Position numbers and translations under genes: made by a program. The notes beneath the pieces were generated by a model. That model did not search any database and was not told where the DNA came from. It saw nothing but the letters and a program-made list of their open reading frames with translations. This document shows, in pieces, positions 1 through 64,000 of a DNA stretch of 64,000 nucleotides; within the stretch, counting starts at the first letter, position 1, and each line of letters opens with the position of its first letter. The DNA is from Malachius bipustulatus (taxonomy: Eukaryota; Arthropoda; Insecta; Coleoptera; Melyridae), in assembly GCA_910589415.1 (NCBI GenBank), contig OU342631.1:61718598-61782597 (forward strand), written 5' to 3'.

Positions 1-5
1 AGCGC

Positions 6-1412
6 ATGACAACAAGAGGAAAAAGAGACACCAACCCGCAAAAGCAAGGCGCTTCGGCGCCCCCAGCAAACAAGATGTCCGGCAACGGCAAGGAGCCGGA
101 CAAATCTAAGACCATCAACGACCTCAACGAAAAGGAGTTGCGCCATTTTATCTCGCAAACGATAGGGCACCTACGAGCGAAATTCAACACAGACTACGAC
201 CCCACCCCAAGCACCAGAGAAACGCCAGGAAAAACAGAGGATGGTTTCACGCTGTTAATGAAAAATAAAAGAAGGAAAATCAGCGAAACAGAGCCGCAAA
301 ACCCCACAGCTGTGGAAAACAGATTCGCAGCCCTCGGAACCGAGGAAATGGAGATCACACACGACCAAGACAGCGACGGCGAAGACATCACCGAAACAGA
401 AACCGAAGAAAAAACCCGAAAAGCGACAAGCCCAAAAAGACATCCACTGAAACCACCCAGCCAACAACCGAGAACACAAATGCCGAAAAAAGAGAGAATC
501 CCGCCGATCATCATCAGGGAAAAAACAAAATGGTCGACTATCGCCAAGACCCTCAACGTAAATCGGATTAATTACGAAAGAGCGAAACTCATCGCAACAG
601 GAATTCAGGTTGAACCGACGAGCGAAAACGACTACAGGGCGTTGTTCAAGCTGTTGAAAACAAAAAACGTGCAGTTCCATACCTTCGAGCTGAAGAGCGA
701 GAAAAAACTTAAAGTGGTGATCAGAGGAATCCCACAAGAAAACACCGAGGAAGAAATTAAAGAAGACCTCGAAGAACAAGGCTACCCAACCGCAAAAATC
801 ACCAGGATGAAGGGACGCGACGGTGAACCCGCCCCCCTCGCCCTCATAGAACTCGAAAAGGACTACAAATCGATATACAATATTACAAGGTGCTGCGGAA
901 TTACGATCGTAGTGGAGCCGTTAAGAATAAAACGTGATATAATACAGTGCCACAAGTGCCAGCTGTTCGGGCATGCTCAGAAGAGCTGCCACAGTGAGTA
1001 CAAGTGCATGAAGTGCGGTGAGTGTCATTCGACACACGAGTGCAAGAAACCAACAACAACGCCACCAAAGTGCGCCAACTGCAACGGGCCCCATCTGTCG
1101 ATATACAGAAACTGCCCGAAAAACCCAAATAACAAGCCCAAAGAAGCCCCAAAACCATTGCCACCACCAGATCCGAAAATATGGGCCAAGAAAGCCGAGG
1201 AGCGGCGCAACGAGAGCCAACCAACAACCAAACCACAACAGCCGCAAAAGGCGGCCCCAAGACCCCAAACAGCGGCAAAAGAAGACGAGCTCCACAGGTG
1301 TCTAGGGAAGATGCTCGCAAGTTTCATCGAAACGAAAGCAACCCAACCCCAAATCGAGTCGTTTATCTACGAAACGAAGACGCTCATCAACCTCTTCAAA
1401 AAGACCCACTAA
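6..1412 (+). CDS. LINE ORF1, gag-like nucleic-acid-binding protein
   Basis: 468 aa starting at the first ATG after the 5' UTR. The first ~180 residues are polar, low-complexity and rich in K, E, T and P. A PRE_C2HC-type region (about 205-290, including the VVIRGIP motif) is followed by three CCHC-like knuckles at about 313-372: CHKCQLFGHAQKSC, then CMKCGECHSTHEC, then CANCNGPHLSIYRNC. In Jockey elements this protein binds the element RNA. The C-terminal tail is rich in P, Q and K. No stop or frameshift is visible. Its last ~107 nt overlap the open ORF2 frame. Confidence 0.88.
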   Translation: MTTRGKRDTNPQKQGASAPPANKMSGNGKEPDKSKTINDLNEKELRHFISQTIGHLRAKFNTDYDPTPSTRETPGKTEDGFTLLMKNKRRKISETEPQNPTAVENRFAALGTEEMEITHDQDSDGEDITETETEEKTRKATSPKRHPLKPPSQQPRTQMPKKERIPPIIIREKTKWSTIAKTLNVNRINYERAKLIATGIQVEPTSENDYRALFKLLKTKNVQFHTFELKSEKKLKVVIRGIPQENTEEEIKEDLEEQGYPTAKITRMKGRDGEPAPLALIELEKDYKSIYNITRCCGITIVVEPLRIKRDIIQCHKCQLFGHAQKSCHSEYKCMKCGECHSTHECKKPTTTPPKCANCNGPHLSIYRNCPKNPNNKPKEAPKPLPPPDPKIWAKKAEERRNESQPTTKPQQPQKAAPRPQTAAKEDELHRCLGKMLASFIETKATQPQIESFIYETKTLINLFKKTH

Positions 1413-1422
1413 GACGGCCAGC

Positions 1423-4128
1423 TTGAAAAAGACGAGTTTCAGCATCGGATACTGGAACGCAAACTCCATCAACAACAAGAAGAGCGAATTGAAGATGTTC
1501 CTCTCCAAACACAAGATCGACATTATGCTCCTTGGAGAAACCCACCTGAAACCGTCAAAATCGCTGAGAATCCCCAACTACTCCGTCCTGAGAAAAGACC
1601 GCCACACCACGGAAGGAGGAGGAGTAGCAATCATGATCAAGAACGGAATAACCTACCAGCAAATCCCCGACCTAGAGACGACACACACCGAAACGACAGG
1701 GATGGAATTCCAGACGCAGAGAGGACCAATCAGGATCTTCTCAGGATACCTCCCCCCGAAAAGCAGACACGCCAAGCAAGAATTGGAGAAAATATTCAAC
1801 AGCCACAAAACCACAATCCTGGCAGGAGACTTGAACTCCAAGAATAGGACATGGAACTCCAAAGTCAACAACACCAACGGGCGAAGACTCTACGAGCTCG
1901 CCCACGAGCTAAACCTCACAGTGACAGCCCCCACGGAGCCGACATACCTCCCCACGATGGATGTCCTAGACATCGCGGTCATGAAAAACATGCCCTACAA
2001 CTACACGATCGAGACACAGCAAGAGCTCAGCTCTGACCACCTGCCAGTGATCCTGACAGTGAAAGCGGAATGCAAGCTGAGAGACCAAGAAAGAAAAGTC
2101 ACCGACTGGAACAAGTACAGATCGGTCCTGAAAGTCCCAGACATCAGAATCACCCAAGCCGACGACATACAAGAAGCGGCGCAGCAGCTCGAGGCAGCCA
2201 TCAGCGCGGCGATCGCCGAATCAACAAAAACTAGAAAAATAGCGGAAACAACGAAAATCCCAAAAGACCTGGAAAAGAAGATCGAAAAGAAGAGGCAACT
2301 CATCAGAGAATACAAGGTGACCCTCGACCCGGCAACAAAAAGAGAGATAAACAAACTCACCAACGACATCAAAGGAAAGATAAATGATCACTACAACCAA
2401 ATTTGGGAAGACAAGTTAGAGCGACTCAACACCGAAGACCTCAGCCTTTGGCAGATGGCCAAAGCAATCAAAGGAGGAGGAAACAAAGCGAGACTGCCCC
2501 CACTCAAAACCGGAAACAAAACCATCCACCTAACAGAAGACAAGGCCGAAGCGTTCGCAGACCAGCTAGAAGAACAGTTCAAGCCAAACAAGGCGGCAGC
2601 GAAAAACGCAAAGCTCACGCAAACGGTAGAAACCGTAACAGAGGTCACGACCAGTGACGACCCACCGATCAGAGAAACCAATCACGACGAGATCAAAGAA
2701 ATCCTGAAGGACCTGAAAAACAGAAAGGCACCGGGAGGTGACAAGATTACAAACCCGGCCCTGAAAAACCTCAACGAAGAAGGCATACGAGAAATCGTGA
2801 AAATCACCAACGCCATCCTACTCAAAAAGACATACCCCCAACATTGGAAAACCGCGGAGATCATCATGATCCCGAAGCCCGGAAAACCAAGAAGCGACCC
2901 AAAGAGCTACAGACCCATAAGCCTGCTCCCAGCCCTGAGCAAGGTAGTGGAAAGAGTCATCCTGAAGAGGATCCAAGAGGAAACGGAGAGACTCAACGTC
3001 ATCCCCGACCACCAGTTCGGATTCAGAGGCCAGCACTCTGCAGTCCACCAAATAGTGAGAATCACTCAACACGTGAGCAACTACCTCAATAGATCCATCT
3101 CAACAGGCGCCATCTTCCTTGACATCGAGAAGGCCTTCGACAAGGTCTGGCACCAAGGCCTGATTTACAAGATGAGACAATTCGGCATCAACGACAACCT
3201 AACATCCCTAATCAGAGACTACCTAAGAGAGAGACAATACTACACGAAAATCGAAGACATCAAATCCACGACAAGGAGGATAGAAGCCGGAGTCCCCCAA
3301 GGCTCCGTGATCGGCCCAACCCTCTACAACATATTCACAGCCGACCTCCCCAAACCCAAACGATGCGAAATAGCCCAATTCGCAGACGACACGGCGATCT
3401 ACTTTTCCAACGGGAAACCCAAGATCGTGAGAAAAGCCATCCAAACCGACTTAGATCAACTGACCAAATGGTTCGAAAAATGGCGAATCAAAGTCAACGA
3501 AGCAAAGACAACAGGAATCTACTTCAGAGACAACACCCGAGGAGCGAGACCGAAACCGGAAGGAATAAAGATCAACGGGACGCAGATCAACTGGCAAAGA
3601 GAGGCCAAATACCTAGGAGTGATCCTGGACCAATGGTTCAGCTTCTCAAAACAAGCCAAGAAGATCCAAAAGACAATCAAACAAGTAATCGGGACGCTCT
3701 ACCCCCTGATCGGCGGAAAAAGCAAAATGAGCCCGGAAAATAAGATCAAAATTATTAAAACCATGTTGATCCCAATCGCAACCTACGCTGGAACGACCTG
3801 GCAAGGATGCCCAGAATCCTACAGGTCGGGCGCGCAGAGCGCAATCAACAAAGCCGCCAGGACGGCAGTCAACGCGCCCTGGTTCGTGACAAACGAACAA
3901 ATCAGGGACGAAACGGGGCTCGAAGAGCTGAGAGACATCATCGCGAGGCAGACCCTCAGACTGGTGAAAACAATGGAAGACCACGACAACCCAACGGTGA
4001 GACAAGCCATACAGGAGACAAACCATGGAAACGGAAAGAGACACGACATCTTCAGCGTAAAAAGATATGCCGAAGAACAAGGAATCGAGATAAACCCGAA
4101 AAGGAAAAAGACACGTCAACCACAGTGA
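1423..4128 (+). CDS. LINE ORF2, endonuclease-reverse transcriptase
   Basis: About 901 codons. The N-terminal ~230 residues are an exonuclease/endonuclease/phosphatase fold: GYWNANSI, then LLGETHL, GGGVAIMI, LAGDLNSKN and SSDHLPVIL. The reverse transcriptase follows, with SYRPISLLPALSK, AFDKVW, GVPQGSVIGP and the catalytic AQFADDTAIYF near residue 650. No RNase H follows. Coordinates begin at a TTG; the frame is open ~107 nt further upstream, overlapping ORF1 in the +1 frame, with no ATG before position 1495, which would already cut the endonuclease. Translation may therefore use reinitiation or frameshifting after ORF1. The protein nicks target DNA and copies element RNA. Confidence 0.9.
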   Translation: MKKTSFSIGYWNANSINNKKSELKMFLSKHKIDIMLLGETHLKPSKSLRIPNYSVLRKDRHTTEGGGVAIMIKNGITYQQIPDLETTHTETTGMEFQTQRGPIRIFSGYLPPKSRHAKQELEKIFNSHKTTILAGDLNSKNRTWNSKVNNTNGRRLYELAHELNLTVTAPTEPTYLPTMDVLDIAVMKNMPYNYTIETQQELSSDHLPVILTVKAECKLRDQERKVTDWNKYRSVLKVPDIRITQADDIQEAAQQLEAAISAAIAESTKTRKIAETTKIPKDLEKKIEKKRQLIREYKVTLDPATKREINKLTNDIKGKINDHYNQIWEDKLERLNTEDLSLWQMAKAIKGGGNKARLPPLKTGNKTIHLTEDKAEAFADQLEEQFKPNKAAAKNAKLTQTVETVTEVTTSDDPPIRETNHDEIKEILKDLKNRKAPGGDKITNPALKNLNEEGIREIVKITNAILLKKTYPQHWKTAEIIMIPKPGKPRSDPKSYRPISLLPALSKVVERVILKRIQEETERLNVIPDHQFGFRGQHSAVHQIVRITQHVSNYLNRSISTGAIFLDIEKAFDKVWHQGLIYKMRQFGINDNLTSLIRDYLRERQYYTKIEDIKSTTRRIEAGVPQGSVIGPTLYNIFTADLPKPKRCEIAQFADDTAIYFSNGKPKIVRKAIQTDLDQLTKWFEKWRIKVNEAKTTGIYFRDNTRGARPKPEGIKINGTQINWQREAKYLGVILDQWFSFSKQAKKIQKTIKQVIGTLYPLIGGKSKMSPENKIKIIKTMLIPIATYAGTTWQGCPESYRSGAQSAINKAARTAVNAPWFVTNEQIRDETGLEELRDIIARQTLRLVKTMEDHDNPTVRQAIQETNHGNGKRHDIFSVKRYAEEQGIEINPKRKKTRQPQ

Positions 4129-4189
4129 CACCACAAAAAACCACCGCCCCCCTCCAAAGTGACAAAGACACTCAAGTGAAACCCCAAAA

Positions 4190-4470
4190 AGTGAAACCCA
4201 CTTCAAAACCAAAAAGTGACAGCGGAAACTTAGTGAAGTGCCGCGAAAAAAAAAAACCAACCCCGAAGTGACAGAGACACTCAAACCAAAAGTGACAGTG
4301 GCAACTCAGTGAAGTGCCGCGAAAACAACAAACCCCGAAGTGACGGAGACACTCGAAGCAAAAGTGACAGTGGCAACTCAGTGAAGTGCCGTGAAAACAA
4401 ACCCCGAAGTGACAGAGACACTCGAAGTGACAGTGACCACTCAGTGAAGTGAAGTGAAATAAACAGCGAG
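4190..4470 (+). repeat. Minisatellite in LINE 3' UTR
   Basis: About 3-4 imperfect copies of a ~70-75-bp unit containing AGTGACAGAGACACTC, GTGACAGTGGCAACTCAG and GAAGTGCCGCGAAAAC. It lies between the ORF2 stop and the tail-less 3' end of the element; the same array recurs in copy 2 at 27690-27965. Confidence 0.8.
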
Positions 4471-4617
4471 AAAAAAAAAACCAGCCACTCCAGGCATCAC
4501 GCCGGAGACAGGCCAAAACCGACACAAAGGAAAAGAAAAATCACCCAAACCAGGCAAAAAAACCGTGAGAGGCAAAGGAGGAAACTTCAGACCTCAGAGA
4601 AAAACCGAAGATCTCAT

Positions 4618-4629
4618 CGTCGGCCTCAC
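4618..4629. repeat. Probable right target-site duplication of LINE copy 1
   Basis: CGTCGGCCTCAC directly follows the element end and matches the 12-bp TSD of copy 2 (AGCCGGCCTCAC) except at two positions. The left partner is outside the window. Confidence 0.6.
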
Positions 4630-4699
4630 GATTCGATATCAGACCGTCGCCTTGACAAGTTGGTCATCCTCTACGACATCATCATCATCATCATCGATC

Positions 4700-5071
4700 A
4701 TGCCACCGAAAACGAGCGGTAAAGCTGCAAAGAAAGCGGGCAAAGCCCAGAAGAACATCTCGAAAAGCGACAAGAAGAAGAAACGCAGGAGGAAGGAATC
4801 TTACGCCATCTACATTTACAAAGTGCTGAAGCAGGTCCACCCCGACACCGGTATCAGTTCCAAAGCGATGTCGATCATGAACTCTTTCGTCAACGACATC
4901 TTCGAACGGATCGCCGCCGAGGCTTCCAGACTGGCGCACTACAACAAGAGGTCCACGATTACCAGCAGGGAAATTCAGACCGCTGTCCGTCTTCTGCTGC
5001 CCGGAGAGTTGGCTAAGCACGCTGTCAGTGAAGGAACAAAGGCCGTCACCAAGTACACCAGCTCCAAGTAA
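4700..5071 (+). CDS. H2B: Histone H2B, unit 1
   Basis: 123 aa, starting [12 protein letters not shown]. The basic tail (1-30) is followed by the H2B fold: [19 protein letters not shown], then [39 protein letters not shown] and [21 protein letters not shown], ending YTSSK with the conserved ubiquitination lysine region. An open frame extends 45 codons upstream, but that part is LINE tail and leader; the H2B start is the ATG at 4700, preceded by a CATCAT run. Intronless, with a histone stem-loop 66 nt after the stop. In nucleosomes it pairs with H2A. The LINE lies in its leader, so its own TATA-like box is displaced by several kilobases. The protein is identical in the three copies here. Confidence 0.97.
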
Positions 5072-5137
5072 GGTAACACAGCTCCTTCCTGTGTTCCTTG
5101 TTCGGGTGCCACCGGAAAATTGAGGAAAAAAAAAACC

Positions 5138-5153
5138 GGTTCTTTTCAGAACC
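5138..5153 (+). terminator. Histone mRNA 3' stem-loop (H2B, unit 1)
   Basis: GGTTCTTTTCAGAACC, a perfect 6-bp stem with a 4-nt loop: the signal bound by stem-loop-binding protein for poly(A)-independent 3' end formation. Confidence 0.95.
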
Positions 5154-5301
5154 ACAAAAATTATTGAAACAATTAGGTACCTATTGTTCTCCGCGCACAC
5201 GCACATCCGTCAAGTTTTATTATTTTGCGTGAAAACAGTATTAGGTAGTTAGGAAATAATAATAATGATAATAATACATCACGCTCCGCCCGCTCGACAT
5301 A

Positions 5302-5333
5302 ATTTACCGCAGGTCTTCGCTCGGCAGGTAAGG
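5302..5333 (+). promoter_or_regulatory. 32-nt motif shared by H2B and H4 downstream regions (unit 1, H2B)
   Basis: The core GCAGGTCTTC and the end CAGGTAAGG also occur ~120 nt downstream of the H4 stem-loop (20284-20315). The two 32-mers match at about 27 positions. The end resembles a 5' splice site. Function unknown. Confidence 0.5.
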
Positions 5334-6218
5334 AACAATACTATTCCACCCTCAATCGCTCCCCGAAGTATTTAAATTATTAAATTTTGATTCCAATATT
5401 TCCGAAGAAACAAACAAGTCAGTCAGCTGAATGCTCGTGCCTAGGTGAAAGGAGCATTATCATGTCCCGACCTCCCCGTACTGTGAGACGTGAAAGCGGG
5501 TCACCGAGTTCGCCGAAAATGCTTTTTGCCATCAGCTCTTACCTAGGTAGGTACCTACAAGCTTCGTTTAGGTGGGGAAATTCATTTTCTCAAGTTCCGC
5601 AAGCGTGAGCGCTTATTTGTTTGATCGCCGAAATTAATAATTAAATACCTATTTATCAGTACCTGCCTGCTTTTTTGCGTACAAAAACCGATTTAAATGG
5701 TGGGTACCAGATCTAGTGTAATTATTATTATTGAACTCGTATAGACCGGCAACGCCGTGCTGGATAATAATGTAGAGGTGTGTATTCTTGGGCGATATCA
5801 GACGTATCGTTGTTATTAAATGAACTGATGGTGTAGGTGCGTCCATCTAGCGGCGGCGTTCCGTATCGCGCGTGTCCCCGCTAACAGCCGTTTCAAGCCG
5901 GAAAACAGAATTCGATACTAGAGAAAGAAACCTGCACGGTAGGAGCAGACTGCAATAGAAGAAATTATGGAAAAAGATGAAGGGAAATCAAATTAAGAAC
6001 AACCTACCTACCTATATTATTATAATAATATTTTTTATTATTAGTATTATTATGAGCGATTATGGAAGCTTTTATTATTTTGCCAGATACGGAGTCGCTT
6101 AAATGGACAAAGTTGTGATGCAATCGGCAACAAAATTTAAAAAAAAAATTCATTTTTCAAAAAGTACGGTGAAATGCGGTGAAAAACTAACTGGAAAATT
6201 GAAATGTCTAATTTTTGG

Positions 6219-6340
6219 TACTTCAGCTGACAGGGACTGCACCGTGAGATATTGTGAGATATTTTCGATCGGGAACTGCACCGGTCGTACTTCAGCTGGT
6301 GGGGACTGCACCGTGAGATGTTTCCGATCGGGAACTGCAC
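6219..6340 (+). repeat. Two-copy tandem repeat in H2B-H1 spacer
   Basis: Two diverged copies of a ~55-70-bp unit with TACTTCAGCTG, GGGACTGCACCGTGAGAT and CGATCGGGAACTGCAC. Also present in unit 2 (about 29720-29840) and unit 3 (about 38031-38153). Confidence 0.75.
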
Positions 6341-6344
6341 TAAA

Positions 6345-6749
6345 ATCGTCATTTTTGAAGTTCAAGGCCCTGTACAACGAAAACGGCTCAAGATAGAGAG
6401 AAACGGCTTACATGTCCCTATTTTAACTTTTCATGTACTATCCTATGATGTAGACCTGACCTGACCTGACCTGACCTGACCTGACCTGGCCTGACCTGAC
6501 CTGGTCTGACCCCTTTTCATGTACTATCCTATGATGTAGATAAAATGTTTATACAGGGTGATAAAAAATTTGGAAAAATTCGAGATTTTTCCACGCGTCG
6601 CCAAATAAAAAAAAAACACACAAAGAAAGTCCAAATGTTTCTATACCATAGGATAGTGCATGAAAAGTTAAAATAGTGACATGTAAGCCGTTTCTCTCTA
6701 TCTTGAGCCGTTTTCGTTGTACAGGACCTTGAACTTCAAAAATGACGAT
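6345..6749. repeat. Long inverted repeat (foldback) in spacer
   Basis: Arms of about 95-105 bp (6345-6441 and 6645-6749) are near-perfect inverted copies; the inner ends carry CATGTACTATCCTATGAT and its complement. The loop holds the CCTGA array. Unit 2 has the same structure (29848-30224). Unit 3 stops just inside the left arm. Confidence 0.85.
6454..6512. repeat. (CCTGA)n simple repeat
   Basis: About 11 imperfect CCTGA units in unit 1; the unit 2 counterpart at 29953-29987 is shorter (about six units). Confidence 0.9.
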
Positions 6750-8346
6750 TTTCACTTATTTATAACTCACAAACTTCTGAATTTAAACACCAACAACTGT
6801 AAAAGCCAATCTTATTTTCTCTTCTCATTCCATTAAAAAAAAAAAAAAAAAACTTTGATATGTCCAAAATAAATAATTTTAGGTTGTAGTAGGCACTCTA
6901 CGACCCTGAAGACCCAATTTAATTTTTACGCTATTATTACGCTAGGTATACTCTCCTTCTAGGTAAGTGAATGGAAATGAAATCGAAACGTGTTCGTTTT
7001 GTTTTTAGCTGTTGTTGTTTTTTCCTTTGAGAAATGGGGGGGCAATAGCCGGGCGGGGGGGGGGGGGTGTAAACGGATGACATTTGTTTATGAAGATAAA
7101 CGGATAGAACGGACGTCGGCGATACCGATAGACGTAATGAAAAAAAAATTTCCGAATGAGATCCATTAGAAAATGAAGTGTAAAAATCTCATTATCTCAT
7201 TGATGAGGGTTGAAAGCAGCAAACTGCATCGCAGCGGCATCTATTGGCGAGTAGCGACGGGAGGCACTGACGTCGGCAATCGGAGTACGGACATGGTTCT
7301 GTTCCAGTCTTAGTCTGTGCTCGCACCACTCGCAATGAAGGACGCTTCTTATTATTGTTTTTGATTGGATGCATGCACTCGCGTGGATGCCAGACTTCTG
7401 TGACCAGGTCGAATCTAAGGATTTAAAGAAATTTAATACTTTTTCCGTCGAACGCAATTTTAACATCAGTAAAAATACAGACTGGCAAAATAGGTAGGTA
7501 CCTACCTACCTGCCGTATAAATTTGATAGGCAGCCGAGAGTTTGGCGAGACTTGATTAGTGCGCACACTCATAGAAATTTTTCTTTATTTCAAGTGTAAA
7601 GCATTTCATTTAAAGGTATGGTGCGGTTATATATGCGCAAGAATATATATGTTTCATGAGAGAATATAATTTTCTTGTTTTCACATGATTCCATCAAGTA
7701 TTATAATCTTGATTAAATGATTCGTATATTCTTAATTCAAAACTAATAGTAACCTGATACGAAAGATACAAACAACATTCTATTGAAGAAAATATTTATT
7801 CTTAAACCAAGAATTTGTTACATTTCACTATAATCCACATTATGTTTTGGATTAAAACTATAATCTTCTAATTAAGGTATCAGGTTTATTTATTTTCACA
7901 CTAACAATAAATATGCTTTTAAAGCAAACCTATTGAATTTTCATATTATTTTTCCCATTTGTTTGACTGAAGAAAATAAGTTTTAAAGCAATATTGATTA
8001 TTATATTTAAGCAAAGAATTTTATTAACAAAATGTTTAGTTCTACAACAAAAACATACTAAATGTATATAGCATAAGAAACTATAATGGTGTTGAGATCT
8101 CAAAAATTCGCTCATGAAGCGATTAGGGTGGTTTTCTTCTACGGTTTCGGAAGGCACCAATTTATACGTAGCGTCATCAATCGTTTTCTGGAAAACCAAG
8201 TTATGCGTCATTAATATGGCTATCTCATATAAAAGGAAACTTAAGACAATTAAGAGGTGAAACTGAAGAAAACTAATTTTTTAGAAAAATCGCCTCACCT
8301 GAAAGTTATCTTCTAAATTTCCCGTGACGACCTGTCCATCAAGTTG

Positions 8347-8726
8347 TGTAAAAAATATAATCGGAAGTCCAAGAATATTTACGTTATAATAAATCCCTAG
8401 TCGTAAATAAAGCGTCTTTATTGACAGAAAATAAAACAGGTGTGATAATGATAATGAGTAAAATAATTACTTAGGTAAACTTCAATTAAAAACGTTAAAT
8501 TAATTCGTTAAGATTCGCGTCTGAAAATATGTGCCCTAGCTAGCTGCGTAGGTACTCGTCAGCGTTCACCTTCCAGCTCGATACGTTACTTCTGTGCTAC
8601 TGATTTTCTTGGTCTGGTGCTGGTGTTTTCAATCCTGAGACCTTGGATGAGAAGGGATCATGGAACGTTGCGGGTGGTCTCTCTACGTTGCCATTTTCTT
8701 CCCGTTCGTGCAGGAAATTTGTAACA
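8347..8726 (-). repeat. 3' LTR of BEL/Pao element
   Basis: 380 bp, begins TGTAAAAAATATAATC and ends GAAATTTGTAACA on the plus strand. It encodes the last ~43 residues of the polyprotein frame (FLHEREENGNVERPP region). Confidence 0.93.
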
Positions 8727-10520
8727 TCCTCCCGGGGCGGCGCGATAGGAATCTCCAACGGATACAGCAACTGGACGGGTCTTCGTAAAACTGAAGTCGC
8801 TGTCTTGATTTCACATGCTCGTACACGACCATCTCTTCCTTGAAAAACCTTGGTCACTTTCGCCAACTTCCACAGCAATCTGGGTCTTCCTTGGTCATGG
8901 ATTAAGACGATATCTCCCTCCTTCAGACTTCTAGAATTCACGACCTTAGTTTGATGGAGAGATCTTAAGGTTTGAAGGTAGTCGATTGTCCATCGTTTGG
9001 AAAATTTTTCCACAAGCATTTTCCGAGTTTTCCACAATCTCAGTATGTCGTTTCTGCTGAGTGAGAATTTTTCAAAATTGGCGTTGAGTGAATTTTCACA
9101 TTCATCTACTAGCAACATTGATGGTGTTAATATCGTTAGATTTTCCGGATCATCATCAATATATGTGAGCGGTCTTGAATTTACAACTGCTTCTAAATTA
9201 CTGAATTTTTCTAATTCGAATAAAGGTAATTCTGGAGTAATAATAACAGCACTTACGTTTGTTTCAGTTAATAAGTTTTCCTCTATACTAACTTGAGGGC
9301 AAATGTAATCCCTAAGAAGAAATTCTGGACCATTCATCCAACGTTGACTATCAATTAACATTTTCAGACTTCCAGGTCGGGTCAGCAGATCTGCAGGGTT
9401 GTCAGCTCCATTCACATGTGAAAATGTTAAATTTTCGTTAAAACATTTTTGTATTTCGCGCACTCGATTGATCACGTATGGTCTTAATTTAAGTCCTTTC
9501 GATATCACCCACGCGAGAGCAATTTTAGAGTCACTCCAAATACATGTACGGGACACAGTAATGTTTACGTTTTTCAAAATATAATTATACAGTCTTACGG
9601 CGCACAAAATCGCGGTAAGTTCTAGTTCAGGTAACGTTCGCGATGACACCCTTTGTTTATTAATCGGCGCGACGCGGTTCTTTGCCATAAACAAATTACA
9701 TTCATAAGTTCCGTTTCCCGTTTCTCGACGTACGTAAACCACGGCACCATAAGCACGTGAACTAGCATCCGAAAAAATATGTAGTTCGATTCGTTGCGAT
9801 TTGTCCGGTAAGCAACATCGCGGCACACGAAAGTCACTTAAATTCGTTAAATCACGGCACCAGCTGATCCATTGTTTCATTATTTCTTCAGGAAGCACTT
9901 CATCCCAGTGTAGATTCAACTTCCATAAATCTTGCATTATTAGTTTGGCCTTGATGAGAAATGGTCCAAGCAATCCTAATGGGTCAAAAATGCTGGCTAA
10001 AGTTTTAAGTAGGTCACGTTTCGTTATCAGCTGATCTGACGTTGTAACTGTATTCATAGTCATATTTAGTTCATCGGTCAAGGTATCCCATTGAATTCCA
10101 AGAACCTTTACACTACTTTCGGATATCTTGTTTCCACATAGTTCTCGAATTACGGAATTATTACTTCTCCACTTCCGTAAATTCATATTTGCGTTAGACA
10201 TAATTAATTTCGACTCTTCGTATAACACTTTCGCCTCTTGAACATTATTTACTGCTACGATGAGATCATCCACATAAAAGCAGTCTTTCAATATTCCACA
10301 AGTATTTTTGTATTGTTCCCTTTGCTGATTTAAGTGATGCTCAATAGTCACTGATAATAAAAACGGACTCGTTGTTACTCCGAACGTTACACGTTTATTT
10401 CTATATCGGACGAGAGGTGGAAGAGTATTCATATTTTCAGTAACAGGTTCTTTATACCAGAGAAAACTGTGACTGTCACGATCACCTTTAGTTAAGGAGA
10501 TCTGTAAAAATGCCTTTTTA
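8597..10520 (-). pseudogene. pol: BEL/Pao pol, second part: RT palm, RNase H, truncated integrase
   Basis: Visible in order on the minus strand: the resumed reverse transcriptase with YVDDLIVAV, the thumb region ASIFDPLGLLGPF, RNase H-like FSDASSRAYGAVVYV and WSDSKIALAWV, then only the end of integrase (VNSRPLTYI) and a C-terminal DUF5641-like tail (VKEGD-type motif LKEGDIVLIHD). The integrase zinc-binding region and catalytic core are absent, an internal deletion between FELEKF and NSRPL. An ATG at 10432 falls inside the RT and is not a real start; the frame runs in from 10520. Confidence 0.85.
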
Positions 10521-11130
10521 TCCTACCCCATAAGAAAATTGAACTTTCTCGACTGCATGCCCCCGGAGAAAGTGCCACTTTTCCTGCCTAGGCGGTAAAA
10601 TTATTTTTATATTTTCACGCTAGAGGGCCACCCAATTGCAATTGAATGCTATTTCCAGAGGGAACCAATAGCAAGCAAGCTTATAGCTGTATGTCAATCT
10701 GTCAATGTCAATAGACCAGCAAGACCCAGCAAATTAAATACTAATAGTGAGGTACTGATGTCAAATTTATCCAAACAAGGAATTTCTTTCAATAATAATT
10801 ATTATTGTAATATTCAAAATCCAACGTTCACTATTAATGTTATCCATAAATAAATAAATAAATTACTGATTGTAATTTAACTAATCTACGCTTACTGATA
10901 GTAATGTATTAAGCAAACATCATAATATGTAGGTATTCAATAAATTTTCTTTCAAAACAAATTTTTTTCAAAAAAAAAAAATTATTATTATTGTGTAGGA
11001 TAAAAAATTATGTGTAAACCACGGCGGTAAAGTGTCTTTTCAGGCCTCAAGAAGTGGCCAGCCTCGGCTGCGCCTCGCCTGGCCATATCTTCTTGAGGCC
11101 TGAAAAGTGCCACTTTACCGCCTAGGTATA
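10521..11130. mobile_element. Foldback-type element inserted in BEL reverse transcriptase
   Basis: About 600 bp splits the RT just after its SDIE motif. One end has a strong hairpin (11022-11120): CGGTAAAGTG and CTTTTCAGGCCTCAAGAAG pair with their complements around a GGCCAGCCTCGG core. CCTAGGCGGTAAA near 10590 is repeated inverted at the other end (TTTACCGCCTAGG). The middle is AT-rich and non-coding. No clear target duplication; superfamily not recognised. Confidence 0.7.
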
Positions 11131-13826
11131 CAATATACTATTTCTATATCGCTCACCAGTCCAATTAATCCAAGTCGAAAATTCAACAATATCTTGATTA
11201 ATTGTGGTACTAAATTGGCACCCGTTTCTAACATTTCGTTTAATGAAGGAACACCTTCGGCGTGACTGGAACCATCGTAAACAACTCGAAGCCGGGTTGT
11301 TGAACTACTCTCCTTATACACTGGACGATGCGGTAGGTAGTATAATTTTCCAGGGTCGCTTGAATCATCGAGGGGTGCGATTTCAGCAATTCCGTTATTT
11401 ACGTTTTCTCGAATGGCATGATCATATTCATTCAATTTATTCTGAGACAACAAGCCTTTTGTCAAACTTTTTACTCGACCTAGGGCAATCTTATAATTCG
11501 TATTTAGCACTGAATTTTCATCTTTCCAAGGTAAAGCAACTTCATATCGTTCTCCGTTGAATTTAATTTTAGTTTCTTTAAATTTCTTAGTGAAATCATC
11601 TTCCTGACTGGAATCTTCTTTAATACCGATCGTTTCCAATTCCCAGAATTGTTTTACGTTTATTTCTTCATTATCGTTTAGTGTGGATACTTTGAGAACT
11701 GTAGCTATTGCACAATTGACATTTTTATTGCAGCTTACGTTTGAATTGCCGTTGGGTCCGTGCAAAACCCAACCAAACTTAGTGTTGAGTATGGTCAGTT
11801 TATCATCAAGTCGCAGATGTTCACCAGTATGAATTTTCCAATAATAATCAGCGCCTATCAACATAGATATTCCTGCAACTGGCGGCACTCCTAAATTGGA
11901 ATCGGCTAGTCTGATGGCTTTCAATGGTGGATGCGTTGGTGATGGCGTCGGCAGGACATCAAAGCAAATTTCTGGCACCTCGACTGCGTTTATTTTGATG
12001 ACTTCGTTTCCCTCAAACTGGCCTTGTAATTGTACGGATACAACGTTGCACACTTGAGCGGTTCCTCTCTTCTCGTTACCGAAGGAACAAATTGATAGAT
12101 TTTGCTTACCTACGATTGGTAACTGTAGTTTTCGAGATATGCATTCTTTAATAAATGTCAGCTGACTTCCTCCATCAATAATCAATCTGACAAATGCTTC
12201 TTGATTTTCGTGCGATATAAATGCACATGCCGTTTCCAAATAAACATTATCGTTTTTGATAGTGGATATCAAGCTGGTCGTTTTATCATTATCGTTGGTT
12301 GTCTGTTTCTCACGTCGTGCTAAAAAGTCGGGATCACACATTATCGTTACGTGTCTGCCCTTGCATTTTGAACATCTCAAATCTTTCGTTCGGCAATTTT
12401 TGGATGTGTGATTGGCTTTTAGACATCGAAAACAACGTGAGTTTTTTCTGAGAATGTCTTTTTTCTCGGAACATGACTGCGGTCCATCGCAATTAGCAGA
12501 GTAGTGGGACTTCGATTCACAGAACAGGCATTGTTCTTTGGCACTGGTTAGGAGACCGGCTGCAGTACAGAAGTTTTTATTTCGTTCGTTGTAGTTTCTG
12601 TTATCGTTTCTTCTGGAACCTGCATCTGATATGGATCTTCTCGCGTTAAACTGTGTCACATTGCGTTTATTTGTGTCGACAAGTTTGGTTTCCTCCAGTC
12701 CTTTTGCTAATTCGATTGACTCTAGCTCAACGTTTATAAAACAGAGTAGTTTATCTAACGTTCTGGCAGCATCAGCACTGCTCAAATCCGACGCAGCTCC
12801 ATGAAGTGATTCTGATGATCGGGATAGATCGTTTCTCATGGCCTTATTAAATTCGATTCGCATATTGTACGGAATAGTTTTCATCAATATAGATTTTACC
12901 ATCAAACAATACTGCGATGGAGTCACTCCCATGGACTCTAAAGAACGTGTGATTGATAAGGCGAGATTGTATAGCTCTCGTAACCTATCAACATCGTTTC
13001 GATTTTTAACTGGATTCAACTGTAATAACTTTTGTATGTAATAATCGATAATTTTATGATGATTTCCATATTCATTTACCAGTAGCTCAACAGCGTCTGC
13101 ATAACATGTTTTCGTTATAGTTAATCCGTTAATAGTCGTTGCTGCTTTGCCTGTGAGAACAGATTGTAGGTACTGAAACTTGGTACAGTCATCGAGTGCT
13201 TGATTTTCATGAATCATCATTTTAAATTGTTCCCAGAAGGGTGGCCAAGACTTAGTTGATCCATCGAATTTTCGTAGTTCTAACTTGGGAAGTCTTACTG
13301 CATTAAAGTTATTGGCAGGCGTTGTAACATTTCGTTGATTTACGTTAGAATTTTCTTCGTTATTGTCGTGTACACTATGATGAATTTGCTGGGTCGTTAG
13401 TTTTGTTGATAATTCTCCCAAATGTGTAATTGATTTTTGAGAGGTTACATTAATTACGTTAGGTGTAACAGTAGTACGTTCGATATCAGTTCGTTTCTGC
13501 AATTTTTCTATTCGTTTTTCCAGTTTCAAAATAGCAGTTATAGCGTTGTCTTCATACTCTAACATTTTTTGACACTCTTCTTCAAGTTTGTCACCCGTTA
13601 ACTCTTCTAATGATTCTTCTGTCATCTTGTAGAGTTTCTCGTTCATTGATTTCAGCTTTGCTAGAGTGATTTCAAGATCATCTTCATTTGGTGATTCTTG
13701 TTGCAGCAGCACTAATGCGTTATTTATTAATTTCGTTAAACTAGCACGCATTGTACGTTTTAGGGCACTATCTGATCGCACTTCACTTGTGAGTTCACCA
13801 TCAGCACTTTCGTTTTCCTTACCCAT
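11115..13826 (-). pseudogene. gag-pol: BEL/Pao gag, aspartic protease and start of RT
   Basis: The frame is open from 13832 but the first ATG is at 13826. In order: a coiled, acidic N-terminus; a DUF1759-type gag core (LPKLELRKFDGSTKSWPPFW); knuckles CLFCESKSHYSANC and CFRCLKANHTSKNC plus CSKCKGRHVTIMC; a DUF1758/A17-type aspartic protease with LIIDGGSQLTFI; then RT fingers with LPHRPVYKESSSTTRLRVVY. It terminates at 11115 inside the foldback insertion, so the polyprotein cannot be completed from this copy. Confidence 0.88.
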
Positions 13827-13882
13827 TTTCACTAACCGTTAAATCGCGAATTACTTTCTGAAATCAACTTGACACTTTCCCT

Positions 13883-13895
13883 GGTTTCGGCACCA
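13883..13895 (-). promoter_or_regulatory. Primer-binding site of BEL/Pao element
   Basis: On the minus strand TGGTGCCGAAACC follows the 5' LTR directly and would pair with a tRNA 3' end of the form ..GGCACCA. Which tRNA is not determined. Confidence 0.7.
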
Positions 13896-14275
13896 TGTAA
13901 AAAATATAATCGGAAGTCCAAGAATATTTACGTTATAATAAATCCCTAGTCGTAAATAAAGCGTCTTTATTGACAGAAAATAAAACAGGTGTGATAATGA
14001 TAATGAGTAAAATAATTACTTAGGTAAACTTCAATTAAAAACGTTAAATTAATTCGTTAAGATTCGCGTCTGAAAATATGTGCCCTAGCTAGCTGCGTAG
14101 GTACTCGTCAGCGTTCACCTTCCAGCTCGATACGTTACTACTGTGCTACTGATTTTCTTGGTCTGGTGCTGGTGTTTTCAATCCTGAGACCTTGGATGAG
14201 AAGGGATCATGGAACGTTGCGGGTGGTCTCTCTACGTTGCCATTTTCTTCCCGTTCGTGCAGGAAATTTGTAACA
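13896..14275 (-). repeat. 5' LTR of BEL/Pao element
   Basis: 380 bp, with one difference noticed from the other LTR (TTACTACTGTG here, TTACTTCTGTG there). Next to it lies the AGTTG target duplication. Confidence 0.93.
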
Positions 14276-14365
14276 AGTTGTGTTTCACTTACAACTGATG
14301 AAGTACTGGCGGTGTTAACATTTGGACTTAACATGTCCGCATCATTCTCACTAATTATGTCGCTG

Positions 14366-15807
14366 ATTGGTTAATTATTTTATTCTCTATGGTAATTCCT
14401 TCTGCTAAAAATAATAAAAAGATGTGACTGGAGATATACCTACAATATTATTGCTAATAATAGGTATACATATACAAACAGTCAAAATTAGCGTTTATGA
14501 ATGGAATTTAATGAAAAAAGCTGCGATTCTTTTGGGGCGAAAAATATTCAAACAAAACTTGTTGAGCATCAGTTTTTACATAATTCGCATAGAACAAACT
14601 TTTTCTATCTTTTAATTTTTTTTTTCCTTGCGGAGTCAATGGAAGGGGATTTTTACAGCAAAACAATGGGGTTTTTCAGGGATTTACGTGGTCCGGAAAA
14701 AAGTATTCCTCACTCAATTCGCTACTTTCAAAAATAAGTTGGGAAAATTTTAAAAACTATCTCATCACTACCCAAAATCAAGATGGCGGAAAACGCATAA
14801 AGTGTTGGAGGTCGAAAACTTGGGAAATTTAATAAATTTATGATTCATTTCATCTCTTGGTCCGGTAAATTCCGATGTATAAAATTGATTTAATGATAGA
14901 TGTCCCTCAGTAATGGAGTAAAACGTAAAATGACGTCGAGACCAAAACAGATTGACTGTTAGTGAATGTTACATGATAGTAGGGAAAAACAGCAGATAGT
15001 TTTAATACGTACTTACTGTTGAATGTGTCTCTCAACTCTCCAGCACAATCCCAATCTGTATGTAAATCCTTCATATCGTTATAATAATAACACTTATTAA
15101 TAATATTGCAAGTATTCCCTTACAAAATATAATTATAACAATGCAGCACTGCAGCACAGGAACGGGAACCACCGTGAGTGATACAATTACAACAGCATCG
15201 AGAGCGAGATGATGAGAGACGCGCACTTCCAACACACTCATTTTCAAATCAAGAGTGTAATTCTCAAATTAAAACTACGCAAATATTGGTATAAAATAAC
15301 GTCTCCTGTATACAAGAAAGGAATAGATTTATTATTTATATCATTCAAGAAACGCAACTGCTTCCGTGAAATCAATTAAATTTGATTCAAATACTTATTC
15401 ATACCCTCAAAAATGTAATATTATTATTGTGATATTACGTCACTTGTAATAAGAATCTATAAATTGTGAATTATACTCTACCGCTACCTTTGCAAGAGAC
15501 CTCTCATGATTATTGGAAGAATCACAGAAACTTTCATTTGAAGTTTGATTTTATATCACATTAAATAATTCCACTTACTTCGTTTTAGAATAGTATAAGC
15601 TTATCAAGAAGCCAGTCGTTTTAAAAGAAAGATACGTTGTAAGAATTTCTTAGTCTACTGGTAAAGACAATGAAATGATTAAATTAAGACTGCATGTTAA
15701 ATGTAAGAAAATATTTCCTCAATCCAAAAACATTTTTTTAAGAAAACGGGTTTGTTTACAATAAGAAAATATTTCTATGTGTGCAGATACTACCCCCGAA
15801 TCCGTAA
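14366..15807. other. Non-coding AT-rich stretch
   Basis: No gene recognised. Homopolymer T/A runs and short frames only; part of the unit-1-specific segment. Confidence 0.7.
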
Positions 15808-17791
15808 ATATTTGTTGTCCAATATCAACAATGTGTAGTCGGTGTCCGCGTTGAAAAAAACAACAAATCAAATATAGGGCAGATAATAATATTTCCGCCG
15901 TTCATCGAACATGTAAAAGCTAAGTGGTGACGCTGGTTAACTCGTATCGTATTTATTTTAAAATACCTACTCACTTATCATTTAAAATATTTAGTATTAA
16001 GTGCGCCGCGCCACTGATGCGATTTCTAGTTTGACATGGTGGAACAGTTTTGATAAGGCTCGCAAGATGCCTCTCGCCTTCACATGAAAATGGGACGGTA
16101 CCTATATAGGTAGGTACCTACTTACCTGCTGCCTATACGTTACTTAAAAAACCATTCGACGTTGAGGCACCGTTCATTTCGGTCGGTTTAATGAAAAAAC
16201 ATTTTCATCAGAAAAAAAAGAAAAACGTACCTACCTATAAATATATGTACCTTATGAAATATGTAAATCGAAAAGCAGAAGAAGGAAAAAAGGATCAGAT
16301 ACGTGTGGGCGGTTTGATTTTAAATGATGAATCCGTTAGTTCTAAAATAATAGGTGTAGGTAGGTAGGTAGGTAGGTAGGTAGGTAGGTAGGTAGGTAGG
16401 TAGGTATGTAAATAAATAGGTATAGTTGTTACGTTTTTACGTTTTTGTCTGCTCGCCTATCTCTTATGAGGTGTTGGACGAGAAATATAGTTAAGCGATT
16501 TATTCGCCAAGCAGGTGTTAAAAAAAAAGTACATTATACATTTTCGGCACAGAAAATGCCCTCTCTCATTTTTTCGCCGACGGACGAAAACCTCTCCCTT
16601 CCTCGCGATTTTCGTTCACCTTCATTTCGCCGTTTGATTATTAGCTTGTATTATAGGTACGGTTTGTTTTCTTTTTTTAAATTAATCCCGTCTTGAGGGT
16701 ACTGAGCTTTCTAGGATGGCCTCATTGGGAGAGCAATTTACCGTTTACCTACTCATCGGCACTCGTCAACAGCGACCGCAATTTCGCTGCCCTGGAAAGA
16801 CGGGCATCGTCTTATCGCGTCTGGCCCGAGTGCGCGTTTATAATTTTTCCCAAGCGATAACGCGATCTTGCGCCGGACGTGAACCTGTCCGATATGTATT
16901 CGAGACCGCTCTCGTTTCGATGGTTCGGGCGCACCCGCCCCCCTTTCCCCAAAGTGTTGCGTTTTTTTCGAATACGAGCGGCAATGTACTCGACGTTCGA
17001 AAGGCGAGGAGGAAGGTGCGCGTTAATTTTTTAATCGTCGCCCAAGCGAACAATCGGCGCCCGGGGCAGTCGCACGGTCGTATGGCTTGTTTGGGCGCCA
17101 TCCGTCGCCTCACCCCCCTATGGACGTGCGACTTTGGAGTCCGGTGTGTCCAGTTTTTCCCCGAATTTTGCCCGGCCGAACAAGAAACGAAGGACGGAAA
17201 CCGTTCGCATCGGAAAAAGAGTCGCCCGATTCGGGGCGCCTTAACCGGCGAACGGGGCGACAGATCGAGCCGCTCTCGATCGGAAAAGAGAGGTAAAACA
17301 GTGCGCTTTAAGGAGAAACAAAAATCGCATTTCGCGATGGATCCCGTTTGACGTCGCACCCGTCCAAAGATTAAAGACGTCACGACGGTCGTCGAGAGTG
17401 TCCGTGACCGATTGCTTTTTCGCCGGAATCCGAGACCCCGCGATGACGAGGCTGCATCAACGGACGGGTCAAAGTGTCGACCCTTGGTCGGGGTCATCGC
17501 CTCCGACGGACCGTGTAGGACGACGTCGCGGGGGCCCCTTTTTCGAATCGGTGCAACACGAAACTTTCCGTCGAACATTCAGCCTGCGTATTTTGCGAGC
17601 GTCTCGCGTTTCATCTTCGGTTCAGCGCCAGGAGGTCTACCAAATTCCGTAAAATTTTCGTTGTCAAACCAACAAACGATTTAAAGGTGCCGTTCTAACA
17701 GCGACCGAGTCAATCGTACGACGAGAGTGTACCCGATCACTTACTTGCTCACTCGAACCAACCCCGCTTCCGTTCATCACGAGATATCGAT
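15808..17791. other. H2B-H1 spacer, right part and H1 upstream region (unit 1)
   Basis: Shared with unit 2 (30296-32371) with small indels. It contains the AGGT array, then a GC-richer stretch (16900-17700) leading to H1. A TTTAAAG at about 17680 lies ~110 nt before the H1 ATG and may serve as TATA-like element. Long frames in the GC-rich part differ between units by frame-changing indels, so they are unlikely to be genes. Confidence 0.75.
16357..16406. repeat. (TAGG)n microsatellite, unit 1
   Basis: About 12 tetranucleotide units. The same locus in unit 2 has expanded to about 134 bp (30852-30985). Confidence 0.95.
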
Positions 17792-18466
17792 ATGGCCGAC
17801 GTATCAGCACAGCAAACAGCCACCTCCGGTGCTGCGGCAGAGGGCGGCGTTGCCAAAGTTAAGAAGGAGAAGAAAGTCAAGAATCCCCGCTCGAAGCCGT
17901 CTCATCCTCCTACATCAGAGATGGTCAACAACGCGATCAAGGGCCTTAAGGAGCGCGGCGGTTCTTCGCTGCAGGCGATTAAGAAGTACGTCGCCGCCAA
18001 CTACAAGGTCGACGCCGAGAAGGTGGCGCCGTTCATCAAGAAGTACCTCAAGTCTGCCGTCGCCGGTGGATCTCTGGTACAGACGAAAGGGAAAGGAGCG
18101 TCCGGATCCTTTAAGCTGGCTTCGTCTGCCGTCTCCGGTGAAAAGAAAACGACCGCGGCCTCCGCAAAGTCGAAGAGATCGCCGTCCGCCTCCAAACCGG
18201 CCAAGCCGAAAGCTGCTGCGGCTTCTAAGAAATCCGTAGCCGCGTCTCCGAAGGCGAAGAAGGAGAAGAAGTCCGCCGCCGTCTCCAAACCGAAAAAGGT
18301 TTCCAAGCCCGCCGCGGCAGCCGCCAAACCGAAAAGTCCATCCAAAGCGAAAAAATCCAACAAGGCCGGACCGACGAAGAAGCCGAAAGCTCCGAAGCCC
18401 AAGTCTGCGAAAGCTGTCGCAAAGACTCCAAAGAAAGCCGCCGCCTCCCCGAAGCGCAAGAAGTGA
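17792..18466 (+). CDS. H1: Linker histone H1, unit 1
   Basis: 224 aa. A short N-terminal tail is followed by the winged-helix globular domain at about 35-110 ([20 protein letters not shown], then [33 protein letters not shown] and GSFKLA), then a ~115-residue tail of K, A, S and P with repeated KPKA/KAAA motifs. It binds linker DNA at the nucleosome dyad. Intronless, followed by a histone stem-loop. It is transcribed toward H3, which is convergent. Confidence 0.96.
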
Positions 18467-18547
18467 GGAGGAGGCGCCTTAAAGATTGCAGTCCTCCTTC
18501 CGTGCTCCGTATCGGTGCGGTACTGCGGGAAAAATCCACATAAAACT

Positions 18548-18563
18548 GGTCCTTTTCAGGACC
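18548..18563 (+). terminator. Histone 3' stem-loop (H1, unit 1)
   Basis: GGTCCTTTTCAGGACC, perfect 6-bp stem, 82 nt after the H1 stop. Confidence 0.95.
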
Positions 18564-19023
18564 GCAAAATGACGTAAAGATTAGGTTCTAAAATGAAAAT
18601 AGGTAATACGCACGAACACGGCGAGCCGGCTATCGATAATAATAATTGTTCCTTGTCGGTGGAGCGTTGCGAGAACCCCAAAGGGGGGCGTGAGAGGGGA
18701 GGTAAATGACGACGTTATGGTATCATCCGATCGTCGACGACGCGTCGTCGTTTCGATCTCAACGGTTAGGGAGAATAAAATAAACGAGAGCAGGTAGGAC
18801 GAAAGAAAATAATATTGTATTTTTTAATTAAAAAATACTAAAAAGATTTTGGGCGCAGGGATTAGGGACGATCGAACACATCCGCGTGCATGCCCCCCGG
18901 TATCTGTCTGCCGAGGTGCGTTTTGTTTTTGGTTCAATGCAGGTTCGGGGTAACTTTTCCCACCTACGTGCGTGTACGTACAGGCGAACAAGAAGTAATC
19001 AAAGTCTGGTTACGCTATTTTGT
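18564..19023. other. H1-H3 convergent spacer (unit 1)
   Basis: 460 bp between two convergent stem-loops. No gene. Unit 2 lacks a ~70-bp piece of it (from GGGGGGCGTGAGAGG on). Confidence 0.85.
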
Positions 19024-19039
19024 GGTTCTGAAAAGAACC
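19024..19039 (-). terminator. Histone 3' stem-loop (H3, unit 1)
   Basis: Minus-strand GGTTCTTTTCAGAACC, 55 nt after the H3 stop codon. Confidence 0.95.
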
Positions 19040-19094
19040 GGTGGTGATTGACCGGTCGCCGCGATTGGCGACGGCCGAGGGGCGGAAGAAGAAC

Positions 19095-20084
<990 letters not shown>

Positions 20085-20148
20085 GCAACGAAACGTCCTC
20101 CGTTTTATCCGCTGAACGACGAAAGCCAACCTCAAAAAAAAAACACCC

Positions 20149-20164
20149 GGTTCTTTTCAGAACC
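20149..20164 (+). terminator. Histone 3' stem-loop (H4, unit 1)
   Basis: GGTTCTTTTCAGAACC, 64 nt after the stop. Confidence 0.95.
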
Positions 20165-20737
20165 ACAAAAATTTCAAAGAGTTTTGTTTTGTGTCGGCCG
20201 TATTACACGTATTACCCTCTTGACGATAAGCAGAGTTTACGTTGAATCACTCGTTTGAAAATTTTATGACCGTCATTAACGAGATTTACTGCAGGTCTTC
20301 AACTCGCAGGTAAGGGTTCGTTCTCGATTGTCCGAGGTCTACTTCCCCGGTAGCTAAGAACCGACAATCGGTTAACCTGCATTTGCCCCCGGTATTTGCA
20401 ATAAGGTTTCACCTTCCGTAGAAACGCGTCGTGGGTGGATATTGAGGTGAATCCTAAAATTTTCAATTAATTGCCACTAGAACTTCGTTTATTTAGTAGA
20501 CGGTAGGTTAGGTACCTACCCCGTTTAATCCGAATTACCGAAAAGAGCCCGAGTAATAAGTATGAGATCCGAAAATTTTCAAATCATGTTGCTACCTCCT
20601 GTAACTAAAGCCAAAAACAAAAGTTCGACAAATTAACTTTTGCAGGTGGCGAAGCTGTCTGACGCTTTGCGGATTTCCGAGACGTACGTATACTCATCGT
20701 TACGAAAAAACTGTGTTGTTGTTGAACGATATTTTGT
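20165..20737. other. H4-H2A convergent spacer (unit 1)
   Basis: About 570 bp, no gene. It contains the 32-nt motif also found after H2B and a palindromic GGTAGGTTAGGTACCTACC near 20505. Confidence 0.8.
20284..20315 (+). promoter_or_regulatory. 32-nt shared downstream motif (unit 1, H4)
   Basis: Matches 5302-5333 downstream of H2B at about 27 of 32 positions; the variable part is the middle. Located 120 nt after the H4 stem-loop. Confidence 0.5.
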
Positions 20738-20753
20738 GGCCCTGAGAAGGGCC
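20738..20753 (-). terminator. Histone 3' stem-loop (H2A, unit 1)
   Basis: Minus-strand GGCCCTTCTCAGGGCC, a 6-bp stem with a TCTC loop variant, 51 nt after the H2A stop. Confidence 0.9.
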
Positions 20754-20804
20754 GGATGATATTCGGGAAATTTTGTTGTCCGGAGACGGAGACAAAGACA
20801 CCGC

Positions 20805-21393
<589 letters not shown>

Positions 21394-21405
21394 AGCCGGC
21401 CTCAC
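21394..21405. repeat. Left TSD of LINE copy 2
   Basis: AGCCGGCCTCAC, repeated at 28125-28136; the empty site is at 36434-36445. Confidence 0.88.
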
Positions 21406-21793
21406 ACACAGTCGCGACCGAGCAGCCGATCCGCACGCATCGCGTTCGAAGCGGAGCGGAACAACCGACAGCGAAGTGAGCAGCAGTGAAGTGAGTGAGT
21501 GAGAGCGAAACACAGTGACGAGTGCATCGAAGCAACCCGAGCCCACGGCAGAGCGACGAGACACCGCCGCGCAGACACGGTAAGTGATAAATTTAAGTTA
21601 GTTTAAGTGCATGTTAATCTTAAGACTTTTCAAAATTTGCATGCCCGAAAAACACAGGAAAAATTCTTTTTCAAAAAACACAACCAAATCCTTTTTGGAA
21701 ATAGGAGAAACAAAAAAATTCATTAAATTCAAACAAAAAGAGAGAAAAAAAAAACCTCTCCAGTGCATGTTAGGCTAGGAAATTTCAGAGCGC

Positions 21794-24700
21794 ATGACAA
21801 CAAGAGGAAAAAGAGACACCAACCCGCAAAAGCAAGGCGCTTCGGCGCCCCCAGCAAACAAGATGTCCGGCAACGGCAAGGAGCCGGACAAATCTAAGAC
21901 CATCAACGACCTCAACGAAAAGGAGTTGCGCCATTTTATCTCGCAAACGATAGATCACCTACGAGCGAAATTCAACACAGACTACGACCCCACCCCAAGC
22001 ACCAGAGAAACGCCAGGAAAAACGGAGGATGGTTTCACGCTGTTAATGAAAAATAAAAGAAGGAAAATCAGCGAAACAGAGCCGCAAAACCCCACAGCTG
22101 TGGAAAACAGATTCGCAGCCCTCGGAACCGAGGAAATGGAGATCACACACGACCAAGACAGCGACGGCGAAGACATCACCGAAACAGAAACAGAAGAAAA
22201 AACCCGAAAAGCGACAAGCCCAAAAAGACATCCACTGAAACCACCCAGCCAACAACCGAGAACACAAATGCCGAAAAAAGAGAGAATCCCGCCGATCATT
22301 ATAACGAAGTCCCTCGTTATAAAGAAATAATTAATTGTAAAGTTCATTACCATTCACTTGACATTTTAGTATATCTCGAGCGTTATAGAGATTAGAGAAG
22401 ATGATAGGGGAATGTAAGTAATATCATTTGATAGGTAATGGAATAACGATAATTTTGAGACCAAACATCATAATTAACAGATGTAAATTATAATTTTAAT
22501 TGTAAATAGAAAAGTAGATTCACGAGAACAACACAGCCTAGGTAGGTATGCTTCCGGTGTTGTTTCGAGCGTCATCAAGATTATGAATAGAGATAGGGAC
22601 TCAAAAACACTATCAATAAATAGATTATTAATTAAGGAAAAGATTAAGCCTAAATAGCATAGCAATAAGTACTAGGATCTATTTTTAAATTACATTTCAA
22701 GTAATAAATATTTGGAAGGAAATATACAGTACGCTATATTGCGACTCGTCTGCTTCCGCGGACGCGGACCGAGCCGAGTCGCGATAGCCGACCGACACGC
22801 CCCACCAATGACAAGGCGGCGGCGCGGTGCGTAACCACGGCAACTCTATCTCGCCTATATAAGTAGATGGAGCGAGATTATTACAGGATTACGATTACAG
22901 CTCTCAGCTGAATACAAGCAAGGTAAGTTCCAGAGCGGGTCTGGCCAACCGTCCGATCCAGAAAGAGATGTTTTAGTTATTTGCTTGCCGCCCTTTTCCC
23001 GACACTTCATAGGTCGGATGTCGGTTTCCTTTGTGGCGAGTGCGTTCTAAATAGAGGAAATCGGTGCTCGGGAAGATGGAAGTGAAGGACTCGAACTGGG
23101 CGGGAAAGTAATATAGTAGGAACGACTGCTTTCCTCGGGTACTTTCTTGTCGTCACGTGTGTTCCTTTTAGCGGAGTGTCGTTCCCTAAGATGGAGGATG
23201 TGTGTCGGTGGGAGGGGAGCCCGACGAGGGTATCCCGTAACTACTTTGAATTAATTTAAAATCTCTAGGAATAATATCAGGCTGCACCCAAGGGGGGAAA
23301 TTTTATATTAATTAATAATGAAGCTTGCTTGTTTGGTATCTCGTTTGTTTATTGTTGCCATAATTGCTATTTTGTTTGCATGGGGAATGCACAGGGAATC
23401 GTAATCACCTATCACCTAACTCACCACTCATTTCGCTTGCATGAGCATAGTTAATTATTGAAGGGGCTAGATTTAGCATCAAACTAATAGAATGGATGTA
23501 AATAATAATAATAATAATTTTCATTTCACTACCGTTGCATTTCAGTTCTCATCGCGGTAGTTTAGTAGCATGCAGTGTTGCACGATTGTATAATTTTTCT
23601 TAACTAATCACCTGTTTCGTTTATAAATGTACATACTTACTTAGAATGAGAATTAAATTGTTTTCTAATTAAGATTACTGTTTTATCGTTGCCTAATAAA
23701 TTATAAAGTTCTGCTACCACCTCTTAAATTAAGCGTTTTCTCCAGAATTAGTTGGAAAGTAATTAAAGCCTACTTCCCAACTAAAATTACGAATTAATAA
23801 ACACATTGAATTCCTGGGTTGAAATCTTCACTGAGTTATTGCGGGTAAAAGCATAAACGGAGATCCAGCAGATATCTCCTGCGGGGAACTGACCTCGTCA
23901 CCTGTAGATACAGGGAAAATAAAGTTGGCGTCCGAGGGTTATTACGAGTAATACAACACCCTGTATATCGCTAAATAATACGTCACCGGAATTTGTACCG
24001 TGACATCATCATCAGGGAAAAAACAAAATGGTCGACTATCGCCAAGACCCTCAACGTAAATCGGATTAATTACGAAAGAGCGAAACTCATCGCAACCGGA
24101 ATTCAGGTCGAACCGACGAGCGAAAACGACTACAGGGCGTTGTTCAAGTTGTTGAAAACAAAAAACGTGCAGTTCCATACCTTCGAGCTGAAGAGCGAGA
24201 AAAAACTTAAAGTGGTGATCAGAGGAATCCCACAAGAAAATACCGAGGAAGAAATTAAAGAAGACCTCGAAGAACAAGGCTACCCAACCGCAAAAATCAC
24301 CAGGATGAAGGGACGCGACGGTGAACCCGCCCCCCTCGCCCTCATAGAACTCGAAAAGGACTACAAATCGATATACAATATTACAAGGTGCTGCGGAATT
24401 ACGATCGTAGTGGAGCCGCTAAGAATAAAACGTGATATAATACAGTGCCACAAGTGCCAGCTGTTCGGGCATGCTCAGAAGAGCTGCCACAGTGAGTATA
24501 AGTGCATGAAGTGCGGTGAGTGTCATTCGACACACGAGTGCAAGAAACCAACAACAACGCCACCAAAGTGCGCCAACTGCAACGGGCCCCATCTGTCGAT
24601 ATACAGAAACTGCCCGAAAAACCCAAATAACAAGCCCAAAGAAGCCCCAAAACCATTGCCACCACCAGACCCGAAAATCTGGGCCAAGAAAGCCGAGGAG

Positions 24701-24910
24701 CGGCGCAACGAGAGCCAACCAACAACCAAATCACAACAGCCGCAAAAGGCGGCCCCAAAACCCCAAACAGCGGCAAAAGAAGACGAGCTCCACAGGTGTC
24801 TAGGGAAGATGCTCGCAAGTTTCATTGAAACGAAAGCAACCCAACCCCAAATCGAGTCGTTTATCTACGAAACGAAGACGCTCATCAACCTCTTCAAAAA
24901 GACCCACTAA
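21794..24910 (+). pseudogene. LINE copy 2 ORF1, interrupted
   Basis: Residues 1-~168 are encoded at 21794-22299 and the remainder, including PRE_C2HC and the zinc knuckles, at 24005-24910. The two parts are nearly identical to copy 1 apart from a few substitutions (for example G to D at TIGHLR/TIDHLR). A 1705-bp insertion separates them. Confidence 0.9.
22300..24004. mobile_element. 1.7-kb insertion in LINE ORF1, solo-LTR-like
   Basis: Flanked by ATCAT (22295-22299 and 24005-24009; 4-5 bp given local CAT repeats). It begins with a hairpin, TTATAACGA and TCGTTATAA around AGTCCC. It contains what looks like a pol II promoter: CACCAATGAC near 22802, TATATAAG at 22856-22863, then AAGGTAAGT, a splice-donor-like site, near 22921. 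Polyadenylation-type AATAAA occurs near 23793 and 23920. No long ORF and no terminal inverted repeat. Size, TSD and promoter fit a long solo LTR; alternatives are a non-autonomous element of another class. Confidence 0.6.
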
Positions 24911-24920
24911 GACGGCCAGC

Positions 24921-27626
24921 TTGAAAAAGACGAGTTTCAGCATCGGATACTGGAACGCAAACTCCATCAACAACAAGAAGAGCGAATTGAAGATGTTCCT
25001 CTCCAAACACAAGATCGACATCATGCTCCTTGGAGAAACCCACCTGAAACCGTCAAAATCGCTGAGAATCCCCAACTACTCCGTCCTGAGAAAAGACCGC
25101 CACACCACGGAAGGAGGAGGAGTAGCAATCATGATCAAAAACGGAATAACCTACCACCAAATCCCCGACATAGAGACGACACACACGGAAACGACAGGGA
25201 TGGAATTCTAGACGCCGAGAGGACCAATCAGGATCTTCTCAGGATACCTCCCCCCGAAAAGCAGACACGCCAAGCAAGAATTGGAGAAAATGTTCAACAG
25301 CCACAAAACCACAATCCTGGCAGGAGACTTGAACTCCAAGAATAGGACATGGAACTCCAAAGCCAACAATACCAACGGGCGAAGACTCTACGAGATCGCC
25401 CACGAGCTAAACCTCACAGTGACAGCCCCCACGGAGCCGACATACCTCCCCACGATGGACGTCCTAGACATCGCGGTCATGAAAAACATGCCCTACAACT
25501 ACACGATCGAGACACAGCAAGAGCTCAGCTCCGACCACCTGCCAGTGATCCTGACAGTGAAAGCGGAATGCGAGCTGAGAGACCAAGAAAGAAAAGTCAC
25601 CGACTGGAACAAGTACAGATCGGTCCTGAAAGTCCCAGATACCAGAATCACCCAAACCGACGACATACAAGAAGCGGCGCAGCAGCTCGAGGCAGCCATC
25701 AGCGCGGCGATCGCCGAATCCACAAAAACGAGAAAAATAGCGGAAATAACGAAAATCCCAAAAGACCTGGAAAAGAAGATCGAAAAGAAGAGGCAACTCA
25801 TCAGAGAATACAAGGTGACCCTCGACCCGGCAACAAAAAGGGAGATAAACAAACTCACCAACGACATCAAAGGAAAGACAAAAGATCACTACAACCAAAT
25901 TTGGGAAGACAAGTTAGAGCGACTCAATACCGAAGACCTCAGCCTTTGGCAGATGGCCAAAGCAATCAAAGGAGGAGGAAACAAAGCGAGACTGCCCCCA
26001 CTCAAAACCGGAAACAAAACCTTCCACCTAACAGAAGACAAGGCCGAAGCGTTCGCAGACCAGCTAGAAGAACAGTTCAAGCCAAACAAGGCGGCAGCGA
26101 AAAATGCAAAGCTCACGCAAACGGTAGAAACCGTAACAAAGGTCACGACCAGCGACGACCCACCGATCAGAGAAACCAACTACGACGAGATCAAAGAAAT
26201 CCTGAAGAACCTGAAAAACAGGAAGGCACCGGGAGGCGACAAGATTACAAACCCGGCCCTGAAAAACCTCAACGAAGAAGGCACACGAGAAATCGTGAAA
26301 ATCACCAACGCCATCCTTCTCAAAAAGACATACCCCCGACATTGGAAAACCGCGGAGATCATCATGATCCCGAAGCCCGGAAAACCAAGAAACGACCCCA
26401 AGAGCTACAGACCCATAAGCCTGCTCCCAGCCCTGAGCAAGGTGGTGGAAAGAGTCATCCTGAAGAGGATCCAAGAAGAAACGGAGAGACTCAACGTCAT
26501 CCCCGACCACCAGTTCGGATTCAGAGGCCAGCACTCTGCAGTCCACCAAATAGTGAGAATCACTCAACACGTGAGCAACTACCTCAATAGATCCATCTCA
26601 ACAGGCGCCATCTTAATTGACATCGAGAAGGCCTTCGACAAGGTTTGGCATCAAGGCCTGATTTACAAGATGAGACAATTCGGCATCAACGACAACCTAA
26701 CATCCCTAATCAGCGACTACCTAAGAGAGAGACAATATTACACGAAAATCGAAGACATCAAATCCACGACAAGGAGGATAGAAGCCGGAGTCCCCCAAGG
26801 CTCCGTGATCGGCCCAACCCTCTACAACATATTCACAGCCGACCTCCCCAAACCCAAACGATGCGAAATAGCCCAATTCGCAGACGACACGGCAATCTAC
26901 TTTTCCAACGGGAAACCCAAGATCGTGAGAAAAGCCATCCAAACCGACTTAGACCAACTGACTAAATGGTTCGAAAAATGGCGAATCAAAGTCAACGAAG
27001 CAAAGACAACAGGAATCTACTTCAGAGACAACACCCGAGGAGCGAGACCGAAACCGGAAGGAATAAAGATCAACGGGACGCAGATCAACTGGCAAAGAGA
27101 GGCCAAATACCTAGGAGTCATCCTGGACCAATGGTTCAGCTTCTCAAAACAAGCCAAGAAGATCCAAAAGACAATCAAACAAGTAATCGGGACGCTCTAT
27201 CCCCTGATCGGCGGAAAAAGCAAAATGAGCCCGGAAAACAAGATCAAAATCATTAAAACCATGCTGATCCCAATCGCAACCTACGCTGGAACGACCTGGC
27301 AAGGATGCCCAGAATCCTACAGGTCGGGCGCGCAGAGCGCAATCAACAAAGCCGCCAGGACGGCAGTCAACGCGCCCTGGTTCGTGACAAACGAGCAAAT
27401 CAGGGACGAAACGGGGCTCGAAGAGCTGAGAGACATCATCGCGAGGCAGACCCTCAGACTGGTGAAAACAATGGAAGACCACGACAATCCAACAGTGAGA
27501 CAAGCCATACAGGAGACAAACCATGGAAACGGAAAAAGACACGACATCTTCAGCGTAAAAAGATATGCCGAAGAACAAGGAATCGAGATAAACCCGAAAA
27601 GGAAAAAGATACACCAACCACAGTGA
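24921..27626 (+). pseudogene. LINE copy 2 ORF2, broken by a nonsense codon
   Basis: Same endonuclease-RT protein as copy 1. A CAG to TAG change at 25209-25211, in the endonuclease after TGMEF, ends the frame; the same frame then continues open to 27626 with all RT motifs (AFDKVW, GVPQGSVIGP, FADDTAIYF). Overall divergence from copy 1 is a few percent, scattered. Confidence 0.9.
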
Positions 27627-27689
27627 CACCACACTAAAAACCACCGCCCCCCCCCCCCTCAAAGTGACAAAGACACTCAAGTGAAACCC

Positions 27690-27965
27690 CAAAAAGTGAA
27701 AACCACTCCCAAACCAAAAAGTGACAGCGGAAACTTAACGAAGTGCCGCGGAAAAACCAACCCCGAAGTGACAGAGACACTCAAACCAAAAGCGACAGTG
27801 GCAACTCAGTGAAGTGCCGTGAAAACAACAAACCCCGAAATGACAGAGACACTCGAGCAAAACCGAAAAGCGACAGTGGCAACTCAGTGAAGTGCCGTGA
27901 AAACAAACCCCGAAGTGACAAGAGACACTCAAAGTGACAGTAACCACTCAGTGAAGTGAAGCGAA
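27690..27965 (+). repeat. Minisatellite in LINE copy 2 3' UTR
   Basis: Same AGTGACAG / GAAGTGCCG repeat family as at 4190-4470, with small indels. Confidence 0.75.
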
Positions 27966-28124
27966 ATAAACAGCGAGAAAAAAAAAACCAGCCACTCCAG
28001 GCACCACGCCGGAGACAGGCCAAAACCTCACTAGAGGAAAACAAAAATCACCCAAACCAGGCAAAAAAACTGTGAGAGGCAAAGGAGGAAACTTCAGACC
28101 TCAGAGAAAAACCGAAGATCTCAT

Positions 28125-28136
28125 AGCCGGCCTCAC
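28125..28136. repeat. Right TSD of LINE copy 2
   Basis: AGCCGGCCTCAC, identical to 21394-21405. The sequence after it lacks the GCAC present at the empty site in unit 3, as does unit 1. Confidence 0.88.
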
Positions 28137-28206
28137 GATTCGATATCAGACCGTCGCCTTGACAAGTTGGTCATCCTCTACGACATCATCATCATCATCA
28201 TCGATC

Positions 28207-28578
28207 ATGCCACCGAAAACGAGCGGTAAAGCTGCAAAGAAAGCGGGCAAAGCCCAGAAGAACATCTCGAAAAGCGACAAGAAGAAGAAACGCAGGAGGA
28301 AGGAATCTTACGCCATCTACATTTACAAAGTGCTGAAGCAGGTCCACCCCGACACCGGTATCAGTTCCAAAGCGATGTCGATCATGAACTCTTTCGTCAA
28401 CGACATCTTCGAACGGATCGCCGCCGAGGCTTCCAGACTGGCGCACTACAACAAGAGGTCCACGATTACCAGCAGGGAAATTCAGACCGCTGTCCGTCTT
28501 CTGCTGCCCGGAGAGTTGGCTAAGCACGCTGTCAGTGAAGGAACAAAGGCCGTCACCAAGTACACCAGCTCCAAATAA
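28207..28578 (+). CDS. H2B: Histone H2B, unit 2
   Basis: 123 aa, protein identical to unit 1. The stop context AAATAA differs by a silent change in the last Lys codon from unit 1 and matches unit 3. The H2B TATA-like box is 6.8 kb upstream across the LINE, so expression would need a LINE-derived or cryptic promoter. Confidence 0.97.
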
Positions 28579-28643
28579 GGTAACACAGCTCCTTCCTGTG
28601 TTCCTTGTTCGGGTGCCACCGGAAAATTGAGGAAAAAAAAACC

Positions 28644-28659
28644 GGTTCTTTTCAGAACC
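28644..28659 (+). terminator. Histone 3' stem-loop (H2B, unit 2)
   Basis: GGTTCTTTTCAGAACC. Confidence 0.95.
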
Positions 28660-28807
28660 ACAAAAATTATTGAAACAATTAGGTACCTATTGTTCTCCGC
28701 GCACACGCACATCCGTCAAGTTTGATTATTTTGCGTGAAAACAGTATTAGGTAGTTGGGAAATAATAATAATGATAATAATACATCACGCTCCGCCCGCT
28801 CGACATA

Positions 28808-28839
28808 ATTTACCGCAGGTCTTCGCTCGGCAGGTAAGG
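28808..28839 (+). promoter_or_regulatory. 32-nt shared downstream motif (unit 2, H2B)
   Basis: Identical to 5302-5333. Confidence 0.5.
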
Positions 28840-29847
28840 AACAATACTATTCCACCCTCAATCGCTCCCCGAAGTATTTAAATTATTAAATTTTGATTCC
28901 AATATTTCCAAAGAAACAAACAAGTCAGTCAGCTGAATGCTCGTGCCTAGGTGAAAGGAGCATTATCATGTCCCAACCTCCCCGTACTGTGAGACGTGAA
29001 AGCGGGTCACCGAGTTCGCCGAAAATGCTTTTTGCCATCAGCTCTTACCTAGGTAGGTACCTACAAGCTTCGTTTAGGTGGGGAAATTCATTTTCTCAAG
29101 TTCCGCAAGCGTGAGCGCTTATTTGTTTGATCGCCGAAATTAATAATTAAATACCTATTTATCAGTACCTGCCTGCCTTTTTGCGTACAAAAACCGATTT
29201 AAATGGTGGGTACCAGATCTAGTGTAATTATTATTGAACTCGTATAGACTGGCAACGCCGTGCTGGATAATAATGTAGAGGTGTGTATTCTTGGGCGATA
29301 TCAGACGTATCGTTGTTATTAAATGAACTGATGGTATAGGTGCGTCCATCTAGCGGCAGCGTTCCGTATCGCGCGTGTCCCCGCTAACAGCCGTTTCAAG
29401 CCGGAAAACAGAATTCGATACTAGAGAAAGAAACCTGCACGGTCGGAGCAGACTGCAATAGAAGAAATTATGGAAAAAGATGAAGGGAAATCAAATTAAG
29501 AACAACCTACCTACCTATATTATTATAATAATATTTTTTATTATTAGTATTATTATGAGCGATTATGGAAGCTTTTATTATTTTGCCAGATACGGAGTCG
29601 CTTAAATGGACAAAGTTGTGATGCAATCGGCAACAAAATTTAAAAAAAAAATTCATTTTTCAAAAAGTACGGTGAAATGCGGTGAAAAACTAACTGGAAA
29701 ATTGAAATGTCTAATTTTTGGTACTTCAGCTGACAGGGACTGCACCGTGAGATATTGTGAGATATTTTCGATCGGGAACTGCACCGGTACTTCAGCTGGT
29801 GGGGACTGCACCGTGAGATGTTTCCGATCGGGAACTGCACTAAAATC

Positions 29848-30224
29848 GTCATTTTTGAAGTTCAAGGCCCTGTACAACGAAAACGGCTCAAGATAGAGAG
29901 AAACGGCTTACATGTCCCTATTTTAACTTTTCATGTACTATCCTATGATGTAGACCTGACCTGACCTGACCTGACCTGACCTGACCCCTTTTCATGTACT
30001 ATCCTATGATGTAGATAAAATGTTTATGCAGGGTGATAAAAAATTTGGAAAAATTCGAGATTTTTCCACGCGTCGCCAAATAAAAAAAAAACACACAAAG
30101 AAAGTCCAAATGTTTCTATACCATAGGATAGTGCATGAAAAGTTAAAATAGTGACATGTAAGCCGTTTCTCTCTATCTTGAGCCGTTTTCGTTGTACAGG
30201 ACCTTGAACTTCAAAAATGACGAT
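29848..30224. repeat. Long inverted repeat in spacer (unit 2)
   Basis: Same ~100-bp arms as 6345-6749 in unit 1, with a shorter CCTGA loop. Confidence 0.85.
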
Positions 30225-30851
30225 TTTCACTTATTTATAACTCACAAACTTCTGAATTTAAACACCAACAACTGTAAAAGCCAATCTTATTTTCCACATT
30301 TGTTGTCCAATATCAACAATGTGTAGTCGGTGTCCGCGTTGAAAAAAACAACAAATCAAATATAGGGCAGATAATAATATTTCCGCCGTTCATCGAACAT
30401 GTAAAAGCTAAGTGGTGACGCTGGTTAACTCGTATCGTATTTATTTAAAATACCTACTCACTTATCATTTAAAATATTTAGTATTAAGTGCGCCGCGCCA
30501 CTGATGCGATTTCTAGTTTGCCATGGTGGAACAGTTTTGATAAGGCTCGCAAGATGCCTCTCGCCTTCACATGAAAATGGGACGGTCCCTATATAGGTAG
30601 GTACCTACTTACCTGCTGCCTATACGTTACTTAAAAAATCATTCGACGTTGAGGCACCGTTCATTTCGGTCGGTTTAATGAAAAAACATTTTCATCAGAA
30701 AAAAAAAAAAGAAAAACGTATCTACCTACCTATAAATATATGTACCTAATGAAATATGTAAATCGAAAAGCAGAAGAAGGAAAAAAGGATCAGATACGTG
30801 TGGGCGGTTTGATCTTAAATGATGAATCCGTTGGTTCTAAAATAATAGGTG

Positions 30852-30985
30852 TAGGTAGGTAGGTAGGTAGGTAGGTAGGTAGGTAGGTAGGTAGGTAGGT
30901 AGGTAGGTAGGTAGGTAGGTAGGTAGGTAGGTAGGTAGGTAGGTAGGTAGGTAGGTAGGTAGGTAGGTAGGTAGGTAGGTAGGTA
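30852..30985. repeat. (TAGG)n microsatellite, unit 2
   Basis: About 33 uninterrupted tetranucleotide units against about 12 in unit 1. Confidence 0.95.
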
Positions 30986-32371
30986 TGTAAATAAGTAGGT
31001 ATAGTTGTTACGTTTTTACGTTTTTGTCTGCTCGCCTATCTCTTATGAGGTGTTGGACGAGAAATATAGTTAAGCGATTTATTCGCCAAGTAGGTTTTTT
31101 AAAAAAAGTACCAATACATTTTCGGCACAGAAAATGCCCTCTCTCATTTTTTCGCCGACGGACGAAAACCTCTCCCTTCCTCGTGATTTTCGTTCACCTT
31201 CATTTCGCCGTTTGATTATTAGCTTGTATTATAGGTACGGTTTGTTTTCTTTTTTTTAAATTACTTCCGTCCTGTGGGTACTGAGCTTTCTAGGATGGCC
31301 TCATTGGGAGAGCAATTTACCGTTTACCTACTCATCGGCACTCGTCAACAGCGACCACAATTTCGCTGCCCTGGAAAGACGGGCATCGTCTTATCGCGTC
31401 TGGCCCGAGTGCGTGTTTATAATTTTTCCCAAGCGATAACGCGATCTTGCGCCGGACGTGAACGGTCCGATATGTATTCGAGACCGCTCTCGTTTCGATA
31501 GTTCGGGCGCACCCGCCCCCCTTTCCCCAAAGTGTTGCGGTTTTTTTTCTAATACGAGCGGCAATGTACTCGACGTTCGAAAGGCGAGGAGGAAGGTGCG
31601 CGTTAATTTTTTTAATCGTCGCCGAAGCGAACAATCGGCGCCCGGGGCAGTCGCACGGTCGTGTGGCTTATTTGGGCGCCATCCGTCGCCTCACCCCCCT
31701 ATGGACGTGCGACTTTGGAGTCCGGTGTGTCCAGTTTTTCCCGGAATTTTGCCCGGCCGAACAAGAAACGAAGGACGGAAACCGTTCGCATCGGAAAAAG
31801 AGTCGCCCGATCGGGGCGCCTTAACCGGCGAACGGGGCGACAGATCGAGCCGCTCTCGATCGGAAAAGAGAGGTAAAACAGTGCGCTTTAAGGAGAAACA
31901 AAAATCGCATTCCGCGATGGATCCCGTTTGACGTCGCACCCGTCCAAAGATTAAAGACGTCACGACGGTCGTCGAGAGTGTCCGTGACCGATTGCTTTTT
32001 CGCCGGAATCCGAGACCCCGCGATGACGAGGCTGCATCAACGGACGGGTCAAAGTGTCGACCCTTGGTCGGGGTCATCGCCTTCGACGGACCGTGTAGGA
32101 CGACGTCGCGGGGGCCCCTTTTTCGAATCGGTGCAACACGAAACTTTCCGTCGAACATTCAGCCTGCGTATTTTGCGAACGTCTCGCGTTTCATCTTCGG
32201 TTCAGCGCCAGGAGGTCTACCAAAATCCGTAAAATTTTCGTTGTCAAACCAACAAACGATTTAAAGGTGCCGTTCTAACAGCGACCGAGTCAATCGTACG
32301 ACGAGAGTGTACCCGATCACTTACTTGCTCACTCGAACCAACCCCGCTTCCGTTCATCACGAGATATCGAT

Positions 32372-33046
32372 ATGGCCGACGTATCAGCACAGCAAACAGC
32401 CACCTCCGGTGCTGCGGCAGAGGGCGGCGTTGCCAGAGTTAAGAAGGAGAAGAAAGTCAAGAATCCCCGCTCGAAGCCGTCTCATCCTCCTACATCCGAG
32501 ATGGTCAACAACGCGATCAAGGGCCTTAAGGAGCGCGGCGGTTCTTCGCTGCAGGCGATTAAGAAGTACGTCGCCGCCAACTACAAGGTCGACGCCGAGA
32601 AGGTGGCGCCGTTCATCAAGAAGTACCTCAAGTCTGCCGTCGCCGGTGGATCTCTGGTACAGACGAAAGGGAAAGGAGCGTCCGGATCCTTTAAGCTGGC
32701 TTCGTCTGCCGTCTCCGGTGAAAAGAAAACGACCGCGGCCTCCGCAAAGTCGAAGAGATCGCCGTCCGCCTCCAAACCGGCCAAGCCGAAAGCTGCTGCG
32801 GCTTCTAAGAAATCCGTAGCCGCGTCTCCGAAGGCGAAGAAGGAGAAGAAATCCGCCGCCGTCTCCAAACCGAAAAAGGTTTCCAAGCCCGCCGCGGCAG
32901 CCGCCAAACCGAAAAGTCCATCCAAAGCGAAAAAATCCAACAAGGCCGGACCGACGAAGAAGCCGAAAGCTCCGAAGCCCAAGTCTGCGAAAGCTGTCGC
33001 AAAGACTCCAAAGAAAGCCGCCGCCTCCCCGAAGCGCAAGAAGTGA
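32372..33046 (+). CDS. H1: Linker histone H1, unit 2
   Basis: 224 aa with one K-to-R difference noticed from unit 1 (VARVKKEKK). Globular domain and Lys/Ala-rich tail intact, followed by its own stem-loop. Unlike its H3, H4 and H2A neighbours it shows no damage. Confidence 0.96.
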
Positions 33047-33127
33047 GGAGGAGGCGCCTTAAAGATTGCAGTCCTCCTTCCGTGCTCCGTATCGGTGCGG
33101 TACTGCGGGAGAAATCCACATAAAACT

Positions 33128-33143
33128 GGTCCTTTTCAGGACC
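33128..33143 (+). terminator. Histone 3' stem-loop (H1, unit 2)
   Basis: GGTCCTTTTCAGGACC. Confidence 0.95.
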
Positions 33144-33515
33144 GCAAAATGACGTAAAGACTAGGTTCTAAAATGAAAATAGGTAATACGCACGAACACG
33201 GCGAGCCGGCTATCGATAATAATAATTGTTCCTTGTCGGTGGAGCGTTGCGAGAACCCCAAAGGGGAGAATAAAATAAACGAGAGCAGGTAGGACGAAAG
33301 AAAATAATATTGTATTTTTTAATTAAAAAATACTAAAAAGATTTTGGGCGCAGGGATTAGGGACGATCGAACACATCCGCGTGCATGCCCGGTATCTGTC
33401 TGCCGAGGTGCGTTTTGTTTTTGGTTCAATGCAGGTTCGGGGTAACTTTTCCCACCTACGTGCGTGTACGTACAAGCGAACAAGAAGTAATCAAAGTCTG
33501 GTTACGCTATTTTGT
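33144..33515. other. H1-H3 convergent spacer (unit 2)
   Basis: 372 bp, no gene; shorter than in unit 1 mainly by one internal ~70-bp deletion after CCCCAAAGGGG. Confidence 0.8.
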
Positions 33516-33531
33516 GGTTCTGAAAAGAACC
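33516..33531 (-). terminator. Histone 3' stem-loop (H3, unit 2)
   Basis: Minus-strand GGTTCTTTTCAGAACC. Confidence 0.95.
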
Positions 33532-33586
33532 GGTGGTGATTGACCGGTCGCCGCGATTGGCGACGGCCGAGGGGCGGAAGAAGAAC

Positions 33587-35192
<1,606 letters not shown>

Positions 35193-35208
35193 GGCCCTGA
35201 GAAGGGCC
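35193..35208 (-). terminator. Histone 3' stem-loop (H2A, unit 2)
   Basis: Minus-strand GGCCCTTCTCAGGGCC. Confidence 0.9.
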
Positions 35209-35259
35209 GGATGATATTCGGGAAATTTTGTTGTCCGGAGACGGAGACAAAGACACCGC

Positions 35260-36290
<1,031 letters not shown>

Positions 36291-36303
36291 ATGCTCGTCC
36301 GCC
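36291..36303. repeat. Right TSD of 571-bp insertion
   Basis: ATGCTCGTCCGCC, perfect copy of 35707-35719. Confidence 0.9.
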
Positions 36304-36519
36304 CATTTTGAGCTGACGTTATATGTCGTCGCGTGTTCGGAGGCGAGAGCCAATCGGAGCACTCGTACGGCTCGCACTCGGTGGGGCGGGACAGACGAGC
36401 GACGATCGTCTCTCTTAAATACCGATTTTTAAAAGCCGGCCTCACGCACGATTCGATATCAGACCGTCGCCTTGACAAGTTGGTTATCCTCTACGACATC
36501 ATCATCATCATCATCGATC
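36304..36519. promoter_or_regulatory. H2A-H2B promoter with empty LINE site (unit 2/3 junction)
   Basis: CATATAA for H2A near 36321-36327 (minus) and TTAAATA for H2B at 36415-36421. The undisturbed LINE target AGCCGGCCTCAC lies at 36434-36445, 13-25 nt past the H2B TATA-like box, near the expected start of transcription. Confidence 0.75.
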
Positions 36520-36891
36520 ATGCCACCGAAAACGAGCGGTAAAGCTGCAAAGAAAGCGGGCAAAGCCCAGAAGAACATCTCGAAAAGCGACAAGAAGAAG
36601 AAACGCAGGAGGAAGGAATCTTACGCCATCTACATTTACAAAGTGCTGAAGCAGGTCCACCCCGACACCGGTATCAGTTCCAAAGCGATGTCGATCATGA
36701 ACTCTTTCGTCAACGACATCTTCGAACGGATCGCCGCCGAGGCTTCCAGACTGGCGCACTACAACAAGAGGTCCACGATTACCAGCAGGGAAATTCAGAC
36801 CGCTGTCCGTCTTCTGCTGCCCGGAGAGTTGGCTAAGCACGCTGTCAGTGAAGGAACAAAGGCCGTCACCAAGTACACCAGCTCCAAATAA
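36520..36891 (+). CDS. H2B: Histone H2B, unit 3
   Basis: 123 aa, protein identical to units 1 and 2. The only H2B here with its own TATA-like box in place (about 100 nt upstream) and no LINE in the leader, so it is the best candidate for normal expression. Confidence 0.97.
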
Positions 36892-36956
36892 GGTAACACA
36901 GCTCCTTCCTGTGTTCCTTGTTCGGGTGCCACCGGAAAATTGAGGAAAAAAAAACC

Positions 36957-36972
36957 GGTTCTTTTCAGAACC
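36957..36972 (+). terminator. Histone 3' stem-loop (H2B, unit 3)
   Basis: GGTTCTTTTCAGAACC. Confidence 0.95.
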
Positions 36973-38166
36973 ACAAAAATTATTGAAACAATTAGGTACC
37001 TATTGTTCTCCGCGCACACGCACATCCGTCAAGTTTGATTATTTTGCGTGAAAACAGTATTAGGTAGTTGGGAAATAATAATAATGATAATAATACATCA
37101 CGCTCCGCCCGCTCGACATAATTTACCGCAGGTCTTCGCTCGGCAGGTAAGGAACAATACTATTCCACCCTCAATCGCTCCCCGAAGTATTTAAATTATT
37201 AAATTTTGATTCCAATATTTCCAAAGAAACAAACAAGTCAGTCAGCTGAATGCTCGTGCCTAGGTGAAAGGAGCATTATCATGTCCCAACCTCCCCGTAC
37301 TGTGAGACGTGAAAGCGGGTTACCGAGTTCGCCGAAAATGCTTTTTGCCATCAGCTCTTACCTAGGTAGGTAACTACAAGCTTCGTTTAGGTGGGGAAAT
37401 TCATTTTCTCAAGTTCCGCAAGCGTGAGCGCTTATTTGTTTGATCGCCGAAATTAATAATTAAATACCTATTTATTAGTACCTGCCTGCCTTTTTGCGTA
37501 CAAAAACCGATTTAAATGGTGGGTACCAGATCTAGTGTAATTATTATTGAACTCGTATAGACTGGCAACGCCGTGCTGGATAATAATGTAGAGGTGTGTA
37601 TTCTTGGGCGATATCAGACGTATCGTTGTTATTAAATGAACTGATGGTATAGGTGCGTCCATCTAGTGGCGGCGTTCCGTATCGCGCGTGTCCCCGCTAA
37701 CAGCCGTTTCAAGCCGGAAAACAGAATTCGATACTAGAGAAAGAAACCTGCACGGTCGGAGCAGACTGCAATAGAAGAAATTATGGAAAAAGATGAAGGG
37801 AAATCAAATTAAGAACAACCTACCTATATTATTATAATAATATTTTTTATTATTAGTATTATTATGAGCGATTATGAAAGCTTTTATTATTTTGCCAGAT
37901 ACGGAGTCGCTTAAATGGACAAAGTTGTGATGCAATCGGCAACAAAATTAAAAAAAAAAATTCATTTTTCAAAAAGTACGGTGAAATGCGGTGAAAAACT
38001 AACTGGAAAATTGAAATGTCTAATTTTTGGTACTTCAGCTGACAGGGACTGCACCGTGAGATAGATATTGTGAGATATTTTCGATCGGGAACTGCACCGG
38101 TACTTCAGCTGGTGGGGACTGCACCGTGAGATGTTTCCGATCGGGAACTGCACTAAAATCGTCATT
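36973..38166. other. Unit 3 spacer, truncated
   Basis: Follows the unit 2 spacer closely until AATCGTCATTTT, inside the left arm of the inverted repeat, where homology ends at about 38166. No gene. The 32-nt motif is at 37121-37152. Confidence 0.85.
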
Positions 38167-38331
38167 TTAGTGTATTTTTTGTTAAAAAATTTTTTGTTAA
38201 AAAATACACTATTGAGGACGACATCACTTTTCGAAAATCACCCAAACTCATCAAATGTCCATCGATCATGACCCCCAGATCACGAAAAAGTGGTTTTCCA
38301 AAATTCACCTGCCCACGATATTATATATATA
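38163..38331. other. Array-edge sequence with short palindrome
   Basis: TAGTGTATTTTTTGTT is followed shortly by an imperfect inverted copy (..AAAAAATACACTA) right at the break; then AT-rich sequence up to the MITE. Confidence 0.6.
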
Positions 38332-39224
38332 CAGTGCTTCCCAAAAGTAACGGATAAATTCGATAAAACGGAGAGGGCTGTTTTTTTGAAAAAATAAAAA
38401 AACAGGTCGATTTTGTTTTTGAGTTGTTCAACTTTTGACATAATATTTGGGTATACAGGGTGATGCGCGAAAAAGTGGTGACGTCATCGGCATTTTTTTA
38501 AATGGCAACCCTTATTTTTTATTCCATTTTTTGATACTTAATTTAATTGCCAGTATGGTAATGTAATCAATTTGTAACCTTAAATAAGGAAATTTCTGAG
38601 AAACAGCTTGTGAGTCGAAATTGTGCACTTTTTACTGATGTGAAAATCGGAACATTAACGATAAAAATAAAAAAATATCAAATAAAAATTACTGTTTCCA
38701 TGGTAATTTTATAAGATCTGTCTATTAAATTAATGCCCGTATTCACAAACGATAATTTCCTAAATAATTACGTAATCAATTATCCCCATCTCATTCTATT
38801 GCAAAAAAACTGCATATCTCCATCTCACTCATTGAATTAATTACGTAATTATTTAGGAAATTATCGTTTGTGAATACGGGCATCAGTCTATCAAATTGAA
38901 TCTGTTAAATTAAATTAAATTAAATCTATTAAATCTGTCGAAATTAAGTTATTTTCTCCGAAATTTCCTTTATAAACGTTACAAAATGATTACATTACCG
39001 TATTGGCAATTGGATGAAGTATCAAAAAATTTAATAAAAAATAAGAGTTGCCTTTTAAAAAAATGCCGATGACGTCACCACTTTTTCGTGCATCACCCTG
39101 TATACCCAAATATTATGTCAAAAGTTGAACAACTCAAAAACAAAATCGACCTGTTTTTTTATTTTTTCAAAAAAACAGCCCTCTCCGTTTTATCGAATTT
39201 ATCCGTTACTTTTGGGAAGCACTG
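38332..39224. mobile_element. Mariner-type MITE 1
   Basis: 893 bp with TIRs of about 250 bp beginning CAGTGCTTCCCAAAAGTAAC and flanked by TA on both sides. No transposase. Related to the element at 42786-43497. A smaller palindromic element is nested at 38733-38883. Confidence 0.85.
38733..38883. mobile_element. Nested 151-bp palindromic MITE
   Basis: Begins ATGCCCGTATTCACAAACGA and ends with its complement; the arms are ~45 bp. MITE 2 lacks it at the corresponding place (ATTAAATTAAGTCT), giving an empty-site control. Confidence 0.85.
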
Positions 39225-39309
39225 TATATATAAAGGAAATGATTATTGGGCTTTTTCTCTTAAAATGCACTCCACGGCAACCAGCAACAAAAATCCAAGC
39301 AGATCCGGA

Positions 39310-39356
39310 GCCACGGACAGCGCTGTTTCGGCCTTCTTTGGCCTCTTCAGCGTAGC
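39310..39356 (-). ncRNA. Hammerhead ribozyme motif, copy A
   Basis: Minus strand, 5' to 3': stem I GCUACG; core CUGAAGA; stem II GGCC, loop AAAGAA, GGCC; core GAA; stem III ACAGCGCUGU (palindromic); C17 in a GUC triplet; stem I return CGUGGC (one G-U pair). All invariant core bases of a type I hammerhead are present. Predicted to self-cleave after GUC. Confidence 0.85.
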
Positions 39357-39747
39357 ACACCGAGAACGCAAGGACAATGCTACCGAAAGCCATGGAATGC
39401 GCCAGTTCTATACAAATCAGAGGATTTTTACATCAGTGACCTGCAAGACAGAACGACTGCGACGACACCTACTGCTGGTGGTAAGAACCACCGACCATCA
39501 ACAGCAGACAATCGCCTTCGTGAGACAAGACTCCTCGTGCAGTTACCTGCTATGAGGATTTGACAAGTCCCTGGGGCAGCGCCAGCTAGTGGCCGGCAGC
39601 TCCCTTCACCATTAGCCTATGTAAATTAGAAGGATAAATAGAAATCTTTAGAGAGTAATTAATAAATATAAAGGAAATGATTATTGGGCTTTTTCTCTTA
39701 AAATGCACTCCACGGCAACCAGCAACAAAAATCCAAGCAGATCCGGA

Positions 39748-39794
39748 GCCACGGACAGCGCTGTTTCGGCCTTCTTTGGCCTCTTCAGCGTAGC
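39748..39794 (-). ncRNA. Hammerhead ribozyme motif, copy B
   Basis: Same 47 nt as copy A, exactly 438 bp away. Cleavage at A and B in one transcript would release a 438-nt monomer. Confidence 0.85.
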
Positions 39795-40236
39795 ACACCG
39801 AGAACGCAAGGACAATGCTACCGAAAGCCGTGTTTTGTTTTGTTTTGAAAGCCGTGCAACCGTTTTGTTGCTGGTTGCCGTGGAGTGCATTTTAAGAGAA
39901 AAAGCCCAATAATCATTTCCTTTATATTTATTAATTACTCTCTAAAGATTTCTATTTATCCTTCTAATTTACATGGGCTAATGGTGAAGGGAGCTGCCGG
40001 CCACTAGCTGGCGCTGCCCCGGGGACTTGTCAAATCCTCATAGCAGGTAACTGCACGAGGAGTCTTGTCTCACGAAGGCGATTGTCTGCTGTTGATGGTC
40101 GGTGGTTCTTACCACCAGCAGTAGGTGTCGTCGCAGTCGTTCTGTCTTGCAGGTCACTGATGTAAAAATCCTCTGATTTGTATAGAACTGGCGCATTCCA
40201 TGGCTTTCGGTAGCATTGTCCTTGCGTTCTCGGTGT

Positions 40237-40283
40237 GCTACGCTGAAGAGGCCAAAGAAGGCCGAAACAGCGCTGTCGGTGGC
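40237..40283 (+). ncRNA. Hammerhead ribozyme motif, copy C
   Basis: Same core, but the first stem I return base is G (GGUGGC instead of CGUGGC), giving a G-G clash next to the cleavage site; activity may be reduced. Confidence 0.75.
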
Positions 40284-40674
40284 TCCGGATCTGCTTGGAT
40301 TTTTGTTGCTGGTTGCCGTGGAGTGCATTTTAAGAGAAAAAGCCCAATAATCATTTCCTTTATATTTATTAATTACTCTCTAAAGATTTCTATTTATCCT
40401 TCTAATTTACATGGGCTAATGGTGAAGGGAGCTGCCGGCCACTAGCTGGCGCTGCCCCGGGGACTTGTCAAATCCTCATAGCAGGTAACTGCACGAGGAG
40501 TCTTGTCTCACGAAGGCGATTGTCTGCTGTTGATGGTCGGTGGTTCTTACCACCAGCAGTAGGTGTCGTCGCAGTCGTTCTGTCTTGCAGGTCACTGATG
40601 TAAAAATCCTCTGATTTGTATAGAACTGGCGCATTCCATGGCTTTCGGTAGCATTGTCCTTGCGTTCTCGGTGT

Positions 40675-40721
40675 GCTACGCTGAAGAGGCCAAAGAAGGC
40701 CGAAACAGCGCTGTCCGTGGC
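40675..40721 (+). ncRNA. Hammerhead ribozyme motif, copy D
   Basis: Identical to copies A and B, 438 bp after copy C. Confidence 0.85.
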
Positions 40722-40861
40722 TCCGGATCTGCTTGGATTTTTGTTGCTGGTTGCCGTGGAGTGCATTTTAAGAGAAAAAGCCCAATAATCATTTCCTTTA
40801 TATTTATTAATTACTCTCTAAAGATTTCTATTTATCCTTATATATATATATATATATATAT

Positions 40862-42785
40862 ATTCGGTAACCATACATTCCTGATCCAGCGATAGTAAAA
40901 TGAATGTACAAACCTGAACCAGCCGAACAAGCCTGAGCCAGTATATTGGCTCAGGATTGTTTTCCCTGTTAAAACCGATACTTAGGACCCCTATCGTCTG
41001 TTATTGAAATCTTGTAGTGGCTTGGGATTGATAGAATCGTCAAAAAATAGTTCAGTGATTTTTCGGTAGGGGGCGCTGTTCGCAGTGGCTCGTGTATAAG
41101 TGTATATGTATTTCATAATACAAACCTGATCCAGAAGAATTGGCAACGTCGACATAGCATGCTGTTATGCATTTGCTGCCAATTTCGCCGAGTAAAACTC
41201 GCTTTTATGAATTGTAACTTTGCTGGGAAGACCCCGCACTGATCATATTATGTTAATTGCTGAGATTCGGTTACTATTCATTCATTTTATTCAACTATTA
41301 ATTTTGATTGTGATCTCTAATCTCCTTTAATTTTTATTTTCGGGGTTCAGCCTTGCTTGATTCGAAAATAATTTCCAACAATATAATTTTAATTTTTAAA
41401 TGTCAAGTAAATTAAAATTAATAAAAAAATGCGTTGTAAATTAAAAACAAAAACTGTTTTTATGTGCACAGAATGAAGCCTTTTATGTAGCAAATATGAC
41501 GAAAAGTTACTTAAAAAAGTTGTTTGAATCAATAATTTGGACCCCTGTGCCAAATTTCAAAACCATTGGCCCAGCTATGATTTCCATTTCTTTATTGTTC
41601 ATGTCACAAATCCAAGAATTGGTACAGGGGTCCAGCTTGTTGATTCTAAGCAACTTTTTCAAATAACTTTTCGTCATATTTGCTACATAAAAGGCAACTT
41701 TTCGTCATATTTGCTACATAAAAGCCACTTATTTACTCCACAGGAAAAATATATTTCTTGAAAATTTCCAAGGCGTTGATCCCTACTTTTTGATGATTTG
41801 TGATTTTGATTTGTTGATTTTCAAGACTAAAATTATATAAGAAATTAGTGTATAGTCAATAAGCACGGCTGGACAACAAAATTTTATAATTCAGATCGAG
41901 AATTTTTATCTTTTATATCAATCGTTTACCTATCCGGGGACCCTGTATATGTCCAATGCTGATAGCAAAAGAAACGGAAAACAATTTAAAATGACAATAA
42001 AAAGAAAACAAAAAATATAAAAAACACAAAAAATGTTATAATATTATGGCCAATTTCTGTATGAGTTTAATTATTTTTCATTCTCCCCTTTACGAAATTG
42101 TAACTTTCTTTCTTGATAAGGCAACCGAAAGCGAAAGTAAAACATGCTAGGTGATAGGTTACTAGGTGGTTGCTAGCTATGAAAAACTTTCGTACCCTGG
42201 ACGGAAAAGTAGAAGTTTATTGTAGTCATTTATTGCACACCATTTATTGAAATTTTCGTAAGTTTGATTGTCCCGGTCTTTAGATTTGTCCGGCAACAAA
42301 CTTCTGCATGGTGTATTTGCATGCAGCTTCTTGAATGAAATTCATTTGGAACTAAACTACGATCCAAAGATTCTAAAATTATAGCGGTACAGAGTTTTAG
42401 ACTTGACAGTGTCATAAATTAATAATTTAAAACTATCGTTACTATGGTAATGTTAAAAACCGTCACCTTATAATAATTCCATTAGTTATCACTGAATCCT
42501 ATTATTTTACTCATTTCTTCTTAATCCGTGGTTCAATATGGCAAGGGGAGAATGAAAAGTTTAATACATTACACGCTACGAAAGCTCTTTCAGGTGCTCG
42601 GAGTTTTTAAATATCCTCGGCTACGCTACGCTTCGCCTCGGCTATTCAAATACTCCTCACACCTAAAAGTGAACTTTCGTAGCTTGTAATGTAAATAACT
42701 ATGAAATTTGTACATTTACTGTTGAGGTTCAATTAGAAACATTCAATTTGTGTTTCAATTTCAATAGCGATTTCAGGTCGGTATA
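40862..42785. other. AT-rich non-coding stretch
   Basis: No gene recognised. A ~25-bp direct repeat (CTTTTCGTCATATTTGCTAC) occurs at about 41667 and 41698, with its inverse near 41496. A foldback is listed separately. Confidence 0.7.
42565..42693. repeat. Foldback with GC-rich CTCGGC/GCC core
   Basis: TACATTACACGCTACGAAAG and its near-complement (one mismatch) flank an inner pair CAGGTG/CACCT and a core CCTCGGCTACG. Architecture like the hairpin at 11022-11120. Confidence 0.6.
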
Positions 42786-43497
42786 CAGTGCGCGACAAAA
42801 GTAAGGAATAAATTCGGTAAAACGGAAAGCGCTGTTTTTTTGAAGAAAAAAAAAACAGATCGATGTTGTTTTTGAGTTGTTCAACATTTGACATAATATA
42901 ATTGGGGTATACAAGGTGATGTGCGAACAAGTGGTGACGTCATCGGCATTTTTTTAAATGACAACCCTTATTTTTTATTCCATTTTTTGATACTTCATTC
43001 ACTTGCCAGTATGGTAATCCATTTGTAACCTTAAATAAGAGAATTTTTGAAAAAACAGCTTTTGAGTCGAAATTGTGCACTTTTTACTGGTGTGAAAATG
43101 ACTCTTTCAATGTAATTTTATAAGATCTGTCTATTAAATTAAGTCTATTAAATTAAATCTGTTAAATTGAATTAAATTAAATCTTTTAAATCTGAGTATT
43201 AAATAGAATCTGTCTAAATTATTTTCATAACAATTTCGTCATTTAAGGTTACAAAATGAATACATTACCGTATTGGCAATTGAATGAAGTATCAAAAAAA
43301 TGAAATAAAAAACAAGTGATGTCGCCATTTAAAAAAAATACCGATGACGTCACCACTTTTTCGCGCATCACCCTCTATACCCCAATATTATGTCAAAAGT
43401 TCAAGAAACAAAAAAAAATCGACCTCTTTTTTTATTTTTTTAAAACAACAGCGCTTTCCGTTTTATCGAATTTATTCCTTACTTTTCTCGCGCACTG
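42786..43497. mobile_element. Mariner-type MITE 2
   Basis: 712 bp, TIRs starting CAGTGCGCGACAAAAGTAAG, flanked by TA. Inner sequence related to MITE 1 (TGATGCGCGAAAAAGTGG-type segment) but without the nested palindrome. No transposase. Confidence 0.85.
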
Positions 43498-44693
43498 TAT
43501 GTGTAATGAATATGACGATTATCTTGGCCGTGATGGTATTAGTAGTGACATCTTTTCAGAGAATTCATGTGAGATAATGAAAACTTAGTTTACCTAGCTA
43601 TAATAGACATTGGAAAAAATTCATCGATTGAATCTGTAAACTCCAAAATGATAGATTTTGATTTTTACAGTTTTACAGATTTAATCCCAGACGTGAAAGT
43701 TTTAGCCAATGCCTTGGTACCTACTACCTAAATTAACTTTTAGTTTGCTCGAACGAGAGATCTGTAACAATGATGGATCTTTGAAACCATGTACCTATTC
43801 TAACTACAGTTTACTTGAGGAAACCTAATTTACATACATGCAACGTAGTGAAACGGTTGGAATTCGAATTAGATACCTATCAATGAATGAAGTATGATTG
43901 TTGAATATTATTTTTTAAACTTTTCCTTACCACTAGATGGCCATATGGATACTGCAGTAACATTAATTAATGTTTTCCCGCAAAATTCGCATCTCTATAG
44001 TTTTCCTACAATGCACAAAAAGAGTCAATAATAACTTTATTTTAGGAAATATCTTGACTTCAACAAACAGGGTTGCCATCAGTGAAATTCCAAACGGAAA
44101 ATCGGTTCATTTATGATCACATGATATTAAATCGTACAATCAAAGCAAAAAAATTAGTATGTGAATCGTTATTATAGCTGTTGAAAAACACGTTTTTTTT
44201 CCTAAGAAATTCATAGAGCTTCTCTCTCACTCTATAAATCTTACCTAGCTGAAAATATTTACCATTGATACCTGAAATGTATTATTTTTTTTAATAATAT
44301 TAACAAATAAATCACTGTTTAAGAGACTGCCGCTATAATAATAGTATTTGACGCACCGGAAGTCACGTGGCTGATTCTAGCAACAGATTCATATCCGAGA
44401 ATCATGTTTTTACAGCGGACCAGACAAATCGCGCTCGGCAACGTTAAAATTAGTTATAGTCATGGTATTTTTGATTTTTTAATCATTTACCCTGCTCATA
44501 TGGTACGGAATTCCCTATATTATCTATTTTGAATGTTCTACCAATTATTACCAACCCTAAATATTCGCTACTTGAAGATATTATTTATAAAAAGTAAATA
44601 GGTAGGTATATCATGATCTGTAAAATACGTTATTTTAGTTATTATTGCAATCATGAAAATCAAGTAAGAAAACTTAGCATTTTTTCGGGTCAG
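43498..44693. other. AT-rich non-coding stretch
   Basis: No gene or named repeat recognised. Confidence 0.65.
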
Positions 44694-44859
44694 GAAGGCT
44701 ATGGCGGACAAAAATATTTCAAAGGATTCCCTATCCATCGAGACCAGTGGCGTTCAGGAATTATTGGGGGTTGAGCGGGAAACAAAGCAGAAAAATCCCC
44801 TACATTTAAAAAATTTACAACTTCCACGCACAACATTGAGTCAGCGAAGCTATGGCAGG

Positions 44860-44871
44860 GAAAAATACTTC
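44860..44871. repeat. Left TSD of LINE B
   Basis: GAAAAATACTTC, repeated at 49047-49058. Confidence 0.9.
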
Positions 44872-44987
44872 TTTTTTTTTTATTTCTTTTATTGCCGGCT
44901 CAACATATTGTACACAATGTTATTCACAGCAGTTTTGAATTTATTTACATGATTTATTTACATGTCATTGACTGTTGAACCATGGCT

Positions 44988-46319
44988 TCAGTCATTATCG
45001 TCGTCGTTGGTAGCGAAGATGTCTTGCGGAAGCTTTCTTGTCAGTCGTGTGTGTATATTTCTTTGTCCGATGTTATAGAATCTGGCGCCTTCGCAGTTTC
45101 GTAATTGATTGAAGAATTTGGCTGCAACCTTGTTGATGATGTCATGGATAGTTGGGATTGAGAGTTCGTCGTGTAGTTGGTGGTTTCTCATGTACCATGG
45201 TGCATCTGTGGCTATTCTCAGGACCTTGTTTTGAAGAGTTTGAATTTTCTTAATGTTTGTTGCCGATGTATTTCCCCAGACAGGACATGCGTATAACAAT
45301 AGCGGTCTTATCAATGATTTGTAGAGAAGTAGAGCACACTCGATCTTCAGGGATGACTTCCTATTTAGAACGGGGTAGAGTTGTGTCATTCTCGCGTACG
45401 CTTGGTTGAGTTTATTGTTAATGTGATGACTCCAGGTAAGACGCGTACCCAGGTGTACTCCCAGGTATTTCACTGTTTGGTCTTTGGTCTTCCATGTTAT
45501 ATCTATGTCGTCAATGGTTATGGTCTCGGGATTTGCGATCTGTCTAAGAGTAAATATTTTGGCTTCGCATTTCTGAGGGTTGATTTTAATATTCCACGTT
45601 TTGAGCCATTTGGTTGTGATATTTATAGCTTCCTGTAGCTGCTTTATAGCGTTACTTAGCTCCCAGTGTTGCGTTATTATGGCTGTATCATCGGCATACA
45701 TGCCGATTATGGCTGATATTTCGGGTAGGTCACTCATATAAATGTTGAACAGGCTTGGGCCAAGAATGCTACCTTGAGGTACTCCTGCCTGTATTGGAGC
45801 TGTTGCTGAAACTTTTGACCCCATTTTAATTGAAAATGTTCTGTTTTCAAGAAATGAAAAAATAATAGCTGTTATGAAGTCTGGAAGATTTAAATGCAGT
45901 AGTTTGTATTTAAGACCTTCTAGCCACACTTTATCGAATGCCTGAGCTATGTCTAGGAATACGGCGGTTGTGTATTGCTTATTTTCGAATCCTTTTTCTA
46001 TTACTTCTGTTATTCTGAGTAGTTGTTGTTGAGTGGAGTGTCTTTTCCGAAAGCCAAATTGGTAAGGTGGTAGTGTGTTCGTTTCCGTTAGATGATCTTC
46101 TAGTCTGATATGTATTATCCTTTCAAGCAGTTTTGATAGTGTGGTGAGGAGGCTGATCGGTCGATAGCTCTCAAGTTTGTTCTTGTTTTTTCCTGGTTTA
46201 TGGAACAGAAGTATTTCAGCACGTTTCCATTTTCTTGGGAAGTAACCCATTCGCATGCACGCATTGAAGAGTGAAGCAAGAAATGCCAGTAGCTTGTCAG
46301 TCAGATTTTTAAGTAACAT
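44988..46319 (-). pseudogene. LINE B ORF2, reverse transcriptase part
   Basis: Carries SYRPISLLTTLSKLLER, AFDKVW, AGVPQGSILGP and catalytic MYADDTAIIT, ending LPQDIFATNDDDND. It is in a different frame from the endonuclease part, so at least one frameshift lies between 46319 and 46976. Confidence 0.88.
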
Positions 46320-46975
46320 GTTGGGTATGAGATCGTGTCCTGGCGTTTTTTTAATAGAAAGAGTCTTGATTATCGTTTTGATCTCAGTAGGTGATGTCGG
46401 TGCAATTACTCCAGGTAAAGGTACATGGCTTTCTATATAGTTGGTTACGTGAAGCTGATGTTGTGGTTTGGTGTCGTTGTGAGGTGTGAATACCTTTTTG
46501 AAGTGTTCGGAAAATATATCGCATTTCTCGGCATCTGTTACATAGGTTTTGTTGTCTATTGAAATTGGCGGTATTGTTTGGGGTTGGCACAGAATTTTTC
46601 TTGTTGCTTTCCATAAGTTTGTGTCATGAGGATGAAGTTGTTTGATGTAGGTTTTGTAATTGTTTATTCTATGCTCGTCCAGTAGTCTTTTGATTTTATG
46701 TGTTAGATTATTCAGTCGGTTTTTTAGGTCGTTACTTCTCGTTCTTTGATAGACTCGTCTTAAGTGATTTTTCTCGCGTATTAGCTTTAGTATTTGCGTT
46801 GGTGTTTTATTCTGGGTCAGTTTTGGGTGTTTCTTTCCCGGTGTTGTAGCTTTTCTAGCACTTTCTATTATTTTTTCAGTATACAGTTCTATCAGTGTGT
46901 CTATGTCGTCAACAGTTTGTAGACTCGCTGGGCATTGAGTGTTTTTATCAAGCGTTTCTTGAAATTTCTGCCAGT

Positions 46976-47707
46976 TTATTTTTCCTTCGATGAGTCGTGG
47001 TGCAGAGGGCGTTCATATTCGTACGTACTGGTAAACGTAATTATTACTGGTACGTGGTCTGAGTCCAGTTCCATAATAACGGTTTGGTTGAAATGCTTTG
47101 TGAAGTTTTTAAGAACTATTATGTCTAAGATATCCGGTTGATGGTCGTATCTGTATGGATAGTACGTGTATTCATCTGGTGCCTCAATGTTTAGCGCATG
47201 CTGTGCGGCTAAAGTGCTCAGTTTTATGCCATCTGGATTGTTGCACCGACATCCCCAGTGTGTGTTTTTACAGTTCAATTCGCCAATCAACAGAGTGGCA
47301 CCCTGACCAGCAAAAATTTTTTCAATGTCATCGGGTTTCAGCCTTTTGTTAGGCTGCTTATAGGCGCAATATATTTTTAAATAGGTGTTATTATTTAAAT
47401 TTATTTGGATACCGATGGTCTCCAGATCTGTTTTAATTACTGGTAGCTGAGAGTGACTAATTTTTCGTTTAATCAGTATAGACACGCCTCCTGAGGCGAC
47501 TCTTGAGTTTCTATCTGATCTGTAGATGGTGTATCCAGGTATTTTCAGAACTTCGTTTTCGGCTAGATGAGTTTCAGTAATACAAGCTATCGCCACTTGG
47601 TGTCGAGCTAAGAAATCAATTAGCATTGATCGTTGTTTTGTTATTCCATTCGCATTAAAATTTAGAATTGTAATATTTTGTATTATTTCTGCTGGGTTAT
47701 GGTCCAT
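46976..47707 (-). pseudogene. LINE B ORF2, endonuclease part
   Basis: Starts at ATG 47707 (MDHNPAEIIQNITILNFNAN) with endonuclease motifs ITETHLAENE, GGVSILIK, IGELNCKNTHWG and DSDHVPVII. The start overlaps the ORF1 stop by 11 nt, a normal arrangement in this clade. The frame is lost after 46976. Confidence 0.88.
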
Positions 47708-48855
47708 TGAATAGGTTGGGTATTATATTATTTATGAAAAACTGTTTGATTTTGTTTAGGTGCGGGGTGATCATGTCGAGTATAAATCTGAGGATTTGAT
47801 CTACAATGGATGTGCTTTGAGAGGGGGTTGGGTGTTGGGATCTTGGGAGCTGATTATAATGTGCTTTTACTTTATCTGCATAAGTTTGCGTTGTATTTGT
47901 CGTTGTAAAGTTGGGACGATGGAGATTTCTATACTGGTGGTTCGCATCAGTGCTGTTGGTATGATTAGTATTTTTACTCAGTTGATGTTTTTTATAGTAT
48001 TTGCAGCTCCGGTAGTTGGCAGGATGCTGGTCTCCGCAGTTAACACAGGTTGGCGGTATGTTAGGGTTTTTTGGGCAATCCTTATAGAAGTGTTTTCCCT
48101 GACATTCGACGCATCTGTATTCCATTTGACAATAGTTTTTTGTATGACCAAATCGTTGACATCGATGGCACTGTGGTACCGATTGGGTATTTCTCCGTGA
48201 TTCAACTTTCACTACTGAGTAGCCAAGTTTGTCTAGCTTATATATTTCTTTTCCTTCGTCGGTGTTTGTTAATTCTACTGCAACAGCTGGGCTTATTCGT
48301 TTTTCCCTGTTTAAAAGTCGTGTGTTACTTTTGTCACAGGATATTTTTTATCCATCAGTAACTGCTCTATTTCCTGTTCGGTTATTGAGATCGGAACATT
48401 TTTAATTACAATAGATAACGGTTTGTGTTCTGGATTTTGATAAGAATAAAAATTTATTTTATTATCTGTATAATATTTTGTTAAGGTTCTGAAGTCTTCT
48501 ATACTCGATAAATTGATTCGGAGGCGATTAAGATTGTATGACGTTGTAAAATCATTTATTGTCAGTGCCTTGATATCTTTTGCAATTTCTTTATAGTTTT
48601 GTGCGTGTATGAATATTGGAGGGATTTTTATCTTTCCGCTATTTTGTTTATCATTGCTATTTTGTGTGTTGTAATTAGATCTGTTTGGCGGGGAATCGCT
48701 GTTTAGTTTATCTTCCTTTTCTGGTGGTAGATAGTACTTGTTTTGTGATAGCAAATCTTCCACATTCCAGGCGTATCTCTTTTGTGTACTCTATTCTCTG
48801 CTAACGGGCTTATTTCACCTGATTTGCGTTTGGCCGTATCACTATCACCGGTCAT
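47697..48855 (-). pseudogene. LINE B ORF1, gag-like, frameshifted
   Basis: ATG at 48855 begins MTGDSDTAKRKSGEI. The frame shifts near 48770 into a PRE_C2HC-type region (HKPLSIVIKNVPISITEQE), and again between 48311 and 48212 into the zinc knuckles CHRCQRFGHTKNYC, CVECQGKHFYKDC and CVNCGDQHPANYRSC. It ends at 47697. At least two frame changes. Confidence 0.85.
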
Positions 48856-49046
48856 ATTTATGGCGCCACTCAGCCGAGTTAGCGCCGAGTTTTAAAAAAT
48901 TTCATAAATACCTTTATTTTGTTTTGAAATTTTGTTGTCTCTTGTCGTGTTTCTAGGTGATAATCTTGTATTTATAAATCGATAAGTAAAGAAAGTGGAG
49001 CTCGGTTTGAACCGTCCTCGATGCTTCGCTGCACAATCTCGACTCC

Positions 49047-49058
49047 GAAAAATACTTC
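49047..49058. repeat. Right TSD of LINE B
   Basis: GAAAAATACTTC; the satellite monomer resumes immediately. Confidence 0.9.
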
Positions 49059-51342
49059 AAAGGATTCCCTATACATGGAGACCAGTGGCGTTCCGGAATT
49101 ATTGGGGGTTGAGCGGGAAACAAAGCAGAAAAATCCCCTACATTTAAAAAATTTACAACTTCCACGCACAATATTGAGTCAGCGAAGCTATGGCAGGGAA
49201 AAATACTTCAAAGAATTCCCTATCCACAGAGACCAGTGGCGTTCCGAAATTATTGGGGGATGAGCGGGAAACAAAAAATATCCCATACAGTTAAAAAATT
49301 TACAGCTTCCACGCACAACATTGAGTCAGCGAAGCTATGGCAGAGAAAAATATTTCAAAGGATTTCCTACTCCTGGAGACCAGTGGCGTTTCGGAATTAT
49401 TGGGGGTTGAGCGAGAAACAAAAAAAAATCCCCTACATTTAAAAAAATCACAGCTTCCACGCATAACATTTAGTCAGCGAAGCTATGGCAGGGAAAAATA
49501 TTTCAAAGGATTTCCTACTAATGGAGACCAGTGGCGTTCCGAAATTATTGGGGGTAGAGCGAGAAACAAAAAAAAAATCCCCTACATTTAAAAAATTCAC
49601 AGCTTCCACGCACAACATTGAGTCAGCGAAGCTATGGCAGGGAAAAATATTTCAAAGGATTTCCTACTCATGGAGACCAGTGGCGTTCCGAAATTATTGG
49701 GGGTTGAGCGGGAAACAAAACAAAAAAATCCCCTACATTTAAAAAATTTACAACTTCCACGTACAACATTGAGTCAGCGAAGCTATGGCAGGGAAAAATA
49801 CTTCAAAGGATTCCCTATCCACAGAGACCAATGGCGTTCCGAAATTATTGGGGGATGAGCGGGAAACAAAAAATATCCCCTACAGTTAAAAAATTTACAG
49901 CTTCCACGCACAACATTGAGTCAGCAAAGCTATGGCAGGGAAAAATATTTAAAAGGATTTCCTACTCATGGAGACCAGTGGCGTTCCGAAATTATTGGGG
50001 GTAGAGCGTGAAACAAAAAAAATCCCCTACATTTAAAAAATTCACAGCTTCCACGCACAACATTGAGTCAGCAAAGCTATGGCAGGGAAAAATATTTAAA
50101 AGAATTTCCTACTAATGGAGACCAGTGGCGTTCCGAAATTATTGGGGGTAGAGCGAGAAACAAAAAAAAATCCCCTACATTTAAAAAATTCACAGCTTCC
50201 ACGCACAACATTGAGTCAGCAAAGCTATGGCAGGGAAAAATATTTCAAAGGATTTCCTACTCATGGAGACCAGTGGCGTTCCGAAATTATTGAGGGTTGA
50301 GCGAGAAACAAAAAAAAATACCCTACATTTAAAAAATTCACATCTTCCACGCATAACATTGAATCAGCGAAGCTATGGCAGGGAAAAATATTTCAAAGGA
50401 TTCCCTATACATGGAGACCAGTGGCGTTCCGGAATTATTGGGGGTTGAGCGGGAAACAAAACAGAAAAATCCCCTACATTTAAAAAATTTACAACTTCCA
50501 CGCACAACATTGAGTCAGCGAAGCTATGGCAGGGAAAAATACTTCAAAGGATTCCCTATCCACGGAGACCAGTGGCGTTCCGAAATTATTGGGGGATGAG
50601 CGGGAAACAAAAAATATCCCCTACAGTTAAAAAATTTACAGCTTCCACGCACAACATTGAGTCAGCAAAGCTATGGCAGGGAAAAATATTTCAAAGGATT
50701 TCCTACTCATGGAGACCAGTGGCGTTCCGGAATTATTGGGGGTTGAGCGAGAAACAAAAAAAATCCCCTACATTTAAAAAATTCACAGCTTCCACGCATA
50801 ACATTGAGTCAGCGAAGCTATGGCAGGGAAAAATATTTCAAAGGATTCCCTATACATGGAGACCAGTGGCGTTCCGGAGTTATTGGGGGTTGAGCGGGAA
50901 ACAAAACAGAAAAATCCCCTACATTTAAAAAATTTACAACTTCCACGCACAACATTGAGTCAGCGAAGCTATGGCAGGGAAAAATACTTCAAAGGATTCC
51001 CTATCCACAGAGACCAGTGGCGTTCCGAAATTATTGGGGGATGAGCGGGAAACAAAAAATATCCCCTACAGTTAAAAAATTTACAGCTTCCACGCACAAC
51101 ATTGAGTTAGCGAAGCTATGGCAGGGAAAAATATTTCAAAGGATTTCCTACTCCTGGAGACCAGTGGCGTTCCGGAATTATTGGGGGTTGAGCGAGAAAC
51201 AAAAAAAATCCCCTACATTTAAAAAATTCACAGCTTCCACGCACAACATTGAGTCAGCGAAGCTATGGCAGGGAAAAATATTTCAAAGGATTTCCTACTC
51301 ATGGAGACCAGTGGCGTTCCGAAATTATTGGGGGTTGAGCGG

Positions 51343-52516
51343 TTTTTCGTTCCTTCATCGAAGTTTGCAGCAACAGCATGTCGACCATCACACTTTGCAG
51401 AATCGTTAACTATCCAGTTGTCCTGTATTCTTTGTTGATGCGGTTCAGAGTGGACACCGCAATACCTAATACATCACTTCAATTAATAAAATGAAGCTCT
51501 AAAATATAAAATAGAAATTGTACCCATGCCTTAGAAATTTCAAATACAGTATACGCTGATCTTTTTATGTGGCTCGTCGCTCAAACTGTTTATACAGATA
51601 AAATGCACTGTTTTAATTCAGAGACAGATAGCCCAAATTTAAGCGGAAACGTTTCTTTGGAGGAGACATCCTCTCACTTGTATACTTGATGTAGGATTCT
51701 CCATAATGGCACTTGAAATCGTTTGTAGGAAGAAAATGCAAAGCCAAAAATAATTTCATAATTCTGAAAAGAATAGGATGTCTGTTCTCTAATAAGAACT
51801 GAATGGGCTTCAAAATGAACTTATTTGGTTTTGAAATAAAGTTGTAAAGAACTTATTTAAAAAGGACCTATAGGGTTTTGGAAATAACTGATTATAAAAC
51901 TGATGTGTAACATTCGACGCTGACAGCGTTAACAATAATTACATAACAATAAAAAATAACACGCTTCTGTAGCGTTGAGTGTTGCATAGATTCGATTTCC
52001 TGTACAAATTTTGCTGGGTGTAATTTTGCCAATGAATTCACCAATGAGAAGCGTCCTTTTCTGGCGGTTCATTTAAATTTACTCCTCCTAATTTAAAAAT
52101 GAGGTATAATCGAGATAGTAATTTTAGTTTCCTAAGTCAGTGTTTTTGAGATCTTGCTGTAGTATGATAATAGTTCTTATGGCACATTATAAATTATTCG
52201 AAAAATTAAATGACAGTGGCAACTGCCACACATCAGGCTGTATAAATGTGCAAGCAGTTCAAAACGTTCAATATCCGGTACTGTGAGCTACCGCGGCTGT
52301 TGTGACGTCAGATGTGTGAATTTGACAGTCCTTAACTAGCTTATTTAACATCGGTGTAGATCGAAAAAAATCTACCCGCATATGAAATTAATTTCATTTA
52401 ATAATATAAAAAAATTAATAAGTTGCCTTCATTAGCAAATGCCCTAATTATTATTCCGTACGATCTGAAATTTTACACCCCATATATTGTCGATTTGGGC
52501 AATCCGTAATAGGAAC
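51343..52516. other. Non-coding stretch between satellite and palindromic element
   Basis: No gene recognised; AT-rich, several short frames without domains. Confidence 0.65.
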
Positions 52517-52529
52517 TTAATAGGTAAAA
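52517..52529. repeat. Left TSD of palindromic element
   Basis: TTAATAGGTAAAA, repeated at 53538-53550. Confidence 0.85.
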
Positions 52530-52610
52530 TCAGCGTAGTGGGTCATTGTATACTCAAAATTCAATAAAACAACAATAAAATTTTGGTCAATGAGTATATA
52601 TATTAAGATC

Positions 52611-52651
52611 TTGTCGACCGGTTTCGGGTTACTAGCCCATCCTCAGGACAA
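52611..52651 (-). ncRNA. Hammerhead-like motif, left arm
   Basis: Mirror image of 53451-53491 on the minus strand. Confidence 0.65.
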
Positions 52652-53450
52652 CAATTGTCAGTTTACAAATTCCGCAGTTAGAGTAAAATACATTTTCATC
52701 CTTATGGTAATAAAAATCAAACATAGGCTCAGGGATGTAAGATGGAAAAGAGAAGCGCTGATGACCACCAGGGTAATTAAAACATTTTGAAAAAACTTTT
52801 CAAAAAGACTTTTTCAATCACATAATCAAAAATTACAATAAAACCAAGAACTAGTTTAAAACTTCACTCTGATGTGAAGTGGCGATACAAAATACCCTTT
52901 TGTCATCCAACTTTCAGTTGGGATGACCGGGAATAAATTTAAATTAAATCATTTGTAACAATTGTTAAAAAGGAAGACTAGCTTGAAGAGCTCATCCTCC
53001 TGAAATGGTGAATTATAAAAGTTGTACTTTTATATTATATTTTTATTATTATATATTATATTTTAAATTATAAAAAAGTACTTTTATAATTCACCATTTC
53101 AGGAGGATGAGCTCTTCAAGCTAGTCTTCCTTTTTAACAATTGTTACAAATGATTTAATTTTTATTTATTCCCGGTCATCCCAACTGAAAGTTGGATGAC
53201 AAAAGGGTATTTTGTATCGCCACTTCACATCAGAGTGAAGTTTTAAACTAGTTCTTGGTTTTATTGTAATTTTTGATTATGTGATTGAAAAAGTCTTTTT
53301 GAAAAGTTTTTTCAAAATGTTTTAATTACCCTGGTGGTCATCAGCGCTTCTCTTTTCCATCTTACATCCCTGAGCCTATGTTTGATTTTTATTACCATAA
53401 GGATGAAAATGTATTTTACTCTAACTGCGGAATTTGTAAACTGACAATTG

Positions 53451-53491
53451 TTGTCCTGAGGATGGGCTAGTAACCCGAAACCGGTCGACAA
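53451..53491 (+). ncRNA. Hammerhead-like motif, right arm
   Basis: Stem I UUGUC; core CUGAGGA; one extra U; stem II GGG, loop, CCC; GAA; stem III ACCGGU (palindromic); C17 in a GUC triplet; stem I return GACAA (5 perfect pairs). The extra U before stem II departs from the simplest consensus, so activity is less certain than for the 438-bp repeats. Confidence 0.65.
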
Positions 53492-53537
53492 GATCTTAAT
53501 ATATATACTCATTGACCAAAATTTTATTGTTGTTTTA

Positions 53538-53550
53538 TTAATAGGTAAAA
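53538..53550. repeat. Right TSD of palindromic element
   Basis: TTAATAGGTAAAA. Confidence 0.85.
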
Positions 53551-53599
53551 GGTGAGTAAAAGATGCATAAAAAATCAAAAATACCTGTTGGAAACTTTT

Positions 53600-54934
53600 T
53601 TACATATTATTGCATTTTTCGGATCGACTTAAAATTTCCTCCAGCGTGTACGAAACAGGAAATTGGAAATTTATTTCCTCTATGTCGTTGATTTCTTTGT
53701 ATTTTTCAATCATTTCATGCATCTCCTTCAGTCCGTAATACTTAAGAATTATTTGTTTGTTTATAAATCCAACCAATACATAGCAAATAAACTTAGGGTC
53801 ATCAATTTTGCAATATTTTGCAATATTTTGGTAGATGTTCGTCGCGGTATTAAATTCGATGAATTCTGTTGAATAATCCCATTTGAGGTGTTTTTCGGGT
53901 TCGTCCGTTATGAAAAATCGACGACTTTCTTCAGAGTTATGCCTGTCAGCGTATATATGATGCAAATCTTCTTTAAAATGCAAAACGACAAATCTGCATT
54001 CTATTTGAGAGAGCGTCAAATAGTCGCTCTTTGACTTGTAGAGATCATCTCCAAAAAGTTGACACAATTTGCAAGTAAATACAAAGTCGGGTTGTTTTAC
54101 ATCGTCAATTGATAGTGTTTTTTCCAAAGAGGAGCATTTAAAGTGAACCCATCTAGAACAAACAGAACACTGAATGTAGTACTCTTGACTATCTTGACCA
54201 CAGTCAAGACATCGATGGTACACAGGTTCAGACGCCAGAAGAAGAATGTTTTGAATTTCCAAGCGAAAACTTTCAGGATCAAAAATTTTCATGGGGGGGA
54301 AGTCAGCGACATCGTTCAGATCAGATAAAATGAATATATAAAAAATTAGATATACTCCGCAATTCACGTTGTCGTCTTGCCGAGGATAGTCCAATATTTT
54401 CGAAGAAATAGTCCACTTTCGAATATTCAGTTTATCGTCTGCTTGTATTCGATCTCTTATGACGAAGAAGTTTTTTATTTTTCGGAAAATAAAGTCGGTA
54501 TTTATTGGATAATTTCTGCTGGGGTTGAGAATATGTATGGTTTTATTCTTCAAATATAGAACTATCAACACCCAGTGTATTCCCCGATCATTGTATGGCA
54601 GTATAATAAAGTCTACGTCATCAAGTGGTTTACTGTAAGGCAAAAATTTTTTCAAATCCTTCGCTTGGTCTTGAAATAAAATATGGGTTGAAATGGTGTC
54701 GATGTAATAGATATGTTTGCTCTCTTTCAAAATTGAGAATGCTGCTGCATCAATGCAATAATCAGAGAGCCATCTGTCTTGATCTTTAAGCTCATGACCA
54801 GTTTTGTTTTTAATAGAAGTTAGTGTTTTGAAATCAGAGCTACGTAAGAATATGGTGTTGTCGTCATTTCTATATAATCCTAATGTAAAATTACATTTCA
54901 ATGCTGAAGATATATATAAATTGTTGTCAAAAAA
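53600..54934 (-). CDS. Ulp1-type cysteine protease with PHD finger (downstream part of transposase frame)
   Basis: 433 aa from a TTG at 54901; no ATG, because the frame continues upstream to the transposase stop at 54935-54937. The C48/Ulp1-like core shows H109 (GIHW), N126 in HILNPSR where Asp is usual, Q175 and C181 (RQDDNVNCGVY). The PHD-type finger follows: C231, C234, C245, C248, H253, C256, C277 and C280. Ulp1-like proteases cleave SUMO-type conjugates; such domains are known as passengers in some DNA transposons. The C-terminal ~150 residues are not recognised. Confidence 0.75.
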   Translation of the reverse strand, partial: FFDNNLYISSALKCNFTLGLYRNDDNTIFLRSSDFKTLTSIKNKTGHELKDQDRWLSDYCIDAAAFSILKESKHIYYIDTISTHILFQDQAKDLKKFLPYSKPLDDVDFIILPYNDRGIHWVLIVLYLKNKTIHILNPSRNYPINTDFIFRKIKNFFVIRDRIQADDKLNIRKWTISSKILDYPRQDDNVNCGVYLIFYIFILSDLNDVADFPPMKIFDPESFRLEIQNILLLASEPVYHRCLDCGQDSQEYYIQCSVCSRWVHFKCSSLEKTLSIDDVKQPDFVFTCKLCQLFGDDLYKSKSDYLTLSQIECRFVVLHFKEDLHHIYADRHNSEESRRFFITDEPEKHLKWDYSTEFIEFNTATNIYQNIAKYCKIDDPKFICYVLVGFINKQIILKYYGLKEMHEMIEKYKEINDIEEINFQFPVSYTLEEILSRSEKCNNM

Positions 54935-56926
54935 TTAACCATTTTTTAAAGCGCGTCCATCCGGACGATCAACATTTGACCCTTCTTCAGATTTTGTTTC
55001 ACTTGAACTTTTAATCCCTTCTGCTGCAAAAGTGTTCTCAAAGACGTCTTGCTTATTATCATTACAAACATTTATGTCTGAGGAAGATTTATGTAGGTCG
55101 TCCTTTATGTCCTCTGTAAATATTTTCAAGTATTTCTTGTATAAAAAACCCTGCGCCTTCTTCCGTTTCATCCATCCTTCCACTTTTTGTGGGTCATCAA
55201 TTTCCTTTGACTTTTTCTTTTTTGGCACTGCCCCTATTTCCAAGTCGATAGCCTTTAAGTTGGTTTTTATTCTATTTTCTAATGCTGAAACGAACCTACC
55301 CACTTTCAGATTTGTTTGCCCTCCAAGAATCTCTTTTTTGACGATCTTAAACCACGACTCGGCATTTGCGTTGCTAAAGCGGCCAGCATTTAAAATGTCA
55401 GTCCATAAAGGAACGAACGGCATCAAACGTTTGAGCAGATACATTGCCAAAGCTTCACACTTGAAAGGATTCCTATCGCAAGAAGATTTTTCAACGCATT
55501 CCGATGTTGTTATAAGAGACACTTTATCATACGATCTATAGAAAAATATAAAAAAGGGAGAGGTTATGTAGGTGCCTCTAACAGTTTCATCGTCATCACG
55601 ATCCTCGTCATAAAAATCATCTTTCTCTTCCCTTAGACTTAAAAATGTTTCAGTTTTATCGTAGCAGTTTGACGACAATTCTGTTAACGCTCTTTCGACG
55701 TTTTCATCATGAAAAGAACTAAGCAAAAGAAAAAGAATGTTTTCAAATTGAAAATCGAGCTCCTCCAATGACGTACATTGCAATAAAACCGCTATAGAGT
55801 CAACGAGTATGTTTCTAACTTTTTTGTCGACTTTCAGTGTGGACAGTTTCCTGCAGACCATTTTTATAAAATGAGCGCAGCAACATTTTATAGTTACGCA
55901 AGACTCCAAACTAAAATCTGACAAACAGTTGGTGACATATTTGAAACATATCTTAAGGTAAGTGTACAAGGTCATGTCGTTGAAAGCGTTGCATACAGAT
56001 GTTATTAGGGCAAAACTCCAATCCGTCACGATAATTCTAAATATTGGCCAAGTCTTAAAGCAGCTGACGGTTACGAAATGCCTAAACTTCAAAAGGAAAC
56101 TTGCTATGGTTGCGGAATCATGCTTCGAACTTATTAGCTCAGCTATGGGTGTCAACTTTCCACCGACATTCACAACTAAGGAGTAATATAATATTCGAGA
56201 GCCTTTCTCATATGATGTTGTTCGGACAACAGAACCTGTAGCATCGAAATATGCCACAACTTTTTTTCCTTTTCCCGTCAGCATCTTCACTTGATCTTTT
56301 GAATACAAGTACACCAAAGTCTTGCCATCTGGAAACTGAATGTACTTGTCTGCATCAGGTTTTTCTACGGACTTCAAAAGAAGATCAAAAGAGGGATCTC
56401 TGTGTAAATCATTTTGTGACAACGCTTCCGACCTGACTTTTTGATAAACAGGCAGAGATCGCAGAGTTTGCCAATTTCCATCGATAAATACTTTTTCGTC
56501 AATTTTGTCAATGTCCTTACACCGGACAATTATTTTGTAAGTTTGGCAATCTGTCTGTTTACAAATTGCGTACTCCACGATCGACTTTCCACATAGCTTC
56601 ATTTTTTTATTGTATCTGAAACCTTTCAAAACTAACAAACAAGAAATATCTCTCTTCTCTAGTTCCTTTTTCATTAGATTTCTCCTATTTTCAGAATTTT
56701 CAAAAATATCTGAATTTTCAACAAAACGTTCCACCTTTAGAGATATTAACAAATTGAAACGTTTGATATTTTTAATTTTTTCTTCAGTATCGAAGAAAGG
56801 AACACATGGTGTTTTTATTGAATTGGAATCATCGCTGAATTCAGCTTCTCTCTCTGGTTTCAGAATGTTCAAAATTGTGTGAGGAAAAATTTCATCACAT
56901 TGAAGATTATCAACGGTATGAACCAC
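54935..56926 (-). CDS. MULE-type transposase-like protein
   Basis: 663 aa. Catalytic-type acidic residues are D228 (AYFDATG), D302 (IIVTDWS) and E523 (NANAESWF), with a CCAHF motif (C349-H352) between D2 and E like the C/D-H motif of Mutator-like transposases. The C-terminal part is basic (PKKKKSKEI). The frame opens at a GTG with no in-frame ATG and runs back to about 56983, so the true start may be in an upstream exon or lost. A TAA (54935-54937) separates it from the protease-PHD frame. Assignment to MULE/NOF-like elements is by motif only. Confidence 0.65.
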   Translation of the reverse strand: MVHTVDNLQCDEIFPHTILNILKPEREAEFSDDSNSIKTPCVPFFDTEEKIKNIKRFNLLISLKVERFVENSDIFENSENRRNLMKKELEKRDISCLLVLKGFRYNKKMKLCGKSIVEYAICKQTDCQTYKIIVRCKDIDKIDEKVFIDGNWQTLRSLPVYQKVRSEALSQNDLHRDPSFDLLLKSVEKPDADKYIQFPDGKTLVYLYSKDQVKMLTGKGKKVVAYFDATGSVVRTTSYEKGSRILYYSLVVNVGGKLTPIAELISSKHDSATIASFLLKFRHFVTVSCFKTWPIFRIIVTDWSFALITSVCNAFNDMTLYTYLKICFKYVTNCLSDFSLESCVTIKCCCAHFIKMVCRKLSTLKVDKKVRNILVDSIAVLLQCTSLEELDFQFENILFLLLSSFHDENVERALTELSSNCYDKTETFLSLREEKDDFYDEDRDDDETVRGTYITSPFFIFFYRSYDKVSLITTSECVEKSSCDRNPFKCEALAMYLLKRLMPFVPLWTDILNAGRFSNANAESWFKIVKKEILGGQTNLKVGRFVSALENRIKTNLKAIDLEIGAVPKKKKSKEIDDPQKVEGWMKRKKAQGFLYKKYLKIFTEDIKDDLHKSSSDINVCNDNKQDVFENTFAAEGIKSSSETKSEEGSNVDRPDGRALKNG

Positions 56927-56983
56927 AACTTCGACAGAAAGAGTATTGCTTCTTTTTTCTGGTAAAATATCCCAACCAGCAAA

Positions 56984-58423
56984 TTAAGTAACAGAATCTC
57001 TGTTGGAAGGTTGTTTTACTTTGAATAAGTATAAAATACAAATACTATACCAAGTTTATAACTTATAAGTGTGCAGTACTTCTAGCGACATTTTAGTAGT
57101 GCTAAAGGAGTATTATCATCTAAAATGTATTACCCCATCGAGTATTTACTTTGAGGTAATTATGGAAAGTTTCGTTTAGCAAATTTTCACCTTATATATG
57201 ACTTGTAAGTATATGTAGCTTTACGGTTGATAACAGGTAACAAAATGTAGTGAAAAGTTCTGGTCCGGGTACCCAATAAATACTATAAAGACTGTTTAAT
57301 TAGTAAGTTCTTTTTATAAGTTATTGATACTTAGAATGAACTTCAATATCTACTTTGGAGTAAACAACCAACAAGTACAATTTTCAAGTTCTAGCTAAGT
57401 GTTTGTGATAGAGTGGAATCACCTGGAAGTATAATTATTCACCTGACTGAAAATACTATAAAGTACAGGTGTCCTCAAAAGTCTACTTTTGAGAATCACG
57501 GTGAGCTACAAAGAAATTCAGTGTAATAAATACATTACGATATTATCATTGTATTTCAATTCAGGGACACCCTGTATAGTTGTAATTGGTATCATTTTGT
57601 GCAGCCTTTTATTTCGTGAAACTTTTATTTGAAACATTTTTTTGAAAAAAGTTATCGGTGAGCAGCATTAGATGAAATATACATCGCGAACAAGTCTCGG
57701 TTAAAAGTTGATATACCAAATCGAAGCTCGGCAGATTGATCGAACCTTGCGTGGCCGTGTGCGCTAAACTCCTGTTACATACTACTCTCTCGTTGTATCA
57801 TTGTTGAATGGTGAGGTGTTATCGTTTGCGTTTCGCTGCTATTAAAAGAAAATTATAATCTCTGTTTACTAGAGTAAAATATCGTTCCTCTTTTTTCCTT
57901 CCGATCATTATTATTATTTCTTCGACACGTTTTTTCCACAATCGAGAGCTTCTTATTGCTTGTATTTCGAGAACACTTTTAACTTTATTTTTTCGTTCTA
58001 AACAGAATAAAATTCCCATTTTTTTTACAAACAACAGTTACCTACTTGTTATATTTATTTTTTCTTCTGTAGAATATAGGTATCTAAGCTTGCTGTAGCT
58101 TATACTTTTCTATACGCTGGAATATTTTGTTTAGGTCGGTTTTTCGTTTTTGTTTTTTTTTTATTTGGTATTTTCGGTAAAATATCAAATTAGAAATAAT
58201 CTTTTAATTTTTATTTGGTGTGGTACCTAACATTTTTCGGCGTGTGACTTACGAGAGATATCGTTTTTATAGGTTTTCTTTTCAGAACCTCTATTACCTA
58301 TCTATTTTTCCTTTTTTTCCTTGTGGAGTACTTACACACCGCTGGTTATACGTTCGATTGCTAATTTCATTTCAATATCGAAATTGATATATTGTTACAC
58401 TTCCAACTCTTCACGTAATCAAA
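56984..58423. other. Non-coding stretch
   Basis: AT-rich; no TIR of the transposase element could be identified. CAGGGACACCCTGTATA near 57563 resembles common insect transposon ends. Confidence 0.55.
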
Positions 58424-58783
58424 ATGGTGAACAAATTGAAAAGAAATCAAATAACCTTAAAGCAGATTTCTGAAGCTCTAAAAAAATGTCATTTGAGCTG
58501 CAAAGACCTGGAAACCTCCAATTGCGTCGAAGTTCTTTGTGAAGCTTTAAAGTTGAATGGACGAAAAAAAATACTAAACAGAAAGTGCATTCGCAATAAA
58601 CTGAATAGGAACATGATCTATTTGAAAAAAAAAACCTTCTTGCGCATCAATCGCAGAAATAGTGTATTTTTATGCGATTCAATAATAAATATTTTCTTCC
58701 TATTTTTTTTTATGATGAATTTAATGAAAAATAATCCGATTTTTTTGGGAAAACTCCACCTACCTACAAAAAAAAAAGAATGA
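58424..58783 (+). CDS. Hypothetical 119-aa frame
   Basis: ATG in good context (AATCAAAATGG), Lys/Asn/Leu-rich, with a hydrophobic run INIFFLFFFMMNLM at about 88-101. No domain or homologue recognised. AT-rich composition makes chance openness likely. Confidence 0.15.
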   Translation: MVNKLKRNQITLKQISEALKKCHLSCKDLETSNCVEVLCEALKLNGRKKILNRKCIRNKLNRNMIYLKKKTFLRINRRNSVFLCDSIINIFFLFFFMMNLMKNNPIFLGKLHLPTKKKE

Positions 58784-59804
58784 TCCTCTCGTGGATGCGA
58801 ACCCGCTCCAACAGTCAGCTAGTCAAGGATGTAACAAACTGAGCCATACGGTACGTTTCGAATTTGTAGTGATGATGGGGTAGATATATGTAGTACGTCA
58901 GGTACCTACATCTACTCATTTTATTTTTTAAACTGGTCATATCTTAGTTATTAAAAAACCAATTTGAATACTTTTTTCACCTGCATGTAGGTGATTTAAT
59001 TGTCGTTGCGATTGCTCTTCTAATTTTCAGAACCATTCATAATTGAATGTGAAAAAAAATAAAAAAGAAATCGCGAACCATTTCATCGATTTAATAATTT
59101 TATATAAGTGTAAGCTAATTTTGCACAAGCGAAAAACTTTTTTATCTTTCGTTTAAAGTGCTACATTAATCGAGGCGAATTGAAGCTAAGACATCAAATT
59201 ATATGTTAAAGCAAAAAAAAAATGGAAAATTTCGGTTCAACTTCTTCAAAAATGGACTCATAAACGGTTATATAATTGACACATTTTCACCCTTTTTCCT
59301 ACCCACGACACTGGCTTATTAATGGAAAATATGCTAATTTTATTGCATTAACTCAAATTTCCAATAATTTTCTTCAAATCCTGTTAATTTGATTTCAAAG
59401 TTTTTTTGCCATCTTGCTCATACAATGGTTCAAAAAATTGTCCATTTTCCGTTAATGTTCAAAAAATTCAAATGGCCGCCATTTTGAAACGGCTCGGCCG
59501 ATTTTGCTCAAGTGCAATACCAGACCACTCCTTGTGGACATCTTACTCTCACAAAAATTTCAGCCCCCTAGATTGAAAACTGCGGCCAGAAACCGTGCCT
59601 CAAGGACCGGATTTGGGGAACTTTGAAAGGACACCCTGTAGAAGTAACGTGACTTTTGGATTTTTTTTCAACGAAAATCTAAAGTCATTCCCAAGCTTTA
59701 CAAGAATCGAAAATTTCGTTCACTAATCTTGAAAGATAAAGCTACAGGAGCGTTTTTAAAATCGAAAAATCGTGATTTTGGAGAAATAAATATATATATA
59801 AATA
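58784..59804. other. Non-coding stretch
   Basis: Nothing recognised; ends in a TATATATAAATATA run beside the Penelope-like element. Confidence 0.6.
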
Positions 59805-59914
59805 TAAAAACAGTTGGTGGAAGTACGACAGTACTTGTTGGAACAACTTGAATTAAATTGAACTGGGAATTCTGTCGATATCTTGGGACTTAAAAAAAGT
59901 ACACTCTTTATGCT

Positions 59915-59955
59915 AACCAAGCTTTCGAAAATTATTTATTTTCATCTTCAGGGCT
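59915..59955 (-). ncRNA. Hammerhead-like motif in Penelope-like repeat, left copy
   Basis: Minus strand: AGCC, CUGAAGA, one extra U, stem II GAAAAU/AUUUUC, GAA, very short stem III AGCU, U17, then GGUU returning to AGCC (4 pairs, one G-U). Hammerheads with minimal stem III are known in Penelope-like pseudo-LTRs. Confidence 0.55.
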
Positions 59956-60543
59956 GAAATTACATAAAATCCAATAAGGTAAAGCTACATGAATCTTATG
60001 AGAGAACTTACTACTGCATGTGAGGTTATACTAAGAAACTTGACAAGGAATTACAGGGGCTGGTGGACCTCATGGCTGCAGGATCTTAATTAATTCTGTC
60101 TCTCATGCCAGTGGTGAAATAATTAATAAAACAGGGGTTTTGTTCATTACATCCCTGGACTGATATCTGACGAACACATATTACACAATTCACAGTCACA
60201 AAGTTAAAATTTTTACATTAAAAGAAATCACTCTTATTCCTACATGTGTTTGACTAGATGAAAGGAGAACAAAATGGCTCTATTGATAAGGAAACTAATT
60301 TATAATTGATATGAGACCACTGCTGATTACAAGAAAATTTTTATTCTTCCTGAGAGAGAGAGAGGGTGAGATGAGTGACATCAATAAAAGTGACAAGACA
60401 GCTGGCAGACATACGACAGGTAGATTGTTATGTCTATTGGATGATTGGTGACATAGATGTCATTTGTCTTTCGTTTAGAACTGTCACTGCCAGAAGCCCT
60501 TGGGTTGGGGCATCTTTTCATGTCTGCCTATATGCAACCACAA

Positions 60544-63024
60544 TTACGTCTCCGCTGTATTATTGTTAGTACAAAATTTTGAAATTAAGTAAGAATAAAT
60601 TGAGCTCAGTCCCCTTACATCAGAGCACTTATTCATCGCTCTTGTCTCCTTGCTGACTTCAATCATTTCATGAATAAGACGTTTTTTGTAATGAGACTCA
60701 TTTATCAGAATGGAGACATCCCCAAAATTTGGGGTGTGTTTGTTTTCACTGGCATGTTGAGCTAGGGCACAATTTAACTTATTTTTTCTACAATCGCTCT
60801 TGTGTGCTATGATCCTATTACCCAGCTGTCTTTTTGTCTCTCCGATATATACTAGATCACAATTCTGACAAGGAATCTTGTACACAACATTTCTTGTCTT
60901 TAGAGCAGGCAACTTGTCCTTGACTTTGGAGAAAAGACAACTGAGTAGATTTACATTCCTTCCTGCAATATTCACGTCCTGAATGTGTTCTTTTAGGACA
61001 CTTTTCAATTTAGGGGTGAGTTCCCTTAACCATGGGATTGAGACATAGCCCCCAGGCTCCGGTGGATGTTGTGAGACTCGGTTGTTGGGAGTCGTCTCTC
61101 TGCGTTCGTCTGCGGACGGACTGCTGTATAGCAATTTTCGGAGGAGTGGAGTGGGGTAGGAGTTATCTAATAAAATCTGGTATAGTTTGTGGATGTTGTT
61201 GTTATATAAAGATGGGTGGCAGATTTTTTTAATTCTGTTTTTTAGGCCTAGAACCAAGTTGACCTTGATTCTGTCCTCGTGATAGGAATGAAAGTTCAGG
61301 TATCTCCCACTGCTTGTGGGTTTCTGGTACCAATCTAGTATTACAATTTGATTTTCAGTACGGATAGCTTTTGTATCTAAGAACGGTACTGAGTTGTCTT
61401 GTTCTTTTTCTATTGTGAACTGTAGATTAATGTTGTATGAATTAAAAATCTGCAAAACTGTGTCATCAGAGTCTATGGGAATTGAGCAAATTATGTCGTC
61501 GACGTATCTTTTTAGGAATGGTAGTTGGAAAGGCAATTTAGGTAAGCTATCATCCAACAGATCGTCCATGACGAAGGCCGAGATTATAGGTGAAATTGTG
61601 GATCCCATAGGTGTGCCGAAAACCTGTAGGTATGTCTCGCCCTCGAAAACAAACACTGTGCTCTCATAAATAAATTTAAGTGCATGCAGAAAGGAATTGA
61701 GGTCTAATTGGCAGTGTGACTGAATTTGATGCCAATGTTTTCTAATACTTGACTCTGCCAGCGAATACGGGATGTTAGTGAATAATGAAGAAACGTCAAG
61801 GCTTATCAGTACATACCCTTGTGGTAGTTGAAAATTGTTCATGAAGTCAGCAAAGTGAAAGGAGTCACGGATGAAATAATCGTTATTATTATTATAAGCA
61901 GCTGTTAAAATGGACGTAATGAAATCACATAAGCCCGAATTAGGGGCGTGGATGGAAGAGATGATAGGTCTGGCCGTCAGCGGTTGTTTGTGAATCTTCG
62001 GCAACGAATAGAACCTCGCCGGGACAGAATCGTAGATGGTGTATTTCTTTTTTGTGATTAAATCAATGAACTTGTTTTTATACATCTCAGCGATGATTCC
62101 ATTCGCTTTGCCTTGCAATGTGATAGTTGGATCTCTTGATAGTTTTTTGTAATATTTTGCATCATCTAATAGTCGACGGCTGATCTCTGTATATTGTTGT
62201 TTGTTCATTATTACTGTTACGTTGCCTTTATCAGCTTTAAGGACTAGTAGTTCGTTATGGTCTCTAAGAAATCTTTTTGTTTTGCCAATCATCTCTCCCA
62301 ACTGGTTTCCCCCCTCATTCGAGCAATTAATAAAGTTAGTAATATGATTAGTGGCTCTGGCAGTGGCAATATTTCTATTTTTAATGTCTGTTATCTTGTC
62401 TAGGATTGACTCGAGGTCGGCCAGCATAACTTGTACTAATTTACAATCTATTTTAGGTGGAATACTGAATTTAGGCCCCAGAGCAAGGAGGTTGAGCACG
62501 TCACCAGGGATAGACTGGTTGGTAAGATTTTTTATCCAATTGGGTTTTGTTTGGATTGTCTTAATTTGTGACGCTATTAATTGATTTAATTTAGCTGTTG
62601 TTCTTGATCTATAATTGTAGAAGACTGTATTGTAGCTGATTATTTGGCGTCTTTTGAATTCATTAATGATGTAATTAGGTACATGCCCTGTGACGAAATC
62701 AACCACCCTACCCAGTTCATTTTTGAATTTATTAATATTAATGAAAGTAATTTCTATTTCAAACGAGAGAGATTTATGTTCCAACCTTCTGGTAAACTGA
62801 GAGATGCGTCCGGATGTGCGCCCGTCCGTCACGTCAAGAACTCTCTGCAAATTGCCGGTGGTGTCATGGATGTGGTCCGGGATGACTCCTTTTCTTCTGC
62901 AACCTATGAGGAACTCCCTCCTGCTGCTCAGCCTTGCAAACTTGTTGTTGAGTTTTGCCCATCTGCGGAAACCTCCTGCTACTTCCGCGCCGTAAGTCCT
63001 TTGGATGTTAATGTAAAAACCCAT
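60544..63024 (-). CDS. Penelope-like reverse transcriptase with GIY-YIG endonuclease
   Basis: 826 aa from ATG 63024. The N-terminal extension is followed by RT motifs: LKADKGNVTVIMN, RFYSLPKIHKQPLTARPI, LISLDVSSLFTNIP, GTPMGSTISPI and catalytic FLKRYVDDIICSI. The C-terminal GIY-YIG nuclease is near 690-760: VVYKIPCQNCDLVYIGETKR, with R and H (RQLGNRIIAHKSDC) in place, and a CxxC before it. RT plus GIY-YIG is diagnostic of the Penelope family. Frame intact, so potentially active. A splice-acceptor-like TTTTTACAG lies just before the ATG. Confidence 0.93.
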   Translation of the reverse strand: MGFYINIQRTYGAEVAGGFRRWAKLNNKFARLSSRREFLIGCRRKGVIPDHIHDTTGNLQRVLDVTDGRTSGRISQFTRRLEHKSLSFEIEITFININKFKNELGRVVDFVTGHVPNYIINEFKRRQIISYNTVFYNYRSRTTAKLNQLIASQIKTIQTKPNWIKNLTNQSIPGDVLNLLALGPKFSIPPKIDCKLVQVMLADLESILDKITDIKNRNIATARATNHITNFINCSNEGGNQLGEMIGKTKRFLRDHNELLVLKADKGNVTVIMNKQQYTEISRRLLDDAKYYKKLSRDPTITLQGKANGIIAEMYKNKFIDLITKKKYTIYDSVPARFYSLPKIHKQPLTARPIISSIHAPNSGLCDFITSILTAAYNNNNDYFIRDSFHFADFMNNFQLPQGYVLISLDVSSLFTNIPYSLAESSIRKHWHQIQSHCQLDLNSFLHALKFIYESTVFVFEGETYLQVFGTPMGSTISPIISAFVMDDLLDDSLPKLPFQLPFLKRYVDDIICSIPIDSDDTVLQIFNSYNINLQFTIEKEQDNSVPFLDTKAIRTENQIVILDWYQKPTSSGRYLNFHSYHEDRIKVNLVLGLKNRIKKICHPSLYNNNIHKLYQILLDNSYPTPLLRKLLYSSPSADERRETTPNNRVSQHPPEPGGYVSIPWLRELTPKLKSVLKEHIQDVNIAGRNVNLLSCLFSKVKDKLPALKTRNVVYKIPCQNCDLVYIGETKRQLGNRIIAHKSDCRKNKLNCALAQHASENKHTPNFGDVSILINESHYKKRLIHEMIEVSKETRAMNKCSDVRGLSSIYSYLISKFCTNNNTAET

Positions 63025-63142
63025 TACGTCTGTAAAAACAGTTGGTGGAAGTACGACAGTACTTGTTGGAACAACTTGAATTAAATTGAACTGGGAATTC
63101 TGTCGATATCTTGGGACTTAAAAAAAGTACACTCTTTATGCT

Positions 63143-63183
63143 AACCAAGCTTTCGAAAATTATTTATTTTCATCTTCAGGGCT
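63143..63183 (-). ncRNA. Hammerhead-like motif in Penelope-like repeat, right copy
   Basis: Same sequence as 59915-59955, 3228 bp away. Confidence 0.55.
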
Positions 63184-63771
63184 GAAATTACATAAAATCC
63201 AATAAGGTAAAGCTACATGAATCTTATGAGAGAACTTACTACTGCATGTGAGGTTATACTAAGAAACTTGACAAGGAATTACAGGGGCTGGTGGACCTCA
63301 TGGCTGCAGGATCTTAATTAATTCTGTCTCTCATGCCAGTGGTGAAATAATTAATAAAACAGGGGTTTTGTTCATTACATCCCTGGACTGATATCTGACG
63401 AACACATATTACACAATTCACAGTCACAAAGTTAAAATTTTTACATTAAAAGAAATCACTCTTATTCCTACATGTGTTTGACTAGATGAAAGGAGAACAA
63501 AATGGCTCTATTGATAAGGAAACTAATTTATAATTGATATGAGACCACTGCTGATTACAAGAAAATTTTTATTCTTCCTGAGAGAGAGAGGGTGAGATGA
63601 GTGACATCAATAAAAGTGACAAGACAGCTGGCAGACATACGACAGGTAGATTGTTATGTCTATTGGATGATTGGTGACATAGATGTCATTTGTCTTTCGT
63701 TTAGAACTGTCACTGCCAGAAGCCCTTGGGTTGGGGCATCTTTTCATGTCTGCCTATATGCAACCACAATT

Positions 63772-64000
63772 ACGTCTCCGCTGTATTATTGTTAGTACAA
63801 AATTTTGAAATTAAGTAAGAATAAATTGAGCTCAGTCCCCTTACATCAGAGCACTTATTCATCGCTCTTGTCTCCTTGCTGACTTCAATCATTTCATGAA
63901 TAAGACGTTTTTTGTAATGAGACTCATTTATCAGAATGGAGACATCCCCAAAATTTGGGGTGTGTTTGTTTTCACTGGCATGTTGAGCTAGGGCACAATT
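63772..64000 (-). pseudogene. C-terminal part of a second Penelope-like ORF, cut by window end
   Basis: Continues the tandem copy: same coding sequence as 60544-60772, ending in the same stop. The rest lies beyond the window. Confidence 0.85.

Follow-up and report, generated by a model that had tools for sequence, protein, structure and literature searches.

A dispersed 438-nt hammerhead retrozyme in the beetle Malachius bipustulatus: head-to-head inserts with two fixed ends point to mobilisation by Penelope-like machinery

Which elements move animal retrozymes is an open question in the literature, and the accessible parts of the relevant papers name Penelope-like elements only as candidates. 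PMC7229834, which defines metazoan retrozymes, treats them as a strong candidate beside LINEs, PMC7761336 lists Penelope-like and Terminon elements as likely candidates, and PMC11722881 names either LINEs or Penelope-like elements and proposes that retrozymes may themselves be reduced Penelope-like elements. According to the accessible text of PMC3846280, Penelope inserts are most often arranged head-to-head, one inverted end being extended by a 31-bp tail, the target duplications (8–10 bp) are not always present, and microhomology is found. In that of PMC11167929, a Penelope-like protein cuts and extends both target strands, prefers AT-rich DNA and starts at two adjacent internal RNA sites, which explains the tail; the hammerhead cuts only when the protein is added, and cleavage is not needed for insertion in vitro. 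A further insect system, pDo500 of cave crickets (PMC2837043, accessible part), is a repeat of ~500 bp with one hammerhead per unit, for which single and double forms were proposed. Our literature search, which covered mainly freely accessible papers, found no report of two-site or head-to-head retrozyme inserts.

The window, i.e. the whole 64,000-nucleotide stretch analysed here (C2:61718598-61782597, from a searched genome of 544 Mb in 52 contigs), carries a retrozyme insert at 39225-40842 that consists of two inverted arrays separated by a 30-bp filler. The arrays lie head-to-head with their sense 3' ends facing outward, are 99% complementary to each other and are built of unit copies that are 98–100% identical. 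The features are as follows, with A and B denoting the two RNA positions at which inserts of this family end.

39225..39832, minus strand (sense = minus): left array of 1.4 units, each 438 bp; its outer 3' end (sense strand) lies at ~91 of the monomer, which is site A blurred by TATA
39833..39862: filler, 30 bp, at the head-to-head (5'-5') junction
39863..40842, plus strand (sense = plus): right array of 2.2 units; its outer 3' end (sense strand) lies at ~124-127 of the monomer, which is site B
40278..40715, plus strand: monomer between two predicted cleavage sites, 438 nt, GC 47.9%
39310..39356, minus strand: hammerhead ribozyme, Rfam Hammerhead_1 25.0 bits
39748..39794, minus strand: hammerhead ribozyme, Rfam Hammerhead_1 25.0 bits
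40237..40283, plus strand: hammerhead ribozyme in which the nucleotide directly after the cleavage site is G instead of C; predicted cleavage 40277/40278
40675..40721, plus strand: hammerhead ribozyme, complete; predicted cleavage between 40715 and 40716
40341..40346, plus strand: AGCCCA, monomer 64-69, putative 5' strand of a helix enclosing both start sites
40363, plus strand: internal copy of site A (monomer ~86), putative reverse transcription start for one DNA strand
40401, plus strand: internal copy of site B (monomer ~124), putative reverse transcription start for the other strand
40411..40417, plus strand: ATGGGCT, monomer 134-140, whose TGGGCT is the putative 3' strand of the helix
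40839..40863: (TA)n tract to the right of the insert, taken as the target; the left side also adjoins TATATA
38324..39232: short neighbouring element with perfect terminal inverted repeats of 33 bp, whose end shares this TA tract

The earlier note on this DNA had placed the array at 39225..40838; its start stands, the end is corrected to 40842, and the filler between the arrays is added. The insertion site is (TA)n, a repeat that masks any target duplication of this particular insert. Three frames of at least 110 amino acids overlap the insert; they have no Pfam match, including none to reverse transcriptase (RT) or GIY-YIG domains. Searches of phages and plasmids with the insert gave no match, and a tRNA scan of the window was empty. 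We take the short element at 38324-39232 to be Tc1/mariner-like; its end sequence also flanks a Penelope-like insert elsewhere in the genome (L098).

The core of a type I hammerhead is CUGANGA ... GAA ... UH with three helices. In the insert, the copies read GCUACG-CUGAAGA-GGCC-AAAGAA-GGCC-GAA-ACAGCGCUGU-C-CGUGGC, and the core with its three helices is complete in all four of them, in agreement with the earlier claim that every invariant base is present. The four 47-nt segments and their exact 438-bp spacing within each of two inverted pairs, likewise described from the letters alone, were borne out. The closing of every copy by GCUACG/CGUGGC holds generally, except that the G for C in the copy at 40237 removes one stem I pair. 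In a 2-kb Rfam search, the two minus-strand copies matched Hammerhead_1 at 25.0 bits (E = 0.0033; gathering threshold 34) and the plus-strand copies matched HH9 at 21.7 and 16.2 bits (gathering threshold 52); no hammerhead reached the gathering threshold (34 bits, RF00163) in the window or in 13 further loci of the 438-bp family. The earlier note had named two observations that together would speak against a ribozyme, and the first of these, the lack of an Rfam hit above threshold, is what the search gave (25.0 versus 34 bits). The exact hammerhead pattern was absent from the viral_contigs and genome_contigs searches.

A search of the genome with the unit, in which 40 of 79 candidate regions were scored, gave at least 185 matches among those listed; these were grouped into 40 loci, i.e. 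the window and 39 others, all of which were mapped. Locus counts are therefore lower bounds: at least 40 retrozyme loci on nine contigs (the best 40 of 79 candidate regions), with at least 39 mapped loci beyond the window. Identity to the window unit ranges from ~80 to 100% across the mapped loci, so that both older and very young copies are represented, and one locus (L074) reaches the length of ~12 units. The non-coding 438-bp unit, with one hammerhead each, lies inside the 150–450 bp repeat range given for metazoan retrozymes in the accessible text of PMC7229834, while its 438 nt are just above the RNA sizes of 170–400 nt given there. Tandem arrangement, a type I hammerhead, GC content below 50% (47.9%), dispersal in multiple copies, a highly self-paired RNA (the predicted fold of the circular 438-mer has -157.2 kcal/mol versus -127.3 +/- 6.1 for 100 shuffles; z = -4.9), co-existing Penelope-like elements and duplications of >4 bp at most of the two-ended loci tested are further points of agreement. 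The identification as a retrozyme made from the letters is thus well supported, and the element belongs to a known kind. It differs from the retrozymes of that paper, whose accessible text has no such description, in its head-to-head inserts with two fixed 3' ends. It also differs from pDo500, a satellite DNA that makes up ~5% of one genome according to the part of PMC2837043 at hand, in that the inserts are small, dispersed and often head-to-head.

Inverted copies are present in 27 of the 40 mapped loci, and all 27 are head-to-head with the sense 3' ends outward. Their strand-switch junctions are all different, by which an origin of the copies by segmental duplication was rejected, and show short overlaps or filler. 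The outer ends, placed by blastn and by a stricter local alignment covering positions 21-150, are fixed at two points of the RNA, A at ~86 and B at ~124, which are about 38 nt apart. By the stricter alignment, 63 of 67 outer ends fall in the zones 76-101 (A) or 116-136 (B), which were drawn after the data had been seen; one of the 63, the right end of L043, is put at 434 by blastn. Both ends could be assigned at 24 loci, and 23 of these pair an A end with a B end (binomial probability of 23 or more under independent choice, 1.5e-6); the sole exception is L046, with A on both sides. Two of the 23, L055 and L076, appear as B/B by the looser blastn, because it ran into TA repeats, and as A/B by both the stricter alignment and a check of the letters; counting them against the pattern leaves 21 of 24 (1.4e-4). 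In the letter check, the stretch CTAAAGATTTC between the two sites was found at none of 30 A ends and at 31 of 33 B ends, the exceptions being L066 (an indel) and L050. Because L050, scored as B by position, lacks the between-site stretch, it is an A end. In three of the 27 head-to-head loci (L042, L043, and L044), one of the ends lies at another position. Of the 13 one-directional loci, eight end at B, four at A (including L050) and one elsewhere (L054).

Many of the targets are (TA)n tracts and the others are AT-rich. An alignment artefact caused by (TA)n was rejected as the source of the fixed ends, since L039, L048, L051, L068, and L075 are without clean (TA)n and have the same two ends. 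Flanking repeats were sought at 12 loci of the 438-bp family. The eight two-ended loci outside clean (TA)n have repeats of 15 (L039), 13 (L040), 4 (L046), 8 (L048), 11 (L051), 14 (L068), 6 (L073), and 12 bp (L075), i.e. target duplications of 8–15 bp at six of the eight, several of them consisting of A and T only; random pairs gave repeats of at least 8 bp in 32 of 2000 cases. Repeats at L042, L049, L059, and L064 measure 2–6 bp, and no convincing flanking repeats were found at the one-directional loci tested.

A second retrozyme family shows the same anatomy with other distances. Most of the strong hammerheads in the genome (58.7 bits, top 60.1; best 74 of 73,468 candidates) repeat at ~320 bp, and their score is above the Rfam gathering threshold, unlike that of the 438-bp family. 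This family is much larger (1087 candidate regions, 40 of them scored); examples are L078-L082 and C1:2205734-2207013. Five further loci, four of which were chosen for divergent hammerheads, are all head-to-head, with ends at 79-83 and 225-229 and flanking repeats of 12–17 bp; four other loci run in one direction only; they end at 78, 229, 78, and 224 and have flanking repeats of 5–8 bp. The two sites of the 320-bp family are therefore ~150 nt apart rather than 35–40.

A genome search for GIY-YIG domains (best 150 of 775 candidates) revealed Penelope-like elements; many form tandem or head-to-head arrays, in which the open frames are 823–855 amino acids long. The long tandem arrays have a period of ~3325 bp (C11:3382-82839 and C3:53638699-53655512), and a strand switch lies inside the array on C11. 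One family, here called family 1 (L088), encodes RT and GIY-YIG domains. Its outer ends fall at two sites ~40 nt apart and adjoin (TA)n, and some of them lie in a dispersed repeat with (TA)n that is also found beside retrozymes. When the genome was searched with a stretch across site A of family 1, 40 matches were obtained; in all six head-to-head inserts that could be paired, one end is at A and the other past A. The ends that stop at A do so at positions 176-182 of the 191-nt query, the far end was read at B in three of the six (L085, L096, and L098), and the A-side end at C13 (L097), judged by its letters, falls short of A by up to 14 nt. A Rfam search of L088 found no hammerhead at E values up to 1; a CTGATGA ... 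CGAAACG motif was noticed in it by eye only.

Mobilisation of the retrozyme by Penelope-like machinery is strongly supported by this insertion anatomy. Head-to-head inserts with a 30–40 bp tail at one end (23 of 24 loci, or 21 of 24 if L055 and L076 count against it), 3' ends 35–40 nt apart, short target duplications, AT-rich targets, junctions with microhomology or filler and the presence of a hammerhead are shared with the Penelope-like elements that have inverted pseudo-LTRs and a 30–40 bp tail, as described in the accessible parts of PMC3846280 and PMC11167929, and the same anatomy and target recur in a resident Penelope-like element, although in one family only. The window insert is probably a young, dispersed, non-autonomous 438-nt retrozyme that is mobilised by Penelope machinery, which would prime the two DNA strands from separate RNA sites. 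Such elements were already known, with descriptions from corals, mussels and axolotl, and Penelope was suspected of moving them; what is new is an insertion signature that ties a retrozyme to a Penelope-like enzyme and implies one start site per DNA strand. This signature, two fixed ends with one per strand, can be counted directly in the genome and is common to two retrozyme families and a Penelope-like element.

The two kinds of element also share a short paired motif. AGCCCA of the retrozyme has its last base 17 nt upstream of A, and a spacer of 9 nt lies between B and ATGGGCT; the corresponding distances are 16 and 8 nt in the Penelope-like element, where ATGGGTT stands at the start of the frame. 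In both, the AGCCCA and TGGGYT strands are able to pair, and in the retrozyme a helix of AGCCCA with TGGGCT would enclose both start sites. Random placements were as good in 819 of 459,900 cases for the shared words only and in 66 of 1,379,262 when pairing was included, figures that are only a guide because the motif was noticed before the test. AGCCC and ATGGG are retained in three older copies of the retrozyme (L049, L068, and L073), and one window copy has TAGGCT for TGGGCT (ATAGG). The motif was not seen by eye in the 320-bp family and is therefore not general. Two-site ends and a common motif would also be expected if the retrozyme were a reduced Penelope-like element, an origin proposed in the accessible text of PMC11722881, having inherited both features rather than come to mimic them. 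We regard this as possible but rather doubtful, since beyond the short motif there is no alignable sequence: blastn of the 438-bp unit against the 12 Penelope-like loci compared gave no match. The retrozyme also differs from Penelope-like elements in being 438 nt long and in encoding no recognised protein. The earlier suggestion of a Penelope-derived element accordingly gains no support from sequence comparison, whereas a Penelope-mobilised one does from the insertion anatomy. The reading as a reduced element differs from mobilisation of an unrelated retrozyme in origin only, not in how the element would work.

Variation among the ribozyme copies bears on whether the hammerhead still matters. 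Of 118 hammerhead matches in the 40 loci, four without coverage of the motif were dropped, and 81 of the remaining 114 are identical over 81 nt (copies within one array are not independent). In an alignment of the 25 distinct 54-nt variants, all from related copies, 96.6% of 325 cells pair, compared with 23–32% when the strands are slid. Three cells are compensatory, and at one position of stem II the pair is C-G in 21 variants, U-A in three, and U-G in one. The covariation score was reached by 5 of 500 shuffles, and the count of pairs with two-sided change (one) by 260 of 500. The core position N7 varies freely (A, U or G); three of the 25 variants alter another core base and are probably dead. 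The hammerhead varies in the manner of a ribozyme, and this, together with the recurrence of the unit at 39 further mapped loci, makes it more than a chance resemblance.

Energy calculations predict that a single motif folds as an inactive hairpin (-17.7 kcal/mol versus -13.3 for the hammerhead), in which CUG of the core pairs with stem III, and the ribozyme sits in this inactive hairpin within the predicted fold of the circular 438-mer as well. For two motifs, the minimum-energy dimer is a double hammerhead whose stem III has 10 bp (-46.1 kcal/mol, a value with no concentration term), which lends computational support to the action as dimers proposed earlier. The accessible text of PMC7229834 states that most metazoan circles leave the ribozyme free to fold, whereas here the lone ribozyme is predicted to be self-locked; an active dimer and a locked single ribozyme may explain why self-cleavage would leave the circle closed. 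The inactive single-motif fold, the Rfam score of only 25 bits and the insertion in vitro without hammerhead cleavage in the accessible part of PMC11167929 could be taken to mean that the hammerhead is a non-functional relic and the element a Penelope-mobilised SINE for which the ribozyme no longer matters. We consider this unlikely: the 81 of 114 identical copies, the C-G to U-A changes in stem II with N7 as the freely varying core position, and a unit length that equals the ribozyme spacing exactly, as expected of copies derived from circles, all argue against a relic.

Mobilisation by a LINE, with target-primed reverse transcription and frequent twin priming as the source of the inverted copies, is slightly less likely still. 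LINE frames do occur in the window, and (TA)n beside many ends is readable as a repeat tail. Twin priming is expected to give a contiguous break, as at L042, where the break is at 214/215 and which looks like ordinary twin priming. It should, however, fix one end only, and here both are fixed, one per side, at 23 of 24 loci and again at all five further 320-bp loci; loci without (TA)n flanks keep the same ends and have no poly-A, and the resident Penelope-like element has the same anatomy. That the insert is hammerhead satellite DNA of the ordinary kind, with unequal crossing-over or DNA circles as its means of spread and recombination as the source of the inversions, is highly improbable. The tandem 438-bp units and the ~12 units' length at L074 would fit it, but dispersal on nine contigs, a junction of its own in each inverted insert, no convergent inversion among 27, the fixed ends and the target duplications (often present) contradict it.

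Under Penelope-like mobilisation, the cycle may run as follows. Tandem retrozyme copies would be transcribed, and two neighbouring hammerheads would pair through their palindromic stem III into a double hammerhead, which would cut the transcript into 438-nt units. These would be ligated into circles, in which the lone hammerhead would fold as the inactive hairpin. A resident Penelope-like protein would bind the circle through the region with sites A and B and cut a (TA)n or AT-rich target on both strands. Reverse transcription would then begin on either strand, with A as the start of one cDNA and B as that of the other. Synthesis would go round the circle one or more times, and the two cDNA ends would then be joined 5' to 5' by microhomology or filler. 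The signature names an RNA region for tests and also suggests how one protein may serve both target strands. On balance, we lean towards a more general model, which casts metazoan retrozymes as minimal RNA parasites that exploit Penelope-like elements: a landing pad, i.e. a helix enclosing two reverse transcription start sites, would lead the Penelope protein to prime the two strands of a single target from separate sites of a circular template, and different families (438 and 320 bp) would imitate different Penelope families.

Elsewhere in the window, two long plus-strand frames were found at 1306-4128, with RT and endonuclease matches in Pfam, and at 25212-27626. Both are followed by similar tandem repeats of 71–78 bp (4212-4427 and 27704-27933) and by a histone 3' stem-loop (5133 and 28639). 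These frames are probably LINE copies inside a histone gene array and possibly part of a repeated block. The window also contains a histone H1 frame; named proteins among the 120 matches listed for it are mostly from beetles (Tenebrio, Leptinotarsa, Dastarcus, Diorhabda, Harmonia, Diabrotica, and Coccinella among them), with one from a hemipteran. A satellite array with periods of 147, 298, and 445 bp occupies 49047-51342, and two long minus-strand frames lie at 53600-56983, one of which has matches to Ulp1 protease and, weakly, to a PHD finger.
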